In this document: positions 1-50,091 of the stretch, piece after piece
Layout of the letters: each line of letters starts with the position of its first letter
Position numbering within the stretch: the first letter of the stretch is position 1
DNA from: Clostridiales bacterium
GTDB taxonomy: Bacteria; Bacillota; Clostridia; Saccharofermentanales; Saccharofermentanaceae
Reading direction: 5' to 3'
NCBI GenBank assembly: GCA_017519205.1
Contig: JAFWSW010000130.1
Span: 1-50,091, forward strand
DNA length: 50,091 nucleotides
Translations under genes and position numbers: made by a program
Notes under the pieces: generated by a model
Database searches by the model: none
Seen by the model: the letters and a program-made list of their open reading frames with translations, nothing else
Told to the model about the DNA's origin: nothing

Positions 1-649
1 ACGAGAATACGCCGACCATGTATGCCATGTAGTATCCGGAGACAAAGAGCACCAGAAGCACGATCGTCAGCACCGGCCACGTCCTCTTGTTATCGATAAA
101 TTTCTCAGTAAGAAGGATCAGAAGCGGAAGGATCGCAAATCCATCCAGCCACATGATATTGAACATGTAGATGATCGCAAAGGAACAAAGCGGATACATC
201 ATGCCGAAAAGGATCGACATCTTATCATCGGATTTGAATTTGCGGTCTAAAAGCCAGGTCATAAAAGCACCGGCAAAGGAAAGCTTCACGATGATGATGA
301 GTGCGACCATCTCCTGGATCATCGATGTCGGGAATATAAGCACTATCAGATTCAACGGGCTGGAAAGATAGTATCCGAAAACGCCCATCGTATTCGCGCC
401 GAGACCGAGACTTCTATTGTAGAAAAGGGACTGTCCGGATAACAGCTGCTTCTTCAATCCGATGAGATACGGACCGTACTGCGCCGCAAGATCAGATGTA
501 AGGACACTTCTGCCGCCGAACGGGATGATCATGTTGATGGAAAACACCGTCACCATCGCAAGCATGGTCAGGAAAAACGCCAGCAGCGGACGACAGTCGA
601 TCTGCTTATGATTGCCCGCTTTCTTTTCAAGAGTCTTCTTCTCGATCAA
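1..649 (-). CDS. YfhO-family membrane protein (partial, N-terminal part)
   Basis: Read on the minus strand this is the first ~216 codons of a polytopic membrane protein whose C-terminus lies outside the window. It begins MIEKKTLEKK and closely parallels the upstream paralogue (MIEKNTLESAK), sharing motifs such as PFGGRSVLTSDLAAQYGPYL, SSPLNLI, VKLSFAGAFMT and ILFGMMY. YfhO proteins are GT-C-like enzymes that transfer sugars from undecaprenyl phosphate to cell-surface polymers outside the membrane; that role is known for the family and only inferred here. The start is a TTG at 647-649, chosen because a GGAGG lies 9-10 nt upstream and because it aligns with the paralogue's start. It overlaps the 3' end of the preceding gene by 23 nt, so translation is probably coupled. 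Confidence 0.85.
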   Translation of the reverse strand, partial: MIEKKTLEKKAGNHKQIDCRPLLAFFLTMLAMVTVFSINMIIPFGGRSVLTSDLAAQYGPYLIGLKKQLLSGQSLFYNRSLGLGANTMGVFGYYLSSPLNLIVLIFPTSMIQEMVALIIIVKLSFAGAFMTWLLDRKFKSDDKMSILFGMMYPLCSFAIIYMFNIMWLDGFAILPLLILLTEKFIDNKRTWPVLTIVLLVLFVSGYYMAYMVGVFS

Positions 650-977
650 GCTTGATTTCCTCCTCCGCCTTGCGCTCCTGATGTTTTTTTCTTGTGACCA
701 CGATAAGTGCCACGCTGAAGAAAACACCCAGTGCACTGATTATAACACCAATTCCCATTCCGTTGGGAACGAATGTCAGTTCTACCGTGTGGGTCCCGGG
801 GGCCATCGGCAGGAGGATAAAAGCGTCCTGGTAAGACGATATCTCCACCTTCTCTCCATCCACCGTTGCGGTCCATCCGTTTTCGTACGGGATCGTGGCG
901 ATCAGCGTCTTCTGTTCATCCGCCGTTGCTGTAAATGTAACCTTTCCATCGCTTACCGAAAGATCCGAGATCCCCGT
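627..977 (-). pseudogene. In-frame C-terminal remainder of the interrupted yfhO gene
   Basis: After the TAG at 978-980 the frame continues TGISDLSVSDGKVTF and then IPYENGWTATVDGEKVEI, the typical YfhO end domain, followed by a final membrane segment (GVIISALGVFFSVALIVV) and a basic, charged tail ending at TGA 627-629. With this part the protein would be 926 codons long including the stop position, a normal length for the family. There is no ribosome binding site of its own near the break, so this piece is probably not made as a separate protein unless the stop is read through. Confidence 0.8.
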
Positions 978-3407
978 CTACACGGCTTCCGTCTGTTTTC
1001 CGAGTTCTTCCGTGTCGCATACGGCGATCGAGGGAGTAAAGGAAGCAAAGATATCATCGTCACAGCGCACCTCGATCGTGATCTCCTCTCCGGCACTGTG
1101 TACACCGGTATCGACGATCACGGAGAAGTACGAAGAAGACTCTTCCACATACACCGGGATATCATTGCAGTAGATCGAGACCGGAGCACTGTGCATCAGG
1201 AACGGGATCGAAAGATATACCGGACCGTCCTTTTCGACCTTCGTCTTCGCACGAAGGAGGATCGGCGACTTGCTGTTATTTCTCAGATAGAACGTCAATT
1301 CGGAAGAATACTTCTCCACATCCTCGAGGTCGAGCGCATTCTTTTCTTTATCATATTCCAGAGTAATGTCGGCCATGTCACCGGACACTTCCTGCGCATT
1401 CATTACCTCCCAGGAGAGTGCTTTTGTATCATAGACCTTATCTGCAGGGATGCCGGAGAGCGAGCTCATCCAGTCTTCCTGGAATTTGAAATAGTCCTTG
1501 CCCTCGCCCATGGTCTCGAGGCTGTATCCGTCAAAGCCGGAAGCTCCAGCATCCGCAAGGAAAACGATATCTGTCGCATACGGGTTTTCAAAGAGTGTAT
1601 ATCTACCGTATGTGCCGACCGGATCGATCCCGCTGATCTCCTTGACCGAGGAGACGATGTATTTCACACCGAGGAAAGAGTCCGCCGGAAGATTCATCGC
1701 TCTGTGCTCGGAAGAGAAGTAATTGAAGTTCGTGCAATAACCGAGCTGCTTGAGGAAACGGTGCTGCTTCTTATTCGACATGGAGCAGAAAGCACCGATG
1801 CCGTTTGTCTCTGTATACGAGGAAAGATTCAGGGAATCGATATTATCGGAAAGGAACCAGGCACGCTCCACACGATATCCTTCCGAGCTGTCCAGCGACG
1901 ATGTCAGTTCCTGAAGTTCTTCGACTTCCGCCTGAAAATCAGAGGCTTCCTCGGTATCGTTCCAGATGGCACCGACTGTAACTCTGGGTGCGAGGAATAC
2001 GATCTCTACAAGCACGATCGGAACCAGGATACCGGATCCGAGTTTCTTCAGGTTCGCCAGCTGATCGCTCCATTTTTCTTTCGACAGACCGAAAAGACAG
2101 AGCGCGATCAGAAGGAGAAGGATGAGATTCTGGAAATACATGGACTCTCCCTCTTTGAGTCCGCTGAAGCGCTCCGCGATCAGAAGGAGAGCGAACAGCA
2201 GTCCGAACATCGCGATAAAATGCTTGTTCTGAAGGAAGCGGATATGAAGGAAAGAGTAAATAGCCACAAGGATCATTCCGAAGATGAACAGGAACGAATA
2301 TCTGTAAAGGAACCAGTTCGGATTATCGAAAAGATGCCATGCCATGTTCAGGACCGGCATGAGGAAAGAAATGATCCCCAGCGTAAATGCTATTCCCACA
2401 CGAATGCGGAGACGCTTGGGGATGTCGGGATTCATGAAGAATAGAACAACGAGTTCCAGTACCGCCAGACTTGAGAATACAAACGGCATATTCGTGGAAA
2501 TATCCGACAGCTTCGCAAGGAATACATACGGGAGGAACTGGATCAGGCTGAACGGCGGGTCCATCGATATCGAAGCCGACGCGGAACGGTCCCCGTTTAC
2601 GATCGTATCGATACCGGCCGGAAGCAGGAGCGCCGCACATACCATCGCAGCGAAAACGGCAGTCAAAATGAAGACGCCGAGTGCTTTTGCAGAAGAAGGA
2701 GAGCCGGCGGTGCGGTCATTCTTTCTGTCATATTCCAGAACCCCGATCAGGTAGAAGAACGAGAAAATACCTACCATGTAAGCGATGTAGTAATTCGACG
2801 CGAAAAGCACTATCAGCACAAGAAGGACTTTATATGCCTGACGGATGTCCTTACGGAACTTCTCGATCACGAGGATCAGGAGCGGCAGAAGTGCAAATCC
2901 GTCGAGCCAGATGAAGTTAAAGATGAACGACATCGAGTAGGAAGAAAGTGCGTAGATCATGCCGAAAAGGATGCTCATCTTCGTCTTTGAACTGAATTTA
3001 TAATCGATCAGCGCAGTCATAAATGCACCGGCGAAAGAGAGCTTGAGCATGATGATCAGCACGATCGCATCGGAGATGTGTGAGACCGGGAACAGAAGCG
3101 AGATCAGGTTCAGAGGGCTCGAACAGTAGTAGGCAATGATTCCCGGCAGGCTCTTTCCCATACCGATCTCAAAGGAATAGTAAGGTGATCCGCCGTGGAG
3201 GATCTTATTTCGCATCGTGATCAGATACGGTGCGTACTGGGCCGAAAGATCCGATACCATGACCGATCTTGGTCCGAACGGAGCCACGCCTGTCAGAAGG
3301 AGGATCGCTGCCAGTGCTGCGAACACGGAAAAGAACGCCATGAGCGGACGGAAATTCCGTTCTTTCTTCAGGCGCTTTGCACTTTCAAGCGTGTTCTTCT
3401 CGATCAT
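978..3407 (-). CDS. YfhO-family membrane glycosyltransferase, C-terminally truncated by in-frame TAG
   Basis: Encodes 809 residues: a short basic N-terminus, about a dozen hydrophobic segments (residues ~20-480), then a large extracytoplasmic domain. Family features include SDLSAQYAPYL and SSPLNLISLLFPVSHI near the N-terminus. YfhO-type proteins are placed at the last step of lipoteichoic-acid or related polymer glycosylation, taking sugar from a polyprenyl carrier. The start ATG follows AAGGAG with 8 nt spacing. Translation stops at TAG (978-980), but the same frame stays open for 116 more codons carrying the conserved C-terminal module, so the reading frame is broken by one nonsense codon. 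Other genes here (dnaX, truA) end in TAG, so the codon is an ordinary stop. The product may be inactive, or the stop may be an assembly or sequencing error. Confidence 0.8.
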   Translation of the reverse strand: MIEKNTLESAKRLKKERNFRPLMAFFSVFAALAAILLLTGVAPFGPRSVMVSDLSAQYAPYLITMRNKILHGGSPYYSFEIGMGKSLPGIIAYYCSSPLNLISLLFPVSHISDAIVLIIMLKLSFAGAFMTALIDYKFSSKTKMSILFGMIYALSSYSMSFIFNFIWLDGFALLPLLILVIEKFRKDIRQAYKVLLVLIVLFASNYYIAYMVGIFSFFYLIGVLEYDRKNDRTAGSPSSAKALGVFILTAVFAAMVCAALLLPAGIDTIVNGDRSASASISMDPPFSLIQFLPYVFLAKLSDISTNMPFVFSSLAVLELVVLFFMNPDIPKRLRIRVGIAFTLGIISFLMPVLNMAWHLFDNPNWFLYRYSFLFIFGMILVAIYSFLHIRFLQNKHFIAMFGLLFALLLIAERFSGLKEGESMYFQNLILLLLIALCLFGLSKEKWSDQLANLKKLGSGILVPIVLVEIVFLAPRVTVGAIWNDTEEASDFQAEVEELQELTSSLDSSEGYRVERAWFLSDNIDSLNLSSYTETNGIGAFCSMSNKKQHRFLKQLGYCTNFNYFSSEHRAMNLPADSFLGVKYIVSSVKEISGIDPVGTYGRYTLFENPYATDIVFLADAGASGFDGYSLETMGEGKDYFKFQEDWMSSLSGIPADKVYDTKALSWEVMNAQEVSGDMADITLEYDKEKNALDLEDVEKYSSELTFYLRNNSKSPILLRAKTKVEKDGPVYLSIPFLMHSAPVSIYCNDIPVYVEESSSYFSVIVDTGVHSAGEEITIEVRCDDDIFASFTPSIAVCDTEELGKQTEAV

Positions 3408-3436
3408 GATCTGTTCTCCTTAATTCTTACATTGGT

Positions 3437-3463
3437 ATCGTATCACAAACGCCCTGTTTCCAA
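3437..3463 (-). promoter_or_regulatory. Candidate promoter of the yfhO pair
   Basis: On the minus strand TTGGAA (3458-3463) is followed after 15 nt by TACGAT (3437-3442), preceded by TGA so that it reads as an extended -10. The spacer is short. The 140-nt gap it lies in (3408-3547) is shared with the divergent glycosyltransferase gene, for which TATACT at 3507-3512 is a possible -10 without a clear -35. Confidence 0.35.
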
Positions 3464-3547
3464 AAGGTTTACGATTGAAACTGTCCTTTTTACCGCATGA
3501 ATGTAGTATACTGATTACATAGTTCGGAATAGTTTATGAGGTGGATT

Positions 3548-4498
3548 ATGCTAGTTAGTCTGATGGTTCCCTGTTATAACGAACAGGAAGCTCTTCCCTA
3601 TCTTTATGAGGCACTGTGCAAGGTCACGTCCGAGTGCAGCCAGTATGAGTATGAACTGATCTTCGTCAACGACGGCAGTAAAGACAATACTCTGGGCGTT
3701 CTTAAAGAAATGGCCGCGAAAGACTCGCGTATCCGCTATATCTCTTTTTCAAGAAACTTCGGAAAAGAAGCCGCCATGTATGCCGGTCTTGCCGCCGCCA
3801 GGGGCGAGTGGATCGGACTTCTCGATGCGGACATGCAGGACCCGCCGTCTCTTCTTCCGGAGATGTTTGAAGCACTGGAAAAAGATGAGTGTGATATCGT
3901 TGCCACACGACGTGTATCCAGAAAGGGCGAGCCGCCGATCCGAAGCTGGTTTGCCCGCCGTTTCTATCACCTGATCAATAAATTCACCGATGTCGAGATC
4001 GTCGATGGCGCAAGAGATTTCCGTGTCATGAAGCGTCCGGTCGTTGATGCGATCCTTTCTCTCAAAGAGAGACAGCGCTTCAGTAAAGGTATCTTCGCCT
4101 GGGTCGGTTTCCGCACCAAGTGGCTGGAATATGAAAACGTCGAGCGTGTCGCCGGCGAGACGAAGTGGTCATTCTGGAAGCTTTTCCGTTACGCCATCGA
4201 AGGTATCGTCTCCTTTACCACTGCGCCGCTCCGTATTGCCATGATCGTCGGATTCCTTACTTCACTCGGCGCCTTCCTTTACTTGCTTTACTACTTCATC
4301 CACGCCCTCGTCTACCAGACATGGGAAAAGGTTGCCGGTTATCCGTCACTCCTGTCCTTCATGCTCTTCCTCGGCGGCATGGTCCTGATGGCACTGGGAA
4401 TCATCGGCGAGTATCTTGCGAAGACCTATATCGAGATCAAGAACCGTCCGCTCTATGTTATCGCAGAGGACAATAAGAGAGACGAAGACGCGAAGTAA
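3548..4498 (+). CDS. Polyprenyl-phosphate glycosyltransferase, family 2 (CsbB/GtrB-like)
   Basis: A 316-residue protein with an N-terminal GT-A fold: MVPCYNEQE at the start, VNDGS (~40-44), the nucleotide-sugar/metal motif DADMQD (~93-98), and C-terminal membrane helices at ~229-254 and ~268-289. This layout is that of CsbB, GtrB and YfdH, which load a sugar from a nucleotide donor onto undecaprenyl phosphate at the inner face of the membrane. In Bacillus subtilis csbB lies next to yfhO and the two work with the flippase GtcA to decorate lipoteichoic acid; the divergent yfhO genes here fit that scheme. The start at 3548 is preferred over 3536 because GAGGTGG sits just upstream of it. Confidence 0.9.
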   Translation: MLVSLMVPCYNEQEALPYLYEALCKVTSECSQYEYELIFVNDGSKDNTLGVLKEMAAKDSRIRYISFSRNFGKEAAMYAGLAAARGEWIGLLDADMQDPPSLLPEMFEALEKDECDIVATRRVSRKGEPPIRSWFARRFYHLINKFTDVEIVDGARDFRVMKRPVVDAILSLKERQRFSKGIFAWVGFRTKWLEYENVERVAGETKWSFWKLFRYAIEGIVSFTTAPLRIAMIVGFLTSLGAFLYLLYYFIHALVYQTWEKVAGYPSLLSFMLFLGGMVLMALGIIGEYLAKTYIEIKNRPLYVIAEDNKRDEDAK

Positions 4499-4522
4499 TT
4501 CACATACCGGAATTTGCGCATG

Positions 4523-4584
4523 AAAAAACCTTCGACACGCCTCCACAGGGCTTTAGCCCGAGGACCAGCGCGAGAAGGTTTATT
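4523..4584. terminator. Bidirectional terminator between converging genes
   Basis: AAACCTTC (4526-4533) pairs with GAAGGTTT (4574-4581), enclosing a GGGC-TTTA-GCCC hairpin (4548-4559). TTTATTT follows on the plus strand and TTTTTT on the minus strand, so it can end both the glycosyltransferase gene and the cyclophilin operon. Confidence 0.65.
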
Positions 4585-4606
4585 TCTGCACAAAAATATG
4601 GATGAA

Positions 4607-5092
4607 TTACTTCGCGACGGTTACTTTCTTCATCTTCTGCTCTTTGAGCGGACGGTCACCTCTGTCTGTCGGGGTGGATGCGATCTCATCTACGACTTCG
4701 ATGCCTTCGATGATTCTTCCGAATGCAGCGTAGTTGCCGTCGAGGAACGGGCCGTCCTCATGCATGATGAAGAACTGGGAACCTGCAGAGTTCGGATCTC
4801 CGGCACGTGCCATGGAGAGTACTCCACGCTCGTGGGACAGATTATTCTCTACACCATTTGCACGGAACTCACCCTTGATGTGATGACCCGGGCCGCCCAT
4901 ACCTGTACCTGTTGGATCACCGCCCTGGATCATGAATCCGGAAATAACACGGTGGAAGATAAGACCATCATAGAAGCCTTTCTCCGCAAGATCGATAAAG
5001 TTCTGCACACTGATCGGCGCCACATCCGGATACAGCTCCAGCTTCATGATGCCGCCGTTTTCCATCTCAATAGTTACGATTGGATTTGCCAT
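4607..5092 (-). CDS. Cyclophilin-type peptidyl-prolyl cis-trans isomerase
   Basis: A compact 161-residue single-domain cyclophilin that speeds proline cis-trans isomerisation during protein folding. Active-site residues are visible: FHR (46-48), GFMIQGGD (52-59) and SQFFI (105-109). No signal peptide or membrane segment is present, so it should be cytoplasmic. An AAAGGAG lies ahead of the ATG. It is the last gene of the run ecfA-ecfT-ROK kinase-truA-ppi, 36 nt after truA, and is followed by a terminator hairpin. The family assignment is secure; the specific client proteins are unknown. Confidence 0.95.
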   Translation of the reverse strand: MANPIVTIEMENGGIMKLELYPDVAPISVQNFIDLAEKGFYDGLIFHRVISGFMIQGGDPTGTGMGGPGHHIKGEFRANGVENNLSHERGVLSMARAGDPNSAGSQFFIMHEDGPFLDGNYAAFGRIIEGIEVVDEIASTPTDRGDRPLKEQKMKKVTVAK

Positions 5093-5128
5093 AATTCAAA
5101 TCTCCTTTGTTTTAATCACTCTTTGATA

Positions 5129-5917
5129 CTACCACATGAGGTCTTCATAGAAAACCTCTTCGAGGGTGAGTCCTTTTGCCGGCATCGTTTTACCTGCCTC
5201 TTTTCTTACACCTTCGCCCATCAGGAGTTTCTCGATCTCAGCCTTTGCCATCTTTCCCTGTCCGACATAGACGAGTGTCCCCGCCATAATGCGGACCATA
5301 TTATAGAGGAAAGATTCGCCGATAACGGTGATCTCGATCAGGTCGGGATCTCCCTCGGCACGTCTTACGTACACATCTTTCATCGTGCGGATCGGTGTGA
5401 TGTCCGGACCGCCCTGTGCCCGGAAAGCAGAAAAATCGTGTGTTCCGATAAATGCTTTTGCCGCGTCATCCATCGCCTCGACATCCAGCACACCGGGAAC
5501 GAATGCCTCGGTCCTCCTGTCGATTGCAGACGGCACTTTCGCATTACGTACTCTGTAGCAGTAACGCTTGCCTTTACTGTTAAAACGTGCGTGGAAAGTA
5601 TCCGGAACTTCCTTGGCGGCAAGGACCACCAGATCGTCGTCGAGCACCGCATTCAGTGCCAGCGGGATCTTTTCCTCCGGAATCGGAAAGGGTACATCCA
5701 CATGCGAGATGTGTCCTTTTGCATGTACTCCGGAGTCCGTCCTGCTGCACCCGTAAATACGGCAAAAGCGCCCGTACACCTTCTCCACTGCTTCTTCCAG
5801 TGTCTGCTGTACGGAGCGCCCGTTATCCTGTCTTTGGAAACCGACAAAATCAGTCCCGTCATATTCGGTCAGCAAAGCGATGCGGATATCCGCAGTGGTT
5901 CTGCCTTCCTCACTCAT
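5129..5917 (-). CDS. truA: tRNA pseudouridine(38-40) synthase TruA
   Basis: A 262-residue protein with the TruA catalytic motif GCSRTDSGVHAKGH, in which Asp61 is the nucleophile, plus the N-terminal LLTEYDGTDFVGFQRQ and the C-terminal FLYNMVRIMAGTLVYVG segment. TruA converts uridines 38-40 of the tRNA anticodon arm to pseudouridine. In many Firmicutes truA follows ecfA1-ecfA2-ecfT after rplQ; here a ROK kinase gene has been placed between. The start lies 4 nt after the kinase stop codon, so the two are probably translated from the same message. Confidence 0.96.
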   Translation of the reverse strand: MSEEGRTTADIRIALLTEYDGTDFVGFQRQDNGRSVQQTLEEAVEKVYGRFCRIYGCSRTDSGVHAKGHISHVDVPFPIPEEKIPLALNAVLDDDLVVLAAKEVPDTFHARFNSKGKRYCYRVRNAKVPSAIDRRTEAFVPGVLDVEAMDDAAKAFIGTHDFSAFRAQGGPDITPIRTMKDVYVRRAEGDPDLIEITVIGESFLYNMVRIMAGTLVYVGQGKMAKAEIEKLLMGEGVRKEAGKTMPAKGLTLEEVFYEDLMW

Positions 5918-5921
5918 TTTC

Positions 5922-6899
5922 TTATCCCTGGATCTTGTCGTCGAAGCAGGCCTTACCCATCATGGCGGCACCGACGATACCGGCATCGTTGCCCATCTTG
6001 GCAACACGGATCTCGGTCTTTCTTACGCCCGGGCCGAAGAACGGCTTACTCAGAGTCTTCTCACGAAGCGGCACCATCAGCGGATCACCTTCGTTACAGA
6101 CACCTCCGCCGATCAGAAGAACCTCCGGCATAAAAGTGTTGATTGCATTTGCCAGACCTTCAGAAAGATAGTCGATGTAAGTATCTACAACATTTGCGGA
6201 AACTTCGTCACCGGCTCTCATACCGTCAAAAGCAATTCTTGCATTGGCACGTCCGCCGTTCTCCTCGATGAGTTTTCCGAGGATGGATGTCGGATTGGCT
6301 GCCGCAGCTTCTTCTGTCATGCGTGCGAGAGCAGATGCGGAACCATATGCTTCGAAGCATCCCTTACGTCCGCAGGAGCACTGCTGTCCGTTGACCATGA
6401 TGACGTGGTGACCGAACTCGGAACCTGCCTGGTTGAATCCGGAGAAAATACGGTTGTTTACGATAACACCGGCACCGATACCTGTTCCGAGTGTGATCGT
6501 TACGGAATCCGCAACATCTGCCGCTGCACCGGAGACACTCTCCGCCATAGCTGCGCAGTTTGCATCGTTATCGATATAGACCGGGAGATCGATCACCGTA
6601 CGGATGATCTTTCTCATCGGCGCATTTACGAAAGGAAGGTTGGTCGCATAGACCAGTGTGCCGGCCTTGTTATCCGGTGTTCCCGGAGAGCCGATACCGA
6701 TCGCGGAAACATCAGACTCAGAGATGTTCGCTTCTGCAATCGCCTGCTTTGCCAGGTTACCCATGTCCGTGATGATCTCTTCCATCGGACGGTCCGCATT
6801 TGTCTTGATGCTGACCTTATTCAGAAGTTCACCATTCTCCGTTACCACGCCGGCTTTGATGTTCGTGCCGCCAAGATCGATTCCTACAAAATATGCCAT
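5922..6899 (-). CDS. ROK-family sugar kinase (probable glucokinase)
   Basis: A 325-residue ROK kinase. Visible are the phosphate-binding DLGGTN (8-13), the IDNDAN region with the likely catalytic Asp (108-110), LGTGIGAG (135-142), EFGHH (159-163), and the zinc motif C-x-C-x4-C (Cys172, 174, 179) followed by GCFEAYGS. There is no N-terminal DNA-binding domain, which favours an enzyme over a ROK repressor. Glucose is the most likely substrate judging by the ExGH-CxCGxxGCxE arrangement, but N-acetylhexosamines cannot be excluded. GAGGAG precedes the ATG. It sits between ecfT and truA, an unusual place for this gene. Confidence 0.88.
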   Translation of the reverse strand: MAYFVGIDLGGTNIKAGVVTENGELLNKVSIKTNADRPMEEIITDMGNLAKQAIAEANISESDVSAIGIGSPGTPDNKAGTLVYATNLPFVNAPMRKIIRTVIDLPVYIDNDANCAAMAESVSGAAADVADSVTITLGTGIGAGVIVNNRIFSGFNQAGSEFGHHVIMVNGQQCSCGRKGCFEAYGSASALARMTEEAAAANPTSILGKLIEENGGRANARIAFDGMRAGDEVSANVVDTYIDYLSEGLANAINTFMPEVLLIGGGVCNEGDPLMVPLREKTLSKPFFGPGVRKTEIRVAKMGNDAGIVGAAMMGKACFDDKIQG

Positions 6900-6985
6900 T
6901 TCAAACTCTCCTCATCTTTGAAATTCATCTATTTTCTTTTCCGGATCCCTTTCCCCGGAATTAAAAGCTTCATGCGCGAATAATT

Positions 6986-7801
6986 TTACTTCATATTCAC
7001 CAAGAAATCTACTGCCAAGGGGATAAAAGCCACCGCGGCGAGTATGATCAGCCAGACAAAATCCGATGCCTTCAGTCGCAGCGGATGGAGCTTCGTCTTT
7101 CCGACGCCTCCCTGATAGCATCTGGCGTCCATGGCTACGGCCAGTTCGTCCGCTCTTTTAAATGCACTGACGAACAGCGGGACCAGCACCGCCACATATC
7201 CTTTGGCACGCTTAAACACATTTCCCGTATCGTATTCCGCACCTCGGGAAGACTGTGCCTTCATGATCTTATCCGTTTCCTCGACAAGAGTCGGGATAAA
7301 ACGGAGTGCGATGGAGATGGTCATCGCCATCTCATTTACCGGGACCTTGATTACCTTGAGCGGCGATCCGAGTGCTTCCAGCGCATCTGCCAGTTTCAGC
7401 GGTGTCGTGGTCAGAGAAAGAAGAATACTCGTCGCCAGGATCAGGAACATCAGTCGGAAGGCCATAAAGGTCGCTTTTTCCAGACCGACGGTCGTAATCT
7501 TGAAGATCCACCAGCTCCAGATCTCATCCCCGGACCGTATCGTCAGGAGATTGATCAGGAAGATAAAGACCATGATAAACACGACCGGTTTCAGTGAGCG
7601 GAGTATCTCGAGCGGATTGACTCTCGACAGGAACGTCAGAAAGAGGATCACACCCAGAGTCGCGATCATCGCCGTCGTGGTATTCGCCAGGAAGATCGTC
7701 ACCATATAAAGGATAAACAGGATGATCTTAAATCTCGGGTCGAGGCGGTGTATCACGGAGTTCCCCTCGACATAACGGCCGATAGAAACATCTTTCATCA
7801 T
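6986..7801 (-). CDS. ecfT: ECF transporter transmembrane component EcfT
   Basis: A 271-residue membrane protein with about six hydrophobic segments and a cytoplasmic region carrying the two coupling helices, seen as QSSRGAEYDT and AMDARCYQGG (variants of the Ala-Arg-Gly motifs that contact the ATPases). EcfT links the ATPases to exchangeable substrate-binding S components for vitamins and metals; no S component is present here, as is usual for the shared group II module beside the ribosomal cluster. The ATG overlaps the ecfA stop by 4 nt (ATGA). A nearby second ATG (7798) is possible. Confidence 0.94.
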   Translation of the reverse strand: MMKDVSIGRYVEGNSVIHRLDPRFKIILFILYMVTIFLANTTTAMIATLGVILFLTFLSRVNPLEILRSLKPVVFIMVFIFLINLLTIRSGDEIWSWWIFKITTVGLEKATFMAFRLMFLILATSILLSLTTTPLKLADALEALGSPLKVIKVPVNEMAMTISIALRFIPTLVEETDKIMKAQSSRGAEYDTGNVFKRAKGYVAVLVPLFVSAFKRADELAVAMDARCYQGGVGKTKLHPLRLKASDFVWLIILAAVAFIPLAVDFLVNMK

Positions 7802-9600
7802 GCCTCGTCCACCTCCCCTCTATCTCCGAACAGAAGGGATCCTGCCGCTTCATTCACATCGAAAAGCACTTCGTCGATATACGGAAGTTCTTTTTTCAGG
7901 GCATGCAGTGTCTGCATCAGGCACGGACGGTCAAGTCTCATGCTGATATAATCGCTGCCCTCGGAGAAAAGCTCCTTCGGCTTTCCGAAGAATACCTGTT
8001 CTCCCTTTTTCAGTACCAGGACACGGTCAGCGATTCGTGCCGCCTCATCCATATCGTGAGAAACCAGCACGATCGATTTGCCTTTCTCGCGCAGTGTCTC
8101 AATATATCCGAAGATCTCCTTCTGTCCGGCAGGATCGAGTCCTGCTGCAGGCTCATCGAGGATCAGGACATCCGGATCCATCGCGAGGATACCGGCAAAT
8201 GCCACTCTTCTCTTCTGTCCGCCCGACAGTTCAAACGGGGATCTTTTCAGAATGTCTTCAGTAAGTCCGACGAGCGGCAGCGATTCCTTCGTCAGGCGCT
8301 CGCACGTCGCTTCGTCATAACCCATTTTCTTGGGTCCGAACTGGATATCCTTCTCTACCGTCTCTTCAAAGAGCTGGTACTCCGGGTACTGGAACAGCAG
8401 TCCCACATGACGGCGGATCAGCTTTATCTCGGAATTCTTATCAGTGGAGATATATTTCTTCTCTTCTTCATTCCAGACTTCCACCTTACCTTCGAGCGGG
8501 CGGAGGATACCGTTCAGATGCGAGATCAGGGTCGTTTTGCCGGAACCGCTGTGTCCGATAACAGTAACGATCTCGCCTTTTCTTATATCAAAGGATACAT
8601 TTGTCAGCGCATTCTTCTCTTTCTTTCCGTACCGGTGGGAAAGACCGCTCACGCGGAGCACGACCTGATCAGAAACCTCTCTGTCAGGCTTCACGAACCG
8701 CTTCGCTGTATCCGGTTTTTTCGTTTTAACAAGCTCTACGATCTTCTTGACCGCATTTTCTTCGGATGTAAAATCACCCGCCTCGGGTGTTACACCGCAG
8801 ATCCTTGCGACTTCGCAAAGAAGCTCCGCCCACTTCGGGAGTTCCAGTCCCAGAGATCGGATCGTTTCCACCTGTGAGAACACTTCCGACGGTGTTCCGT
8901 TTAAGCGGATCTTTCCTTTTTCCAGAACGATAACGCGGTCAGCCAGATATGCCTCATGCATATCATGCGTGATATGGATAACGGTAATACCCTTATCCTC
9001 ACGCATTCTTCGAACCAGATGCAGGAACTCGTCTCTGGCCTTCGGGTCGAGCATGGATGTACTTTCATCAAGGATCATAAGCTGAGGCTCCATAGCCAGC
9101 ACGCCGGCAATCGCCAGTTTCTGTTTCTGTCCGCCTGACAGGGAAGAAGGCTGCTTATTGGCCTTTTCCAGAAGACCCACATAGCCCAGTGCTTTTTCCA
9201 CACGCTGGGCAAGCTCAGGGAGTGGAACGGAAAGATTCTCCGGTCCGAATGCCACGTCCTCTTCGACTGTCGTTCCGACGATCTGATTGTCCGGATTCTG
9301 GAATACCATGCCGCAGTGAGTACGGATCTTCCAGAAGTTCTCTTCGTTATCGGCAGAGAGCTCAAATACGGTGAGTTTTCCCTTATCCGGCGCTTCCAGC
9401 AGGTTGATCATCTTCGCCAGCGTCGACTTTCCGGAACCGTTTCTGCCCAGGATAGCAACATACTCACCCTTATCAACAGACAAAGAAGCATGGTCCACCG
9501 CTACGACATTCTTTCCGGAATTCGTCGCATACGAGAACAGAATATCTTCTGCCTTCACCGCCTGCTTATATTCCGCAATGTCTCTGTTTGAGGGAACCAT
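7798..9600 (-). CDS. Fused ECF transporter ATPase (EcfA1-EcfA2 in one chain)
   Basis: One 600-residue protein holding two complete ABC ATPase domains. Domain 1: Walker A GRNGSGKST (52-60), Q-loop QNPDNQ, signature LSGGQ (154-158), Walker B LMILDE (174-179). Domain 2: GHSGSGKTT (349-357), Q-loop QYPEYQ, LSGGQ (459-463), LILDEP (~479-484). Residues ~265-312 form a linker. Domain 1 resembles EcfA1 and domain 2 EcfA2, which are usually separate adjacent genes after rplQ. The pair hydrolyses ATP to drive vitamin or metal uptake with EcfT. In domain 1 the usual Pro after DE is Ser (LDEST). GGAG lies 11 nt before the ATG. Confidence 0.93.
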   Translation of the reverse strand: MVPSNRDIAEYKQAVKAEDILFSYATNSGKNVVAVDHASLSVDKGEYVAILGRNGSGKSTLAKMINLLEAPDKGKLTVFELSADNEENFWKIRTHCGMVFQNPDNQIVGTTVEEDVAFGPENLSVPLPELAQRVEKALGYVGLLEKANKQPSSLSGGQKQKLAIAGVLAMEPQLMILDESTSMLDPKARDEFLHLVRRMREDKGITVIHITHDMHEAYLADRVIVLEKGKIRLNGTPSEVFSQVETIRSLGLELPKWAELLCEVARICGVTPEAGDFTSEENAVKKIVELVKTKKPDTAKRFVKPDREVSDQVVLRVSGLSHRYGKKEKNALTNVSFDIRKGEIVTVIGHSGSGKTTLISHLNGILRPLEGKVEVWNEEEKKYISTDKNSEIKLIRRHVGLLFQYPEYQLFEETVEKDIQFGPKKMGYDEATCERLTKESLPLVGLTEDILKRSPFELSGGQKRRVAFAGILAMDPDVLILDEPAAGLDPAGQKEIFGYIETLREKGKSIVLVSHDMDEAARIADRVLVLKKGEQVFFGKPKELFSEGSDYISMRLDRPCLMQTLHALKKELPYIDEVLFDVNEAAGSLLFGDRGEVDEA

Positions 9601-9619
9601 GCTTCATTCATCTCCGTGT

Positions 9620-9666
9620 TTCAAATAATAGAGAAAGTGACGGAAGGGATAATGCCCATCCGTCAC
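9620..9666 (-). terminator. Intrinsic terminator after rplQ
   Basis: On the minus strand GTGACGGA-T-GGG pairs with CCC-T-TCCGTCAC (9637-9666), followed by TTTCTCTATTATTT. It separates the alpha operon from the ECF genes and may allow partial read-through, since no clear promoter for ecfA was found in the remaining gap. Confidence 0.75.
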
Positions 9667-9697
9667 CTTAAATCATCTCAAGATTTTCTTGGGCGTC

Positions 9698-10264
9698 TTA
9701 CTCAGCGAATGTGAGCAGAGCCATCTCAGAAGCGTCACCGCGACGAGCGCCGAGCTTGACGATCTTTGTGTAACCACCCTTGTGGTTGATGAGAGCCGGT
9801 GCGATCTCATCATAGAGGATGTTTACCGGATCAACTACGTGACCCTCAGCATCGTGACTCTTTCTGAGCCAGTATGCAGCATTCTTTCTAGCTGCGAGAC
9901 GAGAAGGAGCATCAACCTGTACAGTCTTCTTAGAGACTTCACGGTCAACGACCTCATACTTCTTGCCGTTCTTGGAAGTCTTGGAAACCAGGACCTTCAT
10001 GCCCTTGCTATCAAGTTTAGCTGTGGAAACGGTAACTTCCTTTGTTGTGAAGTTATCTTTTTCACGAATGGCATCTGCGATCAGCTTATCCATGATCTTA
10101 GAAACTTCCTTGGCACGCGCCAGTGTTGTTACCACGTGCTTTCTGTTTTCGGAAAGTGCCTTTCCGTCTTCTTTAACCGGGCAAACAACAAGGGATGTTG
10201 CCAGATTTCTTAAAATTGCAATACGCTGATTGCTAACTCTTCCTAATTTTCTGTAACCTGCCAT
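9698..10264 (-). CDS. rplQ: 50S ribosomal protein bL17 with internal insertions
   Basis: 188 residues against about 115-130 in most bacteria. The core is clear: YRKLGRVSNQRIAILRNLATSL at the N-terminus and IAPALINHKGGYTKIVKLG-RRGDASEMALL at the C-terminus. Extra sequence lies at ~30-42 (PVKEDGKALSENR) and especially ~68-125, a lysine-rich stretch between the two core halves. bL17 binds 23S rRNA near the tunnel exit. It is the last gene of the alpha operon, with a terminator behind it. Confidence 0.95.
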   Translation of the reverse strand: MAGYRKLGRVSNQRIAILRNLATSLVVCPVKEDGKALSENRKHVVTTLARAKEVSKIMDKLIADAIREKDNFTTKEVTVSTAKLDSKGMKVLVSKTSKNGKKYEVVDREVSKKTVQVDAPSRLAARKNAAYWLRKSHDAEGHVVDPVNILYDEIAPALINHKGGYTKIVKLGARRGDASEMALLTFAE

Positions 10265-10320
10265 GGGTTCATACCTCCTGTATATTTACAAATATCCTAG
10301 CGTGCCCGCGAGCTCGCTAT

Positions 10321-11274
10321 TTAGTCCTCGACATCTGCGAGAGACAGATCCATATCCTCGAGCTTCTGGATAACTTCTTCCAGAGACTTCTTACCGAGGT
10401 TACGGACTTTCATCATTTCATCCTCAGACTTGGCAACGAGATCACCGATCGTGTTGATACCTGCTCTCTTGAGGCAGTTATATGTACGAACGGAGAAGTC
10501 GAGGTCCTCGATGACGATGTCATGTGTGGAATTCTTGCTGGAGCTGTCATCCGAATCACGGAAGCTCGGTCCGTTGGTCACATCTGTAAGAGCTGTGAAC
10601 AGACCCAGGTGCTCGCGAAGAATTGCTGCTGCGGAAGAAAGAGCCTCGTCAACCTTGATGGTTGCGTCAGTCCAAACTTCCAGAGTCAGGCTGTCAAAGT
10701 CAGTACGCTCACCGACACGTGTGTTCTCGATTCTGTAATTCGCCTTCTTTACCGGAGTAAAGATGGAGTCGATAGCGATTACACCGATCGTCTGAGTTGC
10801 CGGCTTGTTCTGATCGGCCGGTGCATAGCCGCGGCCCTTGCTGATCGTAAGTTCGATGAAGAGACGACCTGCACCGTTCATTGTCGCGATGACATGATCC
10901 GGATTCATGATCTCTACTTCTTCATCATGAACGATATCGCCTGCTGTAACCACACCGGTCTTGCCTTCATCCATGCTGATGTAGACAGTCTTAGGTGTAT
11001 CAGTATGAAGCTTAGCGCGAATACCCTTTACGTTGAGGATGATCTCTGTCATATCCTCGATAACGCCCGGGATCGTGGAAAACTCGTGATACACACCCTC
11101 GACGCGGATGGATGTCACAGCTGCACCAGACAAGGAAGAGAGAAGTACACGACGAAGGGAGTTTCCGAGGGTCGTACCATAGCCACGCTCGAGAGGAGCG
11201 ATGACATACTTACCATAGGAGCTGTCTTCGTTAACTTCTACGCACTCAATTGTTGGTTTCATGATTTCAATCAT
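10321..11274 (-). CDS. rpoA: DNA-directed RNA polymerase subunit alpha
   Basis: 317 residues, normal length. The N-terminal dimerisation and assembly domain (~1-235) shows LERGYGTTLGNSLRRVLLSS; after an acidic/serine linker (DSDDSSSKNS) the C-terminal domain (~250-310) shows the helix-hairpin-helix RTYNCLKRAGINTIGDL used for DNA and activator contacts. The ATG follows AGGAGG. It lies between rpsD and rplQ as in the standard alpha operon. Confidence 0.98.
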   Translation of the reverse strand: MIEIMKPTIECVEVNEDSSYGKYVIAPLERGYGTTLGNSLRRVLLSSLSGAAVTSIRVEGVYHEFSTIPGVIEDMTEIILNVKGIRAKLHTDTPKTVYISMDEGKTGVVTAGDIVHDEEVEIMNPDHVIATMNGAGRLFIELTISKGRGYAPADQNKPATQTIGVIAIDSIFTPVKKANYRIENTRVGERTDFDSLTLEVWTDATIKVDEALSSAAAILREHLGLFTALTDVTNGPSFRDSDDSSSKNSTHDIVIEDLDFSVRTYNCLKRAGINTIGDLVAKSEDEMMKVRNLGKKSLEEVIQKLEDMDLSLADVED

Positions 11275-11315
11275 ATTTATCCTCCTAGCTTTTTATGCAA
11301 AGCGAAAGGTTCCTA

Positions 11316-11933
11316 TTACTTCGAGTACAACTCGACGATGAGTGTCTCCTTGACCTCGAGATCAACATCCTCACGAGCCGGTTCTCTTACGATGGAACCA
11401 GTCAGTGTCTCTTCATTGAAAGACAGCCAAGCCGGTACCGGACGGTTGTTGGAGAGAGTCTCAAACTTAGGAGACTTTCTGGATGTTTCCTTAACTGCGA
11501 TCGTATCACCGGTCTTCAGTGTCATGGAAGGAATGTTAGCCTTCTTGCCGTTTACTGTGAAGTGACCATGTGTAACGAGCTGACGAGCTTCATTTCTGGA
11601 AGAAGCCAGACCCAGACGATATACGACATTGTCGAAACGGAGTTCGAGGAGCTCAAGGAGCTTCTCACCGGTCTTACCCTGCTTACGCTCAGCACGTGCA
11701 TAAGTAAGTCTGAACTGCTTCTCGAGTACGCCGTAGAAACGCTTTGTCTTCTGCTTCTCACGAAGCTGTACACCATATTCTGAAATCTTTTTTCTGCCCT
11801 GACCATGCTGACCCGGAGCGGCACTCTTCTTAGCAAGTGCGCACTTAGCGGAATAGCATCTCTCACCCTTGAGGAAGAGCTTGTCTCCTTCTCTGCGGCA
11901 GAGACGGCAGGTTCCTTCTGTATATCTAGCCAT
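11316..11933 (-). CDS. rpsD: 30S ribosomal protein uS4 (zinc-binding form)
   Basis: 205 residues. The N-terminus carries a zinc-finger C-x2-C-x13-C-x4-C (Cys9, 12, 26, 31), marking the zinc-binding variant; the S4 RNA-binding domain follows (~95-160, [18 protein letters not shown]). uS4 is a primary 16S rRNA binder and in many bacteria a repressor of its own operon. Located between rpsK and rpoA. Confidence 0.98.
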
Positions 11934-11950
11934 TCTCTATACCTCCGAAC

Positions 11951-12355
11951 TCAGACTCTTCTTCTCTTAGGCGGTCTGCAACCATTGTGCGGAACAGGAG
12001 TTACATCTTTGATCATTGTAACTTCCAGACCTGCTGTCTGCAGGGCGCGGATAGCGGATTCACGACCCGGTCCAGGTCCCTTAACGTAAACCTCAACTGT
12101 ACGCATGCCGTGATCAGCAGCCTTCTTACCGGCATCCTCAGATGCCATCTGAGCTGCGAACGGTGTACCCTTACGGGAACCCTTCATGCCCATCTCACCG
12201 GCAGATGCCCAGGAGATTGCATTACCCTGCATATCAGTGATCGTAACGATCGTGTTGTTAAATGTAGCGTGAATATGAGCCTGACCTTTGTCAATGTTCT
12301 TACGCTCTCTTCTCTTCGGTCTAACGGCCGTTTTCTTAACTGCTTTTGCTGCCAT
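11951..12355 (-). CDS. rpsK: 30S ribosomal protein uS11
   Basis: 134 residues with a basic N-terminal extension ([17 protein letters not shown]) and the core [18 protein letters not shown], plus the C-terminal CRPPKRRRV. uS11 helps form the platform of the small subunit near the E site. It starts 12 nt after rpsM, with GGAGG ahead of the ATG. Confidence 0.98.
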
Positions 12356-12367
12356 GGGTTCGCCTCC

Positions 12368-12736
12368 TTACTTCTTCTTACCAGCGATCGTACGCTTCGG
12401 TCCCTTACGGGTACGAGCATTCGTCTTGGTGCGCTGGCCACGAACAGGCAGACCCATTCTGTGACGGCGGCCGCGATAGCATCCGATTTCTGTCAATCTC
12501 TTGATGTTCAGGGAAACTTCTCTTCTCAGGTCACCCTCAACGTTGTAATTGTTCTCGATCTGATCACGAATCTTAGCGATATCATCCTCAGAAAGATCCT
12601 TAACACGAGTGTCAGGATTGATCTGGGTATCCGCAAGAATACGGTCAGAACTTGTCTTACCAATGCCATAAATGTACGTAAGAGCGATTTCTACTCTTTT
12701 GTCATTTGGCAGATCTACACCGGCAATACGAGCCAT
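12368..12736 (-). CDS. rpsM: 30S ribosomal protein uS13
   Basis: 122 residues beginning [17 protein letters not shown]. The start at 12736 was chosen because GGAGG lies 8 nt upstream and family members begin here; an in-frame start 15 nt further upstream lacks support. The helix-two-turn-helix ([14 protein letters not shown]) and the basic tail ([15 protein letters not shown]) that touches the P-site tRNA are both present. Confidence 0.97.
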
Positions 12737-12913
12737 TCTGTGTACCTCCATGAATGAATCATTTAATGTTTTGTTTCGTATATATAAAACATGCTGATGC
12801 TAAGATCCTCGTATTAGGAGGCAGCCGCCTTGGCATATGGTGCATGTAATATCCTAACTAAACTTTTGACTGTCCTGTTTTCGCAGACAATGACGAGGCC
12901 TGCAAACAGAAGA
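12737..12913 (-). promoter_or_regulatory. Long rpmJ-rpsM spacer, possible structured leader
   Basis: 177 nt without a gene inside an otherwise tightly packed cluster. On the minus strand TTAGGA (12852-12857) can pair with TCCTAA (12814-12819), enclosing a GGC-rich segment that can form smaller hairpins. No T-run follows, so it is not an obvious terminator. An autoregulatory r-protein binding site is one explanation. Confidence 0.35.
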
Positions 12914-13027
12914 TTAACCCTGCTTCTGCTTGTGCTTAGGATCGGAGCAGATGATCATCACGCGTCCGTTGCGACGAATGACTTTGCACTTCTCGCACAT
13001 GGGTTTAACTGATGGTCTAACTTTCAT
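12914..13027 (-). CDS. rpmJ: 50S ribosomal protein bL36
   Basis: A 37-residue protein read directly from the minus strand: [20 protein letters not shown], then [17 protein letters not shown]. The zinc ligands are Cys11, Cys14, Cys27 and His32 or His33 region (SDPKH), so this is the zinc-binding form. GGAGG lies 8 nt before the ATG. It is the first gene after the promoter at 13097-13124. Confidence 0.97.
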
Positions 13028-13096
13028 GACGCAAACCTCCCTGTCTACTAAAAAAACAATACAAAACTAACATACGCTATGCGCGCACGCTAAAAT

Positions 13097-13124
13097 ATTA
13101 TACCAAAAACTCTTGGCGATGCAA
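13097..13124 (-). promoter_or_regulatory. Promoter of the rpmJ-rpsM-rpsK-rpsD-rpoA-rplQ unit
   Basis: TTGCAT (13119-13124), 16-nt spacer, TATAAT (13097-13102) on the minus strand. The region just downstream is GC-rich (CGTGCGCGC), similar to that behind the rpsJ promoter. Its -35 box overlaps the stem of the terminator below. Confidence 0.85.
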
Positions 13125-13131
13125 GAGGTTT
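13105..13131 (-). terminator. Terminator overlapping the rpmJ promoter
   Basis: CTCTTG (minus strand, 13122-13127) pairs with CAAGAG (13110-13115) around CATCGC and is followed by TTTTT (13105-13109). It can stop transcription from the adk-map-infA side while the same bases serve as -35 and spacer of the next promoter. Confidence 0.7.
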
Positions 13132-13198
13132 TTTGGATTATTTCAGTGGATTTTTTATCTTTCCTTTTGCGGGAAGAATCTCTTTTCTGACCTGACTC

Positions 13199-13417
13199 TT
13201 ATTTCGCGCGCCAGGTGATACGGCCACGGGACAGATCATATGGAGAAAGCTCCATAGTAACACGGTCTCCCGGCAGGATCTTGATATAGTTCTGACGCAG
13301 TTTACCGGAAATGTGTGCCAGTACGATATGACCGTTTTCCAGTCTTACCTTAAATGTGGCATTTAGTAACGCATCATCAACGATGCCTTCTACTTCGATT
13401 ACATCCTCTTTAGACAT
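13199..13417 (-). CDS. infA: Translation initiation factor IF-1
   Basis: 72 residues, the usual length: a single S1-like OB fold with [23 protein letters not shown] and the C-terminal [18 protein letters not shown]-1 binds the A site of the 30S subunit during initiation. Its start overlaps the end of map by 8 nt and GGAGGG precedes the ATG. Confidence 0.98.
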
Positions 13418-14180
13418 TCTTTCCCTCCGTTAATGTAATGATTTCTGGTCCGTTTTCTGTAACGATGATCGTATTTTCATAATGTGCCGCGTACTTTCTG
13501 TCGCGCGTAATGACCGTCCACTCATCTCCGAGTACGGCGATCTCTCTTCTGCCCATCGAGATCATGGGCTCGATGCAGAAGGCCATGCCCTTCACGATAC
13601 GCGGTCCGTGTCCGAATCTTCCATAGTTCGGAACATCCGGATCCTCATGAAGCTGATGACCGATGCCGTGACCGGTCAGCTCGCGGATAACTCCGTAGCC
13701 GAAGCTCTCGGCATGTGCCTGTACTGCGGAAGAAATATCTCCGATACGGTTCTCTGTAGTAACCTTCTCGAATCCTTTCCAGAAGCATTCCTCCGTGACA
13801 CGAACAAGCTTCGCTGCTTCCTCCGAGATTTTTCCTACGGCAAAAGTTCTAGCCGCGTCCGCATGCATGCCGTCCAAAGAACAGCACACATCGCAGGTCA
13901 CGATATCACCCTCTTTGAGAACAATATCTTTTCTCGGGATACCGTGAACGATGACCTCGTTCGGAGATACACAGATCTGTCCCGGGAACGGCGGATCACC
14001 GTAATGATATGAAGATGAAATCGCGCCATGCTTGTCGAAGACTCTCTTGGCGATCTCATCAAGTTCCCAGGTGGTAATGCCCGGTTCTACTGCTTTTCCC
14101 AGAGTAAGGAGCGCTTCTTCGACGACCTTACCGGCTTCACGCATCTTTGCAAATTCTGCTTCTGTTTTGATCTGAATCAT
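13410..14180 (-). CDS. map: Methionine aminopeptidase, type I
   Basis: 256 residues. Metal ligands are visible: Asp97 (CDVCC), Asp108 (HADAARTF), His171 (TGHGIGH), Glu204 (CIEPM) and Glu235 (HYENTII). The enzyme removes the initiator methionine from new proteins. No N-terminal zinc-finger extension, as normal for this type in Firmicutes. It starts directly after the adk stop codon, so coupling is likely. Confidence 0.97.
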
Positions 14181-14846
14181 TTATTCAGCCTTTCTAAAGC
14201 CCAAGTTGGCCAGTGCTTCGCTCGCCTGAGCGAATGCGAGATCCGGACTCTTTGAATTGTCCGCTGTAATTACAATACCCTTCTTCTCATAGAAATCAAT
14301 AAGGGGCTTTGTATTCTCTTCATATGTAACCAGTCTCTGCTTAACAGTTTCCGGCTTATCGTCATCACGCTGGATAACTTCTTTACCGCATACATCGCAG
14401 ACACCCTCGACCTTTGTCGGACGGGATACTACGTTGCAGCTCTCGCCGCATGCTGTGCAGACTCTTCTGTTTACGACACGCTCCATGATAACTTCTGCCG
14501 GAACATCTACTTTGATGACAGCATCGATCTTGGAGTTGGACTTAGCGAGCATCTCGTCAAGTTTCTCTGCCTGAGCGATCGTTCTCGGGAATCCGTCGAG
14601 AAGGTAGCCGTTCTTGCAGTCGTCCTGGGAAAGACGGTCTTCCACCATGGAGATCGTCACTTCATCCGGAACCAGTGCGCCGGCATCGATGTACTTCTTT
14701 GCTTCGATTCCGAGAGGAGTCTGAGCCTTGATGTTGGCACGGAAAATATCTCCTGTGGAGATGTGTGTGATCTTATATTCATTTTTCAGAACTGCAGCCA
14801 TAGTTCCCTTACCGGAACCCGGTGCACCTAAAAGGATCAATTTCAT
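14181..14846 (-). CDS. adk: Adenylate kinase (zinc-lid form)
   Basis: 221 residues. P-loop GAPGSGKGT (8-16) and a LID domain with four cysteines (Cys130, 133, 150, 153) that bind structural zinc, as in Gram-positive enzymes. It converts ATP + AMP to 2 ADP. GGAGGG lies ahead of the ATG. First gene after the promoter at 14872-14901; followed without gap by map. Confidence 0.98.
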   Translation of the reverse strand: MKLILLGAPGSGKGTMAAVLKNEYKITHISTGDIFRANIKAQTPLGIEAKKYIDAGALVPDEVTISMVEDRLSQDDCKNGYLLDGFPRTIAQAEKLDEMLAKSNSKIDAVIKVDVPAEVIMERVVNRRVCTACGESCNVVSRPTKVEGVCDVCGKEVIQRDDDKPETVKQRLVTYEENTKPLIDFYEKKGIVITADNSKSPDLAFAQASEALANLGFRKAE

Positions 14847-14871
14847 GATTGTTTCCCTCCTGCTCTTTCAT

Positions 14872-14901
14872 ATTATACGCATAAGCAGCCCCGCATGCGA
14901 A
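14872..14901 (-). promoter_or_regulatory. Candidate promoter for adk-map-infA
   Basis: TATAAT (14872-14877) with TTCGCA (14896-14901) 18 nt upstream on the minus strand. The -35 box lies in the loop region of a large inverted repeat, so promoter and hairpin overlap. Confidence 0.55.
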
Positions 14902-14916
14902 TACATGCGAGGCTGC
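14885..14916. repeat. 13-bp inverted repeat in the secY-adk gap
   Basis: GCAGCCCCGCATG (14885-14897) and CATGCGAGGCTGC (14904-14916) pair along 13 positions (one G-T) around a 6-nt loop. A T-rich run follows only on the plus strand, where no gene needs ending. On the minus strand it could end secY weakly or protect the message. Confidence 0.6.
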
Positions 14917-14982
14917 GTCAGCATTTTATTTTATGGTTTGTGCATTACCGCTTTTGCGCATAACACTTGACCTGCTTTTTGA

Positions 14983-16296
14983 TTACACAAGGAATCCCTT
15001 GTAGTTATGAGTAACCATCTGCGATTCGATCTGGTCAACAAGGTCATTTGCAACACCTGTCATGATGAGAACAGATGTACCTGCAAACCATACGCCTTCC
15101 ATGCCGGTAAGCTTACCGAGCAGTGTCGGAACAAGAACAACGATGCAAAGGAAGCATGCGTCACACCAGTTCAGGCGGTTAGCAACCTTGGCGATAAACT
15201 CAGATGTCGGACGACCCGGACGAACACCCGGGATAAATCCGCCGTTCTTCTGCAGATTCTGCGAGATCTCGATCGGGTTGAACTGGATCAGAGAATAGAA
15301 GAACACGAATGCAAAGATGCAGATAAAGTATGCAATGTAGTAGAACGGACTTCCACCGAAGTCACGGAACCACTTCACCACGATGTTATTGCTGTTCGGG
15401 AAGAAGAACGTAACGATCGTGGAAGGCAGTGCCAGGAAAGACATGGTGAAGATAACAGGCATAACGCTGGACTGGTTAACCTTCAGCGGGATGTATGTGT
15501 TCTGTCCACCATATACTTTTCTACCGATAACCTTCTTACTGTACTGAACCGGAATTCTTCTTTCAGCATTCTGTACATATACGCAGAAGATGATCGTTGC
15601 AATCGAGATCAGGGAAACGATCACGAAAGCGGAGATACCTACAGCATTACCAAGTGCTGCGTTCTCAAACTTACCAGCGATGTTCAGTGCATCGTAGTAG
15701 AGAGTTCTGATCATTTCCGGGATTCTTGTTACGATACCTGCGAAGATGATCAGGGATACACCGTTACCAATACCCTTCTCATTGATGCGCTCACCGAGGA
15801 ATACAACAAAGCATGTACCTGCAGTAAACGTAAGGATGATCAGAGCAGCAGCCAGTGGCTTCGGGAGCTGATTCGTCATAGCGGATCTTGTTGCATATGT
15901 GAAGAAGGAAGCCTGCATTACAGCCAGACCAACCGTCATGTAACGTGTGATCTTCTGAAGTTTTTTCTGTCCCTCTTCTCCCTCTTTGGCCATATTCTCC
16001 AAAGCAGGGATAGCAACAGTGAGCAGCTGGATGATGATCGAGGAGTTGATGTATGGTGTGATACCCATAGCGAAGATGGTTGCTGCAAACAGACCACCAC
16101 CTGAGATAATATCCATCAAGCTACCGATCTGACCCCAGTTCTGAACGATACTGGAAAACTCAGTACGGTTGATACCCGGACACGGGATCAGACCGCCGAC
16201 CATGTAAAGCCCAAGAATAAACAGAGTAAACAGTAACTTCTTGCGCAGATCCGGCAGACGGAATGCATTAACTAAGGTGTCAAATACGCCCTTCAT
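14983..16296 (-). CDS. secY: Protein translocase subunit SecY
   Basis: 437 residues with ten membrane helices, the SecYEG channel core. Starts MKGVFDTLVNAFRLPDLRKK; the start at 16296 has GGAGG 6-7 nt upstream and is preferred over an in-frame start 24 nt earlier that lies within rplO. Visible features include the plug-region GGGLFAATIFAMGITPYINS and the cytoplasmic loop GRKVYGGQNTYIPLKVN. The start is 1 nt after the rplO stop. Confidence 0.97.
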   Translation of the reverse strand: MKGVFDTLVNAFRLPDLRKKLLFTLFILGLYMVGGLIPCPGINRTEFSSIVQNWGQIGSLMDIISGGGLFAATIFAMGITPYINSSIIIQLLTVAIPALENMAKEGEEGQKKLQKITRYMTVGLAVMQASFFTYATRSAMTNQLPKPLAAALIILTFTAGTCFVVFLGERINEKGIGNGVSLIIFAGIVTRIPEMIRTLYYDALNIAGKFENAALGNAVGISAFVIVSLISIATIIFCVYVQNAERRIPVQYSKKVIGRKVYGGQNTYIPLKVNQSSVMPVIFTMSFLALPSTIVTFFFPNSNNIVVKWFRDFGGSPFYYIAYFICIFAFVFFYSLIQFNPIEISQNLQKNGGFIPGVRPGRPTSEFIAKVANRLNWCDACFLCIVVLVPTLLGKLTGMEGVWFAGTSVLIMTGVANDLVDQIESQMVTHNYKGFLV

Positions 16297-16297
16297 G

Positions 16298-16741
16298 TTA
16301 TACCTCCAGTGCCGAGCCACCAGCCTTTTCGATTTTCTCTTTTGCAGAAGCAGAGAACTTCTTGGCCTTAACAGTCAGCTTCTTTGTCAGTTCACCGTTA
16401 CCGAGAACCTTAACGCCGTCGTTGACCTTGCCGAGTGTGATGATACCGGCATCTGCGAGGATCGTTGCATCGACCTCAGCACCGTTATCGAACTTCTCCA
16501 GATCGGAGACATTGATCTCTACATACTCAGCAGCAAAACGCTTGTTGTTGAAGCCACGCTTCGGCAGACGTCTGTAAAGAGGCATCTGACCACCCTCGAA
16601 ACCAGGACGGACACCGCCACCGGAACGAGCATTCTGACCCTTGTGTCCTCTACCGGCAGTCTTACCGTTACCGGATCCGGCACCACGGCCCTTACGATAT
16701 GCTTTCTCGTTTCCGCAGGAAGACATTTCATTAAGTTTCAT
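16298..16741 (-). CDS. rplO: 50S ribosomal protein uL15
   Basis: 147 residues starting [20 protein letters not shown], with the Gly/Arg-rich segment [18 protein letters not shown] that threads into 23S rRNA and the globular C-terminus. The start at 16741 follows GGAGG; upstream in-frame codons (to 16780) belong to the rpmD end. Confidence 0.97.
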
Positions 16742-16757
16742 GTTTCCTATACCTCCA

Positions 16758-16937
16758 TTACACTTCTTCGCAAGTAACAAGATGTGCTACTGTGCGAACC
16801 ATGCCGCGAATTGCTTCGTTGTCAGCCTTTTCAACAGACTGGCCGATCTTGTGGAGACCGAGAGCCTTAACTGTAGCAGCCTGGTTTTTCTTGGATTTGT
16901 TGGTGCTTCTCACCAATGTAATCTTCAAGTTTGCCAT
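16758..16937 (-). CDS. rpmD: 50S ribosomal protein uL30
   Basis: 59 residues read from the minus strand: [20 protein letters not shown], then [21 protein letters not shown] and [14 protein letters not shown]. Normal length for uL30. GGAGG precedes the ATG. It lies between rpsE and rplO as expected in the spc operon. Confidence 0.96.
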
Positions 16938-16952
16938 GTTAGCACACCTCCA

Positions 16953-17447
16953 TTACCTAATTTCTTCTGTAGACTTTCCGCGCAGGCGAGCAACCTCTTC
17001 CAGAGAACGCATGCTCTTCAAGCCTTCCATTGTTGCATTAACAACGTTGTTCGGGTTGTTTGTACCCAGGGACTTTGTACGGATATCCTTGATACCGCAA
17101 AGCTCACATACCGCACGGACCGGGCCGCCGGCGATGATACCTGTACCACTTGCAGCCGGCTTCATAACGATCTTACCTGCACCGAAAACACCAAATGCTT
17201 CGTGCGGGATCGTGTTGCCGTCCAGCGGAACGGAGATCATGTTCTTCTTGGCATCCTCGATGCCCTTTCTAATAGCGTCCGGGATTTCAGCAGCCTTGCC
17301 GAGACCCTTACCTACATGACCATTCTCGTCACCTACGATCACGAGGGCTGCGAAACGGAAATTTCTACCACCCTTAACCGTCTTGGAAACACGTCCGATA
17401 TGGATGACTTTTTCTTTTAATTCGGTTGAATTTGGTTCAAAACCCAT
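16953..17447 (-). CDS. rpsE: 30S ribosomal protein uS5
   Basis: 164 residues with the double-stranded RNA-binding-like N-terminal domain ([19 protein letters not shown]) and the C-terminal domain ([16 protein letters not shown]). uS5 affects decoding fidelity and has helicase-like contacts at the mRNA entry. GGAGGG lies before the ATG. Confidence 0.98.
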
Positions 17448-17463
17448 CTTGTTTCCCTCCTGA

Positions 17464-17832
17464 TTAGAATTTCAGACCAGCTTCACGAGCTGCTTCTGCC
17501 AAAGCTTCTACACGACCATGGAAGATGTAACCGCCTCTGTCGAACACAACTTCGTTGATGTTCGCAGCCAGAGCGCGCTCTGCAATCTTCTTACCAACTG
17601 CAGCAGCACCTTCCTTGTTGCTTCCGTTTTCGATAGAAGCTTTCACTTCTTTATCCAATGTGGAGGCACTTACCAGAGTCTTGCCAGCCTCATCGTCAAT
17701 GATCTGGGCATAGATGTTTGTGTTACTTCTGAAAACGCACAGACGCGGACGAGCAGCCGTACCGGAGATCTTGTTTCTTACACGGATGTGCTTTCTGCGG
17801 CGAATAGCGTTCTTGTCAATTTTATTAATCAT
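17464..17832 (-). CDS. rplR: 50S ribosomal protein uL18
   Basis: 122 residues: [20 protein letters not shown] at the N-terminus and [20 protein letters not shown] near the C-terminus. It joins 5S rRNA to the large subunit with uL5. AAGGGGTG precedes the ATG; 16 nt separate it from rpsE. Confidence 0.98.
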
Positions 17833-17845
17833 GCTTGTTCACCCC

Positions 17846-18388
17846 TTACTTCTTAGCGCCTGTCTTACCTTCCTTGATGCGGACATACTCACCAACATAT
17901 CTGATACCCTTGCCCTTATATGCATCCGGAAGTCTGAAGGAACGGATCTTAGCGGCGGTCTCGCCAACTAACTGCTTATCTGCACCCTTAACGATGATCT
18001 GGTTCTGTGCCGGTACATCAATAGTGATGCCAGCCGGCTCTTCCATCTCGATCGGGTGGGAGTAACCAAGGTTAAATACAACCTTCTTACCCTGCTTTGC
18101 GGCCTTGTAACCAACACCCTGGATCTCGAGTTCCTTCTTGAAACCTTCGGAACAACCGATGACCATGTTGTTGATCAGAGAACGTGTCAAACCATGAAGA
18201 GCCTTAACCTGCTTCTCATCGTTCGGTCTCTTAACCGTGATTACATTGTCGTTTACTTCTACGATGATGGACGGATGCACATTCAAAGAAAGTGTCGCGT
18301 CCTTGCCTTTTACAGTAATGGTCTGACCATCCTGCTTCACTTCGAGCCCTGCCGGGATCGTGATAGGCATGTTGCCAATTCTAGACAT
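17846..18388 (-). CDS. rplF: 50S ribosomal protein uL6
   Basis: 180 residues with the two repeated uL6 domains and the C-terminal signature [16 protein letters not shown]. It sits near the factor-binding site. GGAGG before the ATG. The 71-nt gap to rpsH holds two small hairpins (GGAACC-GGTTCC at 18417-18433 and one over the rpsH stop codon, 18447-18462). Confidence 0.98.
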
Positions 18389-18459
18389 ACAATCTTCCTC
18401 CTGCTCTTTAGATTGCGGAACCTAAGCGGTTCCATTTCAGAGTTATTAATGGTTTACCA

Positions 18460-18855
18460 TTACCAAACGTAAGCCATAACCTCGCCGCCAACGCCGAGCT
18501 TTCTGGCTGCCTTATCAGTCATAACGCCCTTGGATGTAGAGATGATAGCGATACCGAGACCACCGAGAACCTTCGGGAGATTCTCTTTGTCCGCATAAAC
18601 ACGGAGACCCGGCTTGGAAATTCTCTGGATACCGGAAATAACGTGCTTCTTAGCAGCATATTTCAGAGTGATCTTGATCATTCCCTGCTTGTCATCTTCA
18701 ATCGTCTCGAAAGAAGCGATATAACCTTCGTCTACTAAAATCTGTGCGATAGCCTTCTTCAAGTTGGAAGCAGGAACCATAACTGTCGGATGACCGGCTG
18801 TGCCTGCATTACGGATTCTTGTCAGCATATCTGCAATTGCATCTGTAATCTGCAT
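18460..18855 (-). CDS. rpsH: 30S ribosomal protein uS8
   Basis: 131 residues: [20 protein letters not shown] at the N-terminus and the C-terminal [20 protein letters not shown] primary 16S rRNA binder; in enterobacteria it represses the spc operon by binding rplE mRNA, which is not established here. GGAGG precedes the ATG. Confidence 0.98.
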
Positions 18856-18883
18856 AAATCTTTCCTCCTTATCTTGCTATCGG

Positions 18884-19069
18884 TTACCAGCTTGCCTTAC
18901 GAACACCCGGGATCTGGCCCTTGTAAGCCAGGTCACGGAAGCACAGACGGCAGATACCATACTTACGGATATAAGCGTGAGGTCTACCACAGAGCTTGCA
19001 ACGGTTGTGCTGCTGTACCTTGAACTTCGGAGCACGCTGTGCCTTGAGTTTCATTGAAGTCTTAGCCAT
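18884..19069 (-). CDS. rpsN: 30S ribosomal protein uS14, zinc type
   Basis: 61 residues, the short zinc-binding form with Cys24, Cys27, Cys40 and Cys43 (CKLC...CRLC) and the C-terminal [11 protein letters not shown]. The longer zinc-free paralogue used under zinc starvation is not in this window. Located between rplE and rpsH. Confidence 0.98.
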
Positions 19070-19087
19070 ATTACTTATATCCTCCTA

Positions 19088-19627
19088 TTACTTTCTGAAC
19101 GGCATTCCGATACCGGAAAGCAGAGATCTTGCTTCCTCATCTGTCTTAGCCGTTGTTACGATGATGATATCCATACCACGGACCTTATCGATCTTATCGA
19201 ATTCGATTTCAGGGAACATGAGCTGCTCCTTGATGCCCATTGCGTAGTTACCATGACCATCGAAAGAGTTCGGATTGATACCACGGAAGTCACGAACACG
19301 CGGGAGAGAGATGCTGATCAACTTATCGAGGAAGTTGTACATATTCTCGCCACGGAGTGTAACCTTGCAGCCGATCTTCATGCCTTCTCTGAGCTTAAAA
19401 GCCGCAACGGACTTTGTAGCAACAGTAGCGATCGGCTTCTGTCCGCAGATGATACCCATGTCACGCATAGCGTTCTCGAGAGCCATCGGGTTATCCTTGA
19501 CTTCGCCAACACCCATATTCAGAACGATCTTCTCGATCTTCGGGATCTGCATGACAGACTTATACTTGAATTCTTCCTGCAAAGCAGGCGCAACTTCATT
19601 TACATACTTGTCCTTAAGTCTAGACAT
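19088..19627 (-). CDS. rplE: 50S ribosomal protein uL5
   Basis: 179 residues with the family segments [27 protein letters not shown] and [18 protein letters not shown]. It binds 5S rRNA and contacts P-site tRNA. It starts 4 nt after the rplX stop codon, with GGAG before the ATG. Confidence 0.98.
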
Positions 19628-19631
19628 TTAA

Positions 19632-19979
19632 TTACTCCTCCTTTGCCTTCTTGATCTGGTCGATATCAGCACCGCACTTCTTGCATACGCGGAACTTGGA
19701 ACCATCTTCAGCAACTCTCTTACCAACACGGGTAGCCTTGCCGCACTTCGGGCAAACCAGCATTACGTTGGAAGCATCGATGGATCCTTCCTTCTCGATG
19801 ATGCCGGCCGGCTTCGTCTGGCTCATAGCCTTCTGATGCTTCTTGACCATGTTTACACCGGAAACGATTACTCTACCGGACTTCGGTTCAGTCTTAAGAA
19901 CCTGACCCTGGGATCCGGCGTCCTTACCGGAGATAACAACGACTTTATCGTCCTTTTTAACGTGAATCTTGCTAGCCAT
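19632..19979 (-). CDS. rplX: 50S ribosomal protein uL24
   Basis: 115 residues: KOW motif at the N-terminus (DDKVVVISGKDAGSQGQVL) and two CxxC pairs near the C-terminus (CPKC, CKKC) that could hold zinc. It starts 50S assembly by binding the 5' part of 23S rRNA. GGAGG precedes the ATG. Confidence 0.97.
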   Translation of the reverse strand: MASKIHVKKDDKVVVISGKDAGSQGQVLKTEPKSGRVIVSGVNMVKKHQKAMSQTKPAGIIEKEGSIDASNVMLVCPKCGKATRVGKRVAEDGSKFRVCKKCGADIDQIKKAKEE

Positions 19980-19991
19980 TCTCTATCCTCC

Positions 19992-20360
19992 TTACAGAAC
20001 TTCCGGAGCGAGAGACAGGATCTTCATGTAATCCTTGTCACGGAGCTCTCTTGCGATAGGCCCAAAGATACGGGTTCCACGCGGGTTCTTGTCTTCCTTA
20101 ATGATAACGGCAGCATTCTCGTCGAACTTGATGTAAGAACCGTCAGCTCTTCGTACGCCCTTCTTGGTACGTACAACAACTGCACGGACAACATCGCCCT
20201 TCTTAACCACACCACCAGGAGTAGCAGTCTTAACAGAGCAGACGATGACATCACCGATATTCGCATACTTACGCCAGGAACCGCCAAGCACTTTGATGCA
20301 AGCGAGTTCTTTTGCGCCAGTATTATCCGCAGATCTTAATCTGGATTCTACTTGAATCAT
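19992..20360 (-). CDS. rplN: 50S ribosomal protein uL14
   Basis: 122 residues, the standard length: [20 protein letters not shown] and [20 protein letters not shown]. It forms an intersubunit bridge. GGAGG before the ATG; 12 nt to rplX. Confidence 0.98.
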
Positions 20361-20394
20361 GTTGATTTCCTCCTTTACGTAATTCCCTTACGTA

Positions 20395-20652
20395 TTACTT
20401 CGCCTTCTCAATAATCTCGACCAGTCTCCAACGCTTGTCCTTAGACAGCGGGCGGGTCTCCATTACCTTAACCTTATCGCCGATGCCACACTTGTTCTCT
20501 TCGTCATGAGCCTTCAGCTTATAGGTTCTCTTCATGATCTTGCCATAAAGCGGATGCTTTACGTGCTCAACAACCGATACAACGATTGTCTTATCCATCT
20601 TGTCGGAACTTACGATACCGACACGTGTCTTTCTGAGGTTACGATCGCTCAT
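20395..20652 (-). CDS. rpsQ: 30S ribosomal protein uS17
   Basis: 85 residues starting [20 protein letters not shown], an OB fold that binds 16S rRNA. The start at 20652 is chosen because GGGAG lies 8 nt upstream and gives the normal length; a start at 20670, overlapping the rpmC stop, would add six residues and has a weaker site. Confidence 0.95.
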
Positions 20653-20669
20653 TGCACTATCTCCCTTCA

Positions 20670-20867
20670 TTAATTAGCCTTAAGCTCGATCTCACGGAGA
20701 ATCGTGTTGACACGAGCGATGTCGCGCTTTACAGCACCCAGGCGCTGCGGATTCTCGAGCTGGTTGGTCGCATGCTGGAAACGAAGCTTGAAGAGTTCAT
20801 CCTTCAATGCAACCAGTTCCTGCTGAAGTTCTTCAGTGGACTTCGAACGCAATTCTTTAGCTGTCAT
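20670..20867 (-). CDS. rpmC: 50S ribosomal protein uL29
   Basis: 65 residues beginning [20 protein letters not shown], a two-helix protein at the exit tunnel that contacts trigger factor and SRP. The start at 20867 follows GGAGG; it lies one base after the rplP stop codon. Confidence 0.96.
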
Positions 20868-20868
20868 G

Positions 20869-21288
20869 TCAAGATACCTCCTCTTCCTTCTTGATGAACT
20901 TCGTCTTGCAAGGGAGCTTATGTCCGGCAAGACGCATTGCCTCACGAGCTACTTCTTCGGATACACCGGAGATCTCAAAGAGAACTCTGCCCGGCTTAAC
21001 TACTGCTACCCAGTACTCCGGAGAACCTTTACCGGAACCCATTCGAGCTTCGGCCGGATGCTTTGTGATCGGCTTGTCCGGGAAGATCTTGATCCAGACC
21101 TTACCGCCTCTCTTAACGTAACGGTTGATAGCGATACGGGCTGCTTCGATCTGGTTGGAAGCGATCCAGCACGGCTCTGTGGAGTACATACCGTATTCAC
21201 CGTAAGCAACAAAGTTACCTCTTGTGGCCTTACCTGTGAGACGGCCGCGCTGCTGCTTTCTGTGCTTTACTCTCTTAGGAAGTAACAT
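20869..21288 (-). CDS. rplP: 50S ribosomal protein uL16
   Basis: 139 residues: [20 protein letters not shown] and the loop [19 protein letters not shown] near the peptidyl-transferase centre. Its ATG overlaps the rpsC stop by one base (TAATG) and its ribosome site AAGGAGG lies inside the last rpsC codons. Confidence 0.98.
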
Positions 21289-21959
21289 TACGCTTCGCCT
21301 CCTTCCACAACCTTAACAGTCTTCTTAGCTGTCAGGATCTCACCACGATAGATCCATACCTTAACACCGATACGGCCATACTGTGTGTTTGCCTCAGCAA
21401 AACCGTAGTCGATATCCGCACGCAGTGTCTGCAGCGGGATAGTACCCTCGTGATATGTCTCGGAACGTGCGATTTCAGCGCCGCCCAGACGACCTGCGCA
21501 GCAGGTCTTGATGCCCTTCGCACCGGACTTCATGGTACGGGACATTGCCATCTTCATGGCACGACGGAAAGAAACACGTCTCTCAAGCTGGGATGCGATG
21601 GACTCAGCAACGAGCTGAGCGTTTGCATCAACGTTCTTGATCTCACGAACATCTACGAAGAAGTTCTTCTTAAACTTCTTCTGGAGCTTCTTCTTGAAAT
21701 CCTCGATACCAGCGCCCTGACGGCCGATGATGATACCCGGCTTAGCAGCGTTGATGATGATGGAAGTCTTGTCTGCACCCTTACGCTCGATCTCGATGTT
21801 CGAAACGCCTGCAGCGAAGCACTCTTTCTTTACAAAATCACGGATTTGCTTGTCCTCAACGAGGAAATCGCTGAATGTCTTCTTGTCGGCATACCAACGT
21901 GTGTCCCACTCTTTGATGACACCGACACGCAATCCATGGGGATTAACCTTCTGGCCCAT
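21288..21959 (-). CDS. rpsC: 30S ribosomal protein uS3
   Basis: 223 residues with the KH domain ([20 protein letters not shown]) and the C-terminal S3 domain ([20 protein letters not shown]). It lines the mRNA entry channel. GGAGG before the ATG. Confidence 0.98.
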
Positions 21960-21972
21960 TCTTTATTCCTCC

Positions 21973-22449
21973 TTATACTCTTTCTTTGAGAACAACAGTT
22001 ACGTGACTTGTTCTCTTGTTGATTCTAGATGCAGATCCTCTTGCTCTCGGAATGAAACGCTTCAGGATCGGACCCTGGCTGGAATATGCATCTGCTACAT
22101 ACAGGCTGGATCTGGAAAGACCGTTGTTGTTAACAGCGTTAGCCTCAGCGGACTTAACAGCCTTCTTCAGTACCGGAGATGCTGCCTTCGGTGTGTAGTC
22201 CAGGATAGCATATGCCTCGTCGAGATCCTTACCCTTGATCAGGTCAGCAACGACCTTAACCTTACGGGGTGTGATGCGGACATACTTAGCAACTGCCTTA
22301 CCCTGATCTTTGCCGATACCAAGGAGCTTCTTCTGCTTCTTAGTAAGAACCGGCTTCTTCGCGTTCTTCTTCTGCTGCTTACCGTAAGCTTCGAGGATTT
22401 CATCGCGATTCGATTCGATATAGTCTTTAGTCATCTTAACTTTTTCCAC
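21973..22449 (-). CDS. rplV: 50S ribosomal protein uL22 with N-terminal extension
   Basis: 158 residues; the uL22 core (from GKAVAKYVRITPRKVK, ~50 on) is of usual size, ending with the tunnel hairpin ILKRFIPRARGSASRINKRT. The first ~49 residues form an extra lysine-rich arm. The start codon is GTG at 22447-22449 with GGGAGG 8 nt upstream; an ATG five codons later is too far from that site. Confidence 0.95.
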   Translation of the reverse strand: MEKVKMTKDYIESNRDEILEAYGKQQKKNAKKPVLTKKQKKLLGIGKDQGKAVAKYVRITPRKVKVVADLIKGKDLDEAYAILDYTPKAASPVLKKAVKSAEANAVNNNGLSRSSLYVADAYSSQGPILKRFIPRARGSASRINKRTSHVTVVLKERV

Positions 22450-22478
22450 TATTTTTTCCTCCCTTCAAAGCTTACCGA

Positions 22479-22757
22479 TTATTTACCACCGGAAGATTTC
22501 TCTCCGGCATGGCCTCTGAATGTTCTCGTCGGAGCGAACTCACCCAGCTTATGGCCGATCATTTCCTCGACTACATAAACCGGAACATGTCTTCTGCCGT
22601 CATAAACAGCGATCGTGTGTCCGACCATTTCCGGATAGATCGTCGAAGCGCGAGACCAAGTCTGTACAACCTTTTTCTCATTCGCTGCGTTCATCGCATT
22701 GATTTTCTTCATCAGGGCATCTTGTACAAAATAACCCTTTTTGGTTGATCTACTCAT
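22479..22757 (-). CDS. rpsS: 30S ribosomal protein uS19
   Basis: 92 residues: [20 protein letters not shown] and [20 protein letters not shown]. It sits in the head of the small subunit. GGGAGG precedes the ATG; 18 nt after rplB. Confidence 0.98.
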
Positions 22758-22775
22758 TTTGGTTCCTCCCTTCGC

Positions 22776-23603
22776 TTACTTTCTACCCTTAACAATGTAC
22801 TTGTTAGACTGCTTCTTCTTGTTTCTGGTCTTCTTACCAAGTGTCGGAACACCCCAAGGTGTAACAGGACCCGGAAGACCGATCGGAGACTTACCTTCAC
22901 CACCACCGTGCGGGTGATCGTTCGGGTTCATAACGACACCACGGACTGCAGGTCTTACGCCCATGTGACGATGACGTCCTGCCTTACCGATGGATACGTT
23001 CTCATGCTCGTTGTTACCAACAACACCGACGGTTGCACGGCACTTAACAGAAACCATACGAACCTCGCCGGACGGGAGACGGATCTGAGCGAACTCGCCT
23101 TCCTTAGCCATCAGCTGAGCGCCTGCACCAGCGGTACGAACCATCTGTGCGCCCTTGCCCGGCTTCATCTCGATATTGTGGATCATAGTACCAACCGGGA
23201 TGTTTACGATCGGGAGAGCGTTACCTGTTACGATATCAGCCTCTGCACCGGAAACAACCTTGTCACCTACGTTCAGGCCCTGCGGAGCCAGGATGTAGGA
23301 CTTCGCACCATCTGCATACTGCAGAAGAGCGATAAATGCTGTACGGTTCGGATCGTACTCAAGTGCAACTACTGTTGCCGGGATACCATCTTTTGTTCTC
23401 TTCCAGTCAATGACACGGATCTTACGACGGTTGCCGCCACCGATGTGACGAACTGTGATGCGACCGTAAGAGTTGCGTCCGCCTGAATTACTGCCGGAGA
23501 CCAACAGACTCTTCTCGGGCTTCTTCTTCGTCAGGGAAGAATAGTCCGCAACAGTCATGTTACGTCTTGCAGGAGAAGTTGGATTAAAAGTCTTTACTGC
23601 CAT
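22776..23603 (-). CDS. rplB: 50S ribosomal protein uL2
   Basis: 275 residues, standard size, with the conserved C-terminal [20 protein letters not shown] containing the histidine important near the peptidyl-transferase centre, and the basic tail [20 protein letters not shown] before the ATG. Confidence 0.98.
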
Positions 23604-23630
23604 TCTCTCTTCACTCCTTTTCCATCAGGC

Positions 23631-23987
23631 TCACTGGCCGATTCCAAATTCTTCAATAGCTGTCTTATACTTCTTATCGGACTTAGCAGTCTTGCCGCCC
23701 TTACCAAGATAAGACACGTCCTTAGCTTCCATATCGATTGTTACAACAGCCTTCTTGAAAGAAGCGGTTGTACCCTCAACATAGCGCTGTCTCTTCTTCT
23801 TTCCATCGTAGTTAACTGTGTTGACAGAAACTACCTTGACTTCGAACAGCTGCTCAACAGCCTTTCTAACGTCTGTCTTTGTTGCATCCTTTGCAACCTG
23901 GAAAGTATATTTGCCGAGTGCTGCATCATAAGAGCTCTTCTCTGTGATGATCGGCTTAATGATGATGTCCTGCGGTGCCTTGCTCAT
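23631..23987 (-). CDS. rplW: 50S ribosomal protein uL23
   Basis: 118 residues, about 20 longer than typical owing to the C-terminal tail (GKGGKTAKSDKKYKTAIEEF). Core: IIKPIITEKSSYDAALGKYT and KVVSVNTVNYDGKKKR. It is the ribosome-exit docking site for trigger factor and SRP. Overlaps the rplD stop by 4 nt (ATGA). Confidence 0.97.
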   Translation of the reverse strand: MSKAPQDIIIKPIITEKSSYDAALGKYTFQVAKDATKTDVRKAVEQLFEVKVVSVNTVNYDGKKKRQRYVEGTTASFKKAVVTIDMEAKDVSYLGKGGKTAKSDKKYKTAIEEFGIGQ

Positions 23988-24607
23988 ACATACACCTCCA
24001 TGATCTTCTCTGCAGCTTCCTTAGTCATGATAAAGGAATCATACTTAAGGATGTCGAATACGTTGATCGTATTGACGAAAGCTGTCTTAACTGTCGGAAG
24101 ATTTCTAGAAGCCTTCTCAACGTTCTCATTCTTACCGCCGAGTACGACGAGAGCAGAATCAGCAACCTTGATTGCCTTCATGAACTCAACCATGTTCTTG
24201 GTCTTCATTGTGTCGAAGTCGAGTGCATCTACAACAACGATCTTGCTGTCAGCCATCTTGGAAGAGAAAGCAGACTTCATAGCCAGACGTCTGATCTTCT
24301 TCGGAACAGTGTAGCTGTAAGATCTCGGCTTAGGCCCAAAGATGATGCCGCCGCCAACATACTGAGCAGAACGTGTAGAACCGTGACGAGCACGACCTGT
24401 ACCCTTCTGACGATACGGACGCTTACCGCCGCCACGAACTTCGCTTCTTGTTTTTGTGGAATGTGTGCCCTGACGACGGTTTGCGAGAATGTTCAGAACA
24501 ACTGTGCGCATAGCAGCAGCGTTCGGCTCAATACCGAAGATATCGTCAGAAAGATCCATCGATCCGACAACGGCTCCACTAAGATTCAAAATATCAATTT
24601 TAGCCAT
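23984..24607 (-). CDS. rplD: 50S ribosomal protein uL4
   Basis: 207 residues, with the extended tunnel loop KTRSEVRGGGKRPYRQKGTG and GRARHGSTRSAQYVGGGIIF. In gamma-proteobacteria uL4 represses the S10 operon; whether that occurs here is unknown. AAGGAGG precedes the ATG. Confidence 0.98.
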   Translation of the reverse strand: MAKIDILNLSGAVVGSMDLSDDIFGIEPNAAAMRTVVLNILANRRQGTHSTKTRSEVRGGGKRPYRQKGTGRARHGSTRSAQYVGGGIIFGPKPRSYSYTVPKKIRRLAMKSAFSSKMADSKIVVVDALDFDTMKTKNMVEFMKAIKVADSALVVLGGKNENVEKASRNLPTVKTAFVNTINVFDILKYDSFIMTKEAAEKIMEVYV

Positions 24608-24632
24608 TTCTTAGTTCCTCCTTGTCGTCGAA

Positions 24633-25262
24633 TTACTTAGCCTTTACGGACGATGTGATTGTAACAATACCGCCCTTAGGACCCGGAACCGCGCCCTTAA
24701 GAACGAGGATTCCTCTCTCGCCGTCAACACTGACGACCGTCAGATTCTGTACTGTGCAGTTAACTGCGCCCATGTGACCAGGCATCTTCTTACCCGGGAG
24801 AACACGAGCCGGTGTGGAGTTAGCACCCATGGAACCAACACGTCTGTGGTACATGGAACCGTGTCCGTCCGGACCACCCTTCTGACCATGACGCTTGATG
24901 TTACCCTGGTAACCCTTACCCTTGGATACACCGGATACATCTACATGATCGCCAACAGCGAGCATATCGGAGACCTTGATCTCCTGTCCGAGTGTGTAAT
25001 CCTCTTCTGTCTTAAACTCACGGATAGTACGCTTAACGCTTACCTCAGCCTTTGCGAACTGTCCCTTGTCCGGCTTGTTTACAAGCTTCTCGCGAATGTC
25101 GCCTGTTGCGACCTTCACAGCCTTGTAGCCGTCTTTTTCTACCGTCTTATTCTGAATAACAAACATAGGATTGCATTCAATAACGGTTGCCGGTACTGCC
25201 AGACCGCTCTCATCGAAGAGCTGTGTCATTCCGGCTTTTTTGCCAAGTACGAACTTTGTCAT
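24633..25262 (-). CDS. rplC: 50S ribosomal protein uL3
   Basis: 209 residues: LGKKAGMTQLFDESGLAVPA at the N-terminus and the loop GGPDGHGSMYHRRVGSMGAN that reaches the catalytic centre. AGGAGG before the ATG. The 109-nt gap upstream to rpsJ is unusually long for this cluster and holds two hairpins. Confidence 0.98.
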   Translation of the reverse strand: MTKFVLGKKAGMTQLFDESGLAVPATVIECNPMFVIQNKTVEKDGYKAVKVATGDIREKLVNKPDKGQFAKAEVSVKRTIREFKTEEDYTLGQEIKVSDMLAVGDHVDVSGVSKGKGYQGNIKRHGQKGGPDGHGSMYHRRVGSMGANSTPARVLPGKKMPGHMGAVNCTVQNLTVVSVDGERGILVLKGAVPGPKGGIVTITSSVKAK

Positions 25263-25290
25263 TTCTTTCTTCCTCCTGTTTAGGTTATTG

Positions 25291-25362
25291 GTTCGCGTTT
25301 TGTTTTAGTCCGCGAACATGACCTCCGCATATCCTGCCGCTTGGACGACCGGCAGAACGCGG
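25291..25362 (-). other. Two hairpins in the rpsJ-rplC gap
   Basis: GTTCGCG (25291-25297) pairs with CGCGAAC (25311-25317). Further upstream in the message CCGC/GCGG (25325-25328, 25359-25362) and CTGCCG/CGGCAG (25334-25339, 25350-25355) form a second, two-part hairpin. Neither is followed by a T-run on the minus strand. They may control rplC translation or message processing. Confidence 0.55.
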
Positions 25363-25371
25363 AAAAAGCCA

Positions 25372-25683
25372 TTAGGCCTTGAGCTCAATGCTCACACCTG
25401 CTGGCATGTCAAGCTTTGTCAGTGCGTCGATCGTCTTCTGGTTCGGTGCGAAGATGTCGATAAGACGCTTATGTGTACGGAGCTCAAACTGCTCACGGGA
25501 ATCCTTATACTTATGAGGAGAACGCAGGATCGTTGTGATCTCTTTCTCTGTCGGGAGCGGGATCGGGCCGGAGAAGCTTGCGCCTGTTCTGGTGACCGTC
25601 TCGACGATACGTGCTGCGCTCTGGTCAAGGAGCTCGTGATCGTAAGCTTTGAGCTTGATTCTGATCTTCTGGTTTGCTGCCAT
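25372..25683 (-). CDS. rpsJ: 30S ribosomal protein uS10
   Basis: 103 residues from [20 protein letters not shown], the normal start; an open frame continues upstream to 25824 but has no homology to uS10 and lacks a ribosome site, while GGAGG precedes 25683. The C-terminal [20 protein letters not shown] is conserved. First gene of the S10 operon. Confidence 0.97.
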
Positions 25684-25957
25684 TTTGTGTTCCTCCAAAT
25701 TCTTTGCTGTTGTTTTTTTCTTCACCCTATCCAGCGTTTCTTCTGATCCCATCATAAAACCCAGGAGACCAGTTACCGCCTCATGCGGCACTTTGGGCCT
25801 GGGCATGTGTTCTTCAAAACACACGCTGTACGTCCGGGTTCCTCGCCGAAGATCTATGCCTTCGACTGCTCCGCCTAAGTTACCCGCTCTCTAAAGCACA
25901 GCCCGCTTTATCCTGCGGCAATCTCAAGCATCAACGCTACGCGCATAAAGTCGCGCA
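25684..25957 (-). promoter_or_regulatory. Long structured leader of the S10 operon
   Basis: About 275 nt lie between the predicted transcription start and the rpsJ ATG. On the minus strand CCCAGG (25798-25803) pairs with CCTGGG (25760-25765), enclosing CCGC-ATGAG-GCGG, and is followed by TTTTAT: an attenuator-like terminator. Just upstream CGTGTGTT and AACACATG form another hairpin around TTGAAG. The layout suggests regulated read-through, for example by an r-protein. Confidence 0.5.
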
Positions 25958-25963
25958 CGAAGA

Positions 25964-25992
25964 ATTATACAGCGCATATCAAGTGATTGCAA
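25964..25992 (-). promoter_or_regulatory. S10 operon promoter
   Basis: TTGCAA (25987-25992), 17-nt spacer, TATAAT (25964-25969) on the minus strand, with A/T tracts upstream that may act as an UP element and a GC-rich start region downstream (CGTGCGCG). This is the strongest candidate for driving rpsJ and the genes behind it. Confidence 0.88.
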
Positions 25993-26030
25993 GCACTATT
26001 TTCAAAAAATGTGAATTTTTTACTGTAAAA

Positions 26031-26085
26031 AGGACTTTTCCGAGGATGCGCGCCTGAAAACAGGCATATTTACGGCATTTCGGAA
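26031..26085 (-). terminator. Possible terminator behind hslO
   Basis: TTCCGA and TCGGAA (26038-26043, 26080-26085) enclose a GCCTG-TTTT-CAGGC hairpin (26052-26065); AAAGTCCTTTTT follows on the minus strand. The T-run is displaced by a few bases, so termination may be weak. Confidence 0.4.
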
Positions 26086-26097
26086 GTTGCCCTTTTC

Positions 26098-27009
26098 TTA
26101 TTCCTCCAGCATGCCACGGACATCTTCCTGGGAAAAATGATATCTCTGATCACAGAAGTGACATTCCAGGTCAATTCCTTTAGGATCCTGTGAGAGTTCC
26201 GTGAGATCTTTCTTACCGATCGCCATGAGGTTTCTCTCCATTCTGTCTCTGGAGCAGTTGCACTTATAAGCGACTTTTCTTCCTTCCAGGAAGCAGATGT
26301 CCTTATCGCCGAGGAACATATCCAGGATCTTTTCCGGGTTCATGCCTTCCTGAAGAAGGAAGGATACCTCCGGGAAACCTCCGCTTACACGATCCTCGAG
26401 ATATGAGATCGTTTCTTCGTCCGCACCCGGAAGAAGCTGTACCATGAAGCCTCCGGCACAGGTGACGCCGTTGGTGTCGAGGCCTACGCCGAGAGATACG
26501 ATGGAAGGTGTCTGCTCCGAGGATGCAAAATAATATGTGAAGTCTTCCGCGATCTCGCCGGAAACCAGCTCGACCTGACCGACATAGGGTTCTTTCAGAC
26601 CGAAGTCCTTAACGACAGTAAGTTTTCCGGATCCGACCGCTGCTCCGACGTCCAGTTTTCCCGGGCGGTGATAGGTCGTCTCCACGACAGGTTCCAGACA
26701 GTAACCTCGAACGTTTCCATGGGAATCGGCCACCGCCGTCATGCCCTGCAGCGGACCGTCCGAACGGATATTGGCCGTGATCGTGTCGCCCTCACCCTTC
26801 AGGGTGTCCGCGACGAAAAGTGTTCCGGTGAGGAATCTTCCCAGTGCCGCCGTCGCGACAGGGGATGTCTTATGGATACGGAGAGCTTCTTTGACGAGTT
26901 CTGTAGAGCGGATCGCAAGCGCTCTGACCTTGCCGGAAAGCGCAGTTGCCGTCACGATATAATCCGATCCGTCTGTCGGGGATCCCGGTGCTAAATAGAA
27001 ATCGTCCAT
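26098..27009 (-). CDS. hslO: Redox-regulated chaperone Hsp33
   Basis: 303 residues. The C-terminal redox switch has the zinc ligands C-x-C (CNCSRDR) and C-x2-C (CHFC), and the N-terminal part shows the substrate-binding core (TGTLFVADTLKGEGDTITAN, SDGPLQG). Under oxidative stress the cysteines form disulfides and the protein becomes a holdase in the cytoplasm. GGAG precedes the ATG. It is the last gene of the minus-strand run starting with the CdaR-type regulator. Confidence 0.96.
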   Translation of the reverse strand: MDDFYLAPGSPTDGSDYIVTATALSGKVRALAIRSTELVKEALRIHKTSPVATAALGRFLTGTLFVADTLKGEGDTITANIRSDGPLQGMTAVADSHGNVRGYCLEPVVETTYHRPGKLDVGAAVGSGKLTVVKDFGLKEPYVGQVELVSGEIAEDFTYYFASSEQTPSIVSLGVGLDTNGVTCAGGFMVQLLPGADEETISYLEDRVSGGFPEVSFLLQEGMNPEKILDMFLGDKDICFLEGRKVAYKCNCSRDRMERNLMAIGKKDLTELSQDPKGIDLECHFCDQRYHFSQEDVRGMLEE

Positions 27010-27055
27010 CTCTTATCTCCGTTTCTTCGTTCCTTTATCAGTAGAAGATAATACA

Positions 27056-27823
27056 TCAGAGTGGTCTTCTTAAGCAATAGAAGATCCTCTCATCTTTCTC
27101 ATTCGGCTTCCTTTTCTTCAGTTCTCCGAATATGCCTGCGACTTCGAGGCCGTACTTTTCCGCCAAAGATCGGATCTTCTCATCCGTATAATACCGCTCG
27201 ACGATTTCCTCATCGCAGCGGGAATATGTTTCTCCATCCTCAGTGCCGAACATCGTGAGGGATGCCGTGTTGATACAGGATGCTTCGTCATAGTCGTTTT
27301 CCCAGAGTACGGCGAAATCATCATCGATCGAATAGAAGAAGTTTCCGGCAAGAGTTTCCTTAAAGTGCTTCCCGGAAGCCACATCGAAGATAAAGAGCCC
27401 GCCCGGATTCAGGAAGTTGCCGAAGGACTTAAAGAGACGGTCCAGTGCTTTTGGATCGGAAATATGATTCACAGTATCCAGAAGCGAGACGAAAATATCG
27501 GCCGATCCGAAGAGATCGAGCTTCGTCATGTCCTGACAGAGCCACAGAATCTTCGTATCCTTCCCTGCGCGGGATCTCGCCTGATCAAGCATCGCCGGAG
27601 AATTATCGACACCGATCGTGTCGTAGCCTCTTTTGGAAAGCTCGCAGGTCACAAGTCCCGTGCCACAGCCGAGATCACAGAGAAGGAGCTTCCCGTTCTC
27701 TCCATCGCCCGGAGCTTTTATATAGCGTTTCGCGATAAAGTCGACGAAATCCGCCCACTGCTTCGGATTGAGATCCTGCTGGAAACAATCGTAGTATCCT
27801 GCTAGAAAATCATATGCTGACAT
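27056..27823 (-). CDS. Class I SAM-dependent methyltransferase
   Basis: 255 residues with the SAM-binding motif LCDLGCGTG (~48-56), the acidic residue of motif II in IGVDNSPAM, and later LLDTVNHI and GGLFIFDVAS. This is a small-molecule-type methyltransferase fold; the substrate cannot be read from the sequence. AAAGGA precedes the ATG, which is 3 nt after the M23 peptidase stop codon, so it shares that message. Confidence 0.88.
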   Translation of the reverse strand: MSAYDFLAGYYDCFQQDLNPKQWADFVDFIAKRYIKAPGDGENGKLLLCDLGCGTGLVTCELSKRGYDTIGVDNSPAMLDQARSRAGKDTKILWLCQDMTKLDLFGSADIFVSLLDTVNHISDPKALDRLFKSFGNFLNPGGLFIFDVASGKHFKETLAGNFFYSIDDDFAVLWENDYDEASCINTASLTMFGTEDGETYSRCDEEIVERYYTDEKIRSLAEKYGLEVAGIFGELKKRKPNEKDERIFYCLRRPL

Positions 27824-27826
27824 ATA

Positions 27827-29236
27827 TTATCCTTTTATATAAGGAACCGGGTCAACCTTCGTACCGTTGACACGGACTTCGAAGTGCAGGTGCGGTCCTG
27901 TGGATGTTCCCGTGCTTCCGCACTCGGCGATCGTTTGGCCGGCCTGGACCTTGTCGCCAACATGCACATATACATCACGGCAGTGTGCGTAGGTCGTGCA
28001 GATACCGTTTCCATGATCGATGACACAATAGTTGCCGTAGTTGACCGATCCGGTGTTCTGGCCCTCAACAGGCTCTTCGACCTTGATGACCGTGCCGTCT
28101 GCAGCCGTTACGATCGGATTGCCGTATGATCCGCCGAGGTCAACGCCCCAGTGCATCTTGTTGTAGTGATAGACCGGATGGTAGCGCATACCGAATCCGG
28201 AATATACGGTATAGTCTCCCGGGTAAGGCCATGTCATCTTCATGAGCGGTTTTTCGGACCCGGAATTTCCGCCGCCATTATTGTTGTTGCCGGTATTTCC
28301 GCTATTGCCGCTATTGCCGCCGTTTCCGCTGTTACCGCCATTACCGTTATTGCTCGGTTTCGGAGTCGGAGTAGGAGTCTTCGTGGCCTGTGCTCTCTTG
28401 GCCGCAGCCGTCGCGGTCAGTGCTGCCTGTCGGCGCTCTTCTTCCTCTTTCTGTTTCTGAAGTTCACGGATCTCGTCATCCAGACGGTCTGCTTCCTCCT
28501 GGAAAGCATCCTCCTTCTGCTGCCAGCGGGAAAGCTCGCTGTTTTTTTCTTCCAGAGCGGCTTCCGTCACGCCGATCCTTGAGCGGAGTTCCTCGAGCTG
28601 AGCCGACTTTTCCTCGGCGATACGCTGCATATCCTCTGCTTCCTGAAGTGCGTAGGTGTTCTTCAGTTCCGCATCGTCCATCGCGATCTGGAGCTGGTCG
28701 ATCATCTGAAGATCAGCATCACCGATCAGGGAGATCAGCTCAAGGTTCGTAAAGAAGCCCGCGATGCTGTCGGATTCCAGAAGGATCTCCAGCGTGGACT
28801 TATTCTCATAGGCGAACATGATGCTGATTCTTTCAGAATACTGTTTTCTCTTATTCAGGAGATTTTCCTGGGACTGGATATACTCATCGAGCGCCTCCTG
28901 CTTGGCGATCAGGGCAGCCGCGTATTCTTCGGAGATCTCCTGATACTGGGCCATCTGCTCATCCGACAGGCCCTTGAGTTCCTCCAGTTCACCGGAGAGC
29001 TGACTCTTCTCCTGCTTCAGTTCCCAGACCTGATTGCTGGCGTTCTCCGCCTTTCTTTTCGCTTCATCACGCTGCTTCTTCGCTTCGTCGATATCCGCCT
29101 GGGAAGGCGTATAAGCAAGGAAGTCCCTGTTTACTGCCTTGACCGGTTTTCTTGCCAGAAAAGCACCGGCAGTGAAAATGATCGATGCACATAGCATGAT
29201 GGCGATCTGATTGATTAATCTTCTTCTACGGATCAT
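27827..29236 (-). CDS. Murein hydrolase activator-like M23 peptidase with coiled coil
   Basis: 469 residues: a membrane anchor or signal segment (~10-29), a long coiled coil (~45-285), a Thr-Pro then Asn/Gly-rich linker (~295-335) and a LytM/M23 domain (~345-469). The zinc ligands are intact: H-x3-D in HWGVDLGG and H-x-H in HLHFE, so it may itself cut peptidoglycan, unlike E. coli EnvC. It directly follows ftsE-ftsX, as do EnvC- and PcsB-type partners that FtsEX controls from the membrane. GGAGGTGA precedes the ATG. Confidence 0.9.
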   Translation of the reverse strand: MIRRRRLINQIAIMLCASIIFTAGAFLARKPVKAVNRDFLAYTPSQADIDEAKKQRDEAKRKAENASNQVWELKQEKSQLSGELEELKGLSDEQMAQYQEISEEYAAALIAKQEALDEYIQSQENLLNKRKQYSERISIMFAYENKSTLEILLESDSIAGFFTNLELISLIGDADLQMIDQLQIAMDDAELKNTYALQEAEDMQRIAEEKSAQLEELRSRIGVTEAALEEKNSELSRWQQKEDAFQEEADRLDDEIRELQKQKEEEERRQAALTATAAAKRAQATKTPTPTPKPSNNGNGGNSGNGGNSGNSGNTGNNNNGGGNSGSEKPLMKMTWPYPGDYTVYSGFGMRYHPVYHYNKMHWGVDLGGSYGNPIVTAADGTVIKVEEPVEGQNTGSVNYGNYCVIDHGNGICTTYAHCRDVYVHVGDKVQAGQTIAECGSTGTSTGPHLHFEVRVNGTKVDPVPYIKG

Positions 29237-29249
29237 GGAATCACCTCCA

Positions 29250-30152
29250 TTAGACCTTGACGTATTTTCTTACGGCAATGCCGGAGCCGACAGCACCGAT
29301 GATCATGCCGCTGCAAAGGCAGAGGATCAGTACGGACAGCGAGAGGTTTCTCATCGGAAGCAGTGCATAGATGCTGGAAGGATCTACAGATTTCATCGCG
29401 CGGTCGTAGATCGCACCATACGCAAAATAGGTAATTCCCCATGCGCAGAGTGCACTGACCAGACCGACCAGTGCGCCTTCCACGATATACGGGAAACGGA
29501 TATACCTGTTGGTTGCACCGACAAACTTCATGATGGCGATCTCCGTCGCTCTCGAATATACCGAGATACGAACCATGTTGGAGATGATAAACAATGAGAT
29601 CAGGAAAAGCACGGTAAAGGCAATGACGGTCGCAATATTCACGGTCTTCGTCGCCTTCGTCAGGAATTTCATGACGTTACTTTCCTGCATGACCTTCTCG
29701 ATTCCCGGGATCGCGCGGATATGCATGACTACGTCATCTGCATACGACGGATCGGTCAGCTGGACCGTGACCGTGTACGGAAGATAGGTGTTGTAGTCAA
29801 AATCATCCAGGATCGAGGCACTGTCGCCGAGTTCTTTTCTAAACCGGGTATAGTTCTCTTCCGGAGAAAGACCCTTGAAACCCTTGATCTTTTCCGGCTT
29901 GTTCTCGTTAAGATAATCCACCAGCATATTCATCTGGTCCTGAGTACATCCCAGCTTCATATAGACTTCGATCGGCGGCTGCTGCCCGACCTTCTTCATG
30001 ATATAGCGGGCATTTGCCGAGAAGATAAAGAATACGGACATCAGAAGGAGCATCAGAAGGATCGTCGAGATCGAGGCGATCGTTACCAGCGGATGGCGTA
30101 CGATACCCTGAATACCTTCCTTCAGAGAATTCCAAAAAGCTCGAAAACTCAT
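29250..30152 (-). CDS. ftsX: Cell-division ABC transporter permease FtsX
   Basis: 300 residues: cytoplasmic start (FRAFWNSLKEGIQGIVRHPL), a first membrane helix (~25-45), an extracellular domain (~50-165), then three helices to the C-terminus. This is the FtsX topology. It passes ATP-driven movement from FtsE to a periplasmic or wall hydrolase, here probably the M23 protein encoded next. The ATG overlaps the ftsE stop by 4 nt. Confidence 0.95.
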   Translation of the reverse strand: MSFRAFWNSLKEGIQGIVRHPLVTIASISTILLMLLLMSVFFIFSANARYIMKKVGQQPPIEVYMKLGCTQDQMNMLVDYLNENKPEKIKGFKGLSPEENYTRFRKELGDSASILDDFDYNTYLPYTVTVQLTDPSYADDVVMHIRAIPGIEKVMQESNVMKFLTKATKTVNIATVIAFTVLFLISLFIISNMVRISVYSRATEIAIMKFVGATNRYIRFPYIVEGALVGLVSALCAWGITYFAYGAIYDRAMKSVDPSSIYALLPMRNLSLSVLILCLCSGMIIGAVGSGIAVRKYVKV

Positions 30153-31300
30153 TTGTCATCCCCCTTACTGTCCGAAGGAATATCAGGATCATCGAAATCT
30201 TCTTCGACTCTCTTCTCTTTCTTCTCTTTCGGTTTCTTTTCTTCTTTTTTCTCTTTCAGATCCTTCTCGGGTTTATCCTCTTTCAGAGGCTTATCCTCCT
30301 TGATCTCTTTTGCCGCAGGCTTATCCTCCACGACAGTGATGATCGGCTCCGCCTTCGTCTCGGGAGCTTTTGGAGCAGGATCTTCTTCTTTCTCCGGATC
30401 TTTCGGAAGATCTTCGATCACGTTGGCTTCCGGTTCTTTATCCGAAGTCTCTTCTTTCTCATCGTCCGGGAATTCCGGGAGAGGCTCTTCCTTCTTTTCC
30501 GGATCTTCCGACGGGAATTCCGGGAGAGGCTCTGTTTTCTCCTCGCCCTGAAGCTCGGAAAGCGAATATACTTCCGGCACGAACTCATCGATCATGGATT
30601 TCGGAAGAGCCAATTTATCTTCGGCCGTGTAACCGGAACCGAACTCATCTCGTACGATCAGTCCTTCATCGACCTCGATAACACGCTTCTTCATGCGGTC
30701 AACGAGGTTACTGTCATGGGTGCAGACGATAACCGTGGTACCCTGACGGTTGATCTCTTCGAGGAGCGCCATAATAGACTCCGATGTCTCCGGGTCGAGG
30801 TTACCGGTCGGCTCATCTGCCACGATCAGCTTCGGATTATTCAGCATCGCTCTTGCGATCGCGACACGCTGCTGCTCACCACCGGAAAGCTCCAGCGGCA
30901 TCGAGTTCGCCTTATCGCGGAGGCCGACCGCGCCAAGCACGATGTCGACCATCTGATGGAGTTTTTTGCTCGGGACGCCGATGATCTCACCGGCAAATGC
31001 AATATTCTCTTCGACTGTTTTGGTCTCGATCAGTCGGAAATCCTGATAGATGATTCCAATCTGTCTTCTAAGGATCGGCACTAGTGCTCTCGACATCTTG
31101 GAGATGCAGAACTTATCGATGATGACCAGGCCTTCCGTCGGCTTCTCTTCACGGGTAATGCACTTCATTAATGTGGATTTACCGGAACCGCTCTTACCGA
31201 TGACGAATACAAACTCTCCGTCGCGGATGACAAACGTCACTCCTTTGAGTGCATCCGTGCCGGTCTTGTATGTCTTATGTACATTTTCAAAACGTATCAA
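30149..31300 (-). CDS. ftsE: Cell-division ATP-binding protein FtsE with long charged C-terminal tail
   Basis: 383 residues. Residues 1-~220 are a complete FtsE ATPase: Walker [10 protein letters not shown] (35-43), Q-loop YQDFRL, signature LSGGEQQR (138-145), Walker B LIVADEP (158-164). Usual FtsE ends near 225; here ~160 further residues are rich in Glu, Lys, Asp and Pro, almost certainly disordered, with EPLPEFP at 257-263 and again at 272-278. The start codon is TTG (31298-31300) with AGGA about 10 nt upstream. It lies 19 nt after the regulator gene. Confidence 0.93.
30468..30533. repeat. 21-bp direct repeat inside ftsE tail
   Basis: The 21 bases at 30468-30488 recur exactly at 30513-30533, 45 bp apart, and encode the repeated EPLPEFP motif of the FtsE tail. 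The tail may have grown by short duplications. Confidence 0.85.
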
Positions 31301-31319
31301 AGTATCTCGTTCCTATCGT

Positions 31320-32417
31320 TTACCAGTTGATATTCCCGCTGGTTCCGGATCTCTCCTGTTTTTCAAGATACGTACGTACCATCGCTGCCAGTTTGAAAAG
31401 CACTGCGTCGTCAAACGAACGCAGGTCAAGGCCGGTGATCTTCTGTACCTTATCCAGACGGTAAACCAGTGTATTTCTATGTACGAAGAGTTTTCTCGAG
31501 GTCTCACTTCCGTTGAGGTTGTTCTCGAAGAAGCTCTGGATCGTTACCAATGTATCCGAATCGAGGGATTCATACGCACCCTGCGGGAAAACCTCGTTCA
31601 GGAACATGTTACAGAGCGTCGGCGGGAGCTGATAGATCAGACGGCCGAGGCCCAGTTTGTCATATCTCATGATGAACTGCTCGCTCTCAAAGATGGATCC
31701 CACACGGAGCGCCAGTGTCGCTTCACGATAGGACTTTGCGATATCTCTGAGTGTCGGTGCCGGCATACCGATACCAACATGGGCACGGATCATGGATTCC
31801 GCATTGAGATTATCCAGGATCGTTCTGCTTACTTCTGTCAGGTATGTATCGAAGTTCTCTCCGAGATCCATGACCAGGACGATCGTCTCTTCATCCATGG
31901 CTACGACCATCTGGGTCTTCGTATCCGGGAACAGGTTCTGCAGGATCTCGAGGCACTCGACTCCGTCATTCTTACTTACGCGAACGATAAATACGATACG
32001 GCGGGTTGCGAACGGGATCTTATACTCTCTTGCCTTCAGCGGGATATCACCGGGCAGTTCGTTTTCCAAAAGGATATTCTTAATAAATGTTTCGCGCTCG
32101 ACATCCGTATTTCTCTCACGCATGGCCGCCTTGATCCACTGGGTGACCAGCTCGAGGTATGTCTTCGCGGTCGGATCTACGCCGCTGATAAAAGCGATGT
32201 ACTGCGTCGAATCTCCGATAACGATCTTCATGTAGGTTTTACCGGCGGTATTGGAGAACAGTTCATCCGAGAGAAGAACAGCTCTTGCGCTGGAGTCTTC
32301 GATGCCCTCCCAGGCAGGATCGGTGCAGGCTACTACCATACCCGATGTATCCATGACACCAACAGTCAAATCAAGGATCTTCTTCGCCTCGCGCATACAT
32401 TTCTTTAATTCTTCCAT
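31320..32417 (-). CDS. PucR/CdaR-type transcriptional regulator
   Basis: 365 residues. An N-terminal sensor-like part (MDTSGMVVACTDPAWEG, resembling the sugar-diacid recognition domain), a middle GGDEF-like PucR region (HVGIGMPAPTLRDIAKSYRE) and a C-terminal helix-turn-helix of the PucR type (FVHRNTLVYRLDKVQKITGL). The ligand is unknown. The start at 32417 has AAGGTG upstream; an in-frame GTG three codons earlier is less likely. It is the first gene of the run with ftsE-ftsX-M23, 19 nt apart, so it may regulate that operon. Confidence 0.87.
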   Translation of the reverse strand: MEELKKCMREAKKILDLTVGVMDTSGMVVACTDPAWEGIEDSSARAVLLSDELFSNTAGKTYMKIVIGDSTQYIAFISGVDPTAKTYLELVTQWIKAAMRERNTDVERETFIKNILLENELPGDIPLKAREYKIPFATRRIVFIVRVSKNDGVECLEILQNLFPDTKTQMVVAMDEETIVLVMDLGENFDTYLTEVSRTILDNLNAESMIRAHVGIGMPAPTLRDIAKSYREATLALRVGSIFESEQFIMRYDKLGLGRLIYQLPPTLCNMFLNEVFPQGAYESLDSDTLVTIQSFFENNLNGSETSRKLFVHRNTLVYRLDKVQKITGLDLRSFDDAVLFKLAAMVRTYLEKQERSGTSGNINW

Positions 32418-32455
32418 ACGCTTCACCTTATCTCTTTCGTAGTCTTTGCGGTAAC

Positions 32456-32469
32456 GGACATAGATGTCC
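32456..32469. promoter_or_regulatory. Palindrome in the regulator's 5' region
   Basis: GGACAT-AG-ATGTCC is a perfect inverted repeat located between the promoter at 32492-32520 and the regulator start. It could be an operator or a small hairpin in the message. Confidence 0.4.
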
Positions 32470-32491
32470 TATAGAAGTCGCTATCTTATTT

Positions 32492-32520
32492 ATCTTAAAC
32501 TTTTCACGAAAATCTTGCAA
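32492..32520 (-). promoter_or_regulatory. Candidate promoter of the regulator-ftsEX operon
   Basis: TTGCAA (32515-32520), 17-nt spacer, TAAGAT (32492-32497) on the minus strand, about 75 nt ahead of the regulator start codon. Confidence 0.6.
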
Positions 32521-32548
32521 CATTCGCGATCTTTTTTGTATTTAGGGA

Positions 32549-32583
32549 CAAAAAAAGAACTGTCCCGTTTCCGGGACAGTTCT
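32549..32583 (-). terminator. Strong terminator of the sugar ABC ATPase gene
   Basis: A perfect 12-bp stem, AGAACTGTCCCG and its complement (32556-32567 with 32572-32583), GAAA loop on the minus strand, then TTTTTT. Confidence 0.93.
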
Positions 32584-32611
32584 CCATTTATTTTCACTTA
32601 CTTGTTTCCGA

Positions 32612-33727
32612 TTAGGAAATAATGCTCTGCTCAGTATCCTTATCGAAGAGGTGTACACGGTTAGCATCAACAGCGATGTCAACAACTTCACCTACACGGG
32701 ACTCGGATGTGGTCGGGTCTACTCTTGCTGTCAGCGGGAGAGAACCGTTAACTGTTACGTACAGGTATGTCTCAGCACCGAGCATCTCGACAACGTCGAC
32801 GTCTGCAGAGAATGCAGATTCCGGATGCATGGATACGTAAGTACCGTCATCGGTGAGAGCCTCAGGACGAATACCGAAGATAACTTCTGTTCCGTCACGC
32901 TCGATAACTTCCGGTACACAGTAACGCTCTGCGAGCTTGATGGAAGTATTCTCGAATGCAACATAAACATCGTCGCCTTCTACCTGGATCATAGCGTTGA
33001 TGAAGTTCATCGGAGGCATTCCGATAAATCCTGCTACGAATGTGTTTACCGGGTTGTCGTAGAGCTCCGTCGGGGAGTCAACCTGCTGGATGAAGCCATC
33101 CTTCATAACTACGATACGGGTACCCATCGTCATAGCCTCTGTCTGGTCGTGAGTAACGTAGATGATGGTTGTCTGCAGTCTCTGGTGGAGCTTTGTGATC
33201 TCAACACGCATCTGAACACGGAGCTTAGCGTCGAGGTTGGACAGCGGCTCGTCCATGAGGAAGACCTTCGGGTCACGAACGATAGCACGGCCGAGAGCAA
33301 CACGCTGACGCTGACCACCGGAGAGAGCCTTCGGCTTTCTGTCGAGGAGGTGCTCGATCTCGAGGATCTTAGCAGCTTCCTGAACGCGGCGCTTGATCTC
33401 ATCACGAGCTACCTTACGGAGCTTAAGACCGAATGCCATGTTATCGAATACTGTCATGTGCGGATAGAGAGCGTAGTTCTGGAAAACCATCGCGATATCA
33501 CGATCCTTCGGGAGTACGTCGTTGATCAGACGATCTTCGATGTAGATCTCACCCTCGGAGATATCTTCGAGACCAGCGATCATACGCAGGGTGGTGGACT
33601 TACCGCAACCGGAAGGTCCTACCAGGATGATAAATTCCTTATCGGAAATCTCAAGGTTGAAGTCAGAAACAGCTACAACGCCGCCTTCATACTTCTTGTA
33701 AACATGCTGAAGTGATAAACTTGCCAT
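32612..33727 (-). CDS. ugpC: Sugar ABC transporter ATPase, MsmX/UgpC/MalK type
   Basis: 371 residues. ABC domain with GPSGCGKST (~37-45), [23 protein letters not shown] and [16 protein letters not shown], followed by a C-terminal MalK-like regulatory domain (~240-371, [11 protein letters not shown]). It powers carbohydrate importers. No permease or binding-protein gene lies nearby, so it is likely a shared ATPase serving several importers, as MsmX does in Bacillus. It has its own promoter and terminator. GGAGG precedes the ATG. Confidence 0.93.
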
Positions 33728-33780
33728 TTGTTACCTCCAAATTGTGACCGATTTTTCGGGCACTTTTTCTTTATGGAATT

Positions 33781-33809
33781 ACTATATCACGCCCCAACAT
33801 GAGTGACCA
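33781..33809 (-). promoter_or_regulatory. Promoter of the sugar ABC ATPase with overlapping palindrome
   Basis: TGGTCA (33804-33809), 17-nt spacer, TATAGT (33781-33786) preceded by TGA (extended -10). A palindrome GAGTG-GT-CACTC (33801-33812) covers the -35 box and could bind a repressor. Confidence 0.65.
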
Positions 33810-33946
33810 CTCGTAAAAATCCCCAAAAATACGAAGCCTTTTTTGACAACCCACAACAACGATTGTAGCAACTTGACAACTACAGCCATTCCAGCCTTGT
33901 GCAGAATGTACAATTTTCCTGATTTTTACCTGTTTGTCTTGCTTTA

Positions 33947-33980
33947 TGCAATTTTATTCAGTATTCTGTATAAATATTAA
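33947..33980 (+). promoter_or_regulatory. Two ARG-box-like operators over the argB promoter
   Basis: TGCAATTTTATTCA (33947-33960) and TGTATAAATATTAA (33967-33980) each match the palindromic ArgR/AhrC pattern TGnATWWWWATnCA at 11 of 12 fixed positions, and read on the minus strand the first is one base from the Bacillus consensus core. Their centres are 20 bp apart, two helical turns. The second contains the likely -10 (TATAAA, 33969-33974). Confidence 0.65.
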
Positions 33981-33998
33981 CGCTGGCAGGAGTTATAT

Positions 33999-34946
33999 AT
34001 GGAAAAGGATAAAACATTACCTTCTGTAGGAAATGATATGCAGACATGGATCAACAAGGCAGCAACTCTGATCGAGGCGCTTCCGTATATCCAGAGCCTG
34101 GCAGGAAAGACCGTCGTCATCAAGTACGGCGGCAATGCCATGATCAACGACGAGCTGAAATCCTCCGTCATGGATGATATCGCTCTTCTGAAATCCGTAG
34201 GCATCAACCCGGTACTCGTCCACGGCGGCGGACCGGATATCAGCAACATGCTGAAGACCCTGAACGTAGAATCCCGTTTCGAGAACGGCCTGCGTGTCAC
34301 TGATGCAAAAGTCATGAGCGTTGCGCAGATGGTCCTCGTCGGCAAGACCAATAAAGAGATCGTCTCCTATCTCGGACAGAAAGGCGTGAAAGCTATCGGT
34401 ATCAGCGGTATCGATGGTCACCTGATCGAGTGCGAGAAACTCACTGAGGATGCTAACGGCAATCCGATCGATGTAGGATTCGTAGGTAAAATAAAGAATA
34501 TTAATACTAAAGTAATCTCCACACTGGCCAGTGATGAATATATCCCGGTCGTTGCACCGATCGGTGTCGGTTCCGATGGAGAAAGCTACAATATCAACGC
34601 AGATACTGTTGCTGCTGAGATCGCCGTGGCACTCAAGGCAGAGAAGCTCATGACCCTTACGGATGTTGAGGGTGTTAAGGGCGTCATGCCGGATGGCACC
34701 GAGCAGGTCTTCCCTGTTCTCACGGAGTCTGATATCCACGAGATGATCGAGTCCGGCGTGATCACCGGCGGTATGATCCCGAAGGTCAACGGCTGCCTCG
34801 ATACGATCCGACGCGGCGTCGGCCGTGCACATATTATCGACGGGCGTATCCCTCACAGTATCCTCCTCGAGATCTTCACCGGAAAAGGTATCGGTACGAT
34901 GATCGTCCAGGAAAAGAAGCCCTATTTCGAGGGAGAAAAGATCTGA
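33999..34946 (+). CDS. argB: Acetylglutamate kinase
   Basis: 315 residues. Phosphate and substrate motifs [19 protein letters not shown], and TGGMIPKV; the extra N-terminal helix ([20 protein letters not shown]) is typical of hexameric, arginine-inhibited enzymes. It phosphorylates N-acetylglutamate, the second step of arginine synthesis, in the cytoplasm. CAGGAG lies before the ATG. First gene of argB-argD-argF-GNAT, behind the two ARG boxes. Confidence 0.96.
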
Positions 34947-34957
34947 TTCAACTAAAC

Positions 34958-34996
34958 GCCGGTCCGGCTGATGTTTCCAACATGCCGGTCCCCGGC
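34958..34996 (+). other. Hairpin between argB and argD
   Basis: GCCGG/CCGGC (34958-34962, 34992-34996), CCGG/CCGG and ATGTT/AACAT (34971-34975, 34979-34983) nest into one imperfect stem. No T-run follows, so it is more likely a message-stability or spacing element than a terminator. Confidence 0.5.
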
Positions 34997-35024
34997 AGAA
35001 TAATTATCAATGAGGATATATATT

Positions 35025-36239
35025 ATGGAAAAGATAAAAGATGAAACATTATCCCAGATCATAAAGTACGATGAAGAATACTATATGCCGGTTTTCGGTA
35101 AACGTGTTCCTCTCGTGGCCGACCATGGCAAGGGCGTCTACCTCTACGGAACCGACGGAAAGCAGTACATGGATATGATCGGCGGTATCGCCGTTAACGT
35201 CCTCGGACACAGTAATCCCGCACTCGTAAAGGCGGTTTCTACGCAGGCAAAGAAGGTCATCCACTGCTGCAACTATTACTACAATGAACCCCAGACACTT
35301 CTGGCCAAGAAGCTCGTCGAGATGAGCTTCGCCGATAAGGTATTTTTCGCCAACTCCGGTGCGGAAGCCAACGAAGGTGCCATCAAGCTCGCTCGCGGGT
35401 ACTGGTACAAGAAGGGCACCCCGAAGCCGAAGATCATCACGGCAAAGATGTCCTTCCACGGACGTACCATGGCAACCATTGCCGCTACCGGTCAGGAGAA
35501 GTTCTCTATCCCCTTCGGACCGAATGTCCCGGGCTTCGAATATGTCCCGTTCAATGATATCGAGGCCATTAAGAAGGCCGCTGACAAGGATACCGGCGCC
35601 ATCATGCTCGAACTCATCCAGGGCGAGAGCGGCGTACACCCGGCAGATGCCGCTTATGTAAAAGCAGTCAGAAAGTTCTGTAATGACAACAAGATCCTTC
35701 TGATCATCGACGAGGTTCAGACCGGTGTCGGACATACCGGAACCTTCTTCGCATACGAGCAGTATGGCATCAAGCCGGATATCCTTACTTTGGCAAAAGG
35801 ACTCGCAGGCGGCGTTCCTGTAGGTGCGGTTCTTGCCAGCAAGAAGGCATCCACAGGATTTGCTCCGGGTGACCACGGCTCGACCTTCGGCGGTAACCCG
35901 CTGGCCTGCGCAGCCGGACTTGCTGTGATCAATGAGATCGAAACAAAGGAATTACTGAAAAACGTCACCGAGACAGGTGCTTTTATCACGGAAAAACTGG
36001 AGAAGGTCGCAAAGTCGACCAAGAAGATCTCGGAAGTACGTGGAAAAGGCTTACTGATCGGCATCGAGCTCGCATTCGACTCAGCCGCCGATATTAAGAT
36101 GAAGCTCTTTGAGAAAGGCTTCCTCGTAAGTGCCATTGGAGCCAACGTGATCCGTATCGCACCTCCGCTGATCCTGAATAAAACACAGGCCACAAAATTC
36201 GTAACTGCACTTAAGAACGTACTTACCGGAAAGGAGTAA
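35025..36239 (+). CDS. argD: Acetylornithine aminotransferase
   Basis: 404 residues, a class III PLP-dependent aminotransferase. FFANSGAEANEGAIKLAR, the cofactor-ring aspartate in IIDEVQTGVGHTG, and the PLP lysine in LAKGLAGGVPVGA are present. It makes N-acetylornithine from the semialdehyde, and in some bacteria also acts in lysine synthesis. The start at 35025 has GAGG 9 nt upstream; a start at 35010 would add five residues. argF follows after 6 nt. Confidence 0.94.
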   Translation: MEKIKDETLSQIIKYDEEYYMPVFGKRVPLVADHGKGVYLYGTDGKQYMDMIGGIAVNVLGHSNPALVKAVSTQAKKVIHCCNYYYNEPQTLLAKKLVEMSFADKVFFANSGAEANEGAIKLARGYWYKKGTPKPKIITAKMSFHGRTMATIAATGQEKFSIPFGPNVPGFEYVPFNDIEAIKKAADKDTGAIMLELIQGESGVHPADAAYVKAVRKFCNDNKILLIIDEVQTGVGHTGTFFAYEQYGIKPDILTLAKGLAGGVPVGAVLASKKASTGFAPGDHGSTFGGNPLACAAGLAVINEIETKELLKNVTETGAFITEKLEKVAKSTKKISEVRGKGLLIGIELAFDSAADIKMKLFEKGFLVSAIGANVIRIAPPLILNKTQATKFVTALKNVLTGKE

Positions 36240-36245
36240 ACACAT

Positions 36246-37178
36246 ATGAAACACTACATTGATTTTCACGAAGACGTAACCATCCCGGAGCTCGACGCAC
36301 TCCTTGAGACCGCGATCGATCTGAAGGCAAAGACAAAAGCGGGCATCCCGCATCCGATCCTTGCCGGCAAGACTCTCGGTATGATCTTTACCAAATCTTC
36401 TACGAGAACACGTGTCTCCTTCGAAGTCGGTATGTACCAGCTCGGTGGTCACGCGCTCTTCCTTTCCGGCGACGACATCCAGATCGGACGCGGCGAAACT
36501 ATCTATGACACAGCCAATGTTCTGTCCCGCATGGTCGACGGTATCATGATCAGAACATTCTCCCACCAGGATATCGTAGATCTGGCCAAGTACGGCTCGG
36601 TTCCGGTCATCAACGGTCTTTCCGATGACCAGCACCCGACACAGGTCCTTGCTGACCTTCTTACCATCAAGGAGCATAAAGGCGATCTGAAGGGCTTAAA
36701 GCTCGCTTATGTCGGCGACGGAAACAACATGGCCAACTCCCTGCTGCACGCCTGCGCCAAGGCCGGCATGGACATCTCCGTTGCTTCCCCGAAGGCATAC
36801 ACCTGCCCGGAGAAATATGTGCTTCAGGCACAGGAAGACGCCAAGATCACAGGTTCCAAGATCGTTATGACCGAGGATCCGTATGAAGCATGTAAGGACG
36901 CGGATGTCATCTATGCAGATACATGGGCCAGCATGGGACAGGAAGCCGAGAAGGCCGAGAGAGTCAAGGTCTTCAAGGATTATCAGGTCAATGCCGATCT
37001 GTTCTCTGTAGCAGACAAAGATGCTATCTTCCTGCACTGCCTGCCGGCATATCGCGGTTATGAGGTCACCGAAGACATCATCGACGGACCGCGTTCCTTC
37101 GTATTCGATGAGGCCGAGAACAGACTGCATGCCCACAAGGCGATCCTCGTACACCTCATGAGTGACAAGCATGCCTGA
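36246..37178 (+). CDS. argF: Ornithine carbamoyltransferase
   Basis: 310 residues. Carbamoyl-phosphate site STRTR (~51-55), DDQHPTQVLADL and the ornithine-side HCLPA (~263-267) identify an ornithine rather than aspartate enzyme. It forms citrulline from ornithine and carbamoyl phosphate. AAGGAG lies within the end of argD. Its end overlaps the following acetyltransferase gene. Confidence 0.96.
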   Translation: MKHYIDFHEDVTIPELDALLETAIDLKAKTKAGIPHPILAGKTLGMIFTKSSTRTRVSFEVGMYQLGGHALFLSGDDIQIGRGETIYDTANVLSRMVDGIMIRTFSHQDIVDLAKYGSVPVINGLSDDQHPTQVLADLLTIKEHKGDLKGLKLAYVGDGNNMANSLLHACAKAGMDISVASPKAYTCPEKYVLQAQEDAKITGSKIVMTEDPYEACKDADVIYADTWASMGQEAEKAERVKVFKDYQVNADLFSVADKDAIFLHCLPAYRGYEVTEDIIDGPRSFVFDEAENRLHAHKAILVHLMSDKHA

Positions 37179-37701
37179 TATCTACGTCAGAAAAGCAAGG
37201 CTGACCGAAGCACCCGTCATACTCAAGCTGGTACATGAGTCCATGTCCTCGTACTGCAGGGATTCCGGCATCCCGGATTCCTACATCGAGGCAACGTCCG
37301 AAGATCTGGAAACGATCGAGAATGCGATCTCCTCCGGGGTAGTCTTCGTTGCGCTCAGCGAAAACGACGAGATCCTCGGCACCTGCCGCCTGTATATCCG
37401 TCCGAGAAGAGATCTGGACAAGGAGATCAAAAGCGTAGTCTCCGGGGTATCCACACGTATCGCGTATTTTGCACGATTCGCCGTATGGGATACCTGGCGA
37501 AGCCAGGGCATCGGCAACTATCTTCTCTCTTACTGCGAGAAGGTGGCCGCAGCCTCCAAGTGTTCGCACATGCTGCTTCATACATCACTCACCAATCCCG
37601 GCATGGTGGACTACTATCAGACCAGAGGTTTTTCCCTTCTTTCTTCCGATGACCGCCGTGGTTATCAGCGAGGTCTTTTCGGAAAAGCACTTCCTTCCTG
37701 A
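37171..37701 (+). CDS. GNAT-family N-acetyltransferase in the arg operon
   Basis: 176 residues. The acetyl-CoA site is RFAVWDTWRSQGIGNYLLSY (motif A, with RSQGIG), and DYYQTRGF marks the C-terminal GNAT end. It overlaps argF by 8 nt (ATGCCTGA), so it is translated from the arg message. A role as a small stand-alone N-acetylglutamate synthase is possible because argJ and argA are not seen here, but nothing in the sequence proves the substrate. A GTG three codons upstream is an alternative start. A terminator follows. Confidence 0.87.
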   Translation: MPDIYVRKARLTEAPVILKLVHESMSSYCRDSGIPDSYIEATSEDLETIENAISSGVVFVALSENDEILGTCRLYIRPRRDLDKEIKSVVSGVSTRIAYFARFAVWDTWRSQGIGNYLLSYCEKVAAASKCSHMLLHTSLTNPGMVDYYQTRGFSLLSSDDRRGYQRGLFGKALPS

Positions 37702-37733
37702 CCGGGATCGAATCGACACATTTTGTATCCTAA

Positions 37734-37768
37734 ATCTGCATTTTCAGCCGAAGATGCAGATTTTTTTA
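37734..37768 (+). terminator. Terminator of the arg operon
   Basis: ATCTGCATTTTC (37734-37745) pairs with GAAGATGCAGAT (37750-37761, one G-T) and TTTTTTT follows. Confidence 0.93.
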
Positions 37769-37831
37769 AATTTTTTGTTCAATCGTTTATAGTTATCTCT
37801 TATTTTCTTTACACTCCGCCTGTTTTCGTAA

Positions 37832-37859
37832 TTGTTTGGTTATTATTTTCGACTACAAT
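37832..37859 (+). promoter_or_regulatory. Candidate promoter of the XRE regulator
   Basis: TTGTTT (37832-37837), 16-nt spacer, TACAAT (37854-37859), in an A/T-rich stretch about 37 nt ahead of the start codon. Confidence 0.5.
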
Positions 37860-37895
37860 AAATTAAAATTTTTTTAGAAACGGAGGCGATCAGTT

Positions 37896-38558
37896 ATGAA
37901 AAAGATTCGCGAGTACAGAATGAAAGCTAACCTGAGCCAGGGTATGTTGGCTGAGAAATTGAATGTGAAGCAGCCCTCTGTCTCACAGTGGGAGCGCGGG
38001 ACATCTTATCCCTCAGCAGAAACAGCAAAGAAGCTGTCGAAGATACTCGATATGCCTCTCGGACTGGTTTTTGATGAAAAAGCACATGAGGATACGTATG
38101 ATCTTCCTGTCTATTCAAGAATCAGAGCAGATGGGGAATGGGAGATCTGCACCAAGCCGGGATGTTCTCTGCGGGTATCCGATGATGACCTTAAGATGCT
38201 GATCCCCTGCGCCGAGCTCTCCGATCATGGTCTCACTCCAGAGAGAAAAGGCGTGGTCGATCAGGAAAGATTCTTCGGATACTACTGTGAATCGGGAAAC
38301 CAGCCTTCTCCGATTGCTCCGAACTCTGTCAATCTGATCTATCGGACAGACACACCGATCACAAATGCGATCCATCTGGTCTGCCTGGAAGGAAAAGACG
38401 GATGCCTGGTACGATTGATCCAAAACGAGCGTGGAGTGCTCGTGGTACTGGGAAACACATCCGGGAAATGCCGGTACTTCCAGATCCACGACCTCAAGAA
38501 CGGATCTCTTGTGATCCTCGGGATCGTTGTGGAAAACAGGAAACGGTTCTTCTTCTGA
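37896..38558 (+). CDS. XRE-family regulator with degenerate S24-like C-terminal domain
   Basis: 220 residues. HTH at ~4-55 (NLSQGMLAEKLNVKQPSVSQ and WERG). The C-terminal half starts like LexA/CI proteins (YDLPVYSRIRADGEWEI) and keeps the beta-rich outline, but the place of the catalytic Ser holds ESGNQPSP and the place of the Lys holds CLVRLI, so self-cleavage is unlikely. It probably represses or activates a local or distant target; no prophage genes surround it. GGAGG precedes the ATG. Its end faces that of ispE, 6 nt away. Confidence 0.85.
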   Translation: MKKIREYRMKANLSQGMLAEKLNVKQPSVSQWERGTSYPSAETAKKLSKILDMPLGLVFDEKAHEDTYDLPVYSRIRADGEWEICTKPGCSLRVSDDDLKMLIPCAELSDHGLTPERKGVVDQERFFGYYCESGNQPSPIAPNSVNLIYRTDTPITNAIHLVCLEGKDGCLVRLIQNERGVLVVLGNTSGKCRYFQIHDLKNGSLVILGIVVENRKRFFF

Positions 38559-38564
38559 GGCGTA

Positions 38565-39470
38565 TCAGGTCGTAAGTGCCCGCCGGGCCCACCAGCCCTG
38601 TGCGATCAGTCGGGAATACTCCGGGCTTCCCATCAGGCGGTCGATCGTTTCCTCATCCTTAAAAATCCCGAACACTGCGCTTCCGGATCCGCTCATGGCA
38701 GAGAAAACGGCACCGCCCCGGGAAAGAAGATCCAGTCCGTCCTGGATCTCGGGAACACTTTGAATCGCCGGATTCTGAAGATCATTTGACCAGGCGCTGC
38801 ATGCTTCTATAAGACGATCTTCCGGATCGGAAGGAGCATTCAGGCCTCTGATCAGGATCCTCTTCTCTGCATCGGAAATACCCTCTCCGTTCATAGCATC
38901 AAAAGCTTTGTAGCAGGCCGGAGTGGAAACTCCTCTTTGCGGCTTCATAAGAAGCATCGGAAGTCCGGACAGGTCAGGCATCGGTACCATGATCTCACCG
39001 ATCCCCGAGCAGAGGACGGTTCCTCCGCAAAGGAAGAAAGGAACATCTGCGCCGATCGACACGGCAATATCTGCCAGTTCATCTTTCGACACTCTCCCCG
39101 GGAACAGAGCATCCATGGCTTTGAGAACGGCAGCCGCATCGGAGCTTCCGCCGCCCAGGCCCGCCTGTGACGGGATATTCTTCTGAAGATCGATCGAGAT
39201 GGAATACTGCTCCGGGAGAAGCTTCTCGAGGAATCCGACAGCCGCTGCGACTGCTGTATTCTTTTTCGGGTCAGAAGTCAGGAAACTGCAGTTGGAAGAA
39301 AAGGATACACCTGTGCTGTTTCCTTCTACCGGAAGGACCTTCACCGTGATTTCGTCATACAGCGACAGAGTCTGCATACAACTGAAAAGAAGATGATATC
39401 CGTCTTCTCTTTTCCCGTCCATACGAAGGAACAGGTTGACCTTGGCCGGTGCTTGAACCGTAGTTTCCAT
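38565..39470 (-). CDS. ispE: 4-(cytidine 5'-diphospho)-2-C-methyl-D-erythritol kinase
   Basis: 301 residues, a GHMP kinase. APAKVNLFLRM at the N-terminus, the ATP loop IPSQAGLGGGSSDAAAVLK and the C-terminal FSAMSGSGSAVFGIF are the three family motifs. It performs the fourth step of the MEP isoprenoid pathway. The start at 39470 follows GAGG; an in-frame start 45 nt upstream lies in the terminator region. In Bacillus the order is veg-sspF-ispE; here sspF is missing. Confidence 0.95.
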   Translation of the reverse strand: METTVQAPAKVNLFLRMDGKREDGYHLLFSCMQTLSLYDEITVKVLPVEGNSTGVSFSSNCSFLTSDPKKNTAVAAAVGFLEKLLPEQYSISIDLQKNIPSQAGLGGGSSDAAAVLKAMDALFPGRVSKDELADIAVSIGADVPFFLCGGTVLCSGIGEIMVPMPDLSGLPMLLMKPQRGVSTPACYKAFDAMNGEGISDAEKRILIRGLNAPSDPEDRLIEACSAWSNDLQNPAIQSVPEIQDGLDLLSRGGAVFSAMSGSGSAVFGIFKDEETIDRLMGSPEYSRLIAQGWWARRALTT

Positions 39471-39486
39471 ATTGACCTCACTCCTC

Positions 39487-39543
39487 AAAAAGCAACAGCC
39501 GTCATGCTCGCACAATCTGTGTGGCTTGCATTGACGGCTGTTG
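39487..39543 (-). terminator. Terminator between veg and ispE
   Basis: CAACAGCCGTCA and TGACGGCTGTTG (39493-39504 with 39532-39543) form a 12-bp stem, with further pairing in the loop (GCACA/TGTG), then CTTTTTG on the minus strand. It would limit flow from the strong veg promoter into ispE. Confidence 0.85.
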
Positions 39544-39566
39544 GTGTTGACTTGTTATAGATGAGC

Positions 39567-39830
39567 TCAGCTCGCCTGTGTCTCTGCAACTGCTGCGATG
39601 TGGACCGACTTCGTCAGAACATCGATATAGCTGTAGGATACGATCTCCTGTGCAGCATTTGTCGGTTTTCTGTCACACTTAACAGTAAACATGTTCGGAT
39701 AGCAGTGATCGAGGATCCCTTCGTGAACGATGATTCTCTTTCTTCCGCCGTTGGAAGTCAGGCGGACTGTGCGTCCGATATAAGACTCAAGATTCTTCTT
39801 GCAAGCTTCAACATCTGATTTAATGATCAC
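39567..39830 (-). CDS. veg: Veg family protein
   Basis: 87 residues, the usual Veg size, with the signature GRTVRLTSNGGRKRIIVHEG and Cys residues in DHCYPNMFTVKCDR. Veg stimulates biofilm matrix genes in Bacillus subtilis; its biochemical function is not settled. The start codon is GTG (39828-39830) behind GGGAGG. Very strong promoter directly upstream. Confidence 0.93.
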   Translation of the reverse strand: MIIKSDVEACKKNLESYIGRTVRLTSNGGRKRIIVHEGILDHCYPNMFTVKCDRKPTNAAQEIVSYSYIDVLTKSVHIAAVAETQAS

Positions 39831-39879
39831 TGGTCTTCCCTCCCCATCTGGATATAAAAAGAATACCTACTGTTACGAA

Positions 39880-39908
39880 ATTATAACAGGGTCAAAGTTA
39901 CTTGTCAA
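39880..39908 (-). promoter_or_regulatory. Perfect consensus veg promoter
   Basis: TTGACA (39903-39908), 17-nt spacer, TATAAT (39880-39885), preceded by TGT so the -10 is extended as well. The best promoter in the window, matching the known strength of veg promoters. Confidence 0.95.
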
Positions 39909-40024
39909 TCAAAAACACAACTTCTTGTGGTTATATTGCACAAGAAATCCAAATATAGTGTTTTTATTTTCTACATCAGATTCCTTTTACCATGGCTTTT
40001 TTGTAACACTTCTGTCATTTTCTG

Positions 40025-40053
40025 TTGGAATATAAGAGAGGAAAGCATATAAT
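40025..40053 (+). promoter_or_regulatory. fhs promoter
   Basis: TTGGAA (40025-40030), 17-nt spacer, TATAAT (40048-40053). The ~85-nt leader holds a 6-bp hairpin TTTGCG/CGCAAA (40068-40073, 40098-40103). No tetrahydrofolate riboswitch was recognised. Confidence 0.75.
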
Positions 40054-40145
40054 GATATTCGTAGTTTTTTGCGAAAAGCACCGGCTCATGATGTGAACGC
40101 AAAGAATAAATATGAAAGATATTATTAATGAAGTGAGGGACGATT

Positions 40146-41816
40146 ATGCTTAGTGACATTGAGATCGCACGTAATGCCGAAATGCTGCCTATTGAGAAGA
40201 TCGCGGAGAAGCTGGGGATCGAAAGAGATGACCTGGAGTTCTACGGAAAATACAAGGCGAAACTGCCGCTTCGTCTCCTCACCGACAGAAAAGATAAGAA
40301 AGACGGAAAACTCGTTCTCGTTACCGCGATGAACCCGACTCCGGCAGGAGAAGGAAAGACCACTGTCAGCATCGGTCTGGCACAGGCTCTCAACAAGCAG
40401 AACAAGAACGCGATGCTCGCACTCCGTGAGCCTTCCCTCGGACCGGTATTCGGTATCAAGGGCGGCGCGGCCGGCGGCGGATACTCCCAGGTCGTTCCGA
40501 TGGATGACATCAACCTTCACTTCACAGGTGACCTTCACGCCATCACTTCCGCAAACAACCTGCTGGCAGCGATGATCGACAATCACCTCTATCAGGGAAA
40601 TGAACTCAATCTCGATAAGGACCGTATCCTCTGGAAGCGCTGTCTCGACATGAACGACCGTGCACTCCGATCCCTGAATCTCGGTGTAGGCGGCGGCGTT
40701 AACGGCGTTCCGAGAAACGAAGTATTCTCGATCACAGCGGCATCCGAGATCATGGCGATCCTCTGCCTGGCTTCCGATATGGAAGACCTTAAGAAGAGAC
40801 TGGCAAATATCGCCATCGCATACGACATGGACGGCAACATCGTCCGTGCTTCCGCACTCAAGGCTGAAGGTGCAATGAGCGTTCTTCTTAAAGACGCGAT
40901 CTGCCCGAACCTCGTTCAGTCCCTCGAGCATACACCGGCTCTCATCCACGGCGGACCGTTCGCCAATATCGCACACGGCTGCAACAGTATCATCGCTACC
41001 AGAATGGCGCTGAAGCTGGCAGACATCGTCGTTACTGAGGCAGGCTTCGGTGCTGACCTCGGCGCCGAGAAGTTCCTCGACATCAAGTGCAGAACCGCAG
41101 GCATCTGGCCGGACGCCGTAGTCATCGTTGCTACCGTCCGTTCCCTTAAGTACAATGCCGGCATCCCGAAGGAAGAGCTGAACAAGCCGAACGCTGAGGC
41201 TGTTGCGGCAGGCTTCCCGAACCTGGCTAAGCATATCGAAAACATCCTTTCCTACGGCATCCCGTGTGTCGTAGCAAGCAACCAGTTCCTCACCGATACA
41301 GAGGAAGAACTGGATACCCTGCGCCGTCTCTGCGAAGAAAAGGGCGCAACATTTGCTCCGGCACAGATCTTCGCCAAGGGCGGTGAAGGCGGACAGGAAC
41401 TGGCTGATGCCGTTCTGAAAGCCATCGAGACACCGTCTGACGGACCGCACTACATGTACGATCTGGATATGCCGGTCGAAAAGAAGATCGAAGCGATCGC
41501 CAAGAACATCTATGGCGCAGCAAATGTCGAGATCCTGCCGGAAGCGATGAAGAAGATCGAAGACTTCACCAAGGCAGGCTTCGGCAATACTCCTGTATGT
41601 ATCGCAAAGACACAGTATTCCCTCTCCGACAACCTCAAGGTACTCGGAAGACCGGAGGGCTTTACGCTTACCGTCCGTGATATCTGGCTGTCTGCAGGCG
41701 CAGGCTTCCTGGTTGCCCTGACCGGTGCGATCGTTACCATGCCGGGTCTTCCGAAGCATCCGGCTGCCATGGATATCGATATTGATGCCAACGGCGTAAT
41801 CGAGGGACTGTTCTAA
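40146..41816 (+). CDS. fhs: Formate--tetrahydrofolate ligase
   Basis: 556 residues, the standard length. ATP loop [18 protein letters not shown] (~60-77), [20 protein letters not shown], and [20 protein letters not shown] near the C-terminus. It joins formate to THF, giving 10-formyl-THF for purines, formylmethionine and, in acetogens, the methyl branch of the Wood-Ljungdahl pathway; no other genes of that pathway are here. GTGAGGGA precedes the ATG. Confidence 0.98.
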
Positions 41817-41823
41817 TTCCTCT

Positions 41824-43125
41824 ATGAAGAATCCGAAGAGTAATTACATCGGAGAAGCGCGGAGGATCAGAAGAAAGCGCATGATCATCCGGGGGATCAT
41901 AGCTGGTGCTGTGATCCTTCTGGTCTTTTTCGCGTTCTTTTTCAAATACATCCTGAGCCTGAAAAAGGATATCGATGAAGAGTTTCCGAGCAACCTGTCT
42001 GAATTGACCGAGACCGGAGAGATCTCCGTGAGCACGGCTCCCTCCTCTTCGGAAACCACAGCCGAAACGGGGGAAGTCACTACCACTACGACTCCTCCCG
42101 AGACAGAAACCACTCCGGAAAGCACACCGGATCCGGAATCAACAGAAACGACGACCGGACCGGAATCAACCGAGACCGGTGACCCATCGGACCCCTCAGA
42201 TCCGTCCGCAACGACCGAGACCACGGTCAATCTTCTTCCGGACGACTGGAGTGATCAGCAGCAAGTGCTTTTCCCGCAGAAATATCCTCTTCAGACCGTG
42301 ACACACGCCGAGCGTGACCAGTCCTACGCCGCGCTCAAGCATTCGGTAAAAAAGTACCTGGAAGAGCACAAAGAAGCCAGGATCGGATTCTACTACATCA
42401 ACCTGAATACGAACGAGGCATTCGGATATAACGAGGCGCAGCCGTTCGTTGTCGGTTCCTCGGTCTACCTGCCGATGACGATGCTGATCTACGATGACGT
42501 CCGTGCGGGAACGCGATCGATGGATGCGGCGGTTCCTTTCCAGAAATCCAGCATCGACGGGAAGCTCGACACGAAAATGGGAGAAGTTCCGGAAGGAAAA
42601 CAGTATTTCCTGTGGCAGCTCACCTATCTGGCACTGCGCGACGGAGACAGTGCCGCCATGAACATGCTCATGGAGAATGTCGGAGGTCAGGAAGACCTTC
42701 TGAAGCGTCTTTCACAGATGTCCTCATGTATCGATTTTTCCGCCGTCCAGAACTACTTTGACTTCCAGGGTGTCCAGCAGTCCGGAGACCACCGGTCCTC
42801 CGCATACGACCTTGCCACCTTTGCACAGATGCTCTACTGGCGGTATATGTCCTATCCGGATGTGTATCAGAATCTGATCGATGCGCTCGGGAGCTCCGAC
42901 AGAACCAATGGAGTTGCCCGTCAGATACCAAGCAACGCGACCGTTCTTCACCGTCACGGAAGCAACAGCGAGTTCCATGCCGAGTCGGATGTCGCCATCA
43001 TCCTGGGACCGGAACCGGTCATCGTCTGCGTGACCGTAGAGGCGGAAACACCGGAACTCTCGCAGGAGATCCAGTCTGCTCTGGGAGCCCTGGTATATAA
43101 TTTCATCAGTCTTTGTCACGCGTGA
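41824..43125 (+). CDS. Membrane-anchored beta-lactamase-like protein lacking catalytic residues
   Basis: 433 residues: basic cytoplasmic start, one membrane helix (~21-45), a Thr/Glu/Pro/Ser-rich linker (~60-135), then a class-A beta-lactamase-like domain (~165-430). Where the active enzymes have S-x-x-K the sequence is GSSVYLP, with Tyr215 in the lysine place; the S-D-N region reads DGDSAAMN (273-280); K-T-G is RHG (377-379). It therefore looks like an exported pseudoenzyme, perhaps binding peptidoglycan. It follows fhs by 7 nt without a clear ribosome site beyond AATTCCTCT, and may be coupled to it. Confidence 0.8.
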   Translation: MKNPKSNYIGEARRIRRKRMIIRGIIAGAVILLVFFAFFFKYILSLKKDIDEEFPSNLSELTETGEISVSTAPSSSETTAETGEVTTTTTPPETETTPESTPDPESTETTTGPESTETGDPSDPSDPSATTETTVNLLPDDWSDQQQVLFPQKYPLQTVTHAERDQSYAALKHSVKKYLEEHKEARIGFYYINLNTNEAFGYNEAQPFVVGSSVYLPMTMLIYDDVRAGTRSMDAAVPFQKSSIDGKLDTKMGEVPEGKQYFLWQLTYLALRDGDSAAMNMLMENVGGQEDLLKRLSQMSSCIDFSAVQNYFDFQGVQQSGDHRSSAYDLATFAQMLYWRYMSYPDVYQNLIDALGSSDRTNGVARQIPSNATVLHRHGSNSEFHAESDVAIILGPEPVIVCVTVEAETPELSQEIQSALGALVYNFISLCHA

Positions 43126-43142
43126 GTATTTTATGTTATAAT
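43113..43142 (+). promoter_or_regulatory. Promoter of the SRP RNA gene
   Basis: TTGTCA (43113-43118), 18-nt spacer, TATAAT (43137-43142) preceded by TGT (extended -10). It overlaps the end of the upstream coding sequence. Confidence 0.8.
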
Positions 43143-43156
43143 TCTTTCGTATTTTC

Positions 43157-43305
43157 GTCCCGGGTGGTCTACAGTTGGCGGTGGGTCTTGTGCGATGCGA
43201 GCCTGTGAACCCTGTCAGGTCCGGAAGGAAGCAGCAGTAAGCGGTCACTTGCATGTGCCGCAAGGGTGCTTGCCCCGACTGTAGTCCAGCCGGGACGATT
43301 TTTAT
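43157..43305 (+). ncRNA. ffs: Signal recognition particle RNA, small bacterial type
   Basis: The universally conserved tip CAGGTCCGGAAGGAAGCAGC lies at ~43218-43238. The ends pair as GTCCCGG (43157-43163) and CCGGGAC (43290-43296), with further matches CTACAGT/ACTGTAG, giving one long rod of ~140 nt; TTTTTATT follows as terminator. It binds Ffh and guides ribosomes making membrane proteins to the translocon. No Alu domain as in the ~270-nt Bacillus form was found. dnaX follows, as in many bacteria. Confidence 0.95.
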
Positions 43306-43335
43306 TCCCAACTATTCCGCAGAAGGAGGAGTCCC

Positions 43336-45387
43336 ATGGAACACGTTGCACTGTACAGACTCTACCGGCCGATGAACTTCGACGATATCGTCGAGCAGGA
43401 ACATGCGGTGGCGGCGCTCCGCCAGTCCGTCATTCTCGGCAAGATCGGCCATGCGTATCTCTTCTGCGGAACCAGAGGCACCGGTAAGACCTCCATTGCA
43501 AAGGTCTTCTCCCGTGCGATCAACTGTCAGCATCCGGTCAACGGTAATCCATGTAATGAGTGCGAGATCTGTAAGGGCGTCATCGACGGCTCTCTCCTCG
43601 ACGTCATCGAGATGGACGCCGCCAGTAACAACAGTGTCGACAACATCCGCCGCATCTGCGACGAAGTCATGTTCATGCCGGCCAAGGCGAAATACAAAGT
43701 GTACATTATCGACGAGGTACACATGCTCTCGACCGGTGCTTTTAACGCATTATTAAAAACCCTCGAGGAACCGCCGGCCCACGCCGTCTTCCTCCTTGCT
43801 ACGACCGAGCCGCACCGTATTCCGGCCACGATCCTCTCCCGCTGCCAGCGCTATGATTTCCGCCGCATCAGTAACGAGAGCATCGTCAAGCGCCTGTCTT
43901 TTATTGCGGCCAAGCAGAATATCTCGATCGAACCGGATGCCCTGTCCGCGATCGCCACGATCGGCGACGGCGCACTCCGTGATTCCGTCTCGCTCCTGGA
44001 CCAGGTCAGCACGACCTCCGGCGCCACGACCATCACCAGAGACGACATCCTCCGGATCACCGGTATCGTCGACGAAGCATTCCTGAATAAGTTTGCCACG
44101 GCTCTTCTCGAAGGCCGTGCCGCGGATCTTCTCCCGCTCTGCAGAGAGCTGGCCATGGACGGCCGTGACCTGATCCGCTTTACCCTCGATCTGGCCCAGT
44201 ACTTCAGAAATCTCCTGGTCACCCAGATCTCTCCGAATCCGCAGACCCTAATCGAGTCCACTTCTTCAGCGATTTCCGCTATGAAAGCACTCGCCTCCAG
44301 AACTGACTCGACCACCCTTCTTTTCTTCATCTCCCGTCTGTCGGATCTGACCAACGAATTGAAGTGGTCCCCGTCTCCGAGAACATCCTTCGAGATCATG
44401 ATGCTGCGTCTGGCCGCCCGCGGAAATAAGATCGCACCGCCGGTCGTTCCGCCGCTTAAGTCAGCAGCACCTGAAGCAGCAGCTCCGACACCGGCAACAC
44501 CTGCCCCGGCACCGGAAGCCGAACCCAAGGAGGAGCCGCAGGTCACTGAGATCTCTGCGATCGCCGTGGCTCCCGAGATCAAAGTCGAGCCGGAAGAGAA
44601 ACCTTCTGAAACGGTTACTCCTCCGCCGGTCCTCGATGATCTTACCGCACCGCCGCCGGCACCGGATATGGATTTCATGGCGACGGAAGCACCGGATATC
44701 CCGATGCCTTCGGATGACGATGTTCCCGAGGAAGTTCCGCAGGAAGATCCTGTTCCGGACGCCCGCGAACTGGCAAGTACACAGCCGACCTCGCCGAACC
44801 TTCACAAGGCATTTACTTCCGATCATGTAAGTGAAGGCCAGAAGACAAATCTCGCAAAAGCAACGAGAAAGCCGGATGTACGTGTCCCGGAGATCCCGGG
44901 CGGTATCGTTGTTCCGGACGGACAGACAGAGGCGGCCCCTGCCCCGAAGGCAAAACCTGCCCCTGTATCCAACCTTCAGAAAGTGATCCATAACAACGGC
45001 GGAGATGCTTTTTCCGCAGCAAGGAACGAATTCCTGGATTACCTGAAGAAGGATTATACTTTCGAATATATGTATATGTGCGACTGCAAGCTCACCTGGG
45101 CAGATCAGAGCGTCTGGTGCATCATGCCGGACAGCTTCGCGCAGAGCATCGGAGATATCAGAGACAATCCGATCATCATGACCCATCTTCTCTCGATCTG
45201 CCAGAAGCACGAGCCTTCCCTGATCCACGTGCATGTCACGACACAGCAGGAGTTCGACAAAAACGGAACTTCAGTATCTTCAGATCAAAAAGCACAGGAT
45301 GGATCGAACCAGCCGGACTGGGTCAAGGCAGTTGAAAAAGTAAGTGAAGAAAACGGTATACCGTTGACACATGTAAAAGATATGTAG
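43336..45387 (+). CDS. dnaX: DNA polymerase III subunit gamma/tau
   Basis: 683 residues. AAA+ clamp-loader domain with Walker A GTRGTGKT (45-52), zinc cysteines 64, 73, 76 and 79, YIIDEVHMLS and the sensor SRCQRYDFRR. After the third domain (~365) comes a Pro/Ala/Glu-rich linker (~375-540) and a tau-type C-terminal domain (~550-683). It loads the sliding clamp and couples polymerase to helicase. No frameshift signal was seen, so only the full form is predicted. GGAGGAG precedes the ATG. Confidence 0.97.
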   Translation: MEHVALYRLYRPMNFDDIVEQEHAVAALRQSVILGKIGHAYLFCGTRGTGKTSIAKVFSRAINCQHPVNGNPCNECEICKGVIDGSLLDVIEMDAASNNSVDNIRRICDEVMFMPAKAKYKVYIIDEVHMLSTGAFNALLKTLEEPPAHAVFLLATTEPHRIPATILSRCQRYDFRRISNESIVKRLSFIAAKQNISIEPDALSAIATIGDGALRDSVSLLDQVSTTSGATTITRDDILRITGIVDEAFLNKFATALLEGRAADLLPLCRELAMDGRDLIRFTLDLAQYFRNLLVTQISPNPQTLIESTSSAISAMKALASRTDSTTLLFFISRLSDLTNELKWSPSPRTSFEIMMLRLAARGNKIAPPVVPPLKSAAPEAAAPTPATPAPAPEAEPKEEPQVTEISAIAVAPEIKVEPEEKPSETVTPPPVLDDLTAPPPAPDMDFMATEAPDIPMPSDDDVPEEVPQEDPVPDARELASTQPTSPNLHKAFTSDHVSEGQKTNLAKATRKPDVRVPEIPGGIVVPDGQTEAAPAPKAKPAPVSNLQKVIHNNGGDAFSAARNEFLDYLKKDYTFEYMYMCDCKLTWADQSVWCIMPDSFAQSIGDIRDNPIIMTHLLSICQKHEPSLIHVHVTTQQEFDKNGTSVSSDQKAQDGSNQPDWVKAVEKVSEENGIPLTHVKDM

Positions 45388-45423
45388 TTTTATGTCATTA
45401 GATAATTAAGGAGGACTTAGAAA

Positions 45424-45765
45424 ATGGCAAAAGGTTTTCGTGGTGGATTCGGCATGGGCGGCGGCAACATGGGCGCTCTCATGCAGCAGGCACAGAAGAT
45501 GCAGCGTGACATCGAGGTCGCAAAAGCTGAGATCGATGCACTGGAAGTAGACGCAACAGCAGGTGGCGGAGTCGTAAAGATCGTTATCTCCGGCACACAT
45601 GAGATCAAGTCTCTCGAGATCGATCCTTCCGCGGTAGATCCGGAAGATGTTGAGATGCTGCAGGATATGATCATCGCAGCATATAACGAAGCAGCAAGAA
45701 AGCTCGCTGAGATCTCTGCCGAGAAGATGTCAAAGGCAACCGGCGGAGCGAAGCTTCCGTTCTGA
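45424..45765 (+). CDS. YbaB/EbfC family nucleoid-associated protein
   Basis: 113 residues: glycine-rich start (KGFRGGFGMGGGNMGALMQQ), then helix KMQRDIEVAKAEIDALEVDA and strand VVKIVISGTHEIKSLEIDP. A dimeric DNA-binding protein normally found between dnaX and recR, as here. AAGGAGG lies 9 nt before the ATG. Confidence 0.95.
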   Translation: MAKGFRGGFGMGGGNMGALMQQAQKMQRDIEVAKAEIDALEVDATAGGGVVKIVISGTHEIKSLEIDPSAVDPEDVEMLQDMIIAAYNEAARKLAEISAEKMSKATGGAKLPF

Positions 45766-45789
45766 TCATCCTGAGAGGAATAAGCGAAC

Positions 45790-46392
45790 ATGGCCAGGTT
45801 TTCACCGAGCGTTGCCAAACTGATATCCGAACTTGGAAAACTACCGGGCGTCGGGCCGAAGTCGGCTCAGCGTCTGGCTTTCCATATCCTCGCGATGCCT
45901 CAGGAAGAGGTTAAATCCCTGTCGGACGCCCTTATGGAAGCGAAGACGACGACCCGGCTCTGTTCAGTATGTCAGAACTTTACCGACCAGGATCCCTGCC
46001 CGATCTGCTCGGATCCGAAAAGAGACAGAAGCACGATCTGCGTCGTGGAAAATCCGAGAGATGTCTCCACGATGGAGCGCATGCGCGACTATAACGGACT
46101 CTACCATGTACTGCACGGAGTATATTCTCCGCTGAATAATGTGGGACTGGACGAGATCAAGATCAAGGAACTGATCGAGCGTCTCCGTGAGAATCCTGAG
46201 ACGAAGGAAGTCATCCTGGCTACCAACCAGACTGCAGAGGGAGAGGCAACGGCCATGTATCTCGGCCGCCTTATCAAGCCCTCCGGCATACGTGTCACAC
46301 GTATCGCCAGCGGTCTTCCGATGGGTTCGGATCTGGAATATGCAGACGATGTCACGCTTTCCAAAGCGATGCAGGCACGTCGCGAGTTCTGA
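45790..46392 (+). CDS. recR: Recombination protein RecR
   Basis: 200 residues: helix-hairpin-helix [18 protein letters not shown] (~17-34), a C4 zinc finger (CSVC...CPIC, ~56-71), the Toprim domain ([13 protein letters not shown] and [15 protein letters not shown]) and the C-terminal Walker-B-like region. With RecO and RecF it loads RecA at gaps. AGAGGAA precedes the ATG. Last gene of ffs-dnaX-ybaB-recR. Confidence 0.97.
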
Positions 46393-46411
46393 CCCAAACA
46401 CAATTTCAATA

Positions 46412-46450
46412 AAACAAAAAAGCCGCTGGATCCTGCGGCTTTTCTTTTCT
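46412..46450. terminator. Bidirectional terminator between recR and the divIC-like gene
   Basis: AAAGCCGC (46419-46426) pairs with GCGGCTTT (46435-46442); T-runs flank it on both strands. It ends the converging recR and minus-strand operons. Confidence 0.9.
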
Positions 46451-46464
46451 TCTCATTTAAGTGA

Positions 46465-46758
46465 TCAGGTTTCGCTCGTCATGTAAACTGTCTCACCCGG
46501 CATAACCATGCCCAGCGATTCTCTGGCGATCTCCTCCGCATAGTCATCGGAACCCGCCTTACGGGATCTCTCGACCGCATCTGCATACTCGGCACTTGCC
46601 TGGGCAGCCATCACATCGAGTTCCTTAGACCGCTGCTCCACACGGGCACGTGTCTGGCGGTCCTTATTCAGGCGCACGAGAACCATCGCGAATACGATCA
46701 CGAAGAACACGAAGACGATGACTTTCCATACCGGAGACTTTTTACTTCTGTGTTTCAT
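46465..46758 (-). CDS. Septum formation initiator, DivIC/FtsB family
   Basis: 97 residues: short basic cytoplasmic start (KHRSKKSPVWK), one membrane helix (~12-28), a short coiled coil and the family end YAEEIARESLGMVMPGETVY. It stabilises the division complex with FtsL and DivIB/FtsQ. It is the last gene of a three-gene run with rqcP. In Bacillus yabP and yabQ lie between these two genes and are absent here. Confidence 0.9.
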   Translation of the reverse strand: MKHRSKKSPVWKVIVFVFFVIVFAMVLVRLNKDRQTRARVEQRSKELDVMAAQASAEYADAVERSRKAGSDDYAEEIARESLGMVMPGETVYMTSET

Positions 46759-46806
46759 AGCGCCCTTTCTATAAGATACGATTTTTTCTTACAATATTTA
46801 TCTCAT

Positions 46807-46837
46807 AAAAAAGCACTCTTGTACCACTTCAGAGGGC
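46807..46837 (-). terminator. Weak terminator or attenuator between rqcP and divIC
   Basis: On the minus strand GCCCTCT and AGAGTGC (46831-46837 with 46813-46819; one mismatch) precede TTTTTT (46807-46812). It would lower but perhaps not stop transcription into the divIC-like gene. Confidence 0.45.
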
Positions 46838-46857
46838 ATTTGTAACGGAATTGTAAG

Positions 46858-47115
46858 TTACTCCACTTCCGTGCCTTCGAGCAGTTCATACATCTCGGAA
46901 GCCTCTTCTTTTCTTACGGTCTCCTTGATCTGGAGCACGCGGAAACGTGTCTCTCCATTACCGAAACGGATCGTTACGATATCCCCTGTCTTCACCTCTG
47001 CACCCGGCTTGACCACCTTATCGTTGATCAGGACTCGTCCGGCCGAGCAGACCTCGTTGGCCACTGTTCTTCTTTTGACCACGCGGGAAACCTTCAGATA
47101 TTTATCGATACGCAT
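46858..47115 (-). CDS. rqcP: S4-domain RNA-binding protein RqcP (Hsp15-like)
   Basis: 85 residues, one S4 domain (MRIDKYLKVSRVVKRRTVAN, then GRVLINDKVVKPGAEVKTGD). RqcP binds stalled 50S subunits and helps RqcH add alanine tails in ribosome quality control. AAGGAG lies before the ATG. Position next to a divIC-like gene matches the Bacillus yabO neighbourhood. Confidence 0.92.
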   Translation of the reverse strand: MRIDKYLKVSRVVKRRTVANEVCSAGRVLINDKVVKPGAEVKTGDIVTIRFGNGETRFRVLQIKETVRKEEASEMYELLEGTEVE

Positions 47116-47161
47116 TTGATTCTCCTTGCAGGCATTTCGCCATGTATTTATTGAAAAGCAC

Positions 47162-47425
47162 TCACCCGATCAGCCGGATCATGAACCGGTCGAACGGGAC
47201 TTTATTGTCAGAAAACTGATCCTCGAAGAAAGTCGTCTGATGGAACTGGGCAAACTCTCTGGTGTTCTTCGACAGCCAAAGCGGGAAAGGAACGTTCATC
47301 TCGCGGCAGAGCTGAACGAGAGCCTCGTCGAGTTCTTTTACAAAGGAAACATCATCGTTCCTATGGTCGACCACATGCATCTGCAGTACCACATTCATCT
47401 TGAAAGTCTTACCTTCCAGCTTCAT
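47162..47425 (-). CDS. Small conserved-looking protein of unknown function
   Basis: 87 residues starting MKLEGKTFKMNVVLQMHVVD. Not recognised. It appears soluble, with alternating hydrophobic residues at the start (MNVVLQMHVVD), a helix (FVKELDEALVQLCREMNV) and an aromatic-rich second half (WLSKNTREFAQFHQTTFFED). The start at 47425 follows GGGAG; the open frame upstream has no support. It is the first gene of the run with rqcP and the divIC-like gene, 46 nt ahead of rqcP, so a link with translation or division is possible but unproven. Confidence 0.7.
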   Translation of the reverse strand: MKLEGKTFKMNVVLQMHVVDHRNDDVSFVKELDEALVQLCREMNVPFPLWLSKNTREFAQFHQTTFFEDQFSDNKVPFDRFMIRLIG

Positions 47426-47459
47426 CTTTCTCTCTCCCTCACATCGTGACTTCGGCTCT

Positions 47460-47465
47460 ATTATA
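47460..47465 (-). promoter_or_regulatory. Candidate -10 of the small-protein/rqcP operon
   Basis: TATAAT on the minus strand, about 35 nt ahead of the start codon at 47425. No convincing -35 box was found at the right distance. Confidence 0.4.
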
Positions 47466-47544
47466 CTCTTTTCAAGCATTTCGTGGTATTCTGTTGATAG
47501 AATGAGGTAAAATCCGGTTTTTTACGGGGGATGTAAAAGAACAG

Positions 47545-48426
47545 ATGAAACACGTATATGATCCAAACGCCAAGCGCGAAGTCATATCACGCACACTGGA
47601 CAGAAGATATCCGGTGGTGTATCCGCATCCGAAGAAGGTGCCGATCCAGCTGATCCTGAACGGAAACAGCGTGCGTATCCGTGTGTTCGTCCGTTACTCT
47701 TCCAAGATGTTCCGCTACTATCCGGGCACCAATATCACCTACGCCGATGTCGCAGAGGCCGGTATCCGCAGAAACTGGTCGGGAAAATACCCGATGTCCT
47801 GGCTCGAGGACGACGGATACGAGATGTCCCGTGCCCACGCAAGTTACCGTGTGCTCACACAGGACAACAACCCGTCCGATGAACAGATGCAGCCGGATCC
47901 TTCTTCTGCCCGTGTCACGCTCGAGTTCATCCGCTACCAGACACCTCAGGCGGTAAATGAATACCCGGGCCAGCGCTTCCTGAAGGTAAAACTCTCCTAT
48001 TCGGAAAACCGTGCCGGATCTGTTACCAGCCCGCTCTGGCGCTGGGGATGGGGCTTCTTTAAGTCGTTCCAGTTCGAAGCGCTCACACTGAACTGGTCAA
48101 GAAGACACCCCGGTATTGCGACGATCCGTCAGAACAATGACCGTCATGCATTCCAGCAGGAGTGCGCTCACGAATTCGGTCATCTCCTCGGCCTGGGTGA
48201 CGCTTACGGCGCCGACTACCGCTTCTATTTCGAGGCCCCCGGTACGACGGACTTCATGATGAACCAGAACCGCCAGGTCAACCCGCAGGAGCTCGAGATG
48301 GTGCTTACCGCGCACCTTTATAACCGCATGCAGTATTTCCCGAAACAGTTCCATTTCGGCACATATTTCCGCGGCATACGGAGAAACTTCAAGGTCAACC
48401 ATCCGCCGAAGCGGAAGAAAAAATGA
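47545..48426 (+). CDS. Metzincin-like zinc metalloprotease without signal peptide
   Basis: 293 residues. The zinc site is HEFGHLLGLGD (209-219), the metzincin pattern HExxHxxGxxD, followed by a likely Met-turn (DFMMNQ, 236-241). The N-terminal half is of unknown type. There is no signal peptide or membrane segment, which is unusual for the clan; the C-terminus is very basic (PPKRKKK). The gene stands alone, divergent from the rqcP run. The ribosome site is weak (GGGGGA 14 nt before the ATG). A cytoplasmic protease or a protein exported by another route are both possible. Confidence 0.72.
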   Translation: MKHVYDPNAKREVISRTLDRRYPVVYPHPKKVPIQLILNGNSVRIRVFVRYSSKMFRYYPGTNITYADVAEAGIRRNWSGKYPMSWLEDDGYEMSRAHASYRVLTQDNNPSDEQMQPDPSSARVTLEFIRYQTPQAVNEYPGQRFLKVKLSYSENRAGSVTSPLWRWGWGFFKSFQFEALTLNWSRRHPGIATIRQNNDRHAFQQECAHEFGHLLGLGDAYGADYRFYFEAPGTTDFMMNQNRQVNPQELEMVLTAHLYNRMQYFPKQFHFGTYFRGIRRNFKVNHPPKRKKK

Positions 48427-48486
48427 ACAACTTGTTAAATTTGCATTTCCAGGGCCTCTTTTTGCGTTTTTCAAATGTCTTTGAGG

Positions 48487-48515
48487 TTGTCTGATGATAG
48501 ATTCCGTTGTAGAAT
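48487..48515 (+). promoter_or_regulatory. Promoter of the HD-domain gene
   Basis: TTGTCT (48487-48492), 17-nt spacer, TAGAAT (48510-48515), giving a leader of about 75 nt. Confidence 0.65.
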
Positions 48516-48548
48516 AATCACATAAACATCCCGAAAGGATATGTGAAG

Positions 48549-48584
48549 GATGTGAATCCTATACAAATATTAAGGGTTCACATT
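48549..48584 (+). promoter_or_regulatory. Leader hairpin directly before the HD gene's ribosome site
   Basis: GATGTGAATCC (48549-48559) can pair along 11 positions (two G-T) with GGGTTCACATT (48574-48584), ending 2 nt before AGGAGG. An alternative, exclusive hairpin AGGAT-GTGA-ATCCT (48547-48560) competes for the left arm, which could make a switch. Confidence 0.5.
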
Positions 48585-48597
48585 AAAGGAGGTTCAT

Positions 48598-49410
48598 ATG
48601 AAAAAGTGTCCAGATTGTGGTATGACGATTGCGAATCAGGCGATTCGTTGCCCGAAGTGTAAGTATGATTTTACAGATGGTCAGGGAAACGTACAGGGTG
48701 TTCCCACAACTTCATCTTCTTCCGGAAGCGGTGTTACACCTAAGGGAACAGTAGTTGGCGCGATCATGCCGATGATCATGGTCACAAAAGATAACGTTGA
48801 TGAACTCTATGCTGACCTTAAGTCTAAGATCATCAAGAGAAAGACCGAGTTCGATCACTTCATCGATTTCCTCGAGAACCGTACTTCCTGGCTGACAGCT
48901 CCGGCTGAGCTCGAAGGACCTCTCGCATTTGAAAAAGGTCTTCTCATCCACTCCGTAGGCGTTGCGAAGCAGCTCCTCCGTATCAAGGATACTCTGATGC
49001 CGCAGCTCGATGACGAGTCCGCGATCATCATGGCTCTCTTCCACGATGTCGGCAAGGTCGGCGTCGAGGGCAAGCCTCTCTTCCTTCTTGAAGAAAAGAC
49101 AACTACATCCACACTGGGTCTGTCCTTCGGCGGACGTTCCCTCTCCGTGGCTCCGACATACACGATCAACCCGAAGCTCGTTCACATGAGTGTCGGCGTA
49201 AGATCCCTCTTCCTGGTTTCCCAGTACATGCTCCTGTCTGACGACGAAGCACAGGCAATCAGCTATCAGGAGGATATGGAGCTCGTTAACGGTAAGGAGA
49301 ATCCGTTCACCATGGTCCTTCAGACAGCCAATAAGTGGCAGACCAAGATCTATGAGAACGAGGAAGTCGTAAAGCAGTACAACTTCTCCGCTTCTATAGC
49401 TAAAGACTAA
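48598..49410 (+). CDS. Zinc-ribbon protein with HD domain
   Basis: 270 residues. An N-terminal zinc ribbon (Cys4, 7, 18, 21), a Ser/Gly-rich linker (~36-50), then an HD-type helical domain: His118 (LIHSVG), His149-Asp150 (LFHDVGK), His196 (LVHMSVG). The last metal-binding Asp of the HD motif seems replaced in QTANKW (Asn245). HD proteins hydrolyse phosphate esters, often nucleotides; the altered residue makes activity uncertain. AGGAGG before the ATG, own promoter and terminator. Confidence 0.78.
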   Translation: MKKCPDCGMTIANQAIRCPKCKYDFTDGQGNVQGVPTTSSSSGSGVTPKGTVVGAIMPMIMVTKDNVDELYADLKSKIIKRKTEFDHFIDFLENRTSWLTAPAELEGPLAFEKGLLIHSVGVAKQLLRIKDTLMPQLDDESAIIMALFHDVGKVGVEGKPLFLLEEKTTTSTLGLSFGGRSLSVAPTYTINPKLVHMSVGVRSLFLVSQYMLLSDDEAQAISYQEDMELVNGKENPFTMVLQTANKWQTKIYENEEVVKQYNFSASIAKD

Positions 49411-49441
49411 TATTTCTTCAGTTTCTTTTTCCTTTCTTTTT

Positions 49442-49479
49442 CACCCCGGTGTTTCTCCTTTCTCACCGGGGTGTTTTTA
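49442..49479 (+). terminator. Terminator of the HD-domain gene
   Basis: CACCCCGGTG (49442-49451) pairs with CACCGGGGTG (49464-49473) over 10 bp and TTTTT follows. Confidence 0.93.
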
Positions 49480-49649
49480 TGCCCGAAAATGCAGGAGCAT
49501 CTCTTTCATCCTTCATTTTTTGATGTTTTCTCTCACTTTTTGCACTTCTGCTGAGCTTCCTTTCCGCCGTCTCAATTTTCTTTGCGGAAAGCACTTTTCC
49601 CTGCAAATGAAAATCGTTTAATTTCGGGCATTTTCGGCGATTATTTCAG

Positions 49650-49678
49650 TTGTATTTCAGAGGGATTTGTGCTAATAT
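49650..49678 (+). promoter_or_regulatory. Candidate pckG promoter
   Basis: TTGTAT (49650-49655), 17-nt spacer, TAATAT (49673-49678). Between the terminator above and this site (49480-49649) only A/T-rich sequence without a recognisable gene is seen. Confidence 0.55.
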
Positions 49679-49685
49679 TTTTAGT

Positions 49686-49803
49686 GATCGCGGTTTTGGG
49701 TGCGAAGAGTTACTCCATGCTAACGCGATCAAGCCCAAACTAATCCAAAGTATGCCCCCCCGCATACCGAAAATAAGGATTAAAAATCGGAAGGAGTAAT
49801 GCA
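49686..49803 (+). promoter_or_regulatory. Structured leader of pckG
   Basis: GATCGCG (49686-49692) pairs with CGCGATC (49724-49730), while TTTGGG (49695-49700) can pair with CCCAAA (49734-49739); the two helices cross, as in a pseudoknot. Downstream GTATGC and GCATAC (49750-49755, 49762-49767) hold a loop of six C. The ribosome site AAGGAG lies at 49791-49796. No known riboswitch class was recognised. Confidence 0.5.
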
Positions 49804-50091
49804 TATGACAACAAATGTTAAACTGCAGAACTGGGTTGACGAAATCGCAAAGATGACTCAGCCTGACGCGATCCGCTGGATTGAAGGTACTGAAGCAGAG
49901 AAGCAGGAACTGCTCGACGCAATGGTAGCCAGCGGCATGGCAACAAAACTTAATGAGGCAAAACATCCGGGTTGCTATCTTTTCAGATCCGATCCGTCTG
50001 ACGTTGCCCGTGTTGAAGGCCGTACCTACATCGCTTCCAAGAGCGAAGATGATGCCGGCCCGACGAACAACTGGATCGATCCTGTTGAGCT
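49804..50091 (+). CDS. pckG: Phosphoenolpyruvate carboxykinase, GTP-dependent (partial, N-terminal part)
   Basis: The first 96 codons, open to the window end. The sequence LQNWVDEIAKMTQPDAIRWI and later GCYLFRSDPSDVARVEGRTY with PTNNWIDP is that of the GTP-type enzyme rather than the ATP-type. It interconverts oxaloacetate and PEP, an anaplerotic or gluconeogenic step in anaerobes. AAGGAG lies 7 nt before the ATG. The catalytic domain is outside the window. Confidence 0.93.

Follow-up and report, generated by a model that had tools for sequence, protein, structure and literature searches.

A likely recent nonsense substitution in yfhO1, a GT-C glycosyltransferase paralogue of a rumen Saccharofermentanaceae bacterium

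A tandem yfhO pair with an interrupted first gene

The window, by which we mean the whole stretch of 50,091 nucleotides analysed here, is the entire contig C142 of a 2.5 Mb draft genome that comprises 240 contigs and is 89.9% complete. Near its left end lies yfhO1, a membrane glycosyltransferase gene of the GT-C type and of the CsbB/YfhO (PgfS/PgfM) kind, which is the first member of a tandem yfhO1-yfhO2 pair. The first 216 codons of yfhO2 (positions 1-649, minus strand), beginning with a TTG start at 647-649, run off the window onto contig C221. Bases 1-18 of the window are also the last 18 of that contig (L156:10352-10369), so yfhO2 is divided between two adjoining contigs; once joined across the break, this gene is intact and encodes 932 aa. 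The end of yfhO1 and the start of yfhO2 overlap by 23 bases (627-649, minus strand), and the three nearest species share both this overlap and the TTG start. On the other side of an intergenic region (3408-3535), a CsbB/PgfS-like GT2 glycosyltransferase gene (3536-4498, plus strand; PF00535) diverges from the pair, and its counterparts at this locus in the rest of the genus are 82-96% identical. A GtrA-type protein, scoring above its cut-off, is encoded elsewhere in the genome, on contig C59. By presence alone, the GT2, GtrA-type and GT-C partners (YfhO1/YfhO2) of a multi-component system of the CsbB-GtcA-YfhO type are all encoded in this genome.

The original prediction described a full-length yfhO gene split by a single in-frame TAG, and this description stands. 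Translation of positions 627-3407 on the minus strand gives 927 codons whose sole internal stop is the TAG at codon 810 (978-980), the terminal TGA occupying 627-629. As it stands, the frame (978-3407, minus strand) encodes 809 aa corresponding to the GT-C membrane part and most of a large extracytoplasmic loop. The 116 codons behind the TAG (627-977 with the original TGA, minus strand) hold the conserved YfhO end, with IPYENGW and VDG followed by a terminal hydrophobic helix (IGVIISALGVFFSVALIVV). At the local composition about 5 stops would be expected by chance in 116 codons, and the probability of finding none is about 0.005.

Profile searches matched PF09586 on both sides of the TAG. Residues 25-805 of the head align with profile positions 2-747 (346.7 bits, E 4e-103) and residues 6-81 of the tail with positions 759-835 (E 5e-20). 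Read through the TAG, the frame covers positions 2-835, thus reaching the end of the profile, with 437.3 bits against 346.7 without the tail. The curated cut-off of PF09586 being 28.5 bits, yfhO1 exceeds it even as it stands, and annotation of the draft genome would call an 809-residue protein at this locus, which calls for caution.

Modelled with AlphaFold2 (pLDDT 87.1), the read-through frame comprises a GT-C membrane part and a large outer part, followed by a beta domain at the end and a last helix. The strands of the beta domain occupy residues 813-879 (771-971, minus strand). The last membrane helix spans residues ~884-907 by hydropathy (687-758, minus strand), within a model helix of 884-925, and is followed by a basic tail. 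Helix 799-810 ends at the TAG, with the beta domain immediately behind. No meaningful match for YfhO1 was found by sequence search among solved structures. The best structural matches of the model are AftD (E 8.6e-8) and AftA (E 1e-3), with low TM-scores of 0.3-0.45; both are GT-C arabinosyltransferases, and the YfhO1 model has a GT-C-like fold. At the level of equivalogs, the scores against PgfM1 and PgfM2 (NF047589 and NF047590) remain below the curated cut-offs, at 176.2 bits where 1400 are required and 138.6 bits where 1500 are required.

The stop codon in the light of related genomes

The named relatives carry the labels Clostridiales, Saccharofermentans and Mageeibacillus and come mostly from rumen or other animal gut. 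Across the genus (22 further genomes), the yfhO1 orthologues nearest to the gene studied here are unbroken and 78, 77 and 76% identical to it. The original prediction had proposed comparing the same locus in relatives, and a codon alignment places a sense codon opposite the TAG in 11/11 nearest orthologues, lysine in 9 of them. It had also considered that relatives might naturally end at this point. None does so: each of the 45 homologues aligned with yfhO1 (46 sequences in total) reads a sense codon there and keeps 103 to 190 residues behind it together with a hydrophobic helix. Since the codon is sense in all relatives and the tail is present in every homologue, the natural YfhO1 protein continues past the TAG site. 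The sequence context of the stop is absent from all other genomes of the genus, even when three mismatches are allowed, and a second, intact yfhO1 allele was not found in the same assembly. Candidate parallel losses in three relatives (G008, G016 and G018) were rejected, as the flagged stops came from alignment overrun into neighbouring frames and the yfhO genes concerned are intact.

The lost region carries the marks of a conserved domain. The tail is as conserved as the rest. Its 116 residues include three of the family's 23 invariant columns, and the residues concerned, P840, W845 and G851, are located in the end beta domain. At sites where five relatives agree, the window differs at 25/448 positions before the TAG and at 1/43 behind it (Fisher P 0.72). 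The tail has a dN/dS of 0.14-0.27 in the computable comparisons, similar to values between intact relatives, and yfhO1 contains no further stop or frameshift. Ancient decay of the tail finds no support in this unraised rate of change at conserved sites. The lack of excess decay therefore points to a stop that is young relative to the divergence of the species, or to one that is not real but a base error. Intact orthologues, a single stop and a conserved continuation, the features of a pseudogene created by nonsense substitution, are all found here.

We consequently read the TAG as a nonsense substitution of recent date that probably inactivates yfhO1, a GT-C glycosyltransferase paralogue with which the bacterium can dispense, and give this reading a probability of about 0.7. 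Of the options left open by the original prediction (true nonsense, phase-variable or strain-specific loss, read-through, base error), a recent true nonsense mutation is the best supported, every relative having a sense codon there and the tail unbroken. The main rival, to which we grant a clearly smaller but real share of credence, is that assembly of the metagenome introduced the TAG as a base error, or that the consensus retained the allele of a single strain, the gene being intact in the population. The draft character of the genome speaks in its favour, as does the closeness of the site (about 1 kb) to the contig end that interrupts yfhO2, where only an 18-base overlap leads to the next contig; moreover, relaxed selection is not seen anywhere in yfhO1. 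However, one clean stop created by a lone substitution is equally what a real young pseudogene shows. Nor did a survey of ~310 kb of this genome recognise another conserved gene broken within one frame, although the survey was insensitive enough to have missed yfhO1 itself. Codon usage pointed to 11 splits in these ~310 kb, and in each of them a new start codon follows the stop within 26 codons.

Phase-variable loss, also raised by the original prediction, found no support. Surface glycosylation genes are often phase variable, which is the argument for YfhO1 being subject to such switching. Yet the change is the substitution of a single codon, and neither tandem nor inverted repeats occur at the site; only a direct pair of 11-nt near-copies, at chance level, lies in 1101-1160, at least 120 nt away. 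With no repeat at the TAG, we regard switching as the most improbable of the explanations considered.

TAG as a stop signal in this genome

In a sample of about 310 kb that includes the window, TAG closes only 4/152 coding-like frames and is a rare stop in this lineage. Because of this rarity, recoding was tested. Within the window, TAG terminates the genes of DnaX and TruA, both identified by Pfam, with no coding continuation behind; elsewhere it likewise ends genes which we named by eye as RmuC-like, MATE-like transporter and kinase-like, again without coding continuation. Release factor RF1 is encoded, with a score above its cut-off. In the ~90% complete draft, none of the 43 tRNA matches is a UAG-reading (CUA) tRNA, a partial match on contig C118 being by eye a tRNA-Trp with a CCA anticodon, and a profile search did not find PylS (TIGR02367). 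TAG clearly works as a stop in this genome, and UAG recoding or pyrrolysine insertion was rejected on these observations.

The suggestion that the stop might be read through fares no better. Suppression by a tRNA or by context would still yield some full-length YfhO1, and the scarcity of TAG, along with a tail that is still constrained or only recently freed, would agree with it. Against it stand the presence of RF1, the lack of a reader among the tRNA matches and of PylS, and the other genes closed by the same codon. Relatives, moreover, have a sense codon and not a stop at the site, so that read-through cannot be an ancestral mechanism. We hold this explanation to be very unlikely, and equally so its elaboration, in which low-level UAG read-through would provide a short YfhO1 and a rare full-length form, tuning surface glycosylation.

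Consequences for YfhO1 and its pathway

If the TAG base is real, as we infer, translation would halt at residue 809, within the large outer loop, and the product as translated would lack the end domain and last membrane helix of the YfhO family, both present in 45/45 relatives. Since the whole conserved beta domain is removed along with the helix, the 809-residue product is most likely inactive. In large GT-C enzymes, outer carbohydrate-binding domains are thought to bind the acceptor (PMC8035078); by analogy, loss of the end domain of YfhO1 plausibly removes acceptor binding. A precedent exists in Listeria, where a nonsense mutation at codon 756 of the YfhO protein Lmo1079 removed GlcNAc from wall teichoic acid (PMC9133914). 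The two cases share a late nonsense substitution in a yfhO gene, but the Listeria alleles were selected in the laboratory, whereas the TAG of the window is either natural or an assembly error, and here a paralogue is present.

The stop nevertheless sits neatly between domains, at the end of the modelled helix, and every membrane helix except the last is retained. The 809-residue product may therefore still fold and keep its membrane catalytic part, and one could imagine a functional shorter enzyme or one of changed specificity. Retention of the end domain and helix by every homologue, the loss of three invariant residues and the abolished glycosylation in the Listeria mutant all make such a functional short form improbable.

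That yfhO1 can be dispensed with is suggested by sister species. In three of them (G001, G020 and G021; loci L190, L188 and L189) yfhO2 comes immediately after the GT2 gene, yfhO1 is missing from the locus, and no other match above 200 bits was found in those genomes; the persistence of the GT2 gene and yfhO2 without it suggests that yfhO1 is dispensable. In the yfhO2 gene tree, G020 and G021 group with G010, and G001 groups with G016, G010 and G016 both having yfhO1. As each species lacking the gene thus stands beside a carrier, yfhO1 has likely been lost at least twice, provided that the yfhO2 tree follows that of the species. Returning to the recent nonsense substitution, its effect would be tolerated because the adjoining yfhO2 is intact, and sister species manage without yfhO1. 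The finding would then be an ordinary one, the natural loss of a GT-C surface glycosyltransferase paralogue in a rumen bacterium, where other species have lost the same gene outright. The 331 bases left untranslated between the new TAG and the yfhO2 start could lower translation of yfhO2.

Judging from homologues, the GT2 partner would load a sugar onto undecaprenyl phosphate, the GtrA-type flippase would turn the loaded carrier outward, and the YfhO proteins would transfer the sugar to a surface polymer or protein. The CsbB-GtcA-YfhO system of Bacillus subtilis, which acts in lipoteichoic acid glycosylation (PMC5836110, PMC8035078), shares the PF09586 domain, an adjoining CsbB-like GT2 gene and a GtrA-type protein, here encoded elsewhere in the genome. 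B. subtilis YfhO has 13 predicted helices with a loop of 389 residues ahead of the last one (PMC5836110); YfhO1 has the same layout of many membrane helices, an outer loop of ~400 residues and a last helix. Unlike in B. subtilis, the genes form a tandem yfhO pair divergent from the GT2 gene and not one operon, and yfhO1 is truncated. With the PgfS-PgfM1-PgfE-PgfM2 protein glycosylation system of Streptococcus mutans (PMC5856776) the locus has in common one GT2 and two related membrane transferases, but gene order differs. The best NCBIfam matches of the locus proteins are Pgf models, though far below their cut-offs (176 of 1400 bits on the membrane transferase side; 329 of 500 bits for the GT2 protein, with PgfS on top).

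When B. subtilis CsbB is overproduced without YfhO, the lipid carrier is trapped and SigM activated (PMC11081497). If the TAG is real, the GT2 partner would be supported by yfhO2 alone, in contrast to B. subtilis, in which the carrier is trapped when the matching YfhO is lacking; yfhO2 may here prevent such trapping.

Other features of the window

Several genes elsewhere in the window have unusual layouts. EcfA1- and EcfA2-type ATPases of an energy-coupling factor transporter lie in one frame of 600 residues (7798-9600, minus strand), apparently as a fusion, beside a CbiQ-like T component (6986-7801). The ribosomal protein L17 frame (9698-10264, minus strand) has 188 residues, over which the 97-position profile is spread from residue 42 to 186, suggesting an insertion and an extended start. 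In the S10 frame (25372-25824, minus strand; 144-150 residues) the domain begins at residue 55, so that the protein is extended at its N-terminus unless the true start lies further downstream. Directly upstream of dnaX, positions 43179-43278 (plus strand) encode a bacterial small SRP RNA.
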